From: Metasolibacillus sp.
GTDB lineage: Bacteria; Bacillota; Bacilli; Bacillales_A; Planococcaceae
Length of the DNA stretch: 64,000 nt
NCBI RefSeq assembly: GCF_025291715.1
Contig: NZ_JAMBIZ010000003.1
Span: forward strand, 124,001-188,000
Direction: 5' to 3'
Part shown: in pieces, positions 1 to 64,000 of the stretch
How positions within the stretch are numbered: the first letter of the stretch is position 1
Layout: each line of letters opens with the position of its first letter
The notes under the pieces: generated by a model
What the model saw: the letters and a program-made list of their open reading frames with translations, nothing else
Told to the model about the DNA's origin: nothing
Database searches by the model: none
Made by a program: the position numbers and the translations under genes

Positions 1-68
1 TTGAAACAGAGGCAGAGTGGGCGATGGTTGAAAAAGTGCTTGCTTCATTAGCTGAGGTTGCAGAATAA
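1..68 (+). CDS. C-terminal end of a DUF1292 family protein (partial)
   Basis: The window opens inside a reading frame (codons in phase with base 3) that ends at TAA 66-68. The last 21 residues are acidic and helical, with a TEAEWAMVEKVL stretch that resembles the end of DUF1292 proteins such as B. subtilis YrzB. In Bacillus that gene sits directly before mltG, as here. The family is of unknown function. Only the tail is visible, so the call leans on synteny as much as on sequence. Confidence 0.6.
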   Translation, partial: ETEAEWAMVEKVLASLAEVAE

Positions 69-90
69 AGATTATTTTACACATTATACA

Positions 91-128
91 AACGCTACTC
101 GGTACTTTTGCTGAGTAGCGTTTTCCTT
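91..128 (+). terminator. Rho-independent terminator after the DUF1292 gene
   Basis: A perfect 10-bp stem (91-100 with 113-122) closes a 12-base loop and runs into a T-rich tract. It separates the upstream gene from mltG. Confidence 0.85.
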
Positions 129-229
129 TTTCATTTGTCACTCCATGCATTATCTTGTATGATATGAAAGAGAAATAATAGGCTTTTCTATCGGGACTGC
201 CTGTTAATGTGGAGTAAGGGGGCTACCTC

Positions 230-1348
230 GTGGAAAACGAATCAAAAAAGCAACAAATGTTTGATAACATGAAACGTAAGAAAAAAGAAGTGAAAATTGT
301 GCGCCGTATTGTCAGTGTCATTGTGCTGATTGCACTCATTGTTATAGGAATAGGCGGTTACTCTGGTTATAAATATGTAAGCTCTGCACTTAAGCCAGTA
401 GATCCAAATGCAACGGATGAAATTGCGATTGAGGTGCCAATGGGCTCTGGTGTCACATTAATTTCAAAAATTTTAGAGAAAAATGGCGTCGTGAAAAATG
501 CGCAAATTTTTAAATACTATGCGAAATTTAAAAATGAATCGCAATTCCAAGCTGGGAATTACAAGCTAACGAAGGCGATGACGCTAGATGAAATTATTGA
601 AAGCTTAAAAACAGGAAAAGTGTACCGTGAGCCTGTTTTCACAATGACGGTGCCAGAGGGCTTAACATTAGAGCAAATCGCAGCAATTATAGAAAAAAAT
701 ACGAATTTTACAGCACAGCAATTTATGGATAAAGTAACCGATGCTACATATATTGAAGGCTTAATGGGGCAGTATCCGAATTTATTAACAGAAGAAATCT
801 ATAATGAAAACATTCGCTATGCATTAGAAGGCTATTTATATCCTGCAACATATCCATTTTATGAGGAGAATCCGTCATTAACAGCTATTATTGAAACAAT
901 GTTAAGTGCAACGAACGATATCGTAACAGAGTATCGCTCCATAATAGATGAAAAGGAAATGACAGCACATGAGCTGCTGACATTTGCTTCATTGCTTGAG
1001 GAAGAGGCAACGGCACAAACAGACCGTGAAACGATTGCGAGCGTATTTTACAATCGTTTATCGATTGATATGCCATTGCAAACAGACCCAACTGTGCTGT
1101 ATTCACTTGGCTCACATAAAGATCGCGTATTATATGAGGATTTAGAAGTGGACAACCCATACAATACGTATAAAAATACAGGACTGCCACCAGGTCCGAT
1201 TGCTGGGGCAGGAAAAGTATCAATTGAAGCCGCATTAAATCCTTCACAAACGGATTATTTATATTTCTTAGCAGATAAAGAGGGTACAAACCACTTTGCG
1301 AAAACGTATGATGAGCATTTAGCGAATATCGAACAATATTTACGCTAA
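230..1348 (+). CDS. mltG: MltG, endolytic murein transglycosylase
   Basis: This membrane-bound enzyme cuts nascent peptidoglycan strands and is thought to set glycan length during elongation. The 372-residue product has a basic cytosolic tail, one transmembrane segment at about residues 25-50, and an extracellular YceG/MltG domain. The segment FASLLEEEA near residue 260 matches the conserved region that carries the catalytic glutamate. GTG at 230 is preceded by a GGAGTAAGGGGG ribosome site, which supports it over later starts. The length fits the family, and the order DUF1292-mltG-trmR matches B. subtilis yrzB-yrrL-yrrM. Confidence 0.95.
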   Translation: MENESKKQQMFDNMKRKKKEVKIVRRIVSVIVLIALIVIGIGGYSGYKYVSSALKPVDPNATDEIAIEVPMGSGVTLISKILEKNGVVKNAQIFKYYAKFKNESQFQAGNYKLTKAMTLDEIIESLKTGKVYREPVFTMTVPEGLTLEQIAAIIEKNTNFTAQQFMDKVTDATYIEGLMGQYPNLLTEEIYNENIRYALEGYLYPATYPFYEENPSLTAIIETMLSATNDIVTEYRSIIDEKEMTAHELLTFASLLEEEATAQTDRETIASVFYNRLSIDMPLQTDPTVLYSLGSHKDRVLYEDLEVDNPYNTYKNTGLPPGPIAGAGKVSIEAALNPSQTDYLYFLADKEGTNHFAKTYDEHLANIEQYLR

Positions 1349-1418
1349 AAACATTATTCGCATTTTGTCGAAATTCGTGCTATTATAGATGGTGGTTTTT
1401 AAAGCAAATATAAAATAT

Positions 1419-1466
1419 AGGGCTGTCCAGAAAAATAGGCTAAGCCTACATTTCTAGACAGTCCTC
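1419..1466 (+). terminator. Terminator hairpin after mltG
   Basis: GGGCTGTCCAGAAA pairs with TTTCTAGACAGTCC through a 14-bp stem with two G-U pairs, and there is a second small stem in the loop. It belongs to a family of GGCTGTCTGGAA-type hairpins that recurs in this window after yqeM and after the pentapeptide-repeat gene. It argues against a trmR start inside the hairpin. Confidence 0.65.
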
Positions 1467-1537
1467 CTTACATGATAGGCGACAAGCGTAAACATCATCG
1501 TTTCGCTTTTTCTTTTTGTAAAAAGGAGTTTTACACA

Positions 1538-2170
1538 ATGGAATTATCAGATACGTATATCGCATCCTTTATTCAGCCTCGCAATGCGTTGCTACAGGAG
1601 ATGGAGAGGTTTGCACAGGAACATCACGTACCAATTATGCAGTTAGTTGGTATTGATGCATTGAATCAATTGTTACGCATTCAAAATCCAGCGAAAATTT
1701 TAGAGATTGGCACGGCGATAGGTTATTCAGCGATGCGCATGGCGATGGCTTTACCGAACTGTGAAATTGTCACGATCGAGCGCGATGCTGAACGTGTACT
1801 ACATGCGCGCAAATTTATTGAACGTTCGGAAGTGGCGGACCGCATTCAAGTTATTGAAGGCGATGCGTTAGAAGTTGACGTTGCGTCTTTGCCATCAACA
1901 ATTGATGCTGTCTTTATTGATGCGGCAAAAGGGCAATATCAAAAGTTTTTTGAAAAATATTCACCACTTGTACCATCAGGTGGTGTGTTGTACATTGACA
2001 ATATGTATATGCACGGCTTGTCCGACCTAGAGATGAAGGAAGTACCTAGAAGAAAGCGGACGATGATTCGCAATTTACACACATTTACGAATTGGATACT
2101 ACAGCACCCAGATTATACGAGTGCGTTTTTCCCAATTGGTGATGGTTTATTAATTTGCTTAAAGAGGTGA
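1538..2170 (+). CDS. trmR: TrmR, tRNA 5-hydroxyuridine methyltransferase
   Basis: A class I SAM-dependent O-methyltransferase of 210 residues, homologous to B. subtilis TrmR (YrrM), which converts 5-hydroxyuridine-34 of tRNA to 5-methoxyuridine. The SAM-binding loop ILEIGTAIGYSA and the acidic DAVFIDAAKGQY segment are typical of the O-methyltransferase 3 family. ATG 1538 is chosen because AAGGAG lies nine bases upstream; a longer frame from 1472 would start within the terminator. trhP1 and trhP2, which make the hydroxyuridine substrate, follow directly, so the three genes form one pathway unit. Confidence 0.9.
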   Translation: MELSDTYIASFIQPRNALLQEMERFAQEHHVPIMQLVGIDALNQLLRIQNPAKILEIGTAIGYSAMRMAMALPNCEIVTIERDAERVLHARKFIERSEVADRIQVIEGDALEVDVASLPSTIDAVFIDAAKGQYQKFFEKYSPLVPSGGVLYIDNMYMHGLSDLEMKEVPRRKRTMIRNLHTFTNWILQHPDYTSAFFPIGDGLLICLKR

Positions 2171-2175
2171 GAAAG

Positions 2176-3108
2176 GTGAAGAAACCTGAGTTATTAGTAA
2201 CGCCCCAATCTACCAAGCATGTCAAAGCATTAATCGAAGCAGGCGCAGATGCTTTTGTTATTGGGGAGCAACAATTTGGCTTGCGCCTAGCTGGTGAATT
2301 TACAGTAGCGCAAGTAGAGGAAGCGACAAATTTAATTCATGCAGCGGGTAAAAAGGGCTATGTGGCAGTGAATGCACTTTTCCATAATGACCGTATTGAA
2401 GCATTAGAGACTTACGTGCAAGAAATGCAGCGTATCGGTGTTGATGCTTTATTATTTGGTGACCCAGCAGTCGTTATGGCAGTAAGAGAGTTTGGTATTA
2501 CGATTCCATTACATTGGAGTGCAGAAACAATCGCAACAAACTGGTTCCAAGTAAATTATTGGGGCGAGCGCGGTGCGAAACGTGCGGTGTTAGCGCGTGA
2601 GCTTTCTCTTGATGAAGTGATTGAAATCAAGGAAAATACAGAGCATGAAATCGAAGTGCAAGTGCACGGTATGACATGTATGTTCCAATCGAAGCGCAAG
2701 CTGTTAGGCAACTATTTCTTATATCGCGATGAAGTGATGGAGATTGAGCAGCGCAAAGACTCGAAAAATATGTTTTTACATGATAAAGAGCGTAAAAATA
2801 AATATCCAATTTATGAAGATATTAACGGCACGCATATTTTCTCGCCAAACGATATGTGCATCATTGATGAGTTAACAGAGCTTTTTGAAGCAGGTATTGA
2901 TTCACTTAAATTTGATGGCGTATTACAAAGCTTTGACTATGTTGTGACAGTGACGAAGTTATACCGCCAAGCAATCGATACATATTTCGAGCAAGGTGAG
3001 GATGCGTATGAAAGTTTGAAGGACGAGCTATTAGCAAAAATTGAAGAAATTCAACCAGAGCTACGCCCACTAGATACAGGCTTTATTTATAAGGAAACAG
3101 TTTACTAA
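2176..3108 (+). CDS. trhP1: TrhP1, U32-family tRNA hydroxylation protein
   Basis: A 310-residue peptidase U32 family protein, homologous to B. subtilis YrrN/TrhP1. With TrhP2 it is needed for prephenate-dependent 5-hydroxylation of tRNA uridine-34. The family fold is visible from PELLVTPQSTKHVKALIEAGADAF-type sequence at the N terminus. The cysteine cluster of the longer partner is absent here; only one Cys occurs around VHGMTCMFQ. The start GTG 2176 follows AGAGGTGAG, which overlaps the trmR stop. Despite the family name there is no reason to call it a protease. Confidence 0.88.
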   Translation: MKKPELLVTPQSTKHVKALIEAGADAFVIGEQQFGLRLAGEFTVAQVEEATNLIHAAGKKGYVAVNALFHNDRIEALETYVQEMQRIGVDALLFGDPAVVMAVREFGITIPLHWSAETIATNWFQVNYWGERGAKRAVLARELSLDEVIEIKENTEHEIEVQVHGMTCMFQSKRKLLGNYFLYRDEVMEIEQRKDSKNMFLHDKERKNKYPIYEDINGTHIFSPNDMCIIDELTELFEAGIDSLKFDGVLQSFDYVVTVTKLYRQAIDTYFEQGEDAYESLKDELLAKIEEIQPELRPLDTGFIYKETVY

Positions 3109-3124
3109 GAAAGGAGTGCGGACT

Positions 3125-4402
3125 ATGCTTGAATTAATTCAAAATGATAAAATAAGCGAAGTGGTAAATGGCAAACGGGTTATTACAAAAAAGCCAGAAC
3201 TATTAGCACCAGCAGGAAGCTTAGAAAAATTAAAAGTAGCTGTTCATTACGGGGCAGATGCTGTTTTTATCGGTGGTCAGGAATTTGGCTTACGTTCAAA
3301 TGCGGGGAATTTCTCGATTGAGGAAATGGCAGAAGGCGTTGAATTTGCGAATAAATATGGCGCTGTCATTTATGTTACAACAAATATTTTTGCCCATAAC
3401 GAAAATATGGTAGGGCTTGAAGATTATTTGCGTGACATTGAGCGTGTTGGCGTGCGTGGTATTATCGTAGCGGACCCACTGATTATTGAAACGTGCCGCC
3501 GCGTTGCACCAAAGCTAGAAATCCATCTTTCAACACAGCAATCTTTATCGAACTGGAAGGCTGTGCAGTATTGGAAGGATGAAGGTTTACATCGTGTTGT
3601 ATTAGCACGCGAGGTTGGCGCAGTGGAAATGCAAAAAATGAAGGACGAAGTCGATATTGAAATTGAAGCCTTCGTGCATGGTGCAATGTGTATTGCCTAT
3701 TCAGGACGCTGTACGCTGTCGAACCATATGACGGCACGCGACTCCAATCGGGGTGGTTGCTGTCAATCTTGCCGTTGGGATTATGATTTATACGAGCAGG
3801 TCGATGGAGAGGAAAAGGCGTTAACGCAAGAAGGCGAAGCACCGTTTGCGATGAGTCCAAAAGATTTAAAATTGATTGAATCGATTCCACATATGATTGA
3901 GCTAGGTATCGATTCATTAAAAATTGAAGGGCGTATGAAATCCATTCACTATGTAGCAACAGTTGTATCTGTTTATCGTAAAGTGATTGATGCTTATTGT
4001 GCAGACCCAGAAAACTTTGTGATTAAAAAAGAATGGCTAGAGGAATTATCACGCTGTGCAAACCGTGCAACAGCTTCCTCTTTCTTTGAAGGCGAGCCGA
4101 GCTACAAGCAGCAAATGTTTGGCTTCCATGCAGGCAAAGTGAAATGGGATTTTGCTGGACTTGTGTTGGATTATGATGCAGAAACACAAATGGTCACAAT
4201 GGAGCAACGCAATTATTTCAAACCTGGCGATACAGTGGAATTTTTCGGTCCAGATATCGAGACGTTCCAAATGACAGTAGGCCAGCTTTGGGATGAGGAA
4301 GGCAATGAGCTAGACGTTGCGCGTCATCCATTACAAATTCTAAAGTTTAAAGTAGATCGTCCATTATCAAAATTAAATATGATGCGTAAGGAGAATGACT
4401 AA
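3125..4402 (+). CDS. trhP2: TrhP2, U32-family tRNA hydroxylation protein
   Basis: A 425-residue U32 family protein, homologous to B. subtilis YrrO/TrhP2 and partner of TrhP1 in making 5-hydroxyuridine at tRNA position 34. The conserved cysteine group shows as MCIAYSGRC followed by GGCCQSC, which in this family is associated with an iron-sulfur cluster. A C-terminal beta-barrel-like region begins near residue 330. ATG 3125 has AAGGAG eight bases upstream. The stop TAA abuts the udk start with no gap, so translation is probably coupled. Confidence 0.9.
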   Translation: MLELIQNDKISEVVNGKRVITKKPELLAPAGSLEKLKVAVHYGADAVFIGGQEFGLRSNAGNFSIEEMAEGVEFANKYGAVIYVTTNIFAHNENMVGLEDYLRDIERVGVRGIIVADPLIIETCRRVAPKLEIHLSTQQSLSNWKAVQYWKDEGLHRVVLAREVGAVEMQKMKDEVDIEIEAFVHGAMCIAYSGRCTLSNHMTARDSNRGGCCQSCRWDYDLYEQVDGEEKALTQEGEAPFAMSPKDLKLIESIPHMIELGIDSLKIEGRMKSIHYVATVVSVYRKVIDAYCADPENFVIKKEWLEELSRCANRATASSFFEGEPSYKQQMFGFHAGKVKWDFAGLVLDYDAETQMVTMEQRNYFKPGDTVEFFGPDIETFQMTVGQLWDEEGNELDVARHPLQILKFKVDRPLSKLNMMRKEND

Positions 4403-5038
4403 ATGGCAAAGCGTCCTGTAGTTATTGGTATCGCTGGTGGCTCTTGTTCAGGTAAAACAAGTGTGACACGTGCCATTTATGAGGTATTTAAAGATCATTC
4501 TGTTGTGGTGATTGAGCAAGACTATTATTATAAAGATCAAAGTCATATGACGTTTGAGGAGCGTTTACAAACGAATTATGATCATCCTTTAGCATTTGAT
4601 ACAGAGCTTTTAATTGAACATATTAACATGCTACTTGAGCGTCAATCAATTGATAAACCAGTGTATGACTATGTACAGCATACGCGTGCAAGTGATGTCA
4701 TTCACGTTGAACCGAAGGATGTCATTATTCTAGAAGGTATTTTAGTACTGGAGGATGAGCGACTACGTGATTTAATGGATATTAAATTATTTGTCGATAC
4801 AGATGCGGACTTGCGTATTATTCGCCGTATGCAGCGCGATATTAAAGAACGTGGTCGTACAGCAGATTCTGTTATTGAACAATATTTAACAGCAGTACGT
4901 CCGATGCACAATATGTTTATTGAGCCAACAAAGCGTTATGCAGATGTCATCGTACCAGAAGGTGGCGATAACGGTGTGGCAATCGATTTGATGGTCACAA
5001 AAATTAAAACAATTCTTGAAACTGAATCAAATGTATAA
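4403..5038 (+). CDS. udk: Uridine kinase
   Basis: Phosphorylates uridine and cytidine to UMP and CMP in pyrimidine salvage. The 211-residue protein begins with the Walker A loop [12 protein letters not shown] and carries the family segments [12 protein letters not shown] and [11 protein letters not shown]. The length is normal. The gene is fused head to tail to trhP2 (TAA then ATG). The first hairpin after it is at 5147-5179. Confidence 0.96.
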
Positions 5039-5146
5039 TATGATAGGGAAGTATTTACATTTAACATGCAGTTTTGCTGTGTTGGCATATAAAGAAAACA
5101 GTTTTTAGTGTAATTTCAGACCGATTAACTGAAGTATACAAATAGA

Positions 5147-5179
5147 ATGGGCGGGCGACTTCTACGGAAGCCCGCTCAT
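5147..5179 (+). terminator. Hairpin terminator after udk
   Basis: ATGGGCGGGC (5147-5156) pairs with GCCCGCTCAT (5170-5179), ten pairs with one G-U, around a 13-base loop. The following T content is modest (TCATACATTTA), so it may be a weak terminator. Confidence 0.55.
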
Positions 5180-5202
5180 TCATACATTTACTAGCAACAT
5201 AC

Positions 5203-5362
5203 TTTATCCCGTATCAACAGGCTGTAAGACCCCTACTTCAAAACAGCAGATAAAATCAAGGTGTTGAAGAGGGGGATCAAACAGCCTGTAAAAACCCGAT
5301 TGGTGAAACTACCAATCAGTGGGGGATGAGGAAAACCCCCACTGATTGAAGGTTCACTTTAT
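5203..5362. mobile_element. Structured 150-bp mobile-repeat-like element flanked by TTTAT
   Basis: This lies in the 428-base gap between udk and greA. The block 5208-5357 is bounded by direct copies of TTTAT (5203-5207 and 5358-5362). It contains three strong hairpins: ACAGGCTGT/ACAGCCTGT (5217-5225 with 5281-5289) enclosing a second arm pair (5228-5241 with 5264-5278); GATTGGT/ACCAATC (5298-5304 with 5311-5317); and a perfect 13-bp stem (5313-5325 with 5336-5348). The last two share CAATC, so they exclude each other. No coding frame is apparent. Size, folding and the TTTAT flanks recall the bcr1-type repeats of the B. cereus group, or a non-autonomous IS200/IS605-like element; that comparison is from memory. 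Confidence 0.6.
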
Positions 5363-5466
5363 AGGGCTTCGATAGATGGCTGAAGTATGATTTCTAAAAA
5401 GTAAACGATTGCATAAAATATGCAAATACAAACGTACAGTTTTACAACAATGGAGGAATGAGTATT

Positions 5467-5958
5467 ATGTCAAACGAAAAACAATATCCAATGACTTTAG
5501 CGGGAAAAGCGAAATTAGAGGAAGAATTAGAGCATTTAAAAACAGTAAAGCGTAAAGAAGTAGTAGAGCGCATTAAAATTGCTCGTAGCTTTGGTGATTT
5601 ATCAGAAAACTCAGAGTATGATTCAGCGAAGGAAGAGCAAGGCTTCGTGGAAGGTCGTATTTCAACAATCGAGTCAATGCTGCGCAATGCATTAATTATT
5701 ACTGAGGACGAGTCTGCTGCAACTGATACAGTGACTTTAGGAAAAACGGTTACTTTTGATGAATTAATTGATGGTAAACGTGCTGATTTTGAAGAGTCTT
5801 ACACAATCGTTGGTTCAGCAGAGGCAGATCCACTAGAGGGACTTATTTCAAATGACTCGCCAATCGCAAAAGCATTAATGGGACACAAAGTTGGCGATAA
5901 AGTAAAATTAACAACACCTGGCGGGGACATGGAAGTTGAGATTTTAAAAATTAGCTAA
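5467..5958 (+). CDS. greA: Transcription elongation factor GreA
   Basis: GreA rescues backtracked RNA polymerase by stimulating transcript cleavage. The 163-residue protein has the N-terminal coiled coil with the diagnostic [20 protein letters not shown] segment, whose acidic tip acts in the polymerase secondary channel, and a C-terminal FKBP-like domain. ATG 5467 is preferred over ATG 5458 because GGAGG at 5452-5456 would touch the earlier codon. A terminator follows at 5980. Confidence 0.96.
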
Positions 5959-5979
5959 TCATGCTAGATTAGTGAAGAT

Positions 5980-6017
5980 AAAAGTCCGAAAAGTAATGTT
6001 ACTTTTTGGGCTTTTTC
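5980..6017 (+). terminator. Rho-independent terminator after greA
   Basis: AAAAGTCCGAAAAGTA pairs with TACTTTTTGGGCTTTT across a very short loop and ends in a T run. Confidence 0.85.
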
Positions 6018-6157
6018 GTACATTTCGTTATATAGTATATGTGTATTAATTCGGAACTTTGTTAATCGGTAGCTCGTCAATTGATTAAAGGGAATTCCAA
6101 ATCCCGAAATAATGACGCCAAAGTGTAATTGATATATGAAATAAAGGGGCGAAATGT

Positions 6158-6841
6158 ATGGCAGATTATGAACAAAATAAAAATTCGCGCTCGGAATATA
6201 GACAGCGCCAGCAAAAAACAAATCCAATGAATCGGTTATTAAATTATTTAATAGCGCTCGTTATCGTATTAATTGGCATTACGAGCTATATTATTTTCTT
6301 CACAGGTGATGATAAGGCAGTTGAAAAAGAGCCAGCTGAACAGCAAGCAGATCATGATGTAAATACAAACGATGTAGATGAACAAAATGATGGCACAAAC
6401 GAAGAGACTCAAAATGATACAAATGCAGTGGATGAGCCTGAATCTTCTGAAGATGCACAGCAAACAGAGAATGCTAATGAGGAAAATACTGCGACAGATG
6501 TTATCACACCATCTACAGACCCGCTCGTAGATGAAGTGGTTGTCAATCCAAATTGGCAGCCGACGAAAACTGCACAAACAGGTCCACATACATCTGTTTT
6601 TCAAGAGGGACATATTGATTATGAAGAAAAGCTAGCAACTATTTTTGCGATACTGCCGATAGAGCAGAGCAATAGCATTATTTGGCAGATTAAAAATAAT
6701 GGTGGTGCTGATACGGCGATTGCTGTTGTTTCTTCAAATGATAAAACAGAGAAATACCGTGTAAGTATAGAATGGGTTGCCAATGAAGGGTGGAAACCTG
6801 TAAAATTAGAAAAGCTTAACACAATTGAAGGGTCATGGTAA
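6158..6841 (+). CDS. yrrS: YrrS family membrane protein (DUF1510)
   Basis: A 227-residue single-pass protein of unknown function. A basic N terminus (residues 1-25) precedes one transmembrane helix at about residues 27-48. A long acidic, Asp/Asn/Glu/Thr-rich low-complexity stretch runs to about residue 125, and a C-terminal DUF1510 domain contains VVNPNWQPTKTAQTG. The predicted topology is a small extracytoplasmic domain held away from the membrane by the acidic linker. The position after greA matches B. subtilis yrrS. There it is followed by a penicillin-binding protein gene, which is missing here. Confidence 0.85.
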   Translation: MADYEQNKNSRSEYRQRQQKTNPMNRLLNYLIALVIVLIGITSYIIFFTGDDKAVEKEPAEQQADHDVNTNDVDEQNDGTNEETQNDTNAVDEPESSEDAQQTENANEENTATDVITPSTDPLVDEVVVNPNWQPTKTAQTGPHTSVFQEGHIDYEEKLATIFAILPIEQSNSIIWQIKNNGGADTAIAVVSSNDKTEKYRVSIEWVANEGWKPVKLEKLNTIEGSW

Positions 6842-6866
6842 GTGACGATTTTAGGAGGAACATTTA

Positions 6867-7559
6867 ATGAAAATTGCCGTAATCGGTGCAATGGAGCAGG
6901 AAGTAGAATTACTGCGTGCCGCACTAACGAATACAGCTGTCACAACAATTGCAGGTAGCGAGTATACAGCCGGTACATATGAAGGAAAAGATGTCGTACT
7001 ATTAAAAAGCGGTATTGGTAAAGTGAATGCTGCCATGTCTACTACATTATTATTGCAACAATTTAAACCAGATGTCGTGATTAATACAGGCTCAGCTGGT
7101 GGCTTTGATACAGCGCTTGAAGTAGGAGCTGTCGTTATTTCTGATGAAGTACGCCATCATGATGTGGATGTTACAGCATTTGGCTATGAAATTGGTCAAA
7201 TGGCTGGTATGCCTGCTGCCTATCAAGCAGATGCACGTTTAATTGAAATTGCGCAAGAAGCAGTTGCAGAAGTAGGGGAGCATCAATATGGTGTTGGACT
7301 TATTTGCTCTGGTGATGTATTTATGGCAGATCCAACTCGTACTGAGGCAGTTCGCGCAAACTTCCCTCAAATGAAAGCAGTTGAAATGGAAGCGGCAGCA
7401 GTGGCTCAAGTATGCTATCAATTTGGCACACCATTTGTTGTCATCCGTGCATTATCGGATATTGCAGGAAAAGAATCAAATATTAGCTTTGATGAATTTT
7501 TACCGACTGCGGCAAAGCATTCAACAGAAATTGTCTTGAAGGCAATTACGAAGCTGTGA
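6867..7559 (+). CDS. mtnN: 5'-methylthioadenosine/S-adenosylhomocysteine nucleosidase
   Basis: Cleaves adenine from methylthioadenosine and S-adenosylhomocysteine in methyl-cycle recycling. The 230-residue protein starts MKIAVIGAMEQE, placing the conserved Glu at residue 12. It shows NTGSAGGF, the substrate-binding VEMEAAAVAQV segment and the catalytic Asp in RALSDIAGK. AGGAGG precedes ATG 6867. It follows yrrS by 25 bases and may be cotranscribed; in B. subtilis the gene lies in a yrrT-cysteine cluster that is not present here. Confidence 0.95.
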   Translation: MKIAVIGAMEQEVELLRAALTNTAVTTIAGSEYTAGTYEGKDVVLLKSGIGKVNAAMSTTLLLQQFKPDVVINTGSAGGFDTALEVGAVVISDEVRHHDVDVTAFGYEIGQMAGMPAAYQADARLIEIAQEAVAEVGEHQYGVGLICSGDVFMADPTRTEAVRANFPQMKAVEMEAAAVAQVCYQFGTPFVVIRALSDIAGKESNISFDEFLPTAAKHSTEIVLKAITKL

Positions 7560-7644
7560 AGTGTTAAAAAAATCACAGTCGATGTGAGCTAAACATGATA
7601 CGATATAGCTATCATATACGATTTATCGTGAGAGGAGCATATTT

Positions 7645-7734
7645 ATGATATTTATTGCGACGGCAGCGATTATGGCAACAGTAGTATTCATGCTAGTGAT
7701 TTCGGCGGATGTACATGATAGTACAATTGAATAA
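7645..7734 (+). CDS. 29-residue hydrophobic small membrane protein
   Basis: A short frame from ATG 7645 to TAA 7732-7734, with an AGAGGAG ribosome site eight bases upstream and a strong terminator right after. The product is one predicted transmembrane helix (residues 2-20) followed by a short acidic tail, SADVHDSTIE. The family is not recognised. The ribosome site, helix and dedicated terminator together suggest it is translated. It could be a regulatory micropeptide, but no function can be read from the sequence. Confidence 0.55.
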   Translation: MIFIATAAIMATVVFMLVISADVHDSTIE

Positions 7735-7740
7735 AGTAAA

Positions 7741-7785
7741 GCGCTTGAAAGCAAGGGGAAATCCTCGTTTTCAAGCGTTTTTATT
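7741..7785 (+). terminator. Rho-independent terminator after the 29-residue ORF
   Basis: CGCTTGAAAGCAAGG pairs with CCTCGTTTTCAAGCG (one bulge or mismatch), followed by TTTTTATTTT. Confidence 0.85.
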
Positions 7786-7893
7786 TTGATTCAGTGAGTG
7801 TACAAACATCCACTGAGCGACCAACAACGCCCCAGCACTTTCGCTCACGAGCTCAAAAAAAATCTGGATGAGCGTTAGCCAAGGCGTAATAGA

Positions 7894-8598
7894 TTACTCC
7901 TTTTGATTATGCTTGAATTGCTGATAAAGCTTAATTAACGCTCTTTTTTCAATGCGTGATACATAGCTTCTTGAGATATTGAGCTTTTTGGCAATTTCTT
8001 TTTGGGTCAATGGTTCTTGTTGCTGTAGCCCATAACGATACGTAATAATTTCTAGCTCTCGCTCATCCAGTGTATCTAAATAAGCATAGAGCTGCGCAAA
8101 GCGCTCCTGCTGCTCTAAAATATCGATTGTTGGCTGCTCATCTAATTGCAGCAAATCGCGAATTTGCAACGATTGCCCTTCATGGTCAACACCGATTGAC
8201 TCAAAAAGTGAAATATCCTTTTGTACCTTTTTTTGTGCACGTAAATGCATCAATATTTCATTTTCAATACATCTTGCGGCATATGTAGCAAGCCTTGTTT
8301 TTTTGTCGGGTGTATAGCTAGCTACCGCCTTCATTAAGCCGATTGTCCCGATGGAAATGTAATCATCGAGCTGTTCATGAGGAGGATGGAATTTTTTTAC
8401 GACGTGCGCTACGAGTCGCATATTGCGCTCAATTAAATCAAGGCGCGCTTGCTCATCCCCTGCTAAATACTTTTCTAATACTTCTGCCTCTTCTTCACGA
8501 GAAAATGGTTTAGAAAACGCCTGGCCCTTTAAATAACCGAGCAATGAAGGGAATTCTAACCATAGTTGAATGAGCGAAAAAAATATACCGCTCAACAT
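7894..8598 (-). CDS. sigK: RNA polymerase sigma-K precursor, uninterrupted
   Basis: Sigma-K is the late mother-cell sporulation factor for coat and cortex genes. The 234-residue protein has the hydrophobic pro-region (residues 1-21, ending LLGY), which corresponds to the segment removed by SpoIVFB in B. subtilis. Sigma region 2 shows LVAHVVKKF and YISIGTIGLMKAV, and region 4 shows ISRSYVSRIEKRAL. The gene is whole, unlike B. subtilis sigK, which is split by the skin element and joined by excision. GGAAGGATG precedes ATG 8598. A sigma-E-like promoter lies at 8623-8652. Confidence 0.95.
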   Translation of the reverse strand: MLSGIFFSLIQLWLEFPSLLGYLKGQAFSKPFSREEEAEVLEKYLAGDEQARLDLIERNMRLVAHVVKKFHPPHEQLDDYISIGTIGLMKAVASYTPDKKTRLATYAARCIENEILMHLRAQKKVQKDISLFESIGVDHEGQSLQIRDLLQLDEQPTIDILEQQERFAQLYAYLDTLDERELEIITYRYGLQQQEPLTQKEIAKKLNISRSYVSRIEKRALIKLYQQFKHNQKE

Positions 8599-8622
8599 GC
8601 TTCATCCTTCCGCCTTTTTAGC

Positions 8623-8652
8623 AGTATATGTCGATTTTTAGCACTTCATGAA
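8623..8652 (-). promoter_or_regulatory. Candidate sigma-E-type promoter of sigK
   Basis: On the minus strand a CATATACT -10 (8630-8623) differs by one base from the remembered mother-cell consensus CATACAMT. A TTCATGAA box about 14 bases upstream shares TCAT with the -35 consensus. sigK is transcribed by sigma-E RNA polymerase in Bacillus, which supports the reading. Confidence 0.5.
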
Positions 8653-8654
8653 AA

Positions 8655-8905
8655 GGACCATCTGAAAATTCATTTTGAGATGGTCCTTTTGCGCCGAGGA
8701 TGGTGGCATGCAATGCGACCACCGCAGAAGCACGGTATAGCGGATATTTTATAAATAAGCTTGGACCGTCTGAAAAGTATTTTGAGACAGTCTCTTTGCG
8801 CCGAGGATGGTGGCATGCAATGCGACCACCGCAGAAGCACGGTATAGCGGATATTTTATAAATAAGCTTGGACCATCTGAAAATTCATTTTGAGATAGTC
8901 CTTTT
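8655..8905. repeat. Tandem repeat of about 108 bp (2.3 copies) with terminator-like hairpins
   Basis: Copies run 8655-8762, 8763-8869 and a partial 8870-8905. Each begins with a hairpin of the type GGACCATCTGAAAA...TTTTGAGATGGTCC. Copies 1 and 2 then share a near-identical block of roughly 80 bases containing GGTGGCATGCAATGC and CCACCGCAG, with further small inverted repeats. Most of the 362-base gap between sigK and pssA is this array, and no coding frame is evident. It could be a duplicated bidirectional terminator or a copy of a dispersed repeat. Confidence 0.8.
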
Positions 8906-8918
8906 CATAACAAAAGTG

Positions 8919-8956
8919 AAGGCTGTTCAAAAGATGATCTCTTTTGAACAGCCTTA
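8919..8956 (-). terminator. Terminator hairpin after pssA
   Basis: AAGGCTGTTCAAAAGA pairs with TCTTTTGAACAGCCTT just beyond the pssA stop. The T run on the minus strand is short. Confidence 0.7.
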
Positions 8957-8960
8957 TATA

Positions 8961-9500
8961 CTACACTTTTTTCAATGTAAATGTGCTAATCATTAATAAC
9001 GCAAGTAGCGGTGATACGATTAAATAAAAGACAGGTGAAACGGCAGGCACTAAGAAAAAGGTAATCGTTAATAATGTTCCTGCTGCTGTAATTGGTAAAC
9101 CTACAAAGAAACCAGGTGTTTCCGAACAATTGAAGCGTGCCAAACGGAAGGCTCCACATGTAATATAAAAAATTGTAATAAACATGCCTGGTAGACCAAA
9201 GTTAGAGAAAACCATCTCGTACATTAAAATAGCAGGTGCTACACCGAATGAAATAATATCTCCCATTGAATCAAGCTGCTTGCCAAGCTCGGATTCCTGA
9301 TTATATTTTCGAGCGACTTTGCCGTCGTAACGATCCAAAAATGCTGCAATAAAAATAAAGAGTACACTGTAGTTATATGCTTCATTTAATGATGCCATTA
9401 CAGAGGCTCCACCAAATGATAGATTTAAAAGCGTAATTAAATTGGCAGCGTTTGATTTTATTTTCTTCAAAGTTAAGTCAACTTTCTGGAGAAGAAACAT
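8961..9500 (-). CDS. pssA: CDP-diacylglycerol-serine O-phosphatidyltransferase
   Basis: Makes phosphatidylserine from CDP-diacylglycerol and L-serine at the membrane. The 179-residue protein has several transmembrane helices and the full CDP-alcohol phosphotransferase signature: DGKVAR, then G, then the two Asp residues in LDSMGD. ATG 9500 is chosen because AAGGAG is eight bases upstream; a GTG at 9509 lies too close. The next phospholipid step, psd, is divergently transcribed 174 bases away, whereas B. subtilis has pssA and psd in one operon. Confidence 0.93.
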   Translation of the reverse strand: MFLLQKVDLTLKKIKSNAANLITLLNLSFGGASVMASLNEAYNYSVLFIFIAAFLDRYDGKVARKYNQESELGKQLDSMGDIISFGVAPAILMYEMVFSNFGLPGMFITIFYITCGAFRLARFNCSETPGFFVGLPITAAGTLLTITFFLVPAVSPVFYLIVSPLLALLMISTFTLKKV

Positions 9501-9674
9501 TAGAAACACTCCTTCGACTGAATATTTTTCTATTATACTGCTTTGAGCGATAAAATGATAGCTCTTTAAAATATATCTACTTTTCTTCTAAGCTGTTACA
9601 CTATATAATAGCATAGCGTTAGTAAAGGTCTCATTTATAGCACAAGCTAAATAACACGTGACGGGGGCTGAAAT

Positions 9675-10457
9675 ATGAGAGAAAAAATTTATCAACAGCT
9701 AATTGAATTAACAAATGGTCAAACAAGCTCTAACATATTAATGAAATTTGCTAAATCAAGCTACAGTAAGAAATTTATTCGCAGCTATAGTAAATTATAC
9801 GGTATTGATATAGAAGAAGTTTCAAAAAAAATGGAGCAATTTCAAAGCTTGCACGAATTTTTTACACGCGAGCTAAAAGCAGAGGCGCGTCCAATCGACG
9901 AAAACCCTTCAATTCTAGTTAGCCCTGTTGATGCGAAGCTAGAGGCATTTGGAGAAATGAAGGATAATGTTATTTTAACAGTAAAGGACAAGCCATACTC
10001 TCTTGTTGACTTATTAGGAAGTGAGCAAGCTGCGAAGCGTTATGAAAAGGGACAATATATCGTTTTTTACTTAAGTCCAGCTGATTATCATCGCATGCAT
10101 AGCCCTGTCAATGCCTATGTGGAGAAGCAATACATTCTTGGCAAAAAATCATTCCCGGTCAATCAAATAGGCTTGCAATATGGCAAAAAGCCAATTAGTC
10201 ATAACTATCGTATGGTCAGTGAGCTCGTCTATGGTAAGGACAAGCATGCAGCCTTTATTAAAGTTGGCGCTACATTTGTCAATTCCATTGTATTAACAAA
10301 CACATCGAAGCAATGGAAAAAAGGTGAGGAAGTTGGCTATTTTTCATTTGGCTCAACGGTTGTTATGCTATTTGAAAGCGAAACAATTGCTTTTCTTGAA
10401 AATGTTCAGCAAGGACAGGCGATAAGAATGGGAGAAGCCTTCGCAACTATGTTATAA
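9675..10457 (+). CDS. psd: Phosphatidylserine decarboxylase proenzyme
   Basis: Decarboxylates phosphatidylserine to phosphatidylethanolamine. The 260-residue proenzyme self-cleaves to form a pyruvoyl group. The cleavage motif FGST is seen around residue 226, and the conserved HRMHSPV and MVSELVYGK segments precede it. The GGGGGCTG ribosome site is adjacent to ATG 9675. It probably shares its regulatory region with divergent pssA; a TATAAT box at 9604-9609 is present but no good -35 is paired with it. Confidence 0.94.
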   Translation: MREKIYQQLIELTNGQTSSNILMKFAKSSYSKKFIRSYSKLYGIDIEEVSKKMEQFQSLHEFFTRELKAEARPIDENPSILVSPVDAKLEAFGEMKDNVILTVKDKPYSLVDLLGSEQAAKRYEKGQYIVFYLSPADYHRMHSPVNAYVEKQYILGKKSFPVNQIGLQYGKKPISHNYRMVSELVYGKDKHAAFIKVGATFVNSIVLTNTSKQWKKGEEVGYFSFGSTVVMLFESETIAFLENVQQGQAIRMGEAFATML

Positions 10458-10517
10458 TAGAATACATTATGCCTATAGCGAAAAGATCTTCGCAATACAA
10501 TTAAAGGAGCAACGATT

Positions 10518-11036
10518 TTGTATAATTTTTTATTACCAGATGCTTATGTCAATAGCGTATACGAAATTACGCCAGAGCGCTTGCATGCACTAGGCATTAA
10601 AGGTGTTATTACAGACTTAGATAATACTTTAGTTGAATGGGATCGAGCGGATGCAACAGAGGAAATAATGACATGGCTTGAGCAATTAACAGCTGCAGGT
10701 ATTCGTGTCATTATTGTATCAAATAATAAGGAGGAACGTGTGAAGCATTTTGCGACACCGCTAGGAATTCCGTACATCCATCGTGCGAAAAAGCCACTTG
10801 GTTCAGCTTACTATGCGGGTTTACTAAAGCTGCGCTTACGTCGAGACGAAGTGGCGATGGTAGGCGATCAGTTGTTAACGGATATTTTTGGTGGTAAGCG
10901 CCAAAAGCTTTACACATTTTTAGTGCGTCCTGTAGCGGAATCAGATGGGCTTGTCACATTATTTAATCGCTTTGTTGAACGCAGAATATTTAATGATTTG
11001 AAACGTAAAGGAATTATAACTTGGGAGGAAAAATAA
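10518..11036 (+). CDS. yqeG: YqeG family HAD-IIIA phosphatase
   Basis: A 172-residue HAD-superfamily phosphatase. Motif I is DLDNTLVEWD, motif II lies in IIVSNNKEE, and motif III/IV lies in MVGDQLLTDIFG. Related proteins dephosphorylate phosphatidylglycerophosphate, but the substrate in Bacillus is unsettled. The TTG start at 10518 follows AAAGGAG by eight bases. The stop overlaps the start of yqeH (TAATG), so the yqeG-yqeH pair is translationally coupled as in B. subtilis. Confidence 0.9.
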   Translation: MYNFLLPDAYVNSVYEITPERLHALGIKGVITDLDNTLVEWDRADATEEIMTWLEQLTAAGIRVIIVSNNKEERVKHFATPLGIPYIHRAKKPLGSAYYAGLLKLRLRRDEVAMVGDQLLTDIFGGKRQKLYTFLVRPVAESDGLVTLFNRFVERRIFNDLKRKGIITWEEK

Positions 11037-12139
11037 TGGTAGAAATGCCACAATGTATAGGCTGTGGAGCAGTAATCCAAACAGAAAATAAAGATGAACT
11101 AGGCTATGCGCCTGCTTCTTCTTTAGAGAAGGAAACGATTATTTGTCAGCGCTGTTTCCGCTTGAAAAACTACAATGAAATTCAACCTGTCAGCTTAACA
11201 GACGATGATTTCTTACGCATTTTAAACGGTCTTGGTGAGCAGCAAGGGTTAATTGTGAAAATCGTCGATATTTTTGATTTCAATGGGAGCTGGCTACCAG
11301 GCTTGCACCGCTTTGTTGGGAAAAATCCCGTATTGCTTGTTGCTAACAAAGTGGACTTATTGCCGAAATCAGTAAAAGAGAAAAAAGTAATTAATTGGTT
11401 AAAGCGCGAGGCAAAGGCACTTGGCTTGAAGCCAGTGGATGTTATGCTCGTTTCTGCACATAAAGGACGCGGAATGGCAGAAGTAGTTGAAGCAATCGAA
11501 GCGTATCGAAATGGCAAGGATGTATTCGTTGTCGGTTGTACGAATGTAGGGAAATCGACATTTATTAACCGCATTATTAAGCAGGCAACAGGTGAAGGAG
11601 AAGTTATTACAACCTCGCATTTCCCTGGTACAACATTAGATATGATTGAAATTCCACTAGATGATGGCTCGGCACTTTATGATACGCCAGGCATTATTAA
11701 TCATCATCAAATGGCGCACTATTTAGATGCGAGCGAATTGAAATATATTATGCCGAAAAAGGAAATTAAGCCAAAGGTGTACCAGCAAAACGCAGGGCAA
11801 ACACTCTTTATCGGTGCACTTGCTCGCTTTGACTTTGTACAGGGGGAGCGTTCAGCGTTCACAGTGCATGTGGCGAATGATTTACCGATTCATCGTACGA
11901 AGCTCGAAAAAGCAGATGCTTTATATGCTGAGCATAAAGGTGAGCTATTGGCGCCACCAAGTAAAGAGTTTATCGAGCAATTGCCAGAGCTTGTGCGCCA
12001 TGAATTTTCAATTAAAGAGGCAAAAACCGATATCGTCTTTTCAGGGCTTGGCTGGATTACAGCACAGCATGCGAATGTTGTCATAGCAGCATACGCACCA
12101 AAAGGGGTACAAGTATTTATTCGCCCATCATTAATTTAA
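11036..12139 (+). CDS. yqeH: Ribosome biogenesis GTPase YqeH
   Basis: A circularly permuted GTPase needed for 30S subunit assembly. The 367-residue protein starts with a zinc finger (CIGCG...CQRC). The G4 motif NKVDLLPK comes before the P-loop GCTNVGKSTF and the G3 motif DTPGI, the order that defines the permuted family. A C-terminal RNA- and protein-binding region follows. ATG 11036 has GGGAGGAA upstream and overlaps the yqeG stop. Confidence 0.95.
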   Translation: MVEMPQCIGCGAVIQTENKDELGYAPASSLEKETIICQRCFRLKNYNEIQPVSLTDDDFLRILNGLGEQQGLIVKIVDIFDFNGSWLPGLHRFVGKNPVLLVANKVDLLPKSVKEKKVINWLKREAKALGLKPVDVMLVSAHKGRGMAEVVEAIEAYRNGKDVFVVGCTNVGKSTFINRIIKQATGEGEVITTSHFPGTTLDMIEIPLDDGSALYDTPGIINHHQMAHYLDASELKYIMPKKEIKPKVYQQNAGQTLFIGALARFDFVQGERSAFTVHVANDLPIHRTKLEKADALYAEHKGELLAPPSKEFIEQLPELVRHEFSIKEAKTDIVFSGLGWITAQHANVVIAAYAPKGVQVFIRPSLI

Positions 12140-12163
12140 TCGTAAGTATAGAGGTGAGCATAG

Positions 12164-12988
12164 ATGAAAAAATGGTTTGCTGTCATCGGTGACCCAATCA
12201 GCCATTCCAAATCACCTGCCATGCACAATGCTTGGTATAGGGAAATGAATGTTGATGCAGCCTATATACCAATTCATGTGGAGCCCGCCAATTTACGAGA
12301 GGCGGTTGCCTCATTGAAATTATTAGGTGCATCTGGCTGGAATGTGACGATTCCACACAAAGAGGCAATCATTCCATTGTTAGACGAGTTAGATGAGCAA
12401 GCAGCAAAAATGGGAGCTGTTAATACAGTCGTGAAAACTGCGACTGGAAAATATAAAGGCTATAATACAGATGGTGCAGGCTTTGTCCGTTCTTTAGAAG
12501 ATGTGATTGGAATGAAGCACAAGGAGAAGCCAATTTTATTAATTGGAGCAGGCGGTGCAGCCCGTGGTATTGCCTTCGCTTTATTAGCTGGAGGTTACTC
12601 AAACATCACAATTGCCAACCGCACTCTCGCAAAGGCGGAGGTCATTTGCAAGGAGCTAGGCACGGGACAAGCAATTTCTTTAGCTGATGCAGAAAAACAA
12701 CTAGGGCAGTTTGCAATTTTTATACAGACGACACCTGCTGGCATGGCGAGCAGCACACTTGATTTACCATTTGCATTAGACGGGCTACCACAAGATGCGA
12801 TTGCTGCAGATATCGTTTATAACCCGTTAATGACACCTTTTTTGCAAGCAGCTGAAGAAAAGGGTGCAACGATTGTCAACGGGCTAGGTATGTTTGTGCA
12901 TCAAGGTGCAATTGCCTATAATTATTGGCTAGGGCATTATCCAACTATAGCGAATACAATGGCCGAATTAACGGCACAATTAAAATAA
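12164..12988 (+). CDS. aroE: Shikimate dehydrogenase (NADP)
   Basis: Reduces 3-dehydroshikimate to shikimate in aromatic amino acid synthesis. The 274-residue protein has the substrate loop GDPISHSKSPAMHN, the catalytic Lys in NVTIPHKEA, and the dinucleotide-binding GAGGAARGIAFAL. It sits between yqeH and yhbY exactly as in B. subtilis and is probably in the same operon. Confidence 0.96.
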   Translation: MKKWFAVIGDPISHSKSPAMHNAWYREMNVDAAYIPIHVEPANLREAVASLKLLGASGWNVTIPHKEAIIPLLDELDEQAAKMGAVNTVVKTATGKYKGYNTDGAGFVRSLEDVIGMKHKEKPILLIGAGGAARGIAFALLAGGYSNITIANRTLAKAEVICKELGTGQAISLADAEKQLGQFAIFIQTTPAGMASSTLDLPFALDGLPQDAIAADIVYNPLMTPFLQAAEEKGATIVNGLGMFVHQGAIAYNYWLGHYPTIANTMAELTAQLK

Positions 12989-13013
12989 GGTTATTTCAGG
13001 AAGGAAATTATTT

Positions 13014-13319
13014 ATGTTAACAGGTAAACAAAAGCGTTTTTTACGTGCGGAGGCACACCATTTAGACCCGATTTTCCAAGTGGGGAAAGGTGGCGTCAAT
13101 GATGCAATGCTTGCACAATTACGCGATGTATTAGAAGTCCGTGAATTAATTAAAGTGCGTATTTTAGACAATTGTGAGGACGATAAGCATGAGGTAGCAG
13201 AGGCTTTAGCGCAAGGTACACGAGCTGAGCTAGTGCAACTAATTGGTTTAACAGTTGTATTATACAAAGAGTCACGCAACAATAAAAAAATCGTTTTACC
13301 AAAGGCAACACAAAAGTAA
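13014..13319 (+). CDS. yhbY: YhbY/YqeI family RNA-binding (CRM domain) protein
   Basis: A 101-residue CRM-domain protein thought to bind pre-50S ribosomal RNA. It begins LTGKQKRFLRAEAHHLDPI, and the conserved QVGKGGVND loop, which resembles a KH GxxG loop, is present. The stop codon shares its last base with the nadD start (TAATG), indicating coupling. Confidence 0.93.
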   Translation: MLTGKQKRFLRAEAHHLDPIFQVGKGGVNDAMLAQLRDVLEVRELIKVRILDNCEDDKHEVAEALAQGTRAELVQLIGLTVVLYKESRNNKKIVLPKATQK

Positions 13320-13888
13320 TGAAGCGTGTAGGAATTTTAGGTGGTACCTTTAATCCAATACATCAAGGTCATTTACTGATGGCGAATGAAGCGTTTCATG
13401 CCTTAAAATTGGACGAAGTGCGCTTTATGCCGAATGCTACACCTCCACATAAAGAAGCGCGCCATTTGGCAACAGATGAGCAAAGAGTGCATATGCTGGA
13501 GCTTGCGATTAGCGATGTACCGTATTTCCATATCGAAAAGATTGAGCTAGAAAGCGGCGGCATATCATATACGTATAATACGATGTATGCATTGCAGGAG
13601 CGAGAGCCTGACGCAAAGTTTTATTTTATTATTGGCGGCGATATGATTGACTCATTGCATAAATGGTATCATATTGAAGAGCTTACTCAGCTTGTGCAGT
13701 TTGTTGGGATTAAACGTCCTGGAACAGAAGCAAAAACGGCGTATCCAGTGCAAGTGTTAGAAACACCTGAAATGAATGTCTCTTCAACAGTGATTCGCCA
13801 ACGCTGTCATGATGGCGGTCCATTAAAGTATATCGTCCCAGAAGCGGTAGAGGCATATATTCGAAAGGAAGGTCTTTATGGAGCGTGA
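13319..13888 (+). CDS. nadD: Nicotinate-nucleotide adenylyltransferase
   Basis: Adenylates nicotinate mononucleotide to deamido-NAD in NAD synthesis. The 189-residue protein carries the nucleotidyltransferase motifs GGTFNPIHQGH at the N terminus and SSTVIRQR near the C terminus. It overlaps yhbY by one base and yqeK by eleven. Confidence 0.96.
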   Translation: MKRVGILGGTFNPIHQGHLLMANEAFHALKLDEVRFMPNATPPHKEARHLATDEQRVHMLELAISDVPYFHIEKIELESGGISYTYNTMYALQEREPDAKFYFIIGGDMIDSLHKWYHIEELTQLVQFVGIKRPGTEAKTAYPVQVLETPEMNVSSTVIRQRCHDGGPLKYIVPEAVEAYIRKEGLYGA

Positions 13889-14444
13889 CAAACTACTGAA
13901 TGCGATTAAGCCACGTATGCCAGAAAAGCGTTATATTCATACAATTGGTGTGATGGAAACAGCGATGCAGCTAGCTCAACGCTATAATGAAGATGTCAAA
14001 AAAGCAGAAATTGCTGCGATTTTACATGATGTAGTGAAATATGCAGATGAAGAATGGATGCGAGACATTGTACGCACACATGCCCTTGATAGCAAATTGC
14101 TTGCGTGGGGCGCTGAAATCTTACATGGTCCTGTCGGGGCATGGGTTGCACAAACTGAGTTTCAAGTGGAGGATGAGGACGTGTTAAATGCGATTCGCTT
14201 CCATACAACAGGACGTGCGACTATGACAAAATTAGAGCAAATACTTTTTATAGCAGATATGATTGAGCCGAATCGCAAATTTCCAGGTGTTGAGGATTTA
14301 CGCAAAATCGCACAGCAAGATTTAACGTTGGCGATGCGTGCATGTATTCAGCATTCATTGGCACATTTAATCGCAATGGAGCTAGCGATTTACCCACAAT
14401 CTACCGAATGCTATAATTACTATATTTTGATTCAACAGAACTAG
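13878..14444 (+). CDS. yqeK: YqeK, HD-domain diadenosine tetraphosphate hydrolase
   Basis: A 188-residue HD-superfamily protein. Work on YqeK homologues shows symmetrical cleavage of Ap4A to ADP. The metal site is visible as the His in MPEKRYIHTIGV, the pair in AAILHDVVKY, and later FHTTG and ADMIEP. AAAGGAGG precedes ATG 13878 within the end of nadD. The 93-base gap to rsfS contains a hairpin AGCGGGCA/TGCTCGCT (14454-14475) without a T tract. Confidence 0.92.
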   Translation: MERDKLLNAIKPRMPEKRYIHTIGVMETAMQLAQRYNEDVKKAEIAAILHDVVKYADEEWMRDIVRTHALDSKLLAWGAEILHGPVGAWVAQTEFQVEDEDVLNAIRFHTTGRATMTKLEQILFIADMIEPNRKFPGVEDLRKIAQQDLTLAMRACIQHSLAHLIAMELAIYPQSTECYNYYILIQQN

Positions 14445-14537
14445 CAAAACAATAGCGGGCAGATAAATGCTCGCTGCATCTAAATAAAACCTCTGACAGA
14501 TGTCGAGGTGCAATTGATTAGGGAGGACTAAAAATTA

Positions 14538-14882
14538 ATGAATGAAACATTATTACAATTAGCATATAAAGCGGCAGACGATAAGCATGCAGAGGATATT
14601 GTTGTCTTAAACATGGGCAATATTTCCTTGCTAGCGGATTATTTTATTATCTGTCACGGTAATTCCGATCGCCAAGTGCAGGCGATTGCACGTGAGCTGC
14701 AAGAGAAGGCACATGAAAATGGCTATGAAGTAAAGCGTGTGGAAGGCTTTGATACAGCGCGCTGGATTTTAGTTGATATGGGCGATGTTGTAGCACATGT
14801 ATTCCATAAGGATGAGCGAGCTTACTACAATTTAGAACGCTTATGGGGAGATGCGCCTCAATTGGACGCACCTGAGCTGTAA
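14538..14882 (+). CDS. rsfS: Ribosomal silencing factor RsfS
   Basis: RsfS binds L14 on the 50S subunit and blocks joining to 30S under starvation. The 114-residue protein has the family core DYFIICHGNSDRQVQAIA and the C-terminal DMGDVVAHVFH. GGGAGGA precedes ATG 14538. The TAATG overlap with yqeM indicates coupling. Confidence 0.95.
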   Translation: MNETLLQLAYKAADDKHAEDIVVLNMGNISLLADYFIICHGNSDRQVQAIARELQEKAHENGYEVKRVEGFDTARWILVDMGDVVAHVFHKDERAYYNLERLWGDAPQLDAPEL

Positions 14883-15619
14883 TGGCAAGCTACGAACGCT
14901 TTGCGGAAGTGTATGATACATTAATGACAGACATTCCGTATGATGAATATGTGGAATGGGTGAAGGCTTATGCACCACCAAGTGAGTACCCAACATTACT
15001 AGATATTGGCTGTGGTACAGGTATTTTAACTGCTTTATTGGACAATGCAGGCTATCAGGTGAGCGGTGTGGATTTATCAGAGGAAATGCTAATGATTGCT
15101 AGCGCTCGTTTTGCAGCAGCCAATAAATCCATCCCACTTATTGCGATGCCAATGGAGCAGCTAGAAGGCTTTTACGAGCTTGATGTAGCGATTATTCCAA
15201 TCGATTCGATTAATTATGTGCGTGAGGAGCAGGCCGTTGTAGAAACGCTACAGCGCATTTATAACAGCCTACGCCAAGGCGGGCAATTATTTTTCGATGT
15301 TCACTCACTTTATAAAATGGATGAAATCTTTTTGGATAGTCCATTCACATACGATGACGAAGAAATTACCTACGTATGGCATACAGAGCAAGGGAAGGAA
15401 GCCCATTCTGTTTACCATTACATGACATTTTTCGCCCAAATGACAAACGGCTTGTATGAGCGCTTTGACGAGGAGCATTATCAGCGCACCTTTGTGCCAG
15501 ATCAGTACGAGATATGGTTACGCTCAATAGGCTTTAGCGAAGTGCATATGACAGCAGACTGGTCGACAGAGGCACCACAAGAGGATAGTGAACGAATTTT
15601 TATTCGTGCGGTAAAATAG
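14882..15619 (+). CDS. yqeM: YqeM, class I SAM-dependent methyltransferase
   Basis: A 245-residue methyltransferase of unknown substrate, conserved next to rsfS in Bacillus. SAM motif I is LLDIGCGTGILTALL, followed by GVDLSEEML, with the post-I acidic residue in the latter. The C-terminal half is less conserved. It is coupled to rsfS by a one-base overlap and closed by a terminator at 15620. Confidence 0.9.
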   Translation: MASYERFAEVYDTLMTDIPYDEYVEWVKAYAPPSEYPTLLDIGCGTGILTALLDNAGYQVSGVDLSEEMLMIASARFAAANKSIPLIAMPMEQLEGFYELDVAIIPIDSINYVREEQAVVETLQRIYNSLRQGGQLFFDVHSLYKMDEIFLDSPFTYDDEEITYVWHTEQGKEAHSVYHYMTFFAQMTNGLYERFDEEHYQRTFVPDQYEIWLRSIGFSEVHMTADWSTEAPQEDSERIFIRAVK

Positions 15620-15655
15620 GAGGTTGTCTGGAAAAAATCCAGACAGCCTCTTTTC
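15620..15655 (+). terminator. Rho-independent terminator after yqeM
   Basis: GAGGTTGTCTGGA (15620-15632) pairs with TCCAGACAGCCTC (15638-15650), 13 pairs with one G-U, followed by TTTTC. It resembles the hairpins after mltG and after the pentapeptide-repeat gene. Confidence 0.85.
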
Positions 15656-15718
15656 ATTCATCAGAAAATTTTGTATAGTAAAGACAGCTTCATATGACAC
15701 CTTTTATGGAGAGATATG

Positions 15719-16318
15719 ATGCAACGATACTTTCAGAAATACGGAAAAGGAGTGCTGTTCCCCATTGCACTCCTTGCTGGACTCCTCTATTTTTTCCTTC
15801 AACAAAGCAATTCAACTGAAGTAGATATTATCCCTGTAACCGAGCAACCTAGCTACAATGAAAACGAAGAAACAACAGATCCTGTTTCTGCTGTAATGGT
15901 TGATGTAAAGGGGCAAGTGAAATTTCCAGGTGTTTATGAGCTAACGGAAGAGCATCGCATTATCGATGCCATTCAAATGGCGGGTGGCTATACAGAGCAG
16001 GCAGATACAAAAATGATTAACCATGCACAACGTCTACAAGATGAAATGGTTATTTATGTGCCTTTCCAAGGAGAAGAACTAGCTGACAGCGTCAATATAG
16101 CTGTTCCTCAATTGAATGCTTCTGGCAAGGTCAATATTAATACAGCGGATGAAACACAGCTGATGACGATTCCTGGCATTGGACCTGCGAAGGCGCAAGC
16201 GATTATAAGCTATCGCAACGAAGCGGGAAAATTTCAAACAATTGATGATATAAAAAAGGTGTCTGGTATTGGTGAAAAATCCTTTGAACGTATTAAAGAG
16301 TTAATTGAAGTAAAATAA
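15719..16318 (+). CDS. comEA: ComEA, competence DNA receptor
   Basis: ComEA binds transforming DNA on the outer face of the membrane and passes it to ComEC. The 199-residue protein has an N-terminal transmembrane anchor (about residues 13-29), a spacer, an SLBB domain at about 60-115, and a C-terminal pair of helix-hairpin-helix motifs in GKVNINTADE...IPGIGPAKA. Two adjacent ATG codons (15716, 15719) are possible; the second has better spacing from GGAGAG. It is first in the comEA-comEB-comEC cluster. Confidence 0.93.
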   Translation: MQRYFQKYGKGVLFPIALLAGLLYFFLQQSNSTEVDIIPVTEQPSYNENEETTDPVSAVMVDVKGQVKFPGVYELTEEHRIIDAIQMAGGYTEQADTKMINHAQRLQDEMVIYVPFQGEELADSVNIAVPQLNASGKVNINTADETQLMTIPGIGPAKAQAIISYRNEAGKFQTIDDIKKVSGIGEKSFERIKELIEVK

Positions 16319-16378
16319 CGATTGCTCCCATTCCATGAAAGCACTAAACTAAAGTTAAGAAATTTTGGAGGTTGTCAT

Positions 16379-16954
16379 ATGGAGCGTATTACATGGGATC
16401 AATTTTTTATGGCACAAAGCCATTTATTAGCATTAAGAAGCACATGTACAAGACTAGCGGTTGGCGCCACAATCGTTCGGGAGAAGCGCATTATTGCAGG
16501 CGGCTATAACGGCTCAATTTCAGGTGATGAGCATTGCATTGAAAAGGGTTGCTACGTTGTCGATAATCATTGTGTGCGAACGGTGCATGCAGAAACAAAT
16601 GCGTTATTGCAATGTGCTAAATATGGTACGCCTGCGAATGGAGCAGATTTATATGTTACCCATTTCCCATGCCTTCCTTGTACGAAAACGATTATTCAAG
16701 CAGGCATTCAAAATGTCTATTATGCAAAGGATTATAAAAATAATCCTTATGCATTAGAGCTATTAGCGAAAGCAAAGGTCAATGTTGCACATATTCCATT
16801 TGATGAAGCAAAAATTGATTTTTTGCAAGATGAAAAGTTGCAGCTGCTTTCGACGATGCTTGAAAAATTGCGCAGCCATGGTGCTTCTCGAGAGGAATTA
16901 GACCCTTTAGAAGAGAAGGTGAACGAACTTTTTGGTCAATACATTGAAAAATAA
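16379..16954 (+). CDS. comEB: ComEB, dCMP deaminase family protein
   Basis: A 191-residue zinc-dependent deoxycytidylate deaminase homologue. The zinc site is seen as HAETNALL and PCLPCTK. In B. subtilis ComEB is not essential for transformation, although it is encoded in the late competence operon. ATG 16379 is preceded by GGAGG at 16367-16371; the longer frame upstream lacks a ribosome site. It overlaps comEC by 23 bases. Confidence 0.93.
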   Translation: MERITWDQFFMAQSHLLALRSTCTRLAVGATIVREKRIIAGGYNGSISGDEHCIEKGCYVVDNHCVRTVHAETNALLQCAKYGTPANGADLYVTHFPCLPCTKTIIQAGIQNVYYAKDYKNNPYALELLAKAKVNVAHIPFDEAKIDFLQDEKLQLLSTMLEKLRSHGASREELDPLEEKVNELFGQYIEK

Positions 16955-19223
16955 ATGGTTATACTATGCCATGGCGGTTCTCGTTGCAGCAAGTGCAGCA
17001 TTTGAATCCGCATGGCTTTTTTTATGGTTTGTAGTACTGCTCGTTTTTTGTCATTATAAACGGCTCTCGTTTTTACATTTAGTAGCATTGGCGATTGTCT
17101 GTGGCGTAATGTATAGCTATACGCTATGGAAAATCGATAAGCTATCTAAGCCTTTTACAACGCCCATAGAGCTGTTATGGACAAGCGACTATAAAATAGA
17201 CGGTGCATCGTTGCGCGGCTTTATGAAGGACGACAAAGGGCGTAAAATATATGTTCATTATACATTGAAGAGCGAACAGGAAAAATATATGTTTAGCGGG
17301 CAATCATTAGCAGGGCAACGTTTTTTTGTTGAAGGGGAGATTATCTTACCAGAAACGCCTGCACATGCGTATAGCTTCTCAATGGTTCAATATTTGAAGA
17401 GCAAACATGCACTTGGCGTGCTGGAAATATCTTCTTGGCGCCTTATGGCTACAGAGCATTCCGTTGCCAGCTTTTTAGCACAGCAACGTTATCGCATGTT
17501 ACGACATATTGAAAATACTTTTCCAGCAGCGCTTGTGACAGAAGCACAGGCGCTATTAATTGGCTCACAGGAGCAGGTGGATGCCGATTTGATACGAGCC
17601 TATCAAAAGCTTGGCATTACACATTTATTTGCTATTTCAGGCTTGCATATCGCACTCATATCGTTGCTGTTTTTTGAAGTGCTTCTGCGCTTACGAATAC
17701 GTCGGGAGCTAGCGACATTATTGTTGTTAATCGTGTTACCTACTTATGCAATATTAGCGGGTGGAGCGCCATCTGTTTGGCGCGCGGTGCTAGTTGTGGA
17801 GGTTGTGATGCTCGCACGCTTTTGGAAATGGCGGCTAAGCGCTTTAGATGCCTTGTCCATTTGTTTTATTGTTTTTGTTATTTGGCAGCCAGCTATTTTT
17901 TATCAAATTGGCTTTCAATTATCTTTTTTAGCAACATTTAGCCTTGTCTTATCAAGTAAATTATTAGCATCAATGCAAGGTATGCTGATGCAAACATTTA
18001 TGATGACCTGCGTCTGTCAAATCCTTGTTTATCCGTTGTTGTTACTGCATTTTTATGAAATTAGCCTTTCCTCTTTTATAGTTAATGTGTTGTTTGTGCC
18101 GCTATTTTCCTTCATCATTTTACCTTTGAATATTGTTTTACTGATCATGACCTATGTCTGGCAGCCGCTTGCGGCATTATTATTTTTTGTGTATGAGCCG
18201 TGTCGTAGCCTTTTAACAGAAGGAATTTTTTTTATTCAAAGCATACCATATCAAATGTGGGTGGCAGGGAGGCCATCAAGAGTGATGGTTATGCTGTTAT
18301 TTAGTAGTGCTTGTGCAACACTGTATTATTTCCAGCTACAAAGATGGCGACTTGCAATATTCGTGCTTATTGTACCAGCATTAATTGTGCAACTCCTTCC
18401 TTATACGAATAAGCAATTAATTGTTTCCTTTGTTGACGTTGGGCAGGGGGATTGTATTGTGATTGAGCTACCTTATCGCAAGGCGGTGTATGTCATTGAC
18501 ACCGGTGGCGTGCTACGCTTTGAGCAGGAGAGCTGGCAGCAGCGCCATCAGGAGTATGAGGTTGGTCGTCAAATCGTTGTGCCGTTTTTAAAGGGACGAG
18601 GAATTAGCAAAATTGACAAGCTGATTTTAACACATGCAGATGCCGATCATGTGGAAGGTGCTGAGGAAGTATTACGTGAGATAAGTGTAGGAGAGGTGCA
18701 TGTTTCACCACACTCCTTGGGGAAAGCTGTAATGGCTGATTTTTTACAGGAAGCAATGAACAAAAGGCTTGTAATCCGAGAGCAGATAGCAGGGAATGCT
18801 TGGCAGGCAGGAAAGGCGAAGTTTCGTTATTTATGGCCGACTGATGTTGAATATGAAGGAAATAATGATTCACTTGTTTTGCTAATGGAGCTAGATACTT
18901 TGAAAATGTTATTTACGGGCGATTTAGAGCGTGAGGGCGAGCTGGCATTAGCGGAAATAGCTTATAAGGATATTGACAATGTCACGGTATTAAAAATTGG
19001 TCATCATGGTAGTAAAACATCAAGTAGCGATGAATTTATCGAAGCAACAAATCCTCAATTAGCCGTTATTATGGCGGGTAAAAATAATCGCTACAATCAC
19101 CCACATCCAGAAGTAATTGCGCGCTTACAAAGGCGGCATATCGCTTATTTAGTAACAGCTGAAATAGGCACTGTGACATTACAATGGAATGGCACACAGC
19201 TGGAATTCAGGCGCTTAAAATGA
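16932..19223 (+). CDS. comEC: ComEC, DNA uptake channel
   Basis: ComEC forms the membrane channel for single-stranded DNA entry. The 763-residue protein has N-terminal membrane helices around an OB-like soluble domain, then the polytopic Competence domain (roughly residues 200-480, with FAISGLHIALIS). A C-terminal metallo-beta-lactamase-like domain (about 500-760) has LTHADADHVEGAEEV and KIGHHGSKTSS, and may degrade the non-transported strand. TTG 16932 lies about ten bases after AGAAGGTGA inside comEB; a second TTG twelve bases later is also possible. Confidence 0.93.
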   Translation: MVNTLKNKWLYYAMAVLVAASAAFESAWLFLWFVVLLVFCHYKRLSFLHLVALAIVCGVMYSYTLWKIDKLSKPFTTPIELLWTSDYKIDGASLRGFMKDDKGRKIYVHYTLKSEQEKYMFSGQSLAGQRFFVEGEIILPETPAHAYSFSMVQYLKSKHALGVLEISSWRLMATEHSVASFLAQQRYRMLRHIENTFPAALVTEAQALLIGSQEQVDADLIRAYQKLGITHLFAISGLHIALISLLFFEVLLRLRIRRELATLLLLIVLPTYAILAGGAPSVWRAVLVVEVVMLARFWKWRLSALDALSICFIVFVIWQPAIFYQIGFQLSFLATFSLVLSSKLLASMQGMLMQTFMMTCVCQILVYPLLLLHFYEISLSSFIVNVLFVPLFSFIILPLNIVLLIMTYVWQPLAALLFFVYEPCRSLLTEGIFFIQSIPYQMWVAGRPSRVMVMLLFSSACATLYYFQLQRWRLAIFVLIVPALIVQLLPYTNKQLIVSFVDVGQGDCIVIELPYRKAVYVIDTGGVLRFEQESWQQRHQEYEVGRQIVVPFLKGRGISKIDKLILTHADADHVEGAEEVLREISVGEVHVSPHSLGKAVMADFLQEAMNKRLVIREQIAGNAWQAGKAKFRYLWPTDVEYEGNNDSLVLLMELDTLKMLFTGDLEREGELALAEIAYKDIDNVTVLKIGHHGSKTSSSDEFIEATNPQLAVIMAGKNNRYNHPHPEVIARLQRRHIAYLVTAEIGTVTLQWNGTQLEFRRLK

Positions 19224-19225
19224 GA

Positions 19226-19260
19226 AAAAGACTTTGTCGTCATACGACAAAGTCCTCTTT
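19226..19260. terminator. Bidirectional terminator between comEC and yqzM
   Basis: GACTTTGTCGT pairs with ACGACAAAGTC, with T-rich sequence on one side and AAAAAG on the other, so it can serve both converging genes. Confidence 0.8.
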
Positions 19261-19263
19261 CAA

Positions 19264-19434
19264 TTAGCGAGTAGCTACTTCTACAATCATTGCGATGATG
19301 AACATTATTGTGAATACCCCAAAAGGAACGACAAAGCCAATACCAGCATCGATTGCATCATTGCGTTGAGAAGCGCGACCGCGACCTTCGAATGGGTTTT
19401 CAGTTACGTAATTTGGATCATTATGTCCTGCCAT
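19264..19434 (-). CDS. yqzM: YqzM family small membrane protein
   Basis: A 56-residue protein with an N-terminal polar part and one C-terminal transmembrane helix (about residues 31-53). The RNDAIDAGIGFVVPFG segment matches the YqzM family, of unknown function, which lies between comEC and holA in Bacillus. ATG 19434 is chosen because GGAGGG is just upstream; the longer open frame has no such signal. Confidence 0.85.
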   Translation of the reverse strand: MAGHNDPNYVTENPFEGRGRASQRNDAIDAGIGFVVPFGVFTIMFIIAMIVEVATR

Positions 19435-19523
19435 ATATATCCCTCCTACTCCATTACAATTATAAGTCAAGCCTTTGCAAAAATCTACACGCAATACAAT
19501 TTTCATGGACATGTCACAAATGG

Positions 19524-19545
19524 GTGCCAGGCACACAAACAATTC
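19524..19545 (+). repeat. REP-like palindromic repeat, copy 1
   Basis: A 22-base block containing the palindrome GTGCCAGGCAC followed by ACAAACAATTC. An identical copy lies inverted at 20788-20809, so the two bracket holA. Short GTGCCTGGCAC palindromes of this sort are typical of REP elements mobilised by RAYT transposases, but no such gene is in the window. Confidence 0.65.
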
Positions 19546-19666
19546 AGAAAATTTGACTCAATTCAAATGGCAAGGTGTGCTAACACCCTGATGCATAATG
19601 ATTATCAACCATTCAATGAAGATCAATGTTATACTAAAGAGGAAGAAGCACAAGCGAGGTTTTGAA

Positions 19667-20680
19667 ATGATTACAAAAATTTGGCAGGATATAAAGAAGG
19701 GGAGTATAGCCCCTGTTTATTTAATTGTTGGCGAAGAAACGTATTTTATAGATGAAACAATAAGCCGTTTGAAGGATGCATTGAGTGGACAAGAGGAAGT
19801 TGAAGTAATGCCTTTTGATTTAACTGAACGACCTGTAGATGTTGTAATAGATGAAGCAGATACCATACCATTTTTTACAGACAGAAAGCTTATCATTGCG
19901 AAAAATGCTTCATTTTTAAAGGCAACAGAAAAAGGTAAGGAAAAAATTGACCATGATTTAAAGCGTTTAGAAACGTGGCTATCTTATCCAACTGATACAG
20001 CTGTTACGGTTTTTATAGCCCCATATGAAAAATTAGATGAGCGCAAAAAAATCGTCAAGCTGTTGAAGGACAAGGCTGTTTTAATTTTAGCAGAATCGCC
20101 AAAAGAGCAGGATTTATATGTATGGATGAAGCTTGAAGTAGAGTCGATGGGAAAGGTCATGACAAATGAGGCGTCTGTGAAGCTTGTCGAAATGGTTGGG
20201 ACTAACATGCTACAGCTAAAAGCAGAGCTAGAAAAAATGGTTTTGTATTTAGGTGAGGAGCATGAAGTAACAGTAGACATTGTTGAGGAGCTTGTTGCTA
20301 AAACGCTGGAGCATGATGCCTTTCAAATGCTAAATGCTTATTTAGGCAATCGACAGGCAGAGGCATTAACAATTTATCATGATTTATTGCGCCAAAAAGA
20401 AGAGCCAATTATGCTTGTTGGTTTATTGGCATCCAATATTCGCACGATGAGCCAAGCTTTTTATCTACTAACAAAAGGCTATCACCCACAGCAAATTGCG
20501 AAGCAACTAAAAGTTCATCCATATCGCATTAAAATGATACTTGAACAACGCAATCGTCCATCAGCAGAACGTTTATTGCAAGCATTGAACGCACTTGCAA
20601 CGGTTGACCTACAACTGAAAACAACGAGCAGTAATCGCGCTCGTGTGCTAGAGCTATTTTTAATGAAACCTCTTCTGTAA
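19667..20680 (+). CDS. holA: DNA polymerase III delta subunit
   Basis: The clamp-loader wrench that opens the beta clamp. The 337-residue protein begins with the family segment APVYLIVGEETYFIDETI and has the degenerate AAA+ layout and C-terminal collar domain (ANIRTMSQAFYLL). ATG 19667 follows GCGAGG; the longer frame upstream reads through REP-flanking sequence and is not supported. The last codons overlap the terminator stem. Confidence 0.94.
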   Translation: MITKIWQDIKKGSIAPVYLIVGEETYFIDETISRLKDALSGQEEVEVMPFDLTERPVDVVIDEADTIPFFTDRKLIIAKNASFLKATEKGKEKIDHDLKRLETWLSYPTDTAVTVFIAPYEKLDERKKIVKLLKDKAVLILAESPKEQDLYVWMKLEVESMGKVMTNEASVKLVEMVGTNMLQLKAELEKMVLYLGEEHEVTVDIVEELVAKTLEHDAFQMLNAYLGNRQAEALTIYHDLLRQKEEPIMLVGLLASNIRTMSQAFYLLTKGYHPQQIAKQLKVHPYRIKMILEQRNRPSAERLLQALNALATVDLQLKTTSSNRARVLELFLMKPLL

Positions 20681-20695
20681 AGAAGGGGTTTTTTC
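20666..20695 (+). terminator. Terminator overlapping the holA stop
   Basis: AAACCTCTTCT pairs with AGAAGGGGTTT (11 pairs, one G-U) around a four-base loop containing part of the stop codon, then a T run. Confidence 0.85.
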
Positions 20696-20787
20696 TATAG
20701 GAATAAAGCGAAATACTCATAACAATCGAAAAAGTGATCATACTAATGTGGAAATCGCTTAATTAGGTAGAGTTTTCTTTATTGTCA

Positions 20788-20809
20788 GAATTGTTTGTGT
20801 GCCTGGCAC
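20788..20809 (-). repeat. REP-like palindromic repeat, copy 2 (inverted)
   Basis: The exact reverse complement of the 22-base block at 19524-19545, with the palindrome GTGCCTGGCAC at its right end. Flanking sequences diverge outside the shared block. Confidence 0.65.
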
Positions 20810-20820
20810 GCAAACAAAAC

Positions 20821-20850
20821 GAAAAAAGGTCAGCAACAAGTGCTGACCAA
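20821..20850 (-). terminator. Rho-independent terminator of rpsT
   Basis: On the minus strand GGTCAGCA pairs with TGCTGACC around a five-base loop and is followed directly by six T. Confidence 0.9.
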
Positions 20851-20861
20851 TGTTTCATCAA

Positions 20862-21110
20862 TTACGCTTTTTTAGCTAAACGTGATTTTGTACGAGATGC
20901 TGCGTTTTTGTGGATAAGGCCTTTACCAGCAGCCGTATCAACTGCTTTAGAAGCAGCAACTACTAATTCTTGTGCATTTTCAGCACCAGTAGCTAAAGCT
21001 TGCTCAGCTTTTTTAACTGCAGTACGCATAGCAGATTTCGCTTGAGAGTTTGCTTCGTTCGCTTTTGCGTTAACTTTAACGCGTTTGATAGCAGATTTAA
21101 TATTTGGCAT
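20862..21110 (-). CDS. rpsT: 30S ribosomal protein S20
   Basis: An 82-residue, Lys- and Ala-rich helical protein that binds 16S rRNA. It starts [12 protein letters not shown] after the initiator and ends SRLAKKA, typical of S20. ATG 21110 is placed seven bases after GGAGGTGA; the GTG at 21119 lies inside the ribosome site. It is monocistronic, with its own promoter and terminator, between holA and gpr as in Bacillus. Confidence 0.97.
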
Positions 21111-21143
21111 AACTTTCACCTCCTAAATATTAGGTACGAGATG

Positions 21144-21172
21144 AGTATCTTCTCACTTATTTCATGTGTCAA
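21144..21172 (-). promoter_or_regulatory. Sigma-A promoter of rpsT
   Basis: On the minus strand TTGACA (21172-21167) is separated by exactly 17 bases from GATACT (21149-21144), about 35 bases before the rpsT start. Confidence 0.75.
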
Positions 21173-21227
21173 TACAACAAAAATCATTCTACCAAACCGT
21201 GAGCCTAATTGCAATACATAAATGCAA

Positions 21228-21258
21228 AGAATATTTACTTGACAGTTTGAGCACAATA
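21228..21258 (+). promoter_or_regulatory. Candidate sigma-G promoter of gpr
   Basis: AGAATA (21228-21233) and CACAATA (21252-21258) are separated by 18 bases. Each differs by one base from the forespore sigma-G elements TGMATA and CATAMTA as remembered. gpr is a sigma-F/sigma-G gene in B. subtilis. Confidence 0.6.
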
Positions 21259-21274
21259 AAAATGAGGTGAAAAT

Positions 21275-22288
21275 ATGGAACAAGTTAATTGGAATAGAAC
21301 CGATTTGGTAGATGAAGCTGAGGAAGTTTTAACGTATGAAACCCAGCAGCAAAAGGAAAAGACAGCGCGTCAAAGCGGTGTCGTAATGGAGGAGCTGAAG
21401 GAGAACCGTGTTGAAATAACGAAGGTTATAGTATCACAAGAGGGAGAAAAGCAAATTGGTAAAAAGAAAGGTACTTATATTACATTATCCATTCCAACAC
21501 TTTATCCGAGCGATACGGATGGCTTTACACAATTGCAGCAAGTTTTGCAAAAATATATCGCCATGCTATTGGAAGACATTCAATATAAGGCACCAAATAA
21601 AATATTGATTGTTGGGCTCGGAAATAAAACAATTACGCCAGATGCGATTGGTCCGATTGCCATTGATGAATTGCAAAGCGCCTTTTCGGAAAGTCCAAAT
21701 GAACAATTCGTTATGTATGCACCAGGTGTAACAGGGCAAACAGGCTTTGAAACAAGCGAATTTGTCAAAGCATTGGCAGAAAAGATTAAGCCAGCAGCCG
21801 TCATTGTGATTGATGCATTAGCAACAAGAAGCAGCAAACGACTATGTCGCACGATTCAGTTAACGGACACAGGTATTCATCCAGGCTCAGGCGTCGGCAA
21901 TCAGCGTGCGGAAATTTCGCAGGAGGTGCTAGGCGTACCAGTGTTAGCAATTGGTATTCCGACCGTTGTGGAAGCGACCGTTTTGCTAGCGGATGCTGTC
22001 GACACTGTCTTTCGCACAATTGCTACGCGCATTGGTGAGCGTGGCAAGCCATCAGGTAAGCTGTCGGTGACAGGCTGGCGTGGCGATACAACCGATGCCG
22101 ACTTAAACTTAGTGAAGCCGATTTTTGGCGAGTGGTCGACATGGTCAATTGACGATAAAAGGCAGCTATTTGAAGAAGTATTTCATGCGCAGGAGCGCTT
22201 TATCGTGACCCCAAAGGAAGTGGACATTTGGCTTATGCAGTATGCCCATTTAATTTCAAACAGCCTATTCGATTTAACAAATTCATAA
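21275..22288 (+). CDS. gpr: Germination protease GPR
   Basis: Degrades the DNA-protecting small acid-soluble spore proteins at germination. It is made as a zymogen that self-cleaves late in sporulation. The 337-residue sequence has the N-terminal pro-segment, NKILIVGLGNKTITPDAIGP with a conserved acidic residue, and the long VIVIDALATRSSKRLCRTIQ region. GAGGTGA precedes ATG 21275. spoIIP follows at 54 bases, as in B. subtilis. Confidence 0.95.
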   Translation: MEQVNWNRTDLVDEAEEVLTYETQQQKEKTARQSGVVMEELKENRVEITKVIVSQEGEKQIGKKKGTYITLSIPTLYPSDTDGFTQLQQVLQKYIAMLLEDIQYKAPNKILIVGLGNKTITPDAIGPIAIDELQSAFSESPNEQFVMYAPGVTGQTGFETSEFVKALAEKIKPAAVIVIDALATRSSKRLCRTIQLTDTGIHPGSGVGNQRAEISQEVLGVPVLAIGIPTVVEATVLLADAVDTVFRTIATRIGERGKPSGKLSVTGWRGDTTDADLNLVKPIFGEWSTWSIDDKRQLFEEVFHAQERFIVTPKEVDIWLMQYAHLISNSLFDLTNS

Positions 22289-22302
22289 GTTCTAAATAAT
22301 CT

Positions 22303-22330
22303 CCTCCCTCCATAGAGTAGTGGAAGGAGG
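22303..22330 (+). promoter_or_regulatory. Hairpin covering the spoIIP ribosome-binding site
   Basis: CCTCC and TCCA at 22303-22312 can pair with TGGA and GGAGG at 22321-22330 (one mismatch between the two blocks, eight-base loop). This would bury the spoIIP Shine-Dalgarno in an RNA stem. Confidence 0.5.
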
Positions 22331-22341
22331 GGATGCAAGCG

Positions 22342-23166
22342 ATGAAAGTAATGCAACGCTTTTGTATACTGCTTGTTATTTTATTTTTGCTACCAATTAT
22401 GATAGGACAGCTTCCTTTTCCGAATAACCAAGCAGCCGTAAATGAGTCGAAGCCAGCACCTGAAAAAAAGGTCGTTTACGCTGCCGCAACGAATTTGAAT
22501 CCGCGTCCTATAAATGCCACGCCTAAATCTATGGATATCCTTTTTGTTTACACACATTCCCATGAAGCTTATCAGCCAGCTGTAGAGAGCAAAACCGGTA
22601 TGAAGGCTGTATATGATGAGCAAACAAATATTTTCTCAATGCAGCAAGCGATGCTGAATCATTTTCAATTAAATAATTTGCAAGGCTCAGTATTAGATGT
22701 AGATGTGATGAATGTGATGAATCAGCAAGGTGCAGGCTTTCATCAAGCATATCAAGTTGTACGTCCGTACATTCAAGAGGAACTGGCAGGTAATCTATAC
22801 GATTTAGTCATCGATTTTCATCGTGATGCGGTGGGACGTAAGGTGACAACATTGGAAACGCCAGAAATGAGCTTTGCGAAAGTGGCATTTGTTGTTGGCT
22901 TAGATCATCCCGGCTATGCAGGTAATTTAAAATATGCAGAGGCAATTCATGCAGCGATGGACAGTATTGTGCCAGGTATTTCTCGAGGTGTGATGAAAAA
23001 GTCAGGCGCAGGGGTAGATGGTGTCTATAATCAAGATTTATTTCATAAAATGCTGCTAGTAGAGCTTGGTGGCATTGATAATACAGAGGAAGAAATTTTG
23101 CGCACAGTGGCGGTATTAGCGCAAGCCATTGCGAAAATTAATGCAAGTGAGCAAAGCGGTGCCTAA
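22342..23166 (+). CDS. spoIIP: Stage II sporulation protein P, engulfment peptidoglycan hydrolase
   Basis: SpoIIP is an amidase and endopeptidase that works with SpoIID and SpoIIM to thin the septum and drive engulfment. The product is 274 residues, with an N-terminal transmembrane helix or signal anchor (about residues 6-24). The catalytic-domain motifs VYTHSHEAYQP, VIDFHRDAVGR and LLVELGGIDNTEEE carry the zinc ligands. It is shorter than the roughly 400-residue B. subtilis protein, mainly in the N-terminal linker. ATG 22342 is better spaced from AAGGAGGGG than ATG 22333. Confidence 0.92.
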   Translation: MKVMQRFCILLVILFLLPIMIGQLPFPNNQAAVNESKPAPEKKVVYAAATNLNPRPINATPKSMDILFVYTHSHEAYQPAVESKTGMKAVYDEQTNIFSMQQAMLNHFQLNNLQGSVLDVDVMNVMNQQGAGFHQAYQVVRPYIQEELAGNLYDLVIDFHRDAVGRKVTTLETPEMSFAKVAFVVGLDHPGYAGNLKYAEAIHAAMDSIVPGISRGVMKKSGAGVDGVYNQDLFHKMLLVELGGIDNTEEEILRTVAVLAQAIAKINASEQSGA

Positions 23167-23182
23167 AAGAGCGCCGCTTTTA
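23155..23182 (+). terminator. Terminator overlapping the spoIIP stop
   Basis: AGCGGTGC pairs with GCGCCGCT across an eight-base loop, followed by TTTTAC. Confidence 0.75.
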
Positions 23183-23249
23183 CATTGTAGACAGAGAATT
23201 CAGATAATAGTATGATAAATCCATCTTGTATCATATCGGGGGAATTGGG

Positions 23250-24053
23250 ATGACAGAAACGATGTTAACTTCATTTGATGGGACAAAGCTGTATTTCAAA
23301 AAAGATGTAGTGGACAATGCAAAAGGGGCAGTTGTTATCGTACATGGGTTGTGTGAGCATGCGAGCCGCTACGACTATTTAACAGAAAAGCTAGTAGCTC
23401 GTAGTTTTAGCGTATACCGTTTTGACCATCGTGGACATGCTCGCTCAGAAGGGAATCGCGTATTTTACACGGACTTCAATGAAATTGTAGATGATGTCAA
23501 CGCAGTTGTTGATGTAGCGCTACAAGAAAATCCAGATGTGCCTGTTTTCGTTATTGGACATAGCATGGGTGGCTTTGCCACAACGGCCTTTGCCACAAAA
23601 TATCCGAACAAAGTGAAAGGGTTTGTACTATCAGGTGCACTGACTCGCTATAAAAAGCAACTTTTTGGCGAAACACCTATTAATCTGCCATCAGGCACGT
23701 ATTTACCGAACGAGCTGGGAGATGGTGTTTGTAGTGACCCAGCTGTTGTAGCAGCATATGTTAATGATCCGCTTGTAGAAAAGCAAATCTCGGTGGATTT
23801 ATTAAATAATTTAATTGCAGGGGTAGATTGGTTAAAGGCGAATCCACAGCAATTCGTAGATCCGGTCTTTATTATGCATGGAGCAAATGACGGACTTGTA
23901 AGCGAAGAGGATTCAATTGCATTATATAGCGAGATTGCTGCTACGGATAAATCATTAAAAATTTATGGACAATTAATGCATGAAATTTTCAATGAACCAG
24001 TGCGCGATGAAGTGATTGAAGAGGCCATTTCTTGGATTGAGAAAAGAGTATAA
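23250..24053 (+). CDS. Alpha/beta hydrolase, monoacylglycerol lipase-like
   Basis: A 267-residue cytosolic serine hydrolase of the Hydrolase_4/S33 type. HGLCEHASRYDY forms the oxyanion region, GHSMGGF near residue 95 carries the nucleophile, MHGANDGLVS carries the acid, and LMHEIFNEP carries the catalytic His. It resembles monoacylglycerol and lysophospholipid lipases; the natural ester is unknown. ATG 23250 is preceded by GGGGGAA. It is monocistronic with a strong terminator. Confidence 0.85.
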   Translation: MTETMLTSFDGTKLYFKKDVVDNAKGAVVIVHGLCEHASRYDYLTEKLVARSFSVYRFDHRGHARSEGNRVFYTDFNEIVDDVNAVVDVALQENPDVPVFVIGHSMGGFATTAFATKYPNKVKGFVLSGALTRYKKQLFGETPINLPSGTYLPNELGDGVCSDPAVVAAYVNDPLVEKQISVDLLNNLIAGVDWLKANPQQFVDPVFIMHGANDGLVSEEDSIALYSEIAATDKSLKIYGQLMHEIFNEPVRDEVIEEAISWIEKRV

Positions 24054-24057
24054 AAGA

Positions 24058-24094
24058 AAAAGATGGTTGGCTACTTGGCTAACCATCTTTTTTT
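24058..24094. terminator. Terminator between the hydrolase and the split RSH gene
   Basis: AGATGGTTGGC pairs with GCTAACCATCT (one G-U), followed by a long T run. The arm is A-rich on the other side, so it may serve both converging genes. Confidence 0.85.
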
Positions 24095-24096
24095 GC

Positions 24097-24873
24097 TTAT
24101 GCAAGCTCCTGATTAATTGCAAATTGTGCCTTGGAGCTATTAGCAAAATTAAGCCATTCGTTCAGATTTTGATTTTCTTGATTGGCAACTAAAAGCTCTA
24201 CTATATCTAAATGGGCGACCTTAGTTGTCAGTGGTTTTTCCACACCATTAATTTTAGCACCAAACATTCGTTTAGCTAGTGCAGGATTTAGCGTAAATGC
24301 AAAGTCGATAATAGTTGCATCTTGTGGCAAATAGACAGTGTCTAATGTTGGTGTAAATGCTGTAATTGTTTCTTGCAGTAATTCAAATGTGATGAAATCA
24401 TAAAATTCAATTGCATTTTGTGTAAGCTGATGATTCGTTAGTATAAATGTATCCATTAGCTGGTGTGCTTGATGCTCTCTTGTAGCATCTGTTAGAAAAT
24501 AGAAAACACCTTGCTCTCTTCGCAGTCGATTCTCTGTCGTTTCAATGATAATATCTAGTTGCAAATGGTCTAACATAATCGTTGTTTTTAAGTAATGATT
24601 GAATGTGCGGTTTGTCATATGGTCTTCAAAGCGATGGGAAATAGGCTGATACATTTGGTGAATGTCGCCAACTAGTTGATAGCAATCTAGAGCATTAGAA
24701 GTAGTAATAATCATTTTTGCTATTGCTGCAAATTCCTCGTTATCTTTTATTTTAGAATAGGCGCTATACATCGGCTTCATTTCATAGCTAATCGTAAAAG
24801 GGATAGTTGATGCTAGCGAGATTTGCAACGTTTGAGACAGGCGCTCTAAAAGCTGCTCGTATTGTTTTATCAT
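24097..24873 (-). CDS. Downstream part of a split RelA/SpoT homologue: degenerate synthetase plus TGS
   Basis: This 258-residue frame aligns by eye with the middle and C-terminal parts of RelA/SpoT proteins. Residues about 30-150 follow the (p)ppGpp synthetase layout, with KPMYSAYSKI in place of the usual RPKHIYSIYRKM type. The catalytic stretches are lost: EDHMTNRTFNHYLKTT stands where a KDYIAxPKxNxYQSLHT-type motif is expected, and the substrate-binding EVQIRT-type motif has become IIIETT. Residues about 178-245 form a TGS-like domain, DTVYLPQDATIIDFAF. ATG 24873 has no ribosome site, overlaps the upstream hydrolase frame by 86 bases, and lies +1 to it. It is probably the tail of one frameshifted gene. 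Confidence 0.7.
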   Translation of the reverse strand: MIKQYEQLLERLSQTLQISLASTIPFTISYEMKPMYSAYSKIKDNEEFAAIAKMIITTSNALDCYQLVGDIHQMYQPISHRFEDHMTNRTFNHYLKTTIMLDHLQLDIIIETTENRLRREQGVFYFLTDATREHQAHQLMDTFILTNHQLTQNAIEFYDFITFELLQETITAFTPTLDTVYLPQDATIIDFAFTLNPALAKRMFGAKINGVEKPLTTKVAHLDIVELLVANQENQNLNEWLNFANSSKAQFAINQELA

Positions 24874-25447
24874 ATTTTGAAGGCTTGAGATAGAAGAAGC
24901 TTAGCTCTTCTAATTCCCGTCGTATATAGGATAATTTCAATTTTTTACATAGAGGAGAGAAAATTTTTAATGTTTCGCTTGCATAAGGCACTTGCTTTTG
25001 AGCAGTTTTTACCTGCAATGTACGCATATTGTGAAGACGGTCCACAACTTTAATAATGGCTACTCGAATATCCATTTGGGCAGCCAACAATAACTTTTTT
25101 AAATTGATTGCTTTATATTCATCTTGCCCTGTAACGTCTTTCTTATCTACTTTTGTGAGCCCTTCAACAATCATGGCAATTTTTGTGCCAAATTGCTGTG
25201 TGATATCTTCTGTTGTATAATGTGTGTCCTCTACAACATCATGTAGTAGTGCGGCGATTAATGTGGTGATATCTGCTTGATAGTCTAGTAAAATCTCTGT
25301 AACAGCAAATGGATGAATAATATAAGGCTCTCCGCTTATTCGGTATTGCCCTGCATGCGCCTGCTCTGCAAACCTCATTGCCATGCGCAACTGTTCGAGT
25401 TCGGCTTGCTGAAGATAGAAAGCCTTTGTAAATAGAATTTCTTGCAT
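24788..25447 (-). CDS. Upstream part of a split RelA/SpoT homologue: HD-type ppGpp hydrolase
   Basis: The 219-residue product has a complete RSH hydrolase domain. Arg36 and His45 lie in RISGEPYIIHP, the metal-binding HDVVED is at 69-74, and DRLHNMRTL carries Asp136 and Asn140. The expected role is hydrolysis of (p)ppGpp to GDP/GTP plus pyrophosphate. The end, after LKPSKYDK, loses similarity to the family; the next frame continues it in register after skipping one A of an AAAA run (24865-24868). ATG 25447 has GGAGAGG upstream. It could act alone as a small hydrolase or as half of a longer protein. Confidence 0.8.
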   Translation of the reverse strand: MQEILFTKAFYLQQAELEQLRMAMRFAEQAHAGQYRISGEPYIIHPFAVTEILLDYQADITTLIAALLHDVVEDTHYTTEDITQQFGTKIAMIVEGLTKVDKKDVTGQDEYKAINLKKLLLAAQMDIRVAIIKVVDRLHNMRTLQVKTAQKQVPYASETLKIFSPLCKKLKLSYIRRELEELSFFYLKPSKYDKTIRAAFRAPVSNVANLASINYPFYD

Positions 25448-25540
25448 ATGCCCACCCTCTCCTGTAATTTTTAAAATTATATGTATCATGATTGAGCTAT
25501 GAAAGTCAAGTAGCTAGATGATGATGAAAGGAGCAAACCT

Positions 25541-26128
25541 ATGATTATTTGGTTGAATGGCGCTTTTGGCTCAGGTAAAACAACAACAGCTTATGAGCTA
25601 AACAAGCGGCTGCCCAACTCTTTTGTGTATGACCCTGAAAATATAGGCTATTTTTTGAATAAGCATCTACCGAAAGCAATGCTGAAAAACAATTTTCAAG
25701 ATTTCAAGCAATGGCGTGTAATGAATGTAGAGATGTTAAGACTACTAGCACAAGAGCATGACGGACATATTATCGTGCCGATGACGCTTGTTAAAAAGCA
25801 ATATTATGATGAAATTATTACTCAGCTACAAAATGAAGGGGTTGCGATTGAACATTTTATTTTGTATGCAAGTGAGGCTACTTTAACAAAAAGATTAAAT
25901 AAACGTTTTGAGCGACCGAATAGTTGGCCACGCCAGCAAATTGCAGCCTGTTTATATGGTTTTGAGCATGAGGTAACAGAGAGAAAAATAGTGACAGATG
26001 CTTTAACGGTTGATGAAGTCGTAGAGGAAGTAGCAAAATTAGCGGGAGTCAAGTTGCTCCCAGATGCTAGCAATTCCCTACAAAGGAAATTTGATCGAAT
26101 TAAAATATTGCTTCAGCATATTCGTTAA
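25541..26128 (+). CDS. TmrB-like P-loop ATPase (tunicamycin-resistance family)
   Basis: The 195-residue protein resembles B. subtilis TmrB closely through MIIWLNGAFGSGKTT (Walker A), VYDPENIG, IVPMTLV and the C-terminal DRIKILLQHIR. TmrB is a membrane-associated ATP-binding protein that confers tunicamycin resistance when amplified. Whether this homologue binds tunicamycin is not known. AAAGGAG precedes ATG 25541. It is divergent from the RSH pair and followed by a two-component system with no clear terminator between. Confidence 0.82.
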   Translation: MIIWLNGAFGSGKTTTAYELNKRLPNSFVYDPENIGYFLNKHLPKAMLKNNFQDFKQWRVMNVEMLRLLAQEHDGHIIVPMTLVKKQYYDEIITQLQNEGVAIEHFILYASEATLTKRLNKRFERPNSWPRQQIAACLYGFEHEVTERKIVTDALTVDEVVEEVAKLAGVKLLPDASNSLQRKFDRIKILLQHIR

Positions 26129-26224
26129 TATGCTAGAAGGTATATTAGCTGCTAAATTTGGCTTTATCTCCATGTTTTGTCTATGATACTATTTGAGTAC
26201 AATAAAAAGAAAGAAGGTCCTGTC

Positions 26225-27940
26225 GTGGTTTTTAGTGTAGAGCTGATGCTAATGATAATATCTCTAATCATGATGGGTACTATTTTTTTCACCCTTTATC
26301 GCTTTAGAAAAGTATATGGAGTCATTTATATGATGGCGCTTGTCATTTGTCGAATGACGTATGCGAGTAGTCTAATCTTAGAGAAAAGTAGCTATTTATT
26401 AGCTGAAAAAATTTTTTTCCGTGCTATTCAGCAAACGTCGCTAATATTAATGATTCCTTGCTTTATACTCTTTGTCTATTTATTAATTAATCATCAAAAA
26501 ACGCTTAAAGTTGGATGGAAAATAGCGATTTTTTCACCCTTTATTAGCTGGAGCTTACTTATATGGCTTGACCCTTATTTACATATTGTCTATCACACAA
26601 GCACATTAGTAGATGGTCAATTGTTAACAGTTAGAACACTCTATGCAAGTAGCTTTAATATTTTGTGCTATGCGATTTTAGCCATTTGCTTCTACCATCT
26701 ATTTCGCTATGTGTGGGCGATTCGCAATGATTTTCGCCGACCAGGTCTATTTGTCTTAGTATTGACCGCCTTGCCATTTGTGTTAGAAATGATTCGCTTT
26801 GCCAATCCAAAGTGGTCAACCCAGCTAGGTACATTGTCTACTTTTTGCAGTGTGACAGGATTAGCTATTTTGTTTATTATTTTAAAAACAAAATTTCTTG
26901 CGATTGTGCCAATTGCTAAGCATACTGTCTTTGATCGTTTCCCAGAGAGTATCGTCATTATGAATGCTGCTGGTGAAGTGATGGAAAGCAATGCGCAGGG
27001 GATTCAATTTTTTAAGTTATTAGGCTATAGCGATATTTATAATCAAAAGGCTTCAGAACTACTTACACAGTGGGCAGCATGGCATCATTTAACACAGACG
27101 ATGCAGCAAGGTGTTGTCGATATAGAGGTGTGGATACAAAAGATCAAAAAAATGTATCGTGTCCATGTCTATCCATTGCAAATAGGACAGGGCAGTGTAT
27201 CGCTTTTGGTAGATATAACAGAGCAACAGCGGCAATTAGAGGAAATAGCGCATTTGAACAAGTTAAAAGATCAGCTTGTTGCGGTCGTGTCCCACGATAT
27301 ACGTAGCCCGTTAGCGATGCAATATCAATTAATCGAGCTGCTAGAGGAAGATCGTGCGCATTTTGACAGAGACCATCAGGAAATAATTACAAAGCTTGGT
27401 GAGCAAATACGACACACACTTACTATGTCTAATAATTTACTAGAATGGTTCCGCAGTCAGCGAAATGATGTCGTTTTGCGACCTCAAGTGCTCCTGCTAG
27501 TAGATGTTGTGGAGGAATGCTGTCAATTAGTCGCTCTGCAATGTGAGATGAAAAGTTTACATGTTGTCAATGATATGGCACAAGATACATACGTTTATGC
27601 AGATAGAGAAATAGTATCGCTCGTCCTGCGCAATTTATTATCCAATGCCATTAAGTTTACGCAAGCTGGTGGAATGATTCAGATTAAGGCGCAGCCATCA
27701 GGGGAAATGGTCATTGTATCTGTACGAGATAATGGTCTTGGTATGGAGGAACAGCAAATTGAACAGCTATTTCATGAAAATCAAATGTGCTCAACGACTG
27801 GCACGGCTGGTGAAAAAGGGGCAGGTCTTGGCTTATTAGTCAGCAAGCAGTTTATGCAATTAAGTGGTGAAAGTATATGGGCGGAAAGTGCTGTAGGGCA
27901 AGGGAGCGTTTTCTATTTTACACTGAGAGGTGAGAAGTAA
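26225..27940 (+). CDS. Sensor histidine kinase with 7TM-type N terminus and PAS domain
   Basis: A 571-residue membrane kinase. About seven hydrophobic helices fill residues 1-220 (7TM histidine-kinase input domain), a PAS-like region follows (about 235-325), then the HisKA box VVSHDIRSPLAM with the phospho-accepting His, and a HATPase domain with LLSNAIKFT and DNGLGM. The signal is unknown. GTG 26225 is chosen for AGAAGG seven bases upstream; a TTG at 26177 would add a polar segment without a ribosome site. The response-regulator gene starts two bases after the stop. Confidence 0.85.
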   Translation: MVFSVELMLMIISLIMMGTIFFTLYRFRKVYGVIYMMALVICRMTYASSLILEKSSYLLAEKIFFRAIQQTSLILMIPCFILFVYLLINHQKTLKVGWKIAIFSPFISWSLLIWLDPYLHIVYHTSTLVDGQLLTVRTLYASSFNILCYAILAICFYHLFRYVWAIRNDFRRPGLFVLVLTALPFVLEMIRFANPKWSTQLGTLSTFCSVTGLAILFIILKTKFLAIVPIAKHTVFDRFPESIVIMNAAGEVMESNAQGIQFFKLLGYSDIYNQKASELLTQWAAWHHLTQTMQQGVVDIEVWIQKIKKMYRVHVYPLQIGQGSVSLLVDITEQQRQLEEIAHLNKLKDQLVAVVSHDIRSPLAMQYQLIELLEEDRAHFDRDHQEIITKLGEQIRHTLTMSNNLLEWFRSQRNDVVLRPQVLLLVDVVEECCQLVALQCEMKSLHVVNDMAQDTYVYADREIVSLVLRNLLSNAIKFTQAGGMIQIKAQPSGEMVIVSVRDNGLGMEEQQIEQLFHENQMCSTTGTAGEKGAGLGLLVSKQFMQLSGESIWAESAVGQGSVFYFTLRGEK

Positions 27941-27941
27941 A

Positions 27942-29060
27942 ATGAAGGTGTTGATTGTAGATGACGAGCCAATTATGCTGCTAACGATGAAACGTATGTT
28001 AGCAAGTATAGATGGGATTGAGCTTGTTGGCAGCTTTCAACAAATAAATGAGGCATTGGCTTTTCTTCAGCAGCATGAGGCAGATATCGCGTTTTTAGAT
28101 ATTGAAATCGCTGAGGACAATGGCATCGAATTAGCGCGCAATTTACGTGCAAACAATGCAAATCTTGATATTGTGTTTACAACGGCCCATGCGAATTACG
28201 CGATGCAGGCTTACGATGTTTATCCACTTGATTATATGTTAAAGCCAGTGTCGAAAAGCCGTTTGAATCAAACAATTGCAAGAGCTATGAGTAAGCGACG
28301 AACAGCGTCTACTACTGAAAATGCTGTGCAAAATCGCCTTAAAGTGCAAACATTTGGATGTCTCGAAGTAAGTAGTACACAATATGGTGAAGTGAAATGG
28401 CGCTCCAAGAAAAATAAAGAATTGTTTGCTTATTTGTTAATGAAGCGTGGGAAAAGCGTAGCAAAAATGAGGCTGATTGAGGATGTCTTTCCAGAGATGC
28501 CTGTAAAAAATGCGGAAACGTATTTACATACAGCCGTTTATCAGCTACGTGCGGTATTAAAGGATCATGGCTTTAAGAGTCATGTCATTTCTGGTCAGGA
28601 GAAATATCGCTTAGATTTGACGAATATGGATGTGGATTTTTTACAATTCGAGCAAGGAGTCGCAATGCTCACACAAATAAACAAAGATAATGAACATGTG
28701 GCGCTAGAGCTAGAAAAGCAAGTAAATGGTGTACTATTTGAGGAACCATATTTCTTATGGGCAGCTTTTGAGCAGGAGAGCATGAGCTTGTTATATACTT
28801 CCTTTGCCAAACGTCTTGCTAGTTGGCTATTACAGAGAGAACGCTATGTAACGGCTGTGGAAATCGTCAGGAAAATAGTAGTATATGATGGCTTTGATGA
28901 AGAGGCAAATCAGCTTTTGCTCAACCTATATGGAGCAATGAGGGATATGTACGCCTTCCAGCAGCACTATCAGCAATATGTGCAAAGAATGCAGCGAGAG
29001 TTACATTTACCACCATCAATGACGATGCAGCAGTTATATGAACGATATCAAAAAGCATAG
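27942..29060 (+). CDS. Response regulator with winged-helix and BTAD (SARP-like) domains
   Basis: The 372-residue regulator has a receiver domain (residues 1-120: IVDDEP, phospho-acceptor Asp in AFLDIEI, LDYMLKPVSK). A winged-helix DNA-binding domain (about 135-230: RLKVQTFGCLEVS, NKELFAYLLM) and a bacterial transcriptional activation domain of TPR-like helices follow (about 235-372). This receiver-wHTH-BTAD order is SARP-like and less common in Bacillaceae than OmpR or LytTR types. It pairs with the kinase just upstream; the surface-protein gene 100 bases downstream is a possible target. AGAGGTGAG precedes ATG 27942. Confidence 0.83.
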   Translation: MKVLIVDDEPIMLLTMKRMLASIDGIELVGSFQQINEALAFLQQHEADIAFLDIEIAEDNGIELARNLRANNANLDIVFTTAHANYAMQAYDVYPLDYMLKPVSKSRLNQTIARAMSKRRTASTTENAVQNRLKVQTFGCLEVSSTQYGEVKWRSKKNKELFAYLLMKRGKSVAKMRLIEDVFPEMPVKNAETYLHTAVYQLRAVLKDHGFKSHVISGQEKYRLDLTNMDVDFLQFEQGVAMLTQINKDNEHVALELEKQVNGVLFEEPYFLWAAFEQESMSLLYTSFAKRLASWLLQRERYVTAVEIVRKIVVYDGFDEEANQLLLNLYGAMRDMYAFQQHYQQYVQRMQRELHLPPSMTMQQLYERYQKA

Positions 29061-29100
29061 GGCAGTAGGTTGATATTTGCCTACTACCCTATGCCTTTTC
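29059..29100 (+). terminator. Terminator-like hairpin after the response regulator
   Basis: AGGGCAGTAGG pairs with CCTACTACCCT apart from one wobble; the T tract begins only after ATGCC. Confidence 0.5.
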
Positions 29101-29158
29101 ATTTTTCTTTCATTTATCTATGGTAGCTTTTTATAAATGACAAGAAGGAGAGGTTTGC

Positions 29159-31282
29159 ATGAAAAAAATAGGGCTTTTGCTCGCTATATTCGTATTGATT
29201 TTATATGGGAGGAGTTCATCAGTTAAAGCTGCGGAGGAAAATGGCTTTCATTACAATGTGAATGGTGCAGAAATTGAGATTACAAATTACACGGGGCCAG
29301 CAGGGGAGATTGTGATACCCAATACACTAGGCTCAGGGGGAGAGCCTGTTACACAAATTGCAAATGAGGCTTTTCGCAATAAAGGGTTAACAAAGGTGAC
29401 AGTGCCACATACAGTACAAGTTATAGGAAAAGAAGCATTCCAAAATAATCAAATTACCAATGTCAATTTGTCCAGCACAGTAAAAGAGATTCGTCAATCG
29501 GCCTTTGCTAACAATGCGTTAACAGAAATTATTCTTCCACATAGTGTAACAACACTAGGGGATTATGCGTTTGCTGAGAATCAATTAACAACAGTCGATA
29601 TCTCACCAAATATAACGAGACTATCATCGTTTGCCTTTGCTGATAATCTGTTAACTGATGTCATAATTCCAGTAGGTGTAGAAGAAATTAGTCAAGGTGC
29701 ATTCTCTAAAAATCGATTAACACATGTCAGCTTCCCCAATACGCTTAAAACGCTAGGACAAGCTGCGTTTAGCAATAATTATTTAACAGATATAACATTT
29801 CCAAACTCCTTAAATAATTTAGGAAACTGGGCATTTCAAGAAAATAATATGCGTACAGTGACATTTAATAGTAGCCCAACTATTGGGCAAGAGCCTTTTC
29901 TTAGTCAAGGGAAATATGGAGTGCAACAAATTTATGGAGGAATGTTTACAGCAGAAGACTTTTTGATAGAGTGGGATTCCTCTGTTCCAACATTACCATT
30001 CGTGATTTATGCTAAATATGAATATAAAGTGTCCTTTGATACAATGGGCGGGACAGCAATAAATCCTCTCTATGTACTGTCAAAAGGGAAAATAATAGAA
30101 CCCGGAGCGCCGAGCAAGCTTGATGCGATATTCGATGGTTGGTATGAAAATACAACGTTTAATGATAGATGGGATTTTGCGACAGATGTCGTGACGAAGC
30201 CGCTAACATTGTATGCAAAATGGCAAAGCTATTATCAAGTGTCCTTTGATACAAATGGAGGTTCGGCTGTTGCAATGCAGCATATTATACCTAATGGGAA
30301 CATTACATTGCCACCTCCACCAACAAAAGTAGATCATGTATTTGCAGGCTGGTATAAAGATGTGCTATTTACAGAGCTATGGGATTTTGTAAATGATAAA
30401 GTGACGGCAGACACAATACTTTATGCTAAATGGACGAAAAATACTTCGCCACCTCCAGTACCAGCACCTATTGAAAAAGAGCGATCCACTTACACAGTAA
30501 TATTTAATGTCAATGGTGGGACAACAGTAGCTAATCAAACGCTTGAGGAACAGCAAAAGGTAGTGGAGCCGACAAAGCCATTAAAAGAAGGCTACACATT
30601 TGCAGGATGGTATAAGGATGCTATGTTCATAAATAAATGGGATTTTACGCAGGATATCGTGACAGAAAATATGACATTGTATGCAAAATGGGTAGAAAAT
30701 GTAGTGGATATACCAGATAACTCAAATGAAATCACAGAGCCTACTCTGGAACAGCCACCAGCATGTCCAATTCAATTTAACGATATCGCCTCACATTGGG
30801 CACAAAAAATGATTGAAGATATCGCAGGACGCTGCTGGGTTAAAGGCTATCCTGATAGCACATTCAAGCCAAACGATTCCATTCAGCGTCAGCATGTAGC
30901 AGTAATATTTACTCGAGCATTTGATTTACTAGCAGTGCGTGAGATGCAAGAGTTTACAGATATTACGACGAAGCATCGCTATTATGATGCGATTGCTCAA
31001 GTGTATCAAGCAGGGGTATTTGATGGAACAGAAGGCAAATTTAATCCCGAAGCACCGATGACAAGAGCACATATGGCGAAAGTGCTTGTGGAAGCATTTG
31101 ATTTAACCTCAGAGCAAACAAGTACATTCCAAGATGTGCCTGCTACACATTGGGCATATGCCTATATCTCAATACTAGCAGATCAGCAAATTGCCTTGGG
31201 GGATGGCGGATATTTCAAGCCAAATGAACCTGTGACACGTGCGCAATTTGTCGCATTTATGTATCGAGCGCTGCAACAATAG
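29159..31282 (+). CDS. SLH-anchored surface protein with BspA-type LRR and InlB B-repeats
   Basis: A 707-residue exported protein. A signal peptide of about 24 residues ends near SVKAA. Residues about 30-240 hold seven or so BspA-like LRR_5 repeats (pattern IxxxAFxxNxLTxVxxP). Three InlB B-type (Listeria-Bacteroides) repeats follow, each ending W-DF...TLYAKW. Three SLH domains at about 535-707 (HWAQKMIEDI, HRYYDAIAQV, HWAYAYISIL) would anchor it to cell-wall pyruvylated polymer. It may be an adhesin; the ligand is unknown. Flanking terminators make it monocistronic. Confidence 0.88.
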   Translation: MKKIGLLLAIFVLILYGRSSSVKAAEENGFHYNVNGAEIEITNYTGPAGEIVIPNTLGSGGEPVTQIANEAFRNKGLTKVTVPHTVQVIGKEAFQNNQITNVNLSSTVKEIRQSAFANNALTEIILPHSVTTLGDYAFAENQLTTVDISPNITRLSSFAFADNLLTDVIIPVGVEEISQGAFSKNRLTHVSFPNTLKTLGQAAFSNNYLTDITFPNSLNNLGNWAFQENNMRTVTFNSSPTIGQEPFLSQGKYGVQQIYGGMFTAEDFLIEWDSSVPTLPFVIYAKYEYKVSFDTMGGTAINPLYVLSKGKIIEPGAPSKLDAIFDGWYENTTFNDRWDFATDVVTKPLTLYAKWQSYYQVSFDTNGGSAVAMQHIIPNGNITLPPPPTKVDHVFAGWYKDVLFTELWDFVNDKVTADTILYAKWTKNTSPPPVPAPIEKERSTYTVIFNVNGGTTVANQTLEEQQKVVEPTKPLKEGYTFAGWYKDAMFINKWDFTQDIVTENMTLYAKWVENVVDIPDNSNEITEPTLEQPPACPIQFNDIASHWAQKMIEDIAGRCWVKGYPDSTFKPNDSIQRQHVAVIFTRAFDLLAVREMQEFTDITTKHRYYDAIAQVYQAGVFDGTEGKFNPEAPMTRAHMAKVLVEAFDLTSEQTSTFQDVPATHWAYAYISILADQQIALGDGGYFKPNEPVTRAQFVAFMYRALQQ

Positions 31283-31288
31283 TATATC

Positions 31289-31322
31289 AAACGGTCGAGA
31301 AAACAAGCTCGACCGTTTTTGC
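31289..31322 (+). terminator. Rho-independent terminator after the SLH protein
   Basis: AACGGTCGAG (31290-31299) pairs with CTCGACCGTT (31308-31317) and ends in TTTTT. Confidence 0.9.
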
Positions 31323-31383
31323 ATTTCAAAAGTGCAGTATTTGTCGTATACTAAAAAGAGAAAAATAGCAAGATGGAGGAATT

Positions 31384-32952
31384 ATGAAAAAGCAACAGAA
31401 AAAATGGAAAATTGTAAGTTTTGTCACGATGATTTTTGTTTTATGTCTATCAACAATCACTGTCCATCCAGCATCAGCAAGCACAGTGCAGCCGAAAGAG
31501 GAGATGCGTGCGGTATGGATTTCAACAGTGCTAAATATTGATATGAAGGCGGGAATGAATAAGGAGCAATATACCGCTTGGGTACGTCAAACATTAGATA
31601 AATTAAAAGCAAATAAGTTAAATACGGTGATTTATCAAGTAAGACCAACAAATGATGCGATGTATTCATCAAAGCTCGCACCATGGTCAACCTACATAAC
31701 AGGGAAAAAACAAGGAACAAATCCAGGATACGACCCGCTTGCTATTATGGTAGAAGAGGCACATAAACGAGGGATGGAGCTACATGCATGGATGAACCCA
31801 TACCGCGTAACAATGCCTAGCCAAAAATTAAAGGATCTTGCACCTGATAATGTCGCAAGAAAAAATCCGAGCTGGGTTGTCAAATATGGCAAGCAATATT
31901 ATTTAAATCCTGGCTTGCCAGAAGTGCAAAACTATTTAGTGAAAACAGTAAAAGAGCTAGTAGCAAATTATGATATCGATGCAGTTCATATGGACGATTA
32001 TTTTTATCCATACAAAATTGCTAAGGAAGCTTTCCCAGATCAAGCAGCCTACAAAAAATACGGTAGCTCCTTCAAAAAAGTGGAGGATTGGCGACGTGAT
32101 AATGTGAACCAGCTTGTCAAAAAGCTTTATACAGCAATTAAAGAAACGAAGCCACATGTGCAATTCGGCATTTCACCATTCGGTGTATGGCGCAATAAAT
32201 CAGCAGATAAAACAGGTAGCGATACAAAAGCAGGTGTCAACAACTATGACGATTTATATGCGGATGTAAGAGCATGGATTAAAAATGGTACAATTGATTA
32301 TGTGACACCACAAATTTATTGGTCGCGCACATTGTCTGTTGCCAAATACGGAACATTGCTTGACTGGTGGAGCCATGAAGTACAAACATATGCGAAAGCA
32401 CACCCTGTTCATCTCTATATAGGGCTTGCCGATTATAAAGTAGGCAACGATAGCGATAAAGCATGGAAAAACAAAATGGAGCTACCGAATCAAATTATAG
32501 CGAATCGTTCAGCAAAAACAGCGGCGATGGGACAAATGCACTTTTCTTTGAAAAGTATGCAAACCAATAAACTAGGCTATGCAACAGTTGTTAATCAGCA
32601 GCTATATAATTATACGGCGCTAACACCAGGTACACCTTGGGTAAATGCGACAGCGCCTGCTGAACCGACTTTTGTACAGGTGACAAAAGAGGCAACTGGT
32701 CGCAAAATTGAAATGACAGATGGAAATAAAAATCAACCACGTAAATATGTTATTTATCGTTTTGCTGGCAATGGTGAAGGCTCATACGATGATCCGAAAA
32801 ATATTGTAGATGTTGTTTATAATACGAATGGCTTTACAACATTTGTGGACAAGACAGCCTCAGCTAAAAAGAACTACACATATGGCATTAAGGCTGTATC
32901 CGCTACAGGTGTAGAAAGTGAAGCAGCTTTTGTCGTAGTGGAGGGCGAGTAG
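31384..32952 (+). CDS. Secreted GHL10-type glycosidase-like protein (DUF187)
   Basis: A 522-residue secreted protein of the glycosyl-hydrolase-like 10 family, related to B. subtilis YngK. A signal peptide ends near residue 34 (ASAST). The barrel shows [37 protein letters not shown] and [11 protein letters not shown], with acidic residues at the expected active site. A C-terminal fibronectin-III-like domain begins near residue 430. The family is suspected to act on cell-wall glycans; the substrate here is unknown. A GGAGGA-type site precedes ATG 31384. Confidence 0.87.
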
Positions 32953-32963
32953 CCTGAAAAAGT

Positions 32964-32999
32964 ACAGGAGGGAATCTATATGCCTTCCTGTATTTTTTC
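32964..32999 (+). terminator. Terminator after the GHL10 gene
   Basis: TACAGGAGGG pairs with CCTTCCTGTA (one wobble), followed by TTTTTTCA. Confidence 0.8.
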
Positions 33000-33079
33000 A
33001 TCATTTAGGCAAACATTGTGCTTTGCCTATTGTTCATAGTATAATGCACTATAGTTTACATTTAGGAGAGAACAATTAT

Positions 33080-34909
33080 ATGAACCGAGAAGAACGTTTG
33101 AAACGCCAAGAGAATATCCGAAATTTCTCGATTATCGCCCATATTGACCATGGGAAATCAACTTTAGCAGACCGACTTTTAGAATCAACAAAAACAGTAA
33201 CACAGCGTGAAATGAAATCGCAATTGCTTGATTCGATGGATTTAGAGCGTGAGCGTGGCATTACGATTAAATTAAACGCAGTGCAATTAAAATATGTAGC
33301 AAAAGATGGAGAAACGTATACATTCCATTTAATTGATACACCAGGACACGTCGATTTCACATATGAGGTATCACGTTCTTTAGCGGCATGTGAAGGTGCT
33401 ATTTTAGTTGTCGATGCAGCACAAGGTATCGAAGCACAAACATTAGCTAACGTCTATTTAGCGCTTGATAATGATTTAGAAATTATGCCCGTTATTAATA
33501 AAATTGACTTACCAGCAGCTGACCCAGAGCGTGTTAAGCAGGAAATTGAGGACGTTATTGGCTTGGACGCATCAGATGCCGTTTTAGCATCAGCGAAGGC
33601 TGGTATCGGGATTGAGGAAATTTTAGAGCAAATTGTAGAAAAAGTACCTGCACCAACAGGTGATCCAGATGCCCCATTACAAGCGCTTATTTTTGACTCT
33701 GTCTATGATGCCTACAAAGGTGTTATCATTTCCATTCGTATTGTTAACGGTACAGTGAAGCCTGGAGATAAAATTCGTATGATGGCAACAGGTGCAGAGT
33801 TTGAGGTAATTGAAGTAGGAATTCATACACCAAAGGCTGTGCCACAAGCGGAATTAACAGTTGGTGACGTAGGTTATTTAACAGCATCCATTAAAAATGT
33901 TGGCGATACACGTGTAGGGGATACGGTAACGTTTGCAGGTAATAAAGCAGCAACAGAGGCATTACCCGGCTATCGTAAATTAAATCCAATGGTGTTCTGC
34001 GGCTTATACCCAATCGATACAGCGAAATACAATGACTTACGTGAAGCGCTAGAAAAATTAGAGCTAAACGACTCTGCCTTACAATATGAGCCAGAAACAT
34101 CACAAGCATTAGGCTTCGGTTTCCGCTGTGGCTTCTTAGGCTTGTTGCATATGGAAATTATTCAAGAGCGTATCGAGCGTGAGTTTAATATCGATTTAAT
34201 TACGACAGCACCTTCTGTTATTTATGAAGTATTTATGACAGATGGCTCGTCGATTCGCGTTGATAACCCATCGATGATGCCTGATCCACAAAAAATTGAC
34301 CGCATTGAAGAGCCGTATGTAAAAGCAACGATTATGGTGCCGAATGATTATGTAGGTGCAGTTATGGAGCTTTGCCAAATGAAGCGTGGGAATTTCATGG
34401 GCATGGATTATCTTGATACATCACGTGTCAGCATTCAATACGAAATTCCACTTTCGGAAATCGTTTATGATTTCTTCGATTATTTAAAGTCAAACACGAA
34501 AGGCTATGCATCATTTGACTATGAGTTAATCGGTTACAAGCCATCGAAGCTTGTGAAAATGGATATTTTATTAAATAGTGAGCAAGTCGATGCATTAAGC
34601 TTTATCGTACACCGTGACTTTGCTTATGAGCGTGGTAAAGTGATTGTAGAAAAATTAAAGGAATTAATCCCAAGACAGCAATTCGAAGTGCCTGTTCAAG
34701 CGGCTATCGGACAAAAGGTTGTGGCGCGCTCGACAATCAAAGCCATCCGTAAAAACGTACTTGCTAAATGTTATGGCGGTGACATTTCGCGTAAACGTAA
34801 GCTTCTTGATAAGCAAAAAGAAGGTAAAAAGCGTATGAAGCAAGTAGGCTCTGTGGAAGTTCCACAGGAAGCATTTATGGCTGTGTTGAAGATGGATGAT
34901 AGTAAATAA
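33080..34909 (+). CDS. lepA: Elongation factor 4 (LepA)
   Basis: A 609-residue translational GTPase that back-translocates or remodels stalled ribosomes. G1 is [12 protein letters not shown]3 is DTPGHVDF and G4 is NKIDL; the LepA-specific C-terminal domain contains [17 protein letters not shown] 33080 has TAGGAGAG upstream; the longer frame from 33023 is unsupported. In B. subtilis lepA, hemW and hrcA are adjacent; here about 6 kb of accessory genes separates lepA from hemW. Confidence 0.97.
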
Positions 34910-34950
34910 GAAATAGTAGCAGAGCAATATGACTCTAGCTATAGTTAATA

Positions 34951-34986
34951 GAGCACTTAACCTTTTTTACGGTTAAGTGCTCTTAT
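34951..34986 (+). terminator. Rho-independent terminator after lepA
   Basis: GAGCACTTAACC pairs perfectly with GGTTAAGTGCTC, 12 bp, followed by TTATT. Confidence 0.85.
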
Positions 34987-35091
34987 TATCGTAATTTATT
35001 AAAATTATTTGAAAAATTAAAGGGATTTAACAAAAAATATAGAATATAACAATTTGAAAGACGAATTTTGAATATAGGAGGAAATAAATCA

Positions 35092-35262
35092 ATGAAAAAG
35101 AAAAAAACATTGTTATCAGTTGCCGTTGCAACTTTTCTGCTTTTCGGTTTGTCATTTAGCTCAGGTGCAAGCGCTGCGAATGATCAAGGTGCAGGAGGCG
35201 GAGGCTATACGCCGCCACCACCAAAATGCCAACCTGGAAAGGCATGTCCAATCTTAGCATAG
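35092..35262 (+). CDS. Small secreted peptide precursor with a C-terminal Cys pair
   Basis: A 56-residue precursor. A clear signal peptide (Lys-rich start, hydrophobic core, ASA cleavage site at about residue 28) leaves a mature chain of about 28 residues. That chain starts ANDQGAGGGGY, has four Pro, and ends CQPGKACPILA. The two Cys are five residues apart and could close a small ring. TAGGAGGAA precedes ATG 35092 and a strong terminator follows, so it is a single-gene unit. No family is recognised, and a signalling, structural or antimicrobial role would be speculation. Confidence 0.7.
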   Translation: MKKKKTLLSVAVATFLLFGLSFSSGASAANDQGAGGGGYTPPPPKCQPGKACPILA

Positions 35263-35288
35263 CTTAACAATTCGATATTGAGAAATAG

Positions 35289-35336
35289 AGCACGTAAATG
35301 AGTTTGGCTAGCCACATTCATTTACGTGCTTTTTCT
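35289..35336 (+). terminator. Rho-independent terminator after the peptide gene
   Basis: AGCACGTAAATGA (35289-35301) pairs perfectly with TCATTTACGTGCT (35318-35330), followed by TTTTTC. Confidence 0.9.
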
Positions 35337-35481
35337 TGTAACAAAATAAAACTTGTCCTATGTTTCACTCCCGATTGCTAGTACATCATCTCCAGCAACA
35401 ATCCACTAATAGACATTCGTACAAAAGATGTGCAAGCAGCAGAGTATACTAGATTAGATGAAGAAGATAGGGAGGGAGAGT

Positions 35482-35730
35482 ATGTCATTTAATCATAGCA
35501 ACAAAGGCTGTCATAAAATAAAATATTGTCCGATTGAGACTAGATTTTTTGGTAAATTTATTGCTGGTGACTATGTTGCACCTAATATACCACCTGAAGA
35601 GCGTACAATGGCCTTTGGTTCATTACGCAGTAATACATTGGAAGATACAGCAACCGTGCAGACCCCTGTATCATTCGATATAGTAGGCCCTTTATCGAAT
35701 GTGACAGTGAGCCAACAGGAAATGAATTAG
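35482..35730 (+). CDS. N-terminal half of a frameshifted jelly-roll (BclA/C1q-like) surface protein
   Basis: This 82-residue frame begins MSFNHSNKGC after a strong GGGAGGGAGAG site and runs into AFGSLRSN and FDIVGPLSNVTV, the opening of a TNF/C1q-like domain seen in Bacillus exosporium and collagen-like proteins. It then hits TAG at 35728-35730. In the -1 frame the sequence SEPTGNELVINESGVYQ continues the domain in register and leads into the next frame. The pair is most simply one gene with a one-base indel near 35705-35709. A coupled two-subunit arrangement is less likely. Confidence 0.6.
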   Translation: MSFNHSNKGCHKIKYCPIETRFFGKFIAGDYVAPNIPPEERTMAFGSLRSNTLEDTATVQTPVSFDIVGPLSNVTVSQQEMN

Positions 35731-36014
35731 TGATCAATGAGAGCGGTGTATATCAAGTAACAGTATCGATAAATGCTATAGCATTTGCTGCACCAGACCC
35801 AACGGACGGTTATTTATCAGCAACTATTACAGTCAATGGAATGCCTATTTTTACTCAAGGTATTGCCGTCTTTAATATTACAAGTAGAAATAGCTCAGCT
35901 TATATTGTGCAAGCGGCTTTAAATGTGGGGGATCAAGTAGGGGTTAGTGCAGCCTCAGAAGCCTTTCTATTTGGTTATATGAACCGTTCATTGACGCTTC
36001 TACAATTGCAGTAA
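35730..36014 (+). CDS. C-terminal half of the frameshifted jelly-roll surface protein
   Basis: A 94-residue frame opening at GTG 35730, which shares a base with the upstream stop. It contains the beta-strand pattern INESGVYQVTVSIN, YLSATITVNG, and a closing LTLLQLQ, as in the C-terminal domains of BclA-like spore-surface proteins. Sequence before the GTG is also family-like, so the true domain starts upstream in this frame. Only a weak AGGAA site precedes it. Expression from the frame depends on coupling or on frameshifting. Confidence 0.55.
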   Translation: MINESGVYQVTVSINAIAFAAPDPTDGYLSATITVNGMPIFTQGIAVFNITSRNSSAYIVQAALNVGDQVGVSAASEAFLFGYMNRSLTLLQLQ

Positions 36015-36178
36015 ACCTGCTAGTAGAGGTTAATTGACGGGCATCAGCATAGGAAAATAGGTGTTGGATAAATAGTTTCGGTGCACCTTCTTTATTAAAA
36101 TGGAGGTGCTTCTTTCCCTTGACAAATTATTGAAATGATTTATGCTGTATGTTAAGAATTTACAAGGAGAGTGGCAAT

Positions 36179-36886
36179 ATGAAGCAAATTATTGCATTGG
36201 GTGGTGGCGGATTTTCAATGGAGCCAGATAACCCCTTATTAGACCAATATATTTTACAGCAAAGTAGTAAAGCAAAGCCGAAAATTTGCTTTTTAGCAAC
36301 GGCGAGTGGAGATTCACAGGATTATATTGCACGCTTTTATCAATTTTTTGAGCAACAGTCGTGTGAGCCAAGTCATTTTTCACTATTTAATCCATCTACA
36401 AGGGATATAGAGTCATTTTTACTTGCACAGGATATTATTTATGTTGGTGGGGGGAACACGAAAAATTTACTCGCTTTATGGAAAGAGTGGGGCATTGATC
36501 AAATATTACATAAAGCTTGGGAGCAAGGCATCATATTAGCGGGTATTAGTGCAGGCTCGATTTGTTGGTTTGAAGAAGGTGTGACAGATTCCTTTGGAGA
36601 TGGACTAGCACCATTGCAATGTCTAGGCTTTTTACAAGGGAGCAATTGTCCACATTATGATGGGGAAGCCAATCGTAGACCGAGCTACCATCAACTAATC
36701 GCAGCACAGCAAATTCAAGCAGGCTACGCAGCAGATGATGGTGTTGGAATTCATTTCATCGAGCAGGAAGTACATGCTGTTGTTAGCTCAAGGCCATATG
36801 CAAAAGCATATAAAGTTACCTACACTCAAGAAGTGCGAGAAATGGAGCTTGAAACAAATTATTTAGGAGTTCAAAAAAATGCATAA
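36179..36886 (+). CDS. Peptidase E-like (S51) dipeptidase
   Basis: A 235-residue serine peptidase of family S51. The nucleophile elbow GISAGSICWF is at about residues 122-131, YVGGGNTKNLL matches the family, and a conserved His occurs in NCPHYDGE. Family members include aspartyl dipeptidase and cyanophycinase; this one looks closest to the peptidase E branch. AAGGAGAGTGG precedes ATG 36179. It overlaps the pentapeptide-repeat gene by eight bases. Confidence 0.85.
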   Translation: MKQIIALGGGGFSMEPDNPLLDQYILQQSSKAKPKICFLATASGDSQDYIARFYQFFEQQSCEPSHFSLFNPSTRDIESFLLAQDIIYVGGGNTKNLLALWKEWGIDQILHKAWEQGIILAGISAGSICWFEEGVTDSFGDGLAPLQCLGFLQGSNCPHYDGEANRRPSYHQLIAAQQIQAGYAADDGVGIHFIEQEVHAVVSSRPYAKAYKVTYTQEVREMELETNYLGVQKNA

Positions 36887-37730
36887 AGAAACCGCTATAA
36901 ATATCAGAGAAAGTTTAAGCGCTGATTGTTCACAATGCTTTGGGCTTTGTTGTACAGCGTTGAATATTGTGGCATCAAGCGATTTTGCCATCAATAAGCC
37001 GGCAGAGACGCCATGTCCAAACTTACAGCAAGACTTTCGCTGTAAAATACATAAAAACCTAAGGACACAGGGCTTTAAAGGCTGTACAGTATTTGATTGT
37101 TTAGGCGCTGGTCAAAAGGTTTCACAGCACACCTTTAAAGGGCAAAGCTGGCGTGAGCATCCTGAGGTTTCTAAGAAAATGTTCAACGTTTTTCCTGTGA
37201 TGGAGCAGCTTTATGAAATGATTGCCTTTGTCGCAGCAGCGTTAACGTATACGATTTCAGATACATTAAGACAAAGGCTAAGTGAGCAGCTAGAAAAGCT
37301 ACAAGGCTTAACGGATTTAGAGGCAGAGCAATTATTAGCGATAGATATGATTAGCTGTCGACAGCCTGTCAATATGCTGTTGCTGGAAACAAGTGAGTAC
37401 ATCCGTAGTGAGTTGAGTGCAAACGTTTTTAAAATAAAAAAAGGTAAGCAATATCGAGGTATTGATTGGGTTGGGAAAAATTTAAAGGGGAAAGATTTAA
37501 GAACAACTGATTTACGAGGTGCCTATTTAATTGCAGCAAATTTGCAAAATGCGGACTTAAGAGGTGTCGATTTGATTGGTGCTGATTTACGTGATGCCAA
37601 TATTAGCGGGGCAAATCTCTCGACAAGCCTGTTTTTAACACAAATGCAGATTAACTCAGCTAAAGGAGATAAACAGACGAAATTACCGACATATATTCAG
37701 TCTCCAACGCATTGGCTGTCTGGAACATAA
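36879..37730 (+). CDS. Pentapeptide-repeat protein with a Cys-rich N-terminal domain
   Basis: A 283-residue protein in two parts. The N-terminal part has a dense cysteine set, CSQCFGLCC, then CPNL, CKIH, GCTVFDC, suggesting a metal or Fe-S site (YkgJ-like in style). A helical middle follows, then eight or nine pentapeptide repeats at about residues 190-255 (A/D-L/N-x-x pattern such as ADLRGVDLIGADLRDANI), which fold as a right-handed beta-helix. Some pentapeptide proteins mimic DNA and shield gyrase, but nothing here proves that. It overlaps the peptidase gene, so the two are coupled. Confidence 0.8.
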   Translation: MHKETAINIRESLSADCSQCFGLCCTALNIVASSDFAINKPAETPCPNLQQDFRCKIHKNLRTQGFKGCTVFDCLGAGQKVSQHTFKGQSWREHPEVSKKMFNVFPVMEQLYEMIAFVAAALTYTISDTLRQRLSEQLEKLQGLTDLEAEQLLAIDMISCRQPVNMLLLETSEYIRSELSANVFKIKKGKQYRGIDWVGKNLKGKDLRTTDLRGAYLIAANLQNADLRGVDLIGADLRDANISGANLSTSLFLTQMQINSAKGDKQTKLPTYIQSPTHWLSGT

Positions 37731-37751
37731 TGTGATTCCAGACAGCTTTTT
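37713..37751. terminator. Terminator spanning the end of the pentapeptide gene, bidirectional
   Basis: GCTGTCTGGAA pairs with TTCCAGACAGC (11 bp, ten-base loop holding the stop codon), then TTTTTC. It belongs to the same hairpin family as 1419-1466 and 15620-15655. The minus-strand YdcF gene ends just beyond. Confidence 0.85.
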
Positions 37752-37752
37752 C

Positions 37753-38790
37753 TTATTCTCCAAAGAAATAAAGGAAAAGTGATAACAATGTGGCAAAGAA
37801 GAAAACGGTACCGATAACATAAAGATGACGCTTTTTCCCCATTACGACAATCGCTATATATTCACGAATCATCGCATTAGGCCAATAGTAAAATGCAGTT
37901 TTTGAGCCAATTCCTTGGCTGTTTAGACCTGCTCGTCGTGCATACAAGCCTGCTCGGAATAAATGGAAATTATTTGTTGTGAAAATACTGCTATGCTGAG
38001 GCTTTAACGAATCCATTAGGCGTTTAGAAAAGAGCATATTTTCATAGGTGTTCACTGATTCATTTTCCTGCAATGTATGCTCAATTGGAATTCCTTTTTC
38101 GAGCGCATAGCTTTGCATTGCCTCTGCCTCAGAAAGCCCCTCATTTGGACCTTGTCCACCAGAAAAAATAATGGTTGGTGGCGTTGTAGCCTTCGCTTGT
38201 TTATTATAAAATTCTATTGCTTTATTAATGCGGCTCGCTAATAATGGCGGCACTTTATCATGAATTAATCCGCTGCCCAACACGATAATAAAATCTTGAT
38301 TCAAGCGTGGACGATTGAACTGATATAAAAAATAAGCTGCTAAGAAGTTCGATGCATGAATTAAAAAATAGAAAATAATAAAAGAAACTGCCATGAAAAA
38401 TGGCTGAAATTCCAGAGACAAGCGCCCGCTTAAATTGAAAAGGCCAATAAAAAAGTAAGCAACAATCGCAATGCCTAACAACAATGTTAAGGAATTGGAA
38501 AAGCGTCGTCCTTCCTTACGAAACAACGTGCGAGCATTTAGAAAAAGAGTTACAGTAAATGCTACAGTTGCAAAGGGAATTAATAACACTAGCGCACCGA
38601 TAGGAATGGCAATCGCTAGCTGTAATAGATGATTATCAGATGAGAGCGATGCAACAAGGCAAAACATTAAAAATGACATAAGAAAAAAGTTAAATAAAAG
38701 TCCATTTATTAATTTCCTAGGGTCAATGAAATATGAAATCATAAAAACGATAAATAAAATAAGTGGAATAATTCCAAAATATAAATACAT
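37753..38790 (-). CDS. YdcF/ElyC family membrane protein (DUF218)
   Basis: A 345-residue protein with about five N-terminal transmembrane helices (to about residue 175), a soluble DUF218 domain (IIVLGSGLIHDKVPPLL, IIFSGGQGPNEGLSEAEAM, ENESVNTYENM, FTTNNFHLFRA), and a final helix. Relatives such as ElyC and SanA affect envelope integrity in E. coli. The conserved Gly-rich and acidic residues are present, so the domain is probably active on an unknown substrate. GGAGGTG precedes ATG 38790. Confidence 0.85.
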   Translation of the reverse strand: MYLYFGIIPLILFIVFMISYFIDPRKLINGLLFNFFLMSFLMFCLVASLSSDNHLLQLAIAIPIGALVLLIPFATVAFTVTLFLNARTLFRKEGRRFSNSLTLLLGIAIVAYFFIGLFNLSGRLSLEFQPFFMAVSFIIFYFLIHASNFLAAYFLYQFNRPRLNQDFIIVLGSGLIHDKVPPLLASRINKAIEFYNKQAKATTPPTIIFSGGQGPNEGLSEAEAMQSYALEKGIPIEHTLQENESVNTYENMLFSKRLMDSLKPQHSSIFTTNNFHLFRAGLYARRAGLNSQGIGSKTAFYYWPNAMIREYIAIVVMGKKRHLYVIGTVFFFATLLSLFLYFFGE

Positions 38791-38932
38791 CGTAGACACC
38801 TCCAATTTTATGATGAAGGCAAAAAAGCCATTCGTCAACATTCTATATATTTTCTAGCATAATGGATTATCATCTTACCATTTTTTCGTTATAATTGGGG
38901 GAACTGAATGAATTTAGCAGAAGGAGCATGAG

Positions 38933-41251
38933 ATGAAAAAAAGTTTAAAGCAGATTTTTACTATCTATACGAGCGATATAAAAAATATAGCAACTAATTG
39001 GGTAGCGCTTGTTTTAATTGGTGGCTTAGTATTTTTACCATCGCTTTATGCATGGTTTAATATTTATGCATCATGGGACCCATATGGACAAACGAATCAA
39101 ATGCAAGTGGCAATTGTCAACGAGGATATAGGTGCTACTGTGCGTGGCGATGAAATCAATGTCGGAAATGAGCTCATCGTCCAGTTAGCAATGAACAAAA
39201 ATTTTGATTGGAAATTTACCGACCGCAAAGAGGCAATCGATAAATTAACGGTAGGCGATTATTTCGCGACGGTTATCATTCCCGCAGATTTTTCTGCAAA
39301 GCTGGCTTCTGTACTGGCAGATACGCCAGAGAAGGCAAAAATCGAATATTATGTCAATGAAAAAATTAACTCGATTGCACCTAAAATTACAGATAAAGGA
39401 GCAAGCGGCATTGCCGAGCAAATCTCAAGTGAATTTATTGCGACGGTCAATGGAACGATTTTTACTATTTTTAATGAATTAGGGGTTGAAATCGAAAAGG
39501 AAGTACCAAACTTCGAAAAGTTTGAGGAGTACGTCTTTTTAATTGAAGAGCATTTACCTGATATTGAGCACACATTAAATAAGGCAGCGCAGGATAGCGA
39601 TCAAGCAGGTGAAATGATTACAGAAGGCTTAGCCATGATGCCAAAGGTGCAGGAAACGACGAATGAAGGCTTAGCGACTGTGCAAAGCGCCATGCTATTA
39701 TTGAATGAAGCAGAAGTAACATTAAATGCGCTATCCCCGATTGTAGAAAGGGATTTGCAGCGGGTTCAAAAGGTATCGAGAGATGTAGAGAGCTTTTTGG
39801 CACAATTAGGGAATGTTAATATTGATACGACAAAGCTAGATCAAGCATTAACGGATTTACAAAGTCGACTAACAGTTGCTGACAAAGGTGTTGATGAGCT
39901 AATCACACATGCAGAGGCCATTGGACAAATTACACAAGATGCGGAAAATGTCCGCTTAACCTTAAAGCAAAAAGTGCAGCAAGCAATTGATGAGCTTCTT
40001 GCAATGAACCCACAAATTGATGAAGAAAAAATAGCAAATACGAAAATGGTGCAGAGGCTACAGGAAGTATTAGCACATGTGGAAAGCTTGCCAACTGCAA
40101 AAGAGCGTGAGCAGCTTGTAGTCGATCAACTGTACAATTTAAAGTCGAGCATGGCAGATTTTTCGCGTCAAATTGATGCATTGGGCAAAATGGATGTCAA
40201 TGATGCGACGCTAAAGCAAGGCTTGAAAAATTTACAGCAAGTCGCAGCGAACATCGATTTACAAATTGATGGCTTTTTATCACAATATAAAAGTACGTTA
40301 GAGCCAAAAATTAAGTCAATGCTAGGTGATGCTAAAAAAAGCTTAACAGGTGCATCCGATATTTTAACGAAAGTACAAAGCCTAGTTCCAGAAGTGACAC
40401 AAATTTTAAAAAATGCAGACGAATCGTTAGCAAAGGCAAACGACACGCTTGCACAAATTCAAGCGAACTATCCTGCGTTGAGTGAGAAGATAAAAGATTT
40501 GGCGAATAAATTACGCACACTAGATAATGAAGCAAATATCCATGAAATTATTACATTGCTGAAAAACAATGCATCGGCAGAGCGTGACTTCTTTGCAAAT
40601 CCTGTTGAAGTAGAAAACCATAAGCTATTCCCAATTGATAAATATGGTACAGGGATGATTCCGTTTTATACGGTTTTATCAATTTGGGTAGGCTGCTTAT
40701 TACTTATTTCCTTACTGTCTGTCAACGTACATCGTGTGGGGGAGTTTTCCATTCGTGAAGTGTACTTTGGGCGCTTGCTAACATTCGGGTCATTTGCGTT
40801 ACTGCAAACGACAATTATTACAATGGGTGATATTTTCTTATTTGATGGCACATTAGCCTCACCTGTTTTATTCGTTTTATTTGGGCTATTTATTGCGAGC
40901 GTCTTTATTACAGTTGTTTATACACTCGTATCCGTCTTTGGAGATGTCGGTAAGGCAATGGCTATCGTCATGCTTGTATTGCAAATTGCAGGTTCAGGTG
41001 GTACGTATCCTGTCCAGCTATTGCCGAAGTTTTTCCAAATGATTAATCCGTTTTTACCGTTCACGTATGCGATTGAATTAATGCGTGAAGCAGTTGGAGG
41101 AATTGTTTGGTCAACAGTTGCGCTCGATATGCTTGTTTTATTCATTGTAGGGGTGTTATTCTTGCTGTTTGGTACATTCTTTAAAAAGATTTTAAGCGAG
41201 AAAACGGAGGCCTTACTAAAAAAATCGAGAGAGACGGATATTATCCATTGA
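38933..41251 (+). CDS. yhgE: YhgE/Pip family membrane protein
   Basis: A 772-residue membrane protein. One N-terminal helix (about residues 25-45, then SLYAWFNIYASWDPYG, the family signature) is followed by a long extracytoplasmic region rich in coiled-coil heptads (about 190-540). A C-terminal ABC-2-type membrane block of about six helices completes it. Pip is a phage-infection receptor in Lactococcus; EsaA of type VII secretion is a relative, but no other T7SS gene is near. AAGGAGCATGAG precedes ATG 38933. Confidence 0.87.
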   Translation: MKKSLKQIFTIYTSDIKNIATNWVALVLIGGLVFLPSLYAWFNIYASWDPYGQTNQMQVAIVNEDIGATVRGDEINVGNELIVQLAMNKNFDWKFTDRKEAIDKLTVGDYFATVIIPADFSAKLASVLADTPEKAKIEYYVNEKINSIAPKITDKGASGIAEQISSEFIATVNGTIFTIFNELGVEIEKEVPNFEKFEEYVFLIEEHLPDIEHTLNKAAQDSDQAGEMITEGLAMMPKVQETTNEGLATVQSAMLLLNEAEVTLNALSPIVERDLQRVQKVSRDVESFLAQLGNVNIDTTKLDQALTDLQSRLTVADKGVDELITHAEAIGQITQDAENVRLTLKQKVQQAIDELLAMNPQIDEEKIANTKMVQRLQEVLAHVESLPTAKEREQLVVDQLYNLKSSMADFSRQIDALGKMDVNDATLKQGLKNLQQVAANIDLQIDGFLSQYKSTLEPKIKSMLGDAKKSLTGASDILTKVQSLVPEVTQILKNADESLAKANDTLAQIQANYPALSEKIKDLANKLRTLDNEANIHEIITLLKNNASAERDFFANPVEVENHKLFPIDKYGTGMIPFYTVLSIWVGCLLLISLLSVNVHRVGEFSIREVYFGRLLTFGSFALLQTTIITMGDIFLFDGTLASPVLFVLFGLFIASVFITVVYTLVSVFGDVGKAMAIVMLVLQIAGSGGTYPVQLLPKFFQMINPFLPFTYAIELMREAVGGIVWSTVALDMLVLFIVGVLFLLFGTFFKKILSEKTEALLKKSRETDIIH

Positions 41252-41275
41252 TTGTTTTTAGTTGACGCCATGTTT

Positions 41276-41317
41276 CCACTATGTTTCTCTGTAAATGGAG
41301 AAGCATAGTGGATTTTT
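41276..41317 (+). terminator. Rho-independent terminator after yhgE
   Basis: CCACTATGTTTCTC pairs with GAGAAGCATAGTGG (14 bp, one wobble), followed by TTTTT. Confidence 0.9.
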
Positions 41318-41369
41318 AACTGTAATAACAAAGCACAAAGAAATAGATTATAAAAGGGAAGTGATTTTA

Positions 41370-42509
41370 TTGGCAAGAGGTGTTTACATTCATATTCCCT
41401 TCTGCCATCAAATTTGCCACTACTGTGATTTTAATAAAGTATTTTTTAAAAATCAGCCAGTAGACGCATATATTGAGGCGCTTGGACAAGAAATAGCAAC
41501 AACTGTAACACAATATCCGAACGAATTTACACAAGTAGAAACGATTTTTTTAGGTGGTGGAACACCGACAGCGCTATCTGCCGCACAAATTCAGCGCTTA
41601 CTTGAAATAATTCGAAACTTTATCCCGATGCAAAACGTAAAAGAATTTACATCGGAAGCAAATCCTGATGAGCTAACAGTGGAAAAATTGCAGGCTTTAT
41701 TTAATGGTGGAGTTAATCGTCTAAGCATGGGCGTGCAGTCATTCGATGCGGGCTTGCTCGAAAAAATTGGGCGCACACATAGCAATGGGCATGTTTATAA
41801 GGCAATTGACAATGCGAAGCAAGTGGGCTTTACGAATATTAGTATTGATTTAATGTACGGCTTACCTGGACAAACGATGGCGCAGTGGCAGCACACATTG
41901 CAAACGGCTTTAGCGTTAAAGCTACCGCATTACTCTGCCTATTCATTAATTGTGGAGCCGAAGACGGTATTTTATATTCAATATGCGAAAGGCAAGCTGC
42001 ATTTGCCGACACAAGATTTAGAAGCTGATATGTATGATGTATTGCTACAGGAAATGGAAGCAGCAGGCCTGGCACAATATGAAATTAGTAATTTTGCTGA
42101 GGAAGGACATGTGTCGATTCACAATAAAATTTATTGGGATAATGACGAGTATGCAGGCTTCGGTGCTGGTGCGCATGGCTACTTGGCAGGCATACGTTAT
42201 TCTAATCATGGGCCTATCAAAAAATATATTGAAATCGCTCAATCAGGTGTGCGTCCAATTGTGCATGAGAATCAAGTAACACACGAAGAAAAAATGGAAG
42301 AACAAATGTTTTTAGGGCTGCGCAAAGTAGAAGGTGTATCATTTGAAGCCTATGAAAAGAAACTGAAGGAGCCGATGCATAAGCGCTATGGTGACATTAT
42401 TGAACAGCTTGTCAAAGATGGTCTTTTACAACAGGACGAGCATGGCATTCGTTTAACAAGGCAAGGGCGCTTTGTAGGCAATGAAGTGTTTCAACAGTTT
42501 TTAACCTGA
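41370..42509 (+). CDS. hemW: HemW, heme chaperone radical SAM protein
   Basis: A 379-residue HemN-like protein. HemW binds heme and delivers it to respiratory enzymes rather than oxidising coproporphyrinogen. The cluster motif CHQICHYCDF (CX3CX2C) is followed by GGGTPTAL and the Glu-rich EANPDELT. The short N terminus and length match HemW rather than HemN. TTG 41370 follows GGGAAGTG; the upstream frame runs into the yhgE terminator. Downstream is hrcA, as in B. subtilis. Confidence 0.93.
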   Translation: MARGVYIHIPFCHQICHYCDFNKVFFKNQPVDAYIEALGQEIATTVTQYPNEFTQVETIFLGGGTPTALSAAQIQRLLEIIRNFIPMQNVKEFTSEANPDELTVEKLQALFNGGVNRLSMGVQSFDAGLLEKIGRTHSNGHVYKAIDNAKQVGFTNISIDLMYGLPGQTMAQWQHTLQTALALKLPHYSAYSLIVEPKTVFYIQYAKGKLHLPTQDLEADMYDVLLQEMEAAGLAQYEISNFAEEGHVSIHNKIYWDNDEYAGFGAGAHGYLAGIRYSNHGPIKKYIEIAQSGVRPIVHENQVTHEEKMEEQMFLGLRKVEGVSFEAYEKKLKEPMHKRYGDIIEQLVKDGLLQQDEHGIRLTRQGRFVGNEVFQQFLT

Positions 42510-42637
42510 TTCTTTTGTGTCAATAGTGAAGCATCATAATATAGATGCCCAAATGCTCGTTAGCAGCACACAATACTTTGAAATGTAGAATATTTACTTA
42601 CTTTCTTAATAGTCGATAAAAACATCGGGCGATTTCG

Positions 42638-42666
42638 TTGACATCAATAGAGAGATTTGTTAATTT
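42638..42666 (+). promoter_or_regulatory. Sigma-A promoter of the hrcA operon
   Basis: TTGACA (42638-42643) and TAATTT (42661-42666) are 17 bases apart, placing the transcription start just before or inside the CIRCE operator. Confidence 0.65.
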
Positions 42667-42676
42667 ATTATTAGTA

Positions 42677-42703
42677 TTAGCACTCCATTAAAACGAGTGC
42701 TAA
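42677..42703 (+). promoter_or_regulatory. CIRCE operator (HrcA binding site)
   Basis: TTAGCACTC, nine bases, GAGTGCTAA: a perfect match to the CIRCE consensus. It lies between the promoter and the hrcA start, the standard position for HrcA autorepression of the hrcA-grpE-dnaK-dnaJ operon. Confidence 0.98.
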
Positions 42704-42717
42704 CAGAGGTGATGAAA

Positions 42718-43737
42718 ATGCTAACAAATCGTCAATTGCAAATTTTGCAGGTCATTGTTGATGACTTTGTAACATCTGCTCAGCCTGTTGGCTCACGTCA
42801 AATATCGAAGAGAGAGGGTATTACGTACAGCCCAGCGACGATTCGCAACGAAATGGCGGATCTTGAGGAGCTTGGTTTTTTAGAAAAAACCCATACATCT
42901 TCAGGGCGTGTTCCGTCGGAAAAAGGCTATCGTTTTTATGTCGATCATTTATTACAGCCTCATATGATTCATGCTGAAGAAATAAGCCAAATCCAATCTG
43001 TGTTCCATCATCGCATTGGGGAGATGGAGGAGCTTATTCGAGAATCAGCTAATATATTGTCGGAATTAACGACATATACGGCGATTCTACTTGGACCAGA
43101 CGTGCAGCAGCATAAAGTGAAGAAATTTCAAATTGTGCCACTCGCAGATGATAAGGCTGTTGCCATTATCGTAACGGATAACGGTCATGTAGAAAATCGC
43201 ATCCTCACATTGCCGCAAGGGTTTAGCCCTTCGGATATTGAAAAAATGGTTAATATTTTGAATGACCGATTAACTGGTGTGTCGCTGCATGAGCTACACA
43301 TCAAGCTTGAGGCTGAGGTGCTAAGTATTTTAAAGCAACATATTGCAACAGCAGAAACAATCGTTCAATCATTAGTAGATGTTTCGAAAAATCAAAAAGA
43401 AGGAAAAATCTACTATGGTGGTAAAACGAATATGTTAAACCAGCCAGAGTTTCACGATTTAAATAAAATTCGTATGCTAATGGAGTTAATGGATAAAGAA
43501 AGTCAATTGCAATCTTTATTCCAGCCAAATCAAGCGGGAATTCAAATTCGCATCGGCTCTGAAAACAATCTTCTAGCAATGGAAAACTGTAGCGTTATTA
43601 CAACGGCCTTTTCAACTGGGGATGAGCAGCATGGTGCGATTGCTATCATTGGACCAACACGCATGGACTATCGACGCGTCGTGACATTATTAGACATGAT
43701 GCAAAATGGTTTGACACGTGCTTTCAAAAAACATTAG
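42718..43737 (+). CDS. hrcA: Heat-inducible transcription repressor HrcA
   Basis: A 339-residue repressor that binds CIRCE with help from GroEL. The N-terminal winged helix contains MLTNRQLQILQVIVDDFV and PATIRNEMADLEELGFL; a GAF-like dimerisation region follows. ATG 42718 is preferred over ATG 42712, because the SD AGAGGTGAT overlaps the earlier codon, and over a TTG... frame start near 42697 that lies within CIRCE. It is first in the heat-shock operon. Confidence 0.96.
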   Translation: MLTNRQLQILQVIVDDFVTSAQPVGSRQISKREGITYSPATIRNEMADLEELGFLEKTHTSSGRVPSEKGYRFYVDHLLQPHMIHAEEISQIQSVFHHRIGEMEELIRESANILSELTTYTAILLGPDVQQHKVKKFQIVPLADDKAVAIIVTDNGHVENRILTLPQGFSPSDIEKMVNILNDRLTGVSLHELHIKLEAEVLSILKQHIATAETIVQSLVDVSKNQKEGKIYYGGKTNMLNQPEFHDLNKIRMLMELMDKESQLQSLFQPNQAGIQIRIGSENNLLAMENCSVITTAFSTGDEQHGAIAIIGPTRMDYRRVVTLLDMMQNGLTRAFKKH

Positions 43738-43760
43738 CAACGCTTTAAGGAGGATACAGA

Positions 43761-44312
43761 GTGTCAGAAAAAGTGGAAAATCAAGAGCTAGAGCAACAAA
43801 CTAATGAACAAGCGGAAGAAATAACAGAGGAAGTAGTCGAAGAAGTTGCACTAGATGAAAACGAGCAAAAAATCGCTGAGCTTGAAGCGAAATTAGCGGA
43901 GCAAGAGGATCGCTATTTACGACTGCGCGCTGACTACGATAATATGGTGCGTCGCAATAAATTGGATAGAGAGGCAGCTGAAAAATTCCGTGCCCAAAGC
44001 TTATTAACGGATTTAATTCCTGTTCTAGATAATTTAGATCGCGCCTTACAAGTAGAAGTGACATCAGAAGAAGCTACTTCATTATATACTGGTGTAGAAA
44101 TGGTATATCGTCAATTCATCGATGCAACAGCAAAAGAAGGCTTAGAGGTTATTGCATCTGAAGGTGAGCCATTCGATCCGAATTTCCATCAAGCGGTAAT
44201 GCAAGAGCAAGATAGCGACAAAGAGTCTGGCATTGTTTTACGCGAACTGCAAAAGGGTTATAAGTTAAAGGATCGTGTATTGCGACCAGCAATGGTTTCT
44301 GTTAATGAATAA
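43761..44312 (+). CDS. grpE: Nucleotide exchange factor GrpE
   Basis: Releases ADP from DnaK. The 183-residue protein has an acidic disordered N terminus, a long coiled coil, and the conserved [18 protein letters not shown] and [10 protein letters not shown]-like [10 protein letters not shown] segments ahead of the beta domain ending RPAMVSV. GTG start at 43761 after AAGGAGGAT. Confidence 0.96.
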
Positions 44313-44369
44313 ATTCGTGTGCAAGTGCAGCTAATGCACCTAAAAATAAATTAATTATACTGTGTCTAA

Positions 44370-46223
<1,854 letters not shown>

Positions 46224-46231
46224 TATTATCT

Positions 46232-46267
46232 TGCTTTAGCGGGTGTTCTAACACTCGCTGAAGCAAA
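46232..46267 (+). other. Stable hairpin immediately after dnaK
   Basis: TTGCTTTAGCGGGT pairs with ACTCGCTGAAGCAA (14 bp with G-U pairs, eight-base loop). There is no T tract, so it may stabilise the dnaK message end rather than terminate. Confidence 0.55.
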
Positions 46268-46315
46268 ATAGAGCCTTATATAATTGCTCAAAAATTCAAT
46301 TGAGGCGTAATCGAT

Positions 46316-46352
46316 AAAAAGCCAAAGACCGCTTGCGGCTTTGGCTTTTCAC
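46316..46352 (+). terminator. Terminator between dnaK and dnaJ
   Basis: AAAAGCCAAAG and CCGC pair with GCGG and CTTTGGCTTTT, with one bulged A, then TTTTC. It would lower or end readthrough into dnaJ. Confidence 0.8.
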
Positions 46353-46443
46353 TGTTTAAATGAGTTTTTGGATAAATATAGAGCAGTTTTTGTCGTTGCA
46401 TGGTAAAATAAACTTTATGCAAAAAAGATCGGAGTGTAATGAA

Positions 46444-47562
46444 ATGAATAAGCGCGATTATTATGAAGTGCTAGGCCTTACGAAAGGTGCCAGTAAAGAT
46501 GAGATAAAAAAAGCTTATCGCAAGCTATCTAAGCAATATCATCCGGATATTAATAAAGAGCCGGGAGCGGATGAAAAATTTAAAGAAATCGCAGAAGCCT
46601 ATGAAGTGTTATCAGATGATCAAAAGAAAGCTCGTTATGATCAATTCGGCCATGAAGATCCAAATGCTGGCTTTGGTGGTGGTGGCTTCGGAGGCGGCGG
46701 CTTTGGCGGCTTTGAAGATATTTTTAGCTCATTTTTCGGTGGTGGCCGACGTCAAGACCCAAATGCACCGCGCAAAGGTGATGACCTACAGTATCGCATG
46801 AATCTTAGCTTTGAGGAAGCTATTTTCGGTAAGGAAGCAGAAATTGAAATTCCGCGCGACGAGCCTTGTGATACATGTCATGGCTCAGGTGCAAAGCCTG
46901 GCACAACGCCACAAACATGTTCACAGTGTAACGGTGCAGGACAAATCAATCAAACTGTCGATACACCATTAGGTCGTATTGTCAATAAGCGTAGCTGTCC
47001 AAGCTGCCGTGGTACAGGTAAAATTATCGTTGAGAAATGTTCAACTTGTCGTGGGGCAGGAACGGTGCAAAAGCGCAAAAAAATTAAAATTACTGTACCA
47101 GCAGGTGTTGATGATGGTCAACAACTGCGTGTAGCAGGTCAAGGGGAGCCGGGCGTTAACGGTGGACCAGCTGGTGATTTATATATCGTCTTCGCTGTCC
47201 GCAACCATGAGTACTTTGAACGCGATGGCGACGATATTTACTATGAATTAAAGCTGACATTCCCACAAGCTGCTTTAGGTGATGAAATTGAAGTACCAAC
47301 AGTGAATGGTAAAGTAAAATTAAAAATTCCAGCAGGTACGCAATCAGGCAAGCAGTTCCGTTTAAAAGATAAAGGGATTAAAAATGTACATGGCTATGGA
47401 GTAGGACATCAATATGTTGTCGTAAATGTTGTTACACCAACAAAGCTAACAGAAAAACAAAAGCAATTGCTGCGTGATTTTGCAGAAATTAGTGGCGATA
47501 TTCCAGAAGAGCATGGCAGTTCATTATGGGGTCAGCTAAAGAAAAAATTAAAAGGTGAATAA
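46444..47562 (+). CDS. dnaJ: Chaperone DnaJ (Hsp40)
   Basis: The 372-residue co-chaperone has the J domain with HPD at about residues 33-35, a Gly/Phe-rich stretch at about 75-110, and four zinc-binding CXXCXGXG repeats ([32 protein letters not shown]). Substrate-binding beta domains follow. ATG 46444 has GGAGTG upstream; the longer frame is not supported. Confidence 0.97.
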
Positions 47563-47583
47563 TGATAAGAGGAGTGGTTGCAA

Positions 47584-48522
47584 GTGAAATGGACAGAGCT
47601 GTCAATTTTAACAACGCATGAAGCAGTAGACGCAGTATCAAATATTTTGCATGAGGCTGGTGCAAGCGGTGTTGTTATAGAAGATTCAATCGAACTAACG
47701 AAGGAAAGAATAGATCAATTTGGTGAAATTTACGCACTAAATCCAGAGGACTTCCCGAAGAATGGTGTAGTAGTGAAGGCATATTTATCTGCTACAAGCT
47801 TTTTAGCTGAAACGATTGAAGAAATTCGACTTGCAATCGCAAATCTTGTGAACTTTGATATTAATATTGGCGAAAATGTATTAACGACAAACGAAGTCCA
47901 TGAGGAAGATTGGGCGACAGCTTGGAAGCAATACTATCATCCTGTGAAAATTTCAGAGCGCTTTACAATTGTTCCAACATGGGAAGACTACACGCCTGTT
48001 TCTACAGATGAGCTGATTATCGAGCTAGACCCAGGTATGGCTTTCGGTACAGGGACACACCCAACAACGGTGATGTGCTTACAAGCGCTTGAAAAGGTTG
48101 TAAAAGAGGGGCATAGTGTTGTTGATGTTGGCACAGGCTCAGGTGTCTTATCCATTGGCGCAGCAATGCTCGGCGCAAAATCGGTGCATGCGCTTGATTT
48201 AGATGAAGTCGCAGTAAAGTCAGCACAGGAAAATATTCAGCTCAATAAAGTGGAGCATGTTGCAGAAGTATTCCATGGCAATTTACTTGATACAGTAAAG
48301 GAGCCAGCGGACGTCGTTGTTGCCAATATTTTAGCTGAAATTATTATGAGCTTTACAGATGACGCTTTTTCCATTGTGAAGCCTGGGGGCGTTTATGTAA
48401 CATCAGGTATTATCGGTGCGAAAAAAGATGAAGTAAAAGCAGCACTTGAAGCATCGGGCTTCCAAATTGAGGAAGTGTTAATGATGGAAGATTGGGTAGC
48501 AATTATTTCACGTAGACCTTAA
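47584..48522 (+). CDS. prmA: Ribosomal protein L11 methyltransferase
   Basis: Methylates ribosomal protein L11. The 312-residue enzyme begins KWTELSI, with the SAM loop [15 protein letters not shown] and the preceding family block [17 protein letters not shown] 47584 is chosen because AGAGGAG lies eight bases upstream; TTG 47578 is too close. The dnaJ-prmA-rsmE-mtaB order is the B. subtilis yqeT-yqeU-yqeV order. Confidence 0.95.
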
Positions 48523-48528
48523 AAATTT

Positions 48529-48570
48529 GAGAACCAGCAGCTTACCAATGAAGCTGTTGGTTTTCTCTTC
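48529..48570 (+). terminator. Hairpin terminator after prmA
   Basis: GAGAACCAGCAGCTT pairs with AAGCTGTTGGTTTTCTC (15 pairs with small imperfections). The T tract is within the arm, so strength is uncertain. Confidence 0.65.
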
Positions 48571-48588
48571 ATCAGAAGGAGAGAGCGT

Positions 48589-49332
48589 ATGCAACGATAT
48601 TTTGTAAATGAACAATTCGATGAACAACAGCAGCTCGAAATGGTTGGAGAAAACGCAAAACATATAAGTAAAGTGATGCGCATGCAAAGCGGTGATGAAA
48701 TCGTTGTTGTCACAAATGGACAAGCCTATATTAGCGAAATTGTAGAAATTGACATAGCCGTCATTGTTCGTAACACAGGTCGCACAGTGCCGTCGCCAGA
48801 AATGCCGATTAAGGTTGATATTGCCTGTGGCTTACCAAAGGGAGATAAGCTAGAGTTAATTGCACAAAAAGCGACAGAATTAGGGATGCACGCATTAATT
48901 CCATTTGCAGCAGAGCGCTCCATCGTGAAATGGGATGACAAAAAAGGTGAGAAAAAAACGGAGCGTCTGCAAAAAATTGCACAGGAGGCAGCAGAGCAAT
49001 CACATCGTACATATGTCCCTGAAATTCAGCAGCCTATTTCATTTAAGCAATTGTTAGCGCTTGTGCCACAATACGACGCTGTTTTTATTGCCGATGAAGA
49101 AGATGCAAAGCAAATCAAACGCACAAAGTTTGCGGACAAGCTAAAAAAAGTGTATGATAGTAAATCGGAATCAATCTTATGTATTTTTGGTCCAGAAGGT
49201 GGCATCTCTCGTCAAGAAGCAGCAAGCTTATTACAGGCAGGTGCTGAAACGATGTCGCTTGGTCCTAGAATTTTACGCGCAGAAACCGCACCATTATATG
49301 CGCTTTCTGCCATTTCATATGAATTTGAATGA
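48589..49332 (+). CDS. rsmE: 16S rRNA m3U1498 methyltransferase RsmE
   Basis: A 247-residue SPOUT methyltransferase that makes 3-methyluridine in 16S rRNA. The N-terminal PUA-like domain (residues 1-70) is followed by the knotted domain with FGPEGGISRQE and LGPRILRAETAPL. GAAGGAGAGAG precedes ATG 48589. The stop overlaps the region of the mtaB start. Confidence 0.95.
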   Translation: MQRYFVNEQFDEQQQLEMVGENAKHISKVMRMQSGDEIVVVTNGQAYISEIVEIDIAVIVRNTGRTVPSPEMPIKVDIACGLPKGDKLELIAQKATELGMHALIPFAAERSIVKWDDKKGEKKTERLQKIAQEAAEQSHRTYVPEIQQPISFKQLLALVPQYDAVFIADEEDAKQIKRTKFADKLKKVYDSKSESILCIFGPEGGISRQEAASLLQAGAETMSLGPRILRAETAPLYALSAISYEFE

Positions 49333-49352
49333 AAGAAAGAGGTGTCGAAGTC

Positions 49353-50687
49353 TTGGGAACAGTAGCATTCCAAACGCTGGGCTGCAAAGTAAATCACTAC
49401 GAAACTGAGGCAATTTGGCAATTATTTAAAGAGCAGCAATACGACCGTATCGACTTTGAACAGCAGGCAGATGTCTATGTCATTAATACATGTACGGTAA
49501 CGAATACGGGAGACAAAAAATCGCGTCAAGTGATTCGTCGTGCAGTGCGTCGCAATCCAGATGCCGTTATTTGTGTAACAGGCTGCTATGCGCAAACATC
49601 ACCAGCAGAAATTATGGCAATTCCAGGGGTCGATATTGTAGTTGGTACACAAGATCGCCATAAGCTGCTTGGCTTAATCGAGCAATACCGTGAGGAGCGT
49701 GAGCCAATTAATGCAGTGCGCAATATTATGAAAAATCGAGTTTATGAGGAATTGGATGTCCCTGCATTTACAGACCGTACGCGCGCATCTTTAAAAATTC
49801 AAGAAGGCTGTAATAACTTCTGTACATTTTGTATTATTCCTTGGGCACGTGGCTTAATGCGCTCACGCGATCCACAGGAAGTGATTCGTCAAGCACAGCA
49901 ATTAGTCGATGCAGGCTATTTAGAAATCGTTTTGACTGGTATTCATACAGGTGGTTATGGGCAAGATTTTAAAGATTACAATTTAGCACAATTATTGCGT
50001 GATTTAGAGGCGCAAGTAAAAGGCTTAAAGCGCCTGCGTATTTCGTCAATTGAAGCATCGCAATTAACCGATGAAGTGATCGATGTATTACGCAAGTCAA
50101 ATATTGTTGTAAATCATTTGCATATTCCGATTCAATCAGGCTCAGATACGGTATTAAAACGTATGCGTCGTAAATATACGATGGCATTTTTCTCTGAGCG
50201 CATTACGAAATTGGCAGAAGCGTTGCCAAATTTAGCGGTAACATCTGATGTGATCGTTGGTTTCCCAGGTGAAACAGAGGAGGAGTTTATGGAAACATAT
50301 AACTTCATCCGCGACCATAAGTTTTCTGAGTTACATGTCTTCCCATATTCGAAGCGTACAGGCACACCAGCTGCACGTATGGAAGACCAAGTGGATGAGG
50401 AAATTAAAAATGAGCGCGTGCATCGCTTAATTGCCTTAAACGACCAGTTAGCGAAGGAATACGCAGCTCGCTTTGAAAATGAAGTGATGGAAGTGATTCC
50501 AGAGGAGCGCTTCAAAGAAGGCGAAAACGCAAATCTATATGTTGGCTACACAGACAACTATTTAAAAGTAGTCTTTGAAGGCACGGAAGACATGATTGGC
50601 AAATTAGTCAAAGTAAAAATCACAAAAGCAGGCTACCCATACAATGAAGGGCAATTCGTTCGTGTATTAGAGGAGCAAATGAGTTAA
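49353..50687 (+). CDS. mtaB: tRNA t6A37 methylthiotransferase MtaB
   Basis: Adds methylthio to t6A37 of tRNA. The 444-residue radical SAM enzyme has the UPF0004 domain (AFQTLGCKVNHYE, NTCTVTN, TGCYAQ), the cluster motif CNNFCTFC and a C-terminal TRAM domain. TTG 49353 follows AAAGAGGTG and matches the family N terminus; ATG 49329, which overlaps the rsmE stop, is the alternative start. Terminator at 50694. Confidence 0.94.
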   Translation: MGTVAFQTLGCKVNHYETEAIWQLFKEQQYDRIDFEQQADVYVINTCTVTNTGDKKSRQVIRRAVRRNPDAVICVTGCYAQTSPAEIMAIPGVDIVVGTQDRHKLLGLIEQYREEREPINAVRNIMKNRVYEELDVPAFTDRTRASLKIQEGCNNFCTFCIIPWARGLMRSRDPQEVIRQAQQLVDAGYLEIVLTGIHTGGYGQDFKDYNLAQLLRDLEAQVKGLKRLRISSIEASQLTDEVIDVLRKSNIVVNHLHIPIQSGSDTVLKRMRRKYTMAFFSERITKLAEALPNLAVTSDVIVGFPGETEEEFMETYNFIRDHKFSELHVFPYSKRTGTPAARMEDQVDEEIKNERVHRLIALNDQLAKEYAARFENEVMEVIPEERFKEGENANLYVGYTDNYLKVVFEGTEDMIGKLVKVKITKAGYPYNEGQFVRVLEEQMS

Positions 50688-50693
50688 GAGAAA

Positions 50694-50727
50694 GCACAGT
50701 CTACATTGCGTAGGCTGTGTTTTTTTG
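50694..50727 (+). terminator. Rho-independent terminator after mtaB
   Basis: GCACAGTCTAC pairs with GTAGGCTGTGT (one wobble) and is followed by seven T. Confidence 0.9.
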
Positions 50728-50732
50728 CAAGG

Positions 50733-50904
50733 TGCTGATATATTATGGATTTCGCTGATATATTTCTAAAAAGCGCCGATGTATCGCAGCAAGCCCTTGA
50801 TATTTTGTGAAACGCAGATAAGTGCTAGAAATTCGCAGATAACCTAGCAAATTTCGCAGATAACTCTACGTAAAACGCAGATATATTTTTAAAAATCGCA
50901 GATA
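50733..50904. repeat. Phased 21-bp repeat, nine units of CGC(A/T)GATA
   Basis: CGCAGATA occurs at 50813, 50834, 50855, 50876 and 50897, exactly 21 bases apart. Degenerate units at 50733, 50753, 50774 and 50795 extend the phase leftward with 20-21 base steps, then one step of 18. The 13 bases between the octamers are AT-rich and not conserved. It fills most of the 322-base gap between mtaB and the UvrA-like gene. A protein-binding array phased to two helical turns, or a decayed minisatellite, would both fit. Confidence 0.85.
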
Positions 50905-51009
50905 AATAATCCCTCTAAAAATTCACGCAGCTTTTCTCTAGCTCATTCTTGCCATCTCTTTCAACTTACGCTAAAGTTAGAAAGCATCACTTTTAAAGGA
51001 GGAACTTCC

Positions 51010-53262
51010 ATGGCGCAAACGTATATTGAAATTGTCAATGCGAGAGAAAACAATTTGGAAAATGTCAGCCTGCAAATTCCGAAAGGGAAACTCACTGTTT
51101 TCACAGGGGTATCAGGTTCAGGGAAATCATCTATCGTTTTTGATACAGTGGCGCAAGAAGCAGGGCGTCAATTGAATGAAACGTATAGTAGCTTTGTCCG
51201 CACATTTTTGCCAAAATACCGCAGACCTGAGGCGGATGCAATTCATAATTTATCGACAGCGATTGTCGTTGACCAAAAGCGCTTCGGTGGTAATGCACGT
51301 TCAACATTAGGCACTGCAACAGATATCAATTCACTGTTAAGACTATTATTTTCACGCTTTGCTACGCCGAGCATCGGCTATGGAAATGCTTATTCCTTTA
51401 ATGATCCGAGCGGCATGTGTTTGCAATGTGAAGGCATTGGTAAAATTATCACATTGAATATCGACACAACATTAAATAAAGAAAAATCATTAAATGACGG
51501 AGCTATTTTGCTTCCAGGCTTTGGTGTAGGCACATGGCAATGGAAGGCGTATGCAGAATCAGGCTTCTTCGATAATGACAAAAAAATACAAGATTACACC
51601 GAGCAAGAGCTGCATCAATTAATGTATGCAGAGCCGCAAAAAGTAACAGTAACGTATCAAAACAGCGAAATAAATGCCACTTATGAAGGTATTGCAGTAA
51701 AGTTTATGCGACAAAATGTCAAAACGGATAAAGATACAACAAAGGCAGCCGCAAGTAAATTAGAGCAATTTACAACGATGTGTAGCTGTCCAACATGCGA
51801 TGGTAAACGCTATAATGAGCAAGTGCTTTCTTCAAAAATATTAGGTCATTCGATTTATGATATGACGGCGATGCAGCTAGATGAATTGATGGCAGTTTTG
51901 CAAAAAATTGAAGAGCCTTTAGCAAAGGAGCTAGTTGTAGGAATTACAGAAAGGCTGCAAAGTTTATGCGATATCGGGCTTGGCTATATGACGTTAACGC
52001 GCGAAATGCCAACATTATCAGGCGGGGAATCGCAGCGTGTAAAAATGGTCAAATATTTATCTAGCAATTTAACAGGCTTAATCTATATTTTTGATGAGCC
52101 GAGTACAGGCTTGCATCCACACGATGTCTATCGCTTAAATGATTTGCTTATTAAGCTACGCGATAAAGGTAATACGGTTTTAGTTGTAGAGCATGACCCA
52201 GATGTCATTCAAATTGCAGATCATGTGATTGATGTTGGTCCAGCTGCTGGTTCACATGGTGGGCAAATTATGTTTAGTGGTAACTACGAGGAGCTGTTAA
52301 AAGCAGATACGCTAACGGCACAATATTTAAAATCGGAAGCAACAATCAAAGCGAATCCACGTCCTGCTACAGAATTTTTAGAGAGTGACAAAAGCACATT
52401 GCACAATTTGAAAAATGTTAGCTTGCGAGTGCCAACAGGTGTATTGACGGCGGTTACTGGTGTAGCTGGCTCAGGAAAAAGCACGCTTGTACATGAAGTG
52501 TTTGCAAAAAAATATCCTGAGGCCATTCGCATCGATCAAAGTGCTGTCCATGCAAATAGTCGCTCAAACCCATTGACCTATACAGGCGTGATGAATTCCA
52601 TTCGCAAAGCCTTTTCTGATGCCAATGGGGTGGATGCAGGGCTGTTTAGTTATAATTCAACGGGTGGCTGCGAGAGCTGTGGTGGTACAGGGACGGTAGA
52701 ATTAAATTTATCATTTATGGATAAAGCAGAGGTTGTATGTACACAATGTAATGGAACACGCTATAAACAAGAAGTGCTGCAATATACGTATAAAGATAAA
52801 AATATTGTCGATGTAATGGATATGACAGTGGCAGAGGCGGTAGAATTTTTCGAGGCAAAGGATATTAAGCGCAAATTAACAAGCTTAAATACGGTAGGTT
52901 TATCCTATTTAACGCTAGGACAACCACTCAACACATTGTCAGGCGGGGAATGCCAGCGTTTAAAGCTCGCGAAGGAAATGTCAACGAAGGGCAATTTATA
53001 TATTTTAGATGAGCCAACAACAGGCTTACATATGTCAGATGTAGCGACAATTTTAAATATTATGAATACGCTTGTTGACAAAGGCAACACGGTTATCGTT
53101 ATTGAGCATAATTTAGATGTAATTCGCCATAGCGACTGGATTATTGATATTGGTCCAGAAGGTGGAATTGGTGGCGGTGAAATTTTATTTGAAGGACCAC
53201 CAGTAAATATTGTCAATTGTGAGCGTTCAATTACAGCGAAGCACTTAACGGCAATAAGCTAG
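51010..53262 (+). CDS. Short UvrA-like ABC ATPase (DrrC/UvrA2 type)
   Basis: A 750-residue UvrA-family protein about 200 residues shorter than UvrA. It has two ABC modules with Walker A GVSGSGKSS and GVAGSGKST, signatures LSGGESQR and LSGGECQR, and zinc-finger Cys groups CLQCEG, CSCPTCDG, CESCGGTG and CTQCNG. The UvrB-binding region of true UvrA seems absent. Relatives give resistance to DNA-intercalating drugs or remove bulky adducts. GGAGGA precedes ATG 51010. A canonical uvrA is presumably elsewhere. Confidence 0.88.
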   Translation: MAQTYIEIVNARENNLENVSLQIPKGKLTVFTGVSGSGKSSIVFDTVAQEAGRQLNETYSSFVRTFLPKYRRPEADAIHNLSTAIVVDQKRFGGNARSTLGTATDINSLLRLLFSRFATPSIGYGNAYSFNDPSGMCLQCEGIGKIITLNIDTTLNKEKSLNDGAILLPGFGVGTWQWKAYAESGFFDNDKKIQDYTEQELHQLMYAEPQKVTVTYQNSEINATYEGIAVKFMRQNVKTDKDTTKAAASKLEQFTTMCSCPTCDGKRYNEQVLSSKILGHSIYDMTAMQLDELMAVLQKIEEPLAKELVVGITERLQSLCDIGLGYMTLTREMPTLSGGESQRVKMVKYLSSNLTGLIYIFDEPSTGLHPHDVYRLNDLLIKLRDKGNTVLVVEHDPDVIQIADHVIDVGPAAGSHGGQIMFSGNYEELLKADTLTAQYLKSEATIKANPRPATEFLESDKSTLHNLKNVSLRVPTGVLTAVTGVAGSGKSTLVHEVFAKKYPEAIRIDQSAVHANSRSNPLTYTGVMNSIRKAFSDANGVDAGLFSYNSTGGCESCGGTGTVELNLSFMDKAEVVCTQCNGTRYKQEVLQYTYKDKNIVDVMDMTVAEAVEFFEAKDIKRKLTSLNTVGLSYLTLGQPLNTLSGGECQRLKLAKEMSTKGNLYILDEPTTGLHMSDVATILNIMNTLVDKGNTVIVIEHNLDVIRHSDWIIDIGPEGGIGGGEILFEGPPVNIVNCERSITAKHLTAIS

Positions 53263-53271
53263 TTTTAGAAT

Positions 53272-53297
53272 AGTGAGGAGGAATCCTCGCTTTTTTA
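53272..53297 (+). terminator. Terminator after the UvrA-like gene
   Basis: AGTGAGGA pairs with TCCTCGCT (one wobble), four-base loop, then TTTTTT. Confidence 0.8.
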
Positions 53298-53371
53298 TAT
53301 AAAATAACGCATTTATAGACAAACTATGATATAGTTGTACGGACAACTAATATTTTTAAGGAGCGATCATG

Positions 53372-54040
53372 ATGACTCAAAATTATGCAAAAATGATTGA
53401 CCACACTTTATTAAAGGCAGATGCGATACGCGAGCAAATTGCGAAAATTTGTGAAGAAGCAAAGCAATATGATTTTGCCTCTGTTTGCGTAAATCCAACA
53501 TGGGTGAAATATAGCGCAGAGCTTTTAACAGGCACGGATGTGAAAGTATGTACGGTAATCGGCTTCCCATTAGGTGCATCTACTTCTGCAACAAAAGCAT
53601 TTGAAACAAAAGATGCGATTGCAAACGGTGCGGGTGAAATTGATATGGTTATTAATATTGGCGCATTAAAAAATGGTGAATATGAGCTTGTACGTGAGGA
53701 TATTAAGGCGGTTGTAGAGGCTGCAAACGGAACGCTTGTAAAGGTAATTATTGAAACATGCCTACTGACAGAGGAAGAAAAGATAAAAGCATGTCAATTA
53801 TCTGTTGAAGCTGGTGCGGACTTCGTAAAAACTTCTACAGGCTTTTCGACAGGTGGTGCAACAGCTGAGGATATCGCATTAATGCGCAAAACTGTAGGGC
53901 CAGAGCTTGGTGTAAAAGCATCTGGTGGTGTTCGTAATTTAGAAGATATGAAAAAAATGGTGGAGCACGGAGCAACGCGTATTGGCGCAAGCTCAGGTGT
54001 AGCAATTATGAATGGCTTAACTTCTGAATCTAATTATTAA
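53372..54040 (+). CDS. deoC: Deoxyribose-phosphate aldolase
   Basis: Splits 2-deoxyribose-5-phosphate into glyceraldehyde-3-phosphate and acetaldehyde. The 222-residue TIM barrel has IDHTLLKAD, the Schiff-base Lys in FVKTSTGFS and the second Lys in [12 protein letters not shown] 53369 and 53372 are adjacent; the second is better spaced from AAGGAG. Its product acetaldehyde is also the EutE substrate, but the genes are separated by rpsU and no shared control is seen. Confidence 0.95.
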
Positions 54041-54073
54041 TACTGGCACGATTTTTATGAAAGTATCATTCAG

Positions 54074-54140
54074 CCTCCGTTAGCTATCGCAGATTTTACA
54101 AGCTTGCTTGAAGAAAATCTGAATATAGTGACACGGAGGT
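54074..54140. other. Nested inverted repeat between deoC and rpsU
   Basis: CCTCCGT...ACGGAGG encloses CAGATTTT...AAAATCTG with a CAAGC/GCTTG core. No T run follows directly. It could end deoC transcription or be a protein site; coordinates are good to one base. Confidence 0.45.
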
Positions 54141-54163
54141 ATAATTGATTTATATAGTTTCTG

Positions 54164-54192
54164 TTGACTGAAAGCATATATTAAGTTATAAT
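54164..54192 (+). promoter_or_regulatory. Sigma-A promoter of rpsU
   Basis: TTGACT (54164-54169), a 17-base spacer and a perfect TATAAT (54187-54192). A leader hairpin ACACTAAC/GTTAGTGT lies at 54203-54224, before the ribosome site. Confidence 0.85.
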
Positions 54193-54259
54193 TCTCTAGT
54201 ACACACTAACGAAGTTGTTAGTGTTGTATTGACGTGTGTTCGGAGGGAGGGAAAGAGAG

Positions 54260-54433
54260 ATGTCAAAAACTGTCGTTCGCAAAAACGAATCGCTTGAAGA
54301 TGCTCTTCGCCGCTTCAAACGTACTGTATCAAAAAGTGGTACAATTCAAGAAGTTAGAAAGCGCGAGTTCTACGAAAAACCTAGCGTAAAACGTAAAAAG
54401 AAATCAGAAGCTGCACGTAAACGTAAGTGGTAA
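54260..54433 (+). CDS. rpsU: 30S ribosomal protein S21
   Basis: A 57-residue, strongly basic protein of the 30S platform. It starts [20 protein letters not shown] and ends in a Lys/Arg-rich tail. ATG 54260 follows GGAGGGAGGG; a GTG at 54236 is upstream of that site and not used. In Bacillus rpsU is followed by yqeY; here the eut operon follows after a terminator. Confidence 0.97.
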
Positions 54434-54498
54434 TTTTTTCCTAAAATCCCTACGTTCAAAACACGCAATTTGATGATTCACTGAGCAGACAACAATGA

Positions 54499-54538
54499 TA
54501 CACCCCGATTTTTACATTGTAAAAATCGGGGTGTTTTG
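54499..54538 (+). terminator. Rho-independent terminator after rpsU
   Basis: ACACCCCGATTTTTAC pairs perfectly with GTAAAAATCGGGGTGT, followed by TTTTGCG. Confidence 0.93.
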
Positions 54539-54618
54539 CGTTTTATTGCTTTATAGTTAGTTAAATCGATAAAATTCTTAAAAATGCATAATTTTTGTTC
54601 ATAAAAAACAAATTGCTA

Positions 54619-54648
54619 TTGAAAATTGAATAATGTTATGGGTATAAT
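54619..54648 (+). promoter_or_regulatory. Candidate sigma-A promoter of the eut operon
   Basis: TTGAAA (54619-54624) and TATAAT (54643-54648) are 18 bases apart, about 55 bases before the eutW start. Constitutive low-level transcription of eutWV followed by antitermination would fit the known scheme. Confidence 0.7.
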
Positions 54649-54701
54649 AATGACAAAAATTCAGTACAAATTTGTGTATTTTGTAACAGGGGGTTTTTGG
54701 C

Positions 54702-56126
54702 CTGTCAAAAATAGAAAAGCTTTGTAGAAAATATACGAATCTATCTATATCAGATATTGCAAAGCTGCAACAACTAGAAACTACACTTGCATATTATGCT
54801 GAATTGGCAGAATGCTATATGTTTATTGACTGTATGGTGGACAACCAATCTCATGCGATTGTCGTAGCTGAAGCATTTCCTAAAGGGCAAAATCATTTAT
54901 ACGAACAATCTGTAATTGGCAAAATTGTTTTTGAAAGCTTTGAACCAGCTGTATTTTCTGCTTTTCGAAAAGGGGAGAAGGCTTCTGTTTCTAGGGCAAT
55001 CACACAAGAAGGGATTACAGTTGAGCAGCATGTCATTCCTATTTTTAATGACGATGAACAAGTGATTGCTGTGTTGATTAAGGAAAAGCGGATGGAAGCA
55101 CAAGAGAAGAGCGATGAAGTTGTTCAACAAATGCCATTTGCATTGATTGAGCATATCGTAAAGCCTGATTTTCAGCCAGTGCCTGTTGTTTCTGATTTAT
55201 TAGTAGAGTCGATTATTTTAACAAATCATGAAAATAAAGTGATTTATACGAATCCTGCTGGCTACCGCTTTATATCTGAGCTATCAGGACGAGATTCATT
55301 TGATAATATAGCACTAGATGAAATTTTTCCATTTTTACAGCAAGTTTATAATCAAGACGACGATGTCTTTTTTTTAGAAATTACTGTAGATGGAAAATCA
55401 TTTATCGTTAAAAAGATACCGATTCGCAATCAAAGCGACAAGGTGACATTGCTTATTATTCATGATTTGACAGAGCTGAAATTGAAAGAAAATGAGCTGA
55501 TGATGAAAACCTTCGCCATTCGTGAAATTCATCATCGTGTGAAAAATAATTTGCAAACGGTAACAAGCTTACTACGCCTGCAAATGCGTAACGCTGTATC
55601 AGCATCACACACAGCGGCTTTTCAAGAAGCACTAAATCGAATTTATAGCATTTCTTCCGTATATGAGCTTATTTTAGAAAATGAGGATAACGCAGAGGAA
55701 AAGGTAGATGTTATTGCATTAGCGAAAAAAATTGGCAACAAAATGATTGATACAGCACATACAGCAAATGTTCAATTACACGTTCAACACGATAATTTGC
55801 AGCTGTTTTGTCATTCTAAAAAAGCGGTGTCGCTTGCGATTATCATTTGTGAATTAGTGCAAAATGCATTAAAATATGCTTTTACAAGTCATCAAGAAGG
55901 TTTAATCAGCATTCATTTTTGCCAAGAAAATGCGGCTGTATCGCTTCATATTTCCGACAACGGTGTTGGTATGCATGAAGCAAAGCCATCATTAGGTATG
56001 GAAATTGTTACACGGCTTGTTGAATATGATCTAGCGGGTACTTTTACGATTATCCCTAGCGATAGAGGTACACATACTCAAATTCAGTTCCCTGTATGTG
56101 AGGAGGTATTTATTCTAAATGACTAG
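54702..56126 (+). CDS. eutW: EutW, ethanolamine-responsive sensor histidine kinase
   Basis: A 474-residue cytosolic kinase that phosphorylates EutV in response to ethanolamine. It has an N-terminal sensor region (LCRKYTNLS, FIDCMVD), a PAS-like domain (about residues 165-250), the HisKA_2 box IREIHHRVKNNLQT and a HATPase domain (ELVQNALKYA, DNGVGM). No ATG, GTG or TTG fits the conserved N terminus. The frame is open back to a stop at 54684, and CTG 54702 lies eight bases after AGGGGG and gives SKIEKLCRKYT, as in homologues. TTG 54804 is the first usual start but would remove 34 conserved residues. Confidence 0.85.
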   Translation: MSKIEKLCRKYTNLSISDIAKLQQLETTLAYYAELAECYMFIDCMVDNQSHAIVVAEAFPKGQNHLYEQSVIGKIVFESFEPAVFSAFRKGEKASVSRAITQEGITVEQHVIPIFNDDEQVIAVLIKEKRMEAQEKSDEVVQQMPFALIEHIVKPDFQPVPVVSDLLVESIILTNHENKVIYTNPAGYRFISELSGRDSFDNIALDEIFPFLQQVYNQDDDVFFLEITVDGKSFIVKKIPIRNQSDKVTLLIIHDLTELKLKENELMMKTFAIREIHHRVKNNLQTVTSLLRLQMRNAVSASHTAAFQEALNRIYSISSVYELILENEDNAEEKVDVIALAKKIGNKMIDTAHTANVQLHVQHDNLQLFCHSKKAVSLAIIICELVQNALKYAFTSHQEGLISIHFCQENAAVSLHISDNGVGMHEAKPSLGMEIVTRLVEYDLAGTFTIIPSDRGTHTQIQFPVCEEVFILND

Positions 56127-56697
56127 GAAAGTAATGATTGTTGAAGATGAATCGCTTATTGCAATTGATTTGCAATTTATTTTGGAAGATAACGGCTACG
56201 AGGTTGTAGCACATGCAAAAAATGGAGAAACGGCAATTGAACTAGCACATCTCTATCGTCCACAGCTAATATTAATGGATATTAAAATGCCTAAATTAGA
56301 CGGTTTGAAAGCAAGTAAAATTATTGAACAGCAGTTTGGCATACCGATTCTTTTCATTTCAGCTTATAGTGAAAAAGAGCTGCTATCCTATATGAAGCAG
56401 GATAATGTGCTCGGTTATGTAATGAAGCCATTCTCGGAGAAAAATGTACTGCCAGCGTTGGAAGTCGCTTTTCATCAAATTGAGAAATTTGACCGTTTAA
56501 ATGGCAAATTGCTACAAGCACAACATCAAATGGAAAAACGTAAAGTCATTGAGCGAGCAAAGGGGCTCCTAATGCAGTTAGAAAATATTAGCGAAGATCA
56601 GGCTTACAAAAGAATTCGTAATGAAAGCATGCGGACACAGCAGGAAATGGTGCAAATCGCACAACAAATACTCAATACACAACAAGTAAATAGCTAA
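56119..56697 (+). CDS. eutV: EutV, ANTAR-domain antitermination response regulator
   Basis: A 192-residue regulator. The receiver domain (residues 1-120) has IVEDES, the phospho-acceptor Asp in LILMDIKMP, and YVMKPF. The ANTAR RNA-binding domain (about 138-190) has KVIERAKGLLM and AYKRIRNESM. Phospho-EutV binds paired hairpins and prevents terminator formation in eut leaders. It overlaps eutW by eight bases. A hairpin with the ANTAR loop pattern starts in its own stop codon. Confidence 0.93.
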   Translation: MTRKVMIVEDESLIAIDLQFILEDNGYEVVAHAKNGETAIELAHLYRPQLILMDIKMPKLDGLKASKIIEQQFGIPILFISAYSEKELLSYMKQDNVLGYVMKPFSEKNVLPALEVAFHQIEKFDRLNGKLLQAQHQMEKRKVIERAKGLLMQLENISEDQAYKRIRNESMRTQQEMVQIAQQILNTQQVNS

Positions 56698-56744
56698 GCA
56701 AAGGCGCTTAAAGAAAAAATATTTTCTTTAATGCGCCTTTTTTA
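56695..56744 (+). promoter_or_regulatory. EutV-type antitermination site overlapping a terminator, upstream of eutH
   Basis: TAAGC-AAAGGC-GCTTA (56695-56710) is a five-pair stem with a hexaloop that has A at position 1 and G at position 4, the ANTAR recognition pattern. It differs by one base from the reported AGCAANGRRGCUY consensus as remembered. The 3' side overlaps the 5' arm of a terminator (AAGGCGC...GCGCCTT, 56701-56739, then TTTTTTAT), so the two cannot form together. A weaker GTGC/GCAC hairpin at 56650-56662 is the only P1 candidate seen. Confidence 0.8.
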
Positions 56745-56777
56745 TATAGATAAAACAAAAAAGGGGTGTGTAAATCT

Positions 56778-58010
56778 ATGGAAATGATAGGAACAGTCAT
56801 TGTTTATATTATTATGATTTGTGCAGTTTTAGGAGCAATCGGTGCAATCCGAGATGCTGAATATGGAATTGGGAAAGAGTTCATGAATGGTTTACATACA
56901 GTAGGTCATATTTTCGTACCTGCTGCGGGTATTATGGCAGCTATTCCATATTTAACTTGGTTTATAAGCAATTTTATAAGCCCAATTTTTGAAGTGATCG
57001 GGGCTGACCCAGCAATTGCTGCAACAACAATTTTAGCCTCAGACATGGGTGGTTATCAGCTAGCAAACGCATTAAAAACTTCCTATGAAGGCTGGGTTAT
57101 GGCGTTAGTAGTTGGCTTTATGTCGGGAGCAACGATCGTTTTCTCTATTCCAATGGGACTTGCGATGTTGGACAAGCGCGACCATAAATATATGTCGTTA
57201 GGTATTATGGCTGGGGTACTAACAATTCCGATTGGTGCATTCATTTCATCTATTATGATTGTGGCATTTAACACGGAAGTTCGCGAAGTAATTAGCACGA
57301 CAGAGGCACCTACATATGTATTTGCCATTTCCGTTTTGCAAATTTTAATTAATTTATTACCGCTATTTATTTTTGTTATTTTAATTGCACTTGGTTTAAA
57401 ATTGATTCCAAATATGATGATTACAGGATTTATGCTATTTGGACGCCTTATGGATGCAGGGATTAAAATTGTATTAGTACTTTCAATTGTCGAAATTTTC
57501 ACAGGGCTTTTCACAAAGATATTTGGCGCATGGGGCTTTGATCCAATCATGGCAGATGAAATTGACCAATTCCGTGCATTAGAAACGGCTGGTTATATCG
57601 GGATTATGCTAGCAGGTGCGTTCCCAATGGTGTACTTAATTCGTAAATATGCTTCAAAGCCATTAGAGGCAATGGGTGGAAAACTTGGTTTATCAGCAGC
57701 AGGAAGTGCGGGTCTTTTAGCAACTGTTGCCAATATTTTAGCGATGTTTACACTCGTACGTGATATGCCACCAAAAGATAAAGTAATCAATATCGCATTT
57801 GGTGTGTGTTCAGCCTTCTTATTAGGAGATCATTTATCATTTACAGCAAATTTCCAACCAACGATTATTTTACCAGTAATCGCAGGGAAGTTTTTAGCGG
57901 GCGTTATTGCGATATACTTAGCTTATAAGTTATCTGTACCAACTGCTTTAAAGCTTGAGGCAGAGGATCGCAAAGCTGGCATTATTAAAGAGGGCGAATA
58001 CTTATCTTAA
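56778..58010 (+). CDS. eutH: EutH, ethanolamine transporter
   Basis: A 410-residue polytopic protein of the EutH family, with about ten or eleven predicted transmembrane helices and the conserved ASDMGGYQLA segment. It facilitates ethanolamine entry at low external concentration or acidic pH. ATG 56778 is preferred over GTG 56766 because AAGGGG is close to the latter. It is the first gene behind the EutV-controlled terminator; in Listeria and Enterococcus eutH lies further downstream. Confidence 0.92.
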   Translation: MEMIGTVIVYIIMICAVLGAIGAIRDAEYGIGKEFMNGLHTVGHIFVPAAGIMAAIPYLTWFISNFISPIFEVIGADPAIAATTILASDMGGYQLANALKTSYEGWVMALVVGFMSGATIVFSIPMGLAMLDKRDHKYMSLGIMAGVLTIPIGAFISSIMIVAFNTEVREVISTTEAPTYVFAISVLQILINLLPLFIFVILIALGLKLIPNMMITGFMLFGRLMDAGIKIVLVLSIVEIFTGLFTKIFGAWGFDPIMADEIDQFRALETAGYIGIMLAGAFPMVYLIRKYASKPLEAMGGKLGLSAAGSAGLLATVANILAMFTLVRDMPPKDKVINIAFGVCSAFLLGDHLSFTANFQPTIILPVIAGKFLAGVIAIYLAYKLSVPTALKLEAEDRKAGIIKEGEYLS

Positions 58011-58060
58011 GCTAGTAGCAGTCCGCTTCAAAAATATAGAAAAAGTTAGGAGTTGATGGT

Positions 58061-58402
58061 GTGGGCGAGGAGAAAAAACGATTTATACAGGAATTCGTTC
58101 CTGGTAAACAATTAACATTAAGTCATTTGATTGCAAACCCAGATCCAGATATGTTTCAAAAATTAGGAATACAGGAGGCAGGGGCATTAGGCATTATGAC
58201 ATGTACACCGAGTGAGACAGTAATTATTGCAGGTGATTTAGCAACAAAGTCTGCCAATGTTCGCCTCGGCTTCCTTGATCGCTTTACAGGTAGTCTAGTC
58301 ATTGTAGGAAGCGTATCAGAAGTGGAAATGGCAATGCTTGAAATTAATCGATTTTTATCTGAAAACCTAGGCTATACACCATCACAAATAACGAAGTCAT
58401 AG
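58061..58402 (+). CDS. eutS: EutS, microcompartment shell protein
   Basis: A 113-residue single-domain BMC shell protein. EutS hexamers are bent in other species and are thought to form curved shell edges. The core LGIQEAGALGIMTCTPSETVI, with VIIAGDLATKSANV, is typical. GTG start at 58061 after TTAGGAG. It is followed by eutP with a ten-base gap. Confidence 0.93.
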   Translation: MGEEKKRFIQEFVPGKQLTLSHLIANPDPDMFQKLGIQEAGALGIMTCTPSETVIIAGDLATKSANVRLGFLDRFTGSLVIVGSVSEVEMAMLEINRFLSENLGYTPSQITKS

Positions 58403-58412
58403 AGGTGCCGAT

Positions 58413-58910
58413 ATGAAAAATCGTGTCATGATCATCGGCGGAGTTCAAACAGGCAAATCGACGTTAATGAATGCGTTACTAGGCAAAGAAAGCACTGCCA
58501 ATAAAACGCAGGCGCTTGTATATGAGGATTGGATTGTTGATACACCAGGCGAATATATTGAAAACCCGATGTATTACCGTAATATTATGGCGACATCACT
58601 AGAAGTGACACATGTCATTTATTTACAGGATGCAACATCTTCACGTAGCGTCTTTCCACCACAATTCAGTCTTGGCATTCCGAAAATACAAATCGGCGTC
58701 ATTACAAAAATTGATCACCCGCAAGCGGATGTGGAGCGAGCGGCAAGCTTGTTGAAAAATGTGATGATGCAAGGTCCAATTGTTAAAACCTCTGCGTTAG
58801 AAAAACGCGGAATCGAATTTATCGCACCGTTGATTGAGCTTAATGATATAGCCGCTATTAAGCAATTTGTGCAAGAAAGTGCAAGCCCGTATCTTGAATA
58901 TCGCGAATAA
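58413..58910 (+). CDS. eutP: EutP, P-loop protein of the eut operon
   Basis: A 165-residue small GTPase-like protein with G1 GGVQTGKSTLMN, VDTPGEYIENP and TKID motifs. The Salmonella homologue has acetate kinase activity; a role in shell positioning has also been suggested for the PduV relative. AGAGGTG precedes ATG 58413. Confidence 0.9.
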   Translation: MKNRVMIIGGVQTGKSTLMNALLGKESTANKTQALVYEDWIVDTPGEYIENPMYYRNIMATSLEVTHVIYLQDATSSRSVFPPQFSLGIPKIQIGVITKIDHPQADVERAASLLKNVMMQGPIVKTSALEKRGIEFIAPLIELNDIAAIKQFVQESASPYLEYRE

Positions 58911-58931
58911 TGAATGGAGGGGAAGGGTGAG

Positions 58932-60347
58932 GTGACAACAGAAGAAATTTTGAGTGCAGGAATCGATATTGGTACGAGTACAACGAAGATGGTTGTAAGT
59001 CGCTTTGTGCTACGCAATGTAGCTGGCTTAACGCATGTGCCACGTATTGAAATTATTGAGAAAAAGCTCATACACCAAAGTCCGATTATTAAAACACCCT
59101 TTACGAGCAAAGAAGTCATTGATATGGCGAAAATAGAACAATTTATTTTTGAGCAATATCAATTGGCGAATGTTTTACCAGAAAATATTGCGACTGGTGC
59201 CATTATTATTACGGGTGAATCCGCCACAAAGCATAACGCAAGTGAAGTTATTCATACGATTTCCAATAGCGCAGGTAATTTCCTCGTAGCGACGGCAGGC
59301 CCTGACTTAGAGGGCATCATTGCGGCAAAAGGCTCTGGTACTGTCAAAAAATCCAAGCAAACGGGAAAAATTATTGCCAATATCGATATTGGTGGAGGGA
59401 CAGCAAATATTGCTGTTGTGCAATATGGTGAAGTCATTGGTACTTGTACATTGCATATCGGTGGTCGATTAATCGAGTTTCACAATGGTGTCATTCATTC
59501 CATTTCACCACCTTTAGCGCGCTTAATGCAGCGCTGGGATAATCCACTCAAAGTGGGCGATGCCGCAAATGATCTGCGTATTGATAAATGTATAGAGGAA
59601 ATGGTGACAGTGCTTGCTGATGTGCTTAACAATCAATTGCATGATGCACAGCATCCTTTATTATTAGGGCATTTGCCAAATTGGACAAAGCAAGTGGAGG
59701 CAGTCGTTTTTTCTGGCGGAGTCGCAGCTTGTATTTATGAAGATAATTGCTCGATGCGTCAATATGATGATATCGGTGAAAGGCTGGCGAAAGCACTGCA
59801 ACAGCATGAATCGCTGCAATCGTTTTTATGGATAACACCAGAGGAAACGGCACGCGCCACTGTCACAGGAGCCGGCACACAAACAACCGATATTAGCGGT
59901 GCCACAATTCAAGTGGATGCGGAAGTTTTACCATTGAAAAATGTCCCTGTTTTTCAATGTAATATGAACGCGTCAATGGCGCATATTGAGCAAATTATTG
60001 CAAATGCTGTAAAGCAAGCAAATACGCTATTTTCTGTGCAAGAAAATGACACACCCTTCGCTTTGTATTTTAGTCAATTACCTTACTTGAGCTTTCAAGA
60101 TGTGCATAAGCTATGCGAGATACTTTTGCAGCAATTTACTACAAATAACGTACCGCTTATTTTAATATTGCAAGCGGATTATGCGAAGGTCATTGGGCAA
60201 ACGATTCAAGCGATTGATGCAACGAAGCCAATCATTTGTATTGATCAAATTAAGGTAGAAACAGGTGACTATATCGACATCGGTGAAGTATTGCCATCAG
60301 GCGTTGTGCCCGTTGTTGTGAAAACACTTGCATTCCACTCACAGTAA
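58932..60347 (+). CDS. eutA: EutA, ethanolamine ammonia-lyase reactivase
   Basis: A 471-residue ASKHA-fold protein that exchanges damaged cobalamin in EutBC with ATP. The nucleotide motifs AGIDIGTSTTKMV and ANIDIGGGTANIA are clear, and VVFSGGVAACI follows. GTG 58932 is chosen for GGAGGGG ten bases upstream; ATG 58914 sits before that site. It is just ahead of its client genes eutB and eutC. Confidence 0.93.
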   Translation: MTTEEILSAGIDIGTSTTKMVVSRFVLRNVAGLTHVPRIEIIEKKLIHQSPIIKTPFTSKEVIDMAKIEQFIFEQYQLANVLPENIATGAIIITGESATKHNASEVIHTISNSAGNFLVATAGPDLEGIIAAKGSGTVKKSKQTGKIIANIDIGGGTANIAVVQYGEVIGTCTLHIGGRLIEFHNGVIHSISPPLARLMQRWDNPLKVGDAANDLRIDKCIEEMVTVLADVLNNQLHDAQHPLLLGHLPNWTKQVEAVVFSGGVAACIYEDNCSMRQYDDIGERLAKALQQHESLQSFLWITPEETARATVTGAGTQTTDISGATIQVDAEVLPLKNVPVFQCNMNASMAHIEQIIANAVKQANTLFSVQENDTPFALYFSQLPYLSFQDVHKLCEILLQQFTTNNVPLILILQADYAKVIGQTIQAIDATKPIICIDQIKVETGDYIDIGEVLPSGVVPVVVKTLAFHSQ

Positions 60348-60359
60348 AGGAGGATGAAC

Positions 60360-61721
60360 GTGAACTTATCAGTTATATTGGGTGGAGAAAAATACAATTT
60401 TAAATCACTGAAAGAAGTAATGGCGAAGGCGAATGAAGAAAAATCAGGCGATCGCCTTGCAGGAATTGCAGCAGAGACGGTGCAGGAGCGCATCGCAGCA
60501 AAGGCTGTATTAAGTGAATTATTAGTAAAAGACATTCGTGAAAACCCACTTATTCCAGAGGATGATGAAGTATCACGCATCATTGAAAAAGATGTTAATG
60601 AACAAATTTATGGAGAAATTAAAAACTGGAGCATTGAGCAGCTACGTGAATATATTTTATCCAACACGACTGGCGATCGAGAGCTAAAGCGCCTTAGCAA
60701 AGGAATGAACTCTGAAATTATCGCTGCTGTTACAAAGCTCATGTCCAATTTAGATCTTGTGCATGCTGCAAATAAAGTGGAGATTTTATCGACATGCAAT
60801 ATTACCATTGGACAAAAAGGCACGCTATCTTCACGCTTACAGCCGAATCACCCTACAGATAATATCGATGGAATTATCGCCTCGCTAAAAGAAGGCTTAT
60901 CTTACGGTATTGGGGATGCTGTTATTGGCATTAACCCTGTAGACGACTCAGTAGAAAGCGTAAAAAGAGTGCTACATGCAACAAAAAACTTTATTAATGA
61001 ATGGGATATTCCAACGCAAAACTGTGTGCTAGCGCATATTACGACACAGATGAAGTCTATTCAGCAAGGTGCGCCAGCAGATATGATTTTCCAAAGTATC
61101 GCAGGTACAGAAGTTGCAAACCGCTCGTTTGGTATTTCAGCCGATTTAATTCGAGAGGCTGAAGAGCTTATTAAAAAGCAGGGCACAGGCACTGGACCAA
61201 ATTTATTTTACTTTGAAACAGGGCAAGGTTCAGAGCTATCTGCTGAAGCGCATTATGGTGTTGACCAATTAACACTAGAGTCGCGCAACTATGGCTTTGC
61301 TAGACATTTTAATCCATACATCGTGAATACGGTTGTTGGATTTATTGGACCAGAGTATTTATACAATAATAAGCAAGTAATTCGTGCAGGTCTTGAAGAT
61401 CATTTTATGGGGAAAATGCACTGCCTACCAATGGGAGTAGATATTTGCTACACGAACCATATTAAAGCAGATCAAAATGATATTGAAGATTTAGGCGTGC
61501 TATTAACCGCCGCTGGTGTTAATTTCATTATCGCTGCGCCAATGGGTGATGATGTTATGCTCAACTATCAATCAATGAGCTATCATGATGTAGCAACATT
61601 GCTGCAAACTTTAGGGAAAACACCAGCACCAGCCTATTTAGCTTGGCTAGAAAAAATGGGCATTTATGAAAATGGTCGTCTTTCTTCGAGAGCTGGCGAT
61701 TTATCGCTGTTTGAAAGGTAG
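60360..61721 (+). CDS. eutB: Ethanolamine ammonia-lyase large subunit
   Basis: The catalytic subunit of the adenosylcobalamin-dependent lyase, which converts ethanolamine to acetaldehyde and ammonia. The 453-residue TIM-barrel protein shows GDAVIGINPVDDSV, FQSIAGTEVANRSFG, FETGQGSELSAEAHYG and GVDICYTNH, all family hallmarks. GTG 60360 is better placed after AAAGGAGG than ATG 60354. Confidence 0.96.
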   Translation: MNLSVILGGEKYNFKSLKEVMAKANEEKSGDRLAGIAAETVQERIAAKAVLSELLVKDIRENPLIPEDDEVSRIIEKDVNEQIYGEIKNWSIEQLREYILSNTTGDRELKRLSKGMNSEIIAAVTKLMSNLDLVHAANKVEILSTCNITIGQKGTLSSRLQPNHPTDNIDGIIASLKEGLSYGIGDAVIGINPVDDSVESVKRVLHATKNFINEWDIPTQNCVLAHITTQMKSIQQGAPADMIFQSIAGTEVANRSFGISADLIREAEELIKKQGTGTGPNLFYFETGQGSELSAEAHYGVDQLTLESRNYGFARHFNPYIVNTVVGFIGPEYLYNNKQVIRAGLEDHFMGKMHCLPMGVDICYTNHIKADQNDIEDLGVLLTAAGVNFIIAAPMGDDVMLNYQSMSYHDVATLLQTLGKTPAPAYLAWLEKMGIYENGRLSSRAGDLSLFER

Positions 61722-61730
61722 GTGGATGAT

Positions 61731-62693
61731 GTGAATGAAGAATTAGTAGCGAAAATTACACAGCTAGTAATGGAAAAAATGAATGGACAGGCTGAGCCAC
61801 AGCAGACAGCAGAAACACAGCAAAGCAACACGACATTGCGCATTCTTGAAACGCCAGATACAGTAGTAGCTGACGAATCCAATACGTTAATTAAGCTATA
61901 TAGCAGTGCGCCAGCAAGCGAGCAAACAAGCTATGCAGAGCCTGCAGAAGCTAACGCAAAAGCCTTCCGATTTGAAGAGGACAACCTTTCTGAAAGTGTA
62001 CAAGCAGCCCGCAAAAATACACCAGCAAGAATTGGTGTAGGGCGAGCGGGAACAAGACCGAAAACAAAAACATGGTTGCAATTCCGACTTGACCATGCGG
62101 CAGCGGTAGATGCGGTATATGGCGAAGTATCCGAAGAGCTACTACAAAAGCTTAATGTTTCAACGGTAACGACGCGTGTAACGGATAAAGAGGAATACAT
62201 TACACGACCAGATTTAGGGCGACGCTTATCGGATGAATCAAAGGAATTTATTCAAGCGAATTGCAAAAGCAACCCGCAAGTGCAAATTATTATTTCGAAC
62301 GGTTTAAGCGCAAGTGCAATTGAAGAAAACATAATGGATGTTTACTTATCGCTGCAGCAAAGCTTAAGCAATTTGAATATTGAAATGGGGACAACGTTTT
62401 ATATTGATAAAGGGCGTGTCGCATTGATGGATGAAATCGGTGAAATTTTACAGCCTGAAGTCGTTGTTTACTTAATTGGAGAGCGTCCAGGACTTGTTTC
62501 TGCTGAATCAATGAGTGCTTATTTATGTTATAAGCCACGCATTGGCACAGTGGAGGCGGAGCGTATGGTTATTTCTAATATCCATAAAGGCGGTATTCCA
62601 CCATTAGAGGCTGGCGCTTATTTAGGAACCGTTGTACAAAGAATTTTACAACACAAGGCGAGCGGTGTCGCACTTGTAGAGAAAGAAAGCTAG
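61731..62693 (+). CDS. eutC: Ethanolamine ammonia-lyase small subunit
   Basis: The 320-residue cobalamin-binding partner of EutB. It begins with a short amphipathic helix (EELVAKITQLVMEKM), of the kind that targets cargo into microcompartments, then a Gln/Ala/Glu-rich linker to about residue 95, then the EutC core (RIGVGRAGTRPKT, FRLDHAAA, GERPGLVSAESMSAY). GTG 61731 follows AGGTGG. The long linker is an odd but known variation. Confidence 0.94.
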   Translation: MNEELVAKITQLVMEKMNGQAEPQQTAETQQSNTTLRILETPDTVVADESNTLIKLYSSAPASEQTSYAEPAEANAKAFRFEEDNLSESVQAARKNTPARIGVGRAGTRPKTKTWLQFRLDHAAAVDAVYGEVSEELLQKLNVSTVTTRVTDKEEYITRPDLGRRLSDESKEFIQANCKSNPQVQIIISNGLSASAIEENIMDVYLSLQQSLSNLNIEMGTTFYIDKGRVALMDEIGEILQPEVVVYLIGERPGLVSAESMSAYLCYKPRIGTVEAERMVISNIHKGGIPPLEAGAYLGTVVQRILQHKASGVALVEKES

Positions 62694-62704
62694 GGGGCTA
62701 TCAT

Positions 62705-63355
62705 ATGAATCCTCAAAAAATAATGGCAGAAATTTTGGCGATGCAAATTATTCCTCGTGTCAATAACGAGCTTGCGGAGCAGCTATCATTGCAGCCACAT
62801 CATACAAGCTTAGGGCTTGTGACATTAACGATTGATGATGTAGGCTATGTGGCCTTGGATGAAGCAACGAAAAAAGCCGATGTCGACGTCGTTTATGCAA
62901 AAAGCTTTTATGCGGGCGCTGCGCATGCTTCTGGCCCATTATCAGGTGAGGTAATTGGCATTATTGCAGGTAGCTCTCCCGATGAAGTGCGCAGTGGCTT
63001 AGAGGCAATTGAGCAAAAGGTGCAGTTCGATACGTATTTTGAAGCGATTCTTGGCAACGATGGGCATGCATTATTTGCACATACTGTTGCTAGCTGCGGC
63101 ACATATCTTGCACAGCAAGCGAGCGTACCAGTTGGAACAGCAATCGCTTACTTAATTGCTCCGCCGCTTGAAGCAGTTGTCGGTTTGGATGCTGCATTAA
63201 AGGCAGCAGATGTCGAGCTAAAAGCATTTTTCGGACCGCCATCTGAAACGAACTTTGGTGGTGGACTATTGAGTGGCTCGCAATCCTCTTGCCAAGCGGC
63301 TGCGGACGCATTTAGAGAAGCAATCGAAAACCTGGCAAGAAACCCAATCATTTAG
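62705..63355 (+). CDS. eutL: EutL, tandem-domain microcompartment shell protein
   Basis: A 216-residue protein with two BMC domains that forms trimers with a gated pore in other species. YVALDEATKKADVDVVYAK and the C-terminal GGGLLSGSQSSCQAA match the family. AGGGGGC precedes ATG 62705. It lies between the lyase and eutE genes. Confidence 0.94.
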   Translation: MNPQKIMAEILAMQIIPRVNNELAEQLSLQPHHTSLGLVTLTIDDVGYVALDEATKKADVDVVYAKSFYAGAAHASGPLSGEVIGIIAGSSPDEVRSGLEAIEQKVQFDTYFEAILGNDGHALFAHTVASCGTYLAQQASVPVGTAIAYLIAPPLEAVVGLDAALKAADVELKAFFGPPSETNFGGGLLSGSQSSCQAAADAFREAIENLARNPII

Positions 63356-63371
63356 AAAGGAGGCGACGCAA

Positions 63372-64000
63372 GTGCCTACATTAGATCGAGATTTATTAGC
63401 AATACAGGAGATGCGTGATGCGGTGAAAAAAGCAAGCGAAGCCCAAGCGGCTTATATGCAATTTTCACAGCAGCAAGTTGACAAAATTGTCAAAGCGGTA
63501 GCAGATGCAGCTTTTAAGGAAGCCGATAGATTAGCAAAAATGGCTGTAAAAGAAACTGGCATGGGCGTTCCTAATCATAAAAAAATAAAAAATGAAGTAG
63601 CTTCACGAGATTTATATGAAGATATTAAAGACTTAAAAACAGTAGGTATCGTTGGCTATGACCGCGCTGCAAAGGTAACAGAAATTGCTAGCCCATTCGG
63701 TGTTGTTGCGGGCATCATCCCAACAACAAACCCAACGTCAACAGCGATTTTTAAAGCGATGATTTCATTGAAAACACGCAATGCGCTTGTTGTTAGTCCA
63801 CACCCATATGCGGTAAAATGTACGGAGGAAGCGTTAAACGTTTGTCGTATCGCCGCAGAGCAAGCAGGTGCACCAGAAGGCTTGTTACAATGCTTAACAA
63901 TGGCTTCAATGGATGCGACACAGCAATTGCTGAAGCACCCACAGGTGAACTTGATTTTAGCAACAGGTGGTGGGGCGCTCGTTAAAGCTGCCTATAGCTC
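63372..64000 (+). CDS. eutE: EutE, acetylating acetaldehyde dehydrogenase (partial, runs off the window)
   Basis: An aldehyde dehydrogenase-family frame open to the window edge, 209 codons seen. It converts acetaldehyde and CoA to acetyl-CoA, reducing NAD. AKMAVKETGMG, the SPFGVVAGIIPTTNPTSTAI region and NLILATGGGALV are typical of EutE/AdhE-type enzymes; the catalytic Cys lies beyond the end. GTG 63372 follows AAAGGAGGCG by suitable spacing. AdhE would also begin this way, but the eut context favours EutE. Confidence 0.9.
   Translation, partial: MPTLDRDLLAIQEMRDAVKKASEAQAAYMQFSQQQVDKIVKAVADAAFKEADRLAKMAVKETGMGVPNHKKIKNEVASRDLYEDIKDLKTVGIVGYDRAAKVTEIASPFGVVAGIIPTTNPTSTAIFKAMISLKTRNALVVSPHPYAVKCTEEALNVCRIAAEQAGAPEGLLQCLTMASMDATQQLLKHPQVNLILATGGGALVKAAYS

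Follow-up and report, generated by a model that had tools for sequence, protein, structure and literature searches.

The array under study lies at positions 50733–50904 of the window (the whole 64,000-nucleotide stretch of Metasolibacillus sp. DNA that was analyzed), beginning just 3′ of the mtaB terminator and ending 106 bp upstream of a UvrA-like gene. The features of the locus are as follows:

49329–50687, forward strand: mtaB, tRNA t6A37 methylthiotransferase (TIGR01579 match above cut-off), the upstream neighbor of the array
50695–50726, forward strand: intrinsic terminator of mtaB, with hairpin 50695–50719 and T-tract 50720–50726 (sequence reading and hairpin script)
50733–50802, forward strand: first half of the array, CGC(C/T)GATA type (B), the motif of paralog N1 (genome G000, contig C6:76452), with units TGCTGATA at 50733, CGCTGATA at 50753, CGCCGATG at 50774 and CCTTGATA at 50795 (two mismatches)
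50813–50904, forward strand: second half of the array, CGCAGATA type (A), the motif of paralog N2 (genome G000, contig C55:168500), with five exact CGCAGATA units at 50813, 50834, 50855, 50876 and 50897, spaced by 21 bp
50949–50977, forward strand: possible promoter of the UvrA-like gene, TTGCCA-17-TAAAGT, a consensus match only, between array and gene
51010–53262, forward strand: UvrA-like ABC ATPase of 750 aa, the next gene, with no sign that it defines the array

The array comprises nine units with start-to-start steps of 20, 21, 21, 18, 21, 21, 21 and 21 bp, and consists of two joined pieces that match two separate array families of the genome, a B half followed by an A half. The nine octamers that the original prediction had described as evenly phased are thus real, but their phase is 20/21 bp with one step of 18 rather than strictly 21. 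Its division into five octamers spaced by exactly 21 bases and four degenerate ones agrees with the five exact CGCAGATA units (50813–50897) and the four CGC(C/T)GATA-like units that precede them. Four exact CGC(A/T)GATA pairs at 21 bp were observed in the window, against none in 200 Markov-resampled windows. Across 54 spacers of CGCAGATA arrays, the A's right before the octamer and the A/T and T right after it are well conserved, the sequence before the octamer is A-rich, and variability is confined to the middle; the claim that only the octamer is conserved and the gaps are free therefore holds for the spacer middle but not for its flanks. Spacer endings of TT and of other letters alternate in 27 cases and do not alternate in 5. 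The mtaB terminator hairpin was computed at −15.9 kcal/mol, with the end of its T-tract 86 bp before 50813 (by script). Regarding MITE features, the window array contains no inverted repeats of at least 10 bp; its predicted RNA fold is no better than that of shuffled sequences (z-score 0.27), and an Rfam search of the array region gave no match. Elsewhere in the window, positions 8655–8904 hold a 107-bp tandem repeat of 2.3 copies that is unrelated to the arrays.

The genome of the window (G000; 3.83 Mb in 83 contigs) contains 73 exact CGCNGATA-N13-CGCNGATA pairs (21 bp) distributed over 27 arrays, against none for the reversed control. These arrays fall into two subtypes, A (CGCAGATA, spacing 21 bp) and B (CGC(C/T)GATA, spacing alternating between 20 and 21 bp), usually with 4–6 units. 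Their positions are largely retained in the sister strain G109, which is represented by a complete chromosome; 7 of 14 inspected array sites of G001 coincide with array sites of G000, and array-bearing loci of Metasolibacillus meyeri have flanking genes in common with loci of G000 (L049/L121 and L035/L106). The window array of the sister strain is one 20-bp unit shorter, and its first unit and one spacer carry substitutions. The array at the mtaB site is B+A in G000 and G109, pure B in G001, pure A-like in G002 and absent from G003. Among the array-bearing genomes of the genus, the array at this site always begins shortly 3′ of the mtaB terminator; the location is kept across the genus and the motif type changes. 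Absence from sister strains, together with simple slippage variation among isolates, had been named as grounds for disproof, and what we found is an array that the sister strain retains and that two more species of the genus also have, with a changed motif type in those two. The other outcome envisaged for a genome-wide search, a dispersed repeat family, is right, as the 27 arrays attest, but incomplete, since the family also has a cognate gene.

Substitutions between G000 and G109 number 7/770 in octamers and 44/970 in spacers, a comparison that carries little weight because the octamers were defined by exact matching within a single genome and most of the differences come from two arrays rich in slippage. 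No array insertion event or clean empty site was found among the arrays compared. Array counts for G002 are lower bounds, because many contigs of this fragmented assembly begin or end within arrays (C1, C3, C45, C60, C64, C83, C125 and C135).

Similar arrays occur sporadically among the Bacillales, in Lysinibacillus, Neobacillus, Rossellomorea, Alkalihalobacillus, Sporosarcina, Metasolibacillus and others, and CGCNGATA-type arrays were recovered from 39 of the 261 genomes of the family, with up to 322 triples in one genome. Pattern matches outside the Bacilli (L107, L154 from a Chitinophagaceae MAG, L126 and L112) look like unrelated tandem repeats, and L126 and L143 overlap long reading frames. 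The open-access literature searched for the motif letters or for such repeats returned only unrelated papers.

Twenty-five of the 27 arrays of G000 lie 3′ of a gene read in the array's direction and none lies between divergent genes (one array sits at a contig end, with its upstream gene absent, and was scored by its neighbors' direction). The hairpin script detected an intrinsic terminator at 10 of the 27 arrays, against 9 of 104 random positions. We rejected a strict dependence on intrinsic terminators, given only 10 of 27; because most of the remaining arrays start right after a stop codon, the common denominator is the 3′ end and not the terminator. Local GC skew identifies the array strand as leading in 25 of the 27 arrays. 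Along the complete chromosome of G109 it switches at dnaA (1.01 Mb) and again close to the point opposite, with 20 of 22 arrays in agreement, and the leading-strand agreement includes all 8 convergent sites. The sole two lagging-strand arrays (G109 C1:2774919 and 3184741; L041 and L036 in G000) are both of CGCYGATA type and, in G109, flank the presumed terminus at a distance of about 200 kb on either side. Outside the genus, the orientation bias is weak and replication orientation is not clearly seen, and for this reason it is not treated as a defining feature.

Clustering the neighbors of arrays from many genera yielded one recurrent family, the NERD proteins. Other host neighbors recurring across genera (proS, nrdF, a dacC-like gene and mutS) were rejected as a few coincidences, near chance by a rough estimate. 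The partner proteins, about 300–340 aa long, combine a NERD (PD-(D/E)XK-like) domain with a zinc ribbon built on four cysteines and, at the C-terminus, a winged helix. Four of them, all encoded next to arrays, were compared with Pfam PF08378 (NERD) and match it at 55.8–84.5 bits, against a gathering cut-off of 22.1. A profile of the C-terminal part found matches in 235 of the 261 family genomes, with up to 11 copies each. Among 30 loci, the best-matching NERD gene is adjoined by a CGCNGATA array in the gene's orientation, sometimes on both sides, in 14 of the array-bearing genomes. Most genomes of the family have such NERD genes and no CGCNGATA arrays; these genes fit the pairing only because other paralogs have other motifs. 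When all copies in G000, G109 and G001 were listed, intact copies carried a 20/21-bp phased array of a private motif immediately behind the stop codon; in four badly broken copies the array was absent or reduced to remnants, and some truncated copies retained arrays. The same gene–array pairing, with still other motifs, was seen in other families of Bacilli.

The gene neighborhoods also bear out this pairing in number. A phased array, counted as a chain of at least 4 units within 300 bp, adjoins 58 of 66 intact NERD–zinc ribbon–winged helix genes, related sequences included, against 21 of 221 control genes (Fisher P about 6e-34), and several of the 8 array-less intact genes carry 3–4 units by eye. 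The first gene sample was enriched for array neighbors because the profile was built from array-adjacent genes; this enrichment does not explain the pairing, as most of the 66 genes have different motifs. No publication linking NERD proteins to repeat arrays was found in the open-access literature that our search covered. In g15, probably Lysinibacillus and the largest array-rich genus, many genomes carry two NERD genes in opposite orientation 9–11 kb apart (G097 C17, G098 C2:717922 and 728010, G091 C28, G094, G100, G102 and G087), which suggests a conserved island between them. At L322 (G094 C1:2150149–2153436), the NERD frame appears to read on through the array, which would add a heptapeptide-like repeat containing SPI to the C-terminus (21 bp corresponding to 7 codons).

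The motifs are specific to individual paralogs. One set of private motifs comprises CGCYGATA, CGCAGATA, CGCAAATA, CGCYAATAGAA, ATTCGCYC, ACRTGGAATAAA and GTGATCAAATA, and further ones include GTCGCCAGTATTT, CGCGGGTA, GAGTGGTGATAA and others. NERD genes with arrays on both flanks have the same motif on either side in 9 of 12 cases. At L315 and L317 (G105 and G091), the two flanks of one NERD gene differ, with CGCCGC behind and CGCTGATA before it, perhaps reflecting a recent specificity change. The more identical two of the proteins are, the more alike their motifs (Mantel r 0.35, 0 of 1000 permutations, related sequences included), a correlation partly expected from the common descent of a gene and its adjoining array; the cassette swap described below alone breaks this linkage, and it is one case. 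In a 544-kb sample, picked without regard to arrays apart from the window and four stretches close to array sites, each of the 8 chains of at least 5 units has a motif that belongs to one of the species' own paralogs, against 0 after shuffling.

Dispersed arrays likewise follow the presence of their paralog. The four genomes that carry N3 have 161, 170, 47 and 15 triples of CGCAAATA, and G001, which lacks N3, has 0. G003, in which N2 is absent and N1 is broken, has 0 CGCAGATA pairs and only two CGCYGATA pairs. As judged from these genome comparisons, paralog loss in the genus goes with loss of the paralog's dispersed arrays. The CGCAAATA array behind N3, compared between G000 (L341, C44:48382) and G109 (L342, C1:355631), has 31 units in one strain and 53 in the other, a fast length variation within the species.

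A natural exchange of specificity was found at N1. Identity between the N1 proteins of G000 and G109 is 99% over the nuclease part, 96% over the zinc ribbon and 74% over the winged helix, and the array behind the gene reads CGCYGATA in G000 versus TRCYGATAG in G109, with identity back to 50/50 right after the array. The N1 allele of G002, which also has a TRCYGATAG array, has AKYLL and RWRRY residues in common with the G109 winged helix. A dispersed array behind leuD (a name read from sequence) is CGCYGATA in G000 and TRCYGATAG in G109, where the sequence beyond differs too; the other CGCYGATA arrays of G109 are unchanged. On the evidence of these alignments, the winged helix and its adjoining array have been replaced together between two strains, amounting to a natural specificity swap.

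An AlphaFold2 model of the NERD protein, based on four sequences, reached a pLDDT of 82. Its N-terminal part resembles the PD-(D/E)XK-type nucleases Cdn1, Can2 and McrC (Z 7–8.7, middling), and its C-terminal part resembles winged-helix repressors (Z 6–7.6, middling), with pNOB8 AspA among the weak structural matches; no convincing solved relative was found by sequence. Residues D94, E107 and K109 are invariant in the NERD proteins, and together with the weak PD-(D/E)XK fold matches they mark the partner as a predicted nuclease.

We consider it likely that the octamers are winged-helix sites of cognate NERD proteins and that gene and arrays behave like a REP/RAYT system. The window array would then be a dispersed solo member of two repeat families belonging to N1 and N2, which are encoded elsewhere in the genome. 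The winged helix would recognize the octamer, and the 20/21-bp spacing, equal to two helical turns, would place several protein copies side by side on one DNA face. The original prediction had read the octamers as protein sites on one face; this idea gains support, and a concrete candidate binder can be named because the array motifs track the winged helix of the NERD family. Each paralog has its own octamer, in an array that adjoins the gene and in this genus follows its stop codon immediately, and because the array adjoins its gene, winged helix and array can be exchanged as one cassette. Copies of the array are dispersed over intergenic DNA, most of them right after a terminator or a stop codon, and the nuclease probably acts at its arrays, driving their duplication, replacement and spread. 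What the sequences show is the pairing of gene and array, the private motif of each paralog, the dependence of dispersed arrays on their paralog and the cassette swap; DNA binding, nuclease activity and the spreading of arrays by the nuclease are inferred. Gene and arrays together look like a nuclease-plus-repeat system, present across Bacillus relatives, that has not been described before. A stronger version is quite possible, though we stop short of calling it probable: an undescribed element class across the Bacilli, in which the winged helix and the array behind the gene form a specificity cassette and the nuclease copies the array to dozens of replication-oriented sites.

Alternatively, the NERD protein may be a regulator, its nuclease perhaps dead or regulated, that controls itself via its own array and other genes via the dispersed ones, perhaps by forming a roadblock or an insulator after terminators. 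The position of 25 of 27 arrays 3′ of co-directional genes fits such a regulon, as do the mtaB–UvrA-like site, which bears an array in 4 of 5 genomes of the genus despite the change of type, and the 7 of 14 inspected G001 sites that match those of G000. However, the neighboring genes have no common function and, apart from the NERD genes, recur little across genera, the array–gene orientation is much weaker in other Bacillales, and the catalytic residues are invariant; we regard a regulon as rather unlikely. A role in defense or addiction, in which the arrays would serve a toxic nuclease directed against incoming DNA as its sponge or self-mark (compare the repeat RNA of type III toxin–antitoxin systems), strikes us as improbable. 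Here a predicted nuclease does directly adjoin a private array, paralog specificities diversify and the distribution is sporadic, but the two partner proteins searched against PADLOC-DB gave no significant match (best E 0.0095 for one, none for the other), one query did not find the NERD system in plasmid and phage collections, and the array RNA shows no unusual structure.

Very little probability attaches to neutral minisatellites that grow by slippage with no protein partner: unit number does vary between strains (by one in the window array, and 31 versus 53 in the CGCAAATA array behind N3), yet one and the same octamer turns up among differing spacers at loci that are unrelated, change between strains is smaller in octamers than in spacers (a contrast biased by how the octamers were defined), and the motifs are tied to NERD paralogs. 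Least credible of all is the private operator of the UvrA-like gene that had originally been raised as one option, since the array, although 106 bp upstream of that gene with a promoter-like match in between, starts behind the mtaB terminator and is one of 27 dispersed arrays, 25 of which lie 3′ of co-directional genes, the 26 others of the same two types being beside unrelated genes.

The closest precedent for the preferred reading, a cognate nuclease with its own dispersed sites, is the REP/RAYT system, in which a repeat private to each gene flanks a nuclease-type gene, gene and repeat co-evolve, and the repeats are dispersed and intergenic (PMC2817692). REP abundance depends on the presence of a RAYT gene, RAYTs belong to the HUH tyrosine transposases, and REPs are palindromic sequences arranged as inverted pairs (PMC2817692). 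As in that system, array abundance follows the cognate gene, both in the CGCAAATA counts with and without N3 and in the loss of N1 and N2 in G003. Unlike RAYTs, the array-adjacent proteins match Pfam NERD and have no HUH (Y1) transposase match; unlike REPs, the NERD arrays consist of octamers that are not palindromes and recur directly every 20/21 bp in the gene's orientation. The parallel is close in behavior, with neither protein nor repeat related.

Other repeat-associated systems offer partial likenesses. In type III toxin–antitoxin systems such as ToxIN, an RNase gene is preceded by longer repeats that function as RNA. A nuclease gene, predicted in the NERD case, adjoins its own short tandem-repeat array in both, whereas NERD arrays are DNA-phased at two helical turns, have no special RNA fold and are dispersed genome-wide. 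Iteron and plasmid centromere arrays are short direct repeats phased at two helical turns on which winged-helix proteins sit side by side, with one locus per replicon. The NERD arrays resemble them in repeat type, phasing and winged-helix partner, whose binding would be the corresponding step, but differ in occupying dozens of chromosomal loci and in a partner with a nuclease domain. Unlike CRISPR arrays, with near-identical repeats of ~25–40 bp, unique spacers and cas genes, they have an 8-bp core, 12–13-bp gaps and a NERD rather than a Cas partner.

The natural winged-helix swap supplies ready-made pairs for recognition tests. If the proposed reading is right, the large and widespread NERD–zinc ribbon–winged helix family would gain a DNA target and a specificity code readable from genomes, along with a likely role in making dispersed repeats, and it would represent a second solution, with an unrelated nuclease, to the role that RAYTs play for REPs.
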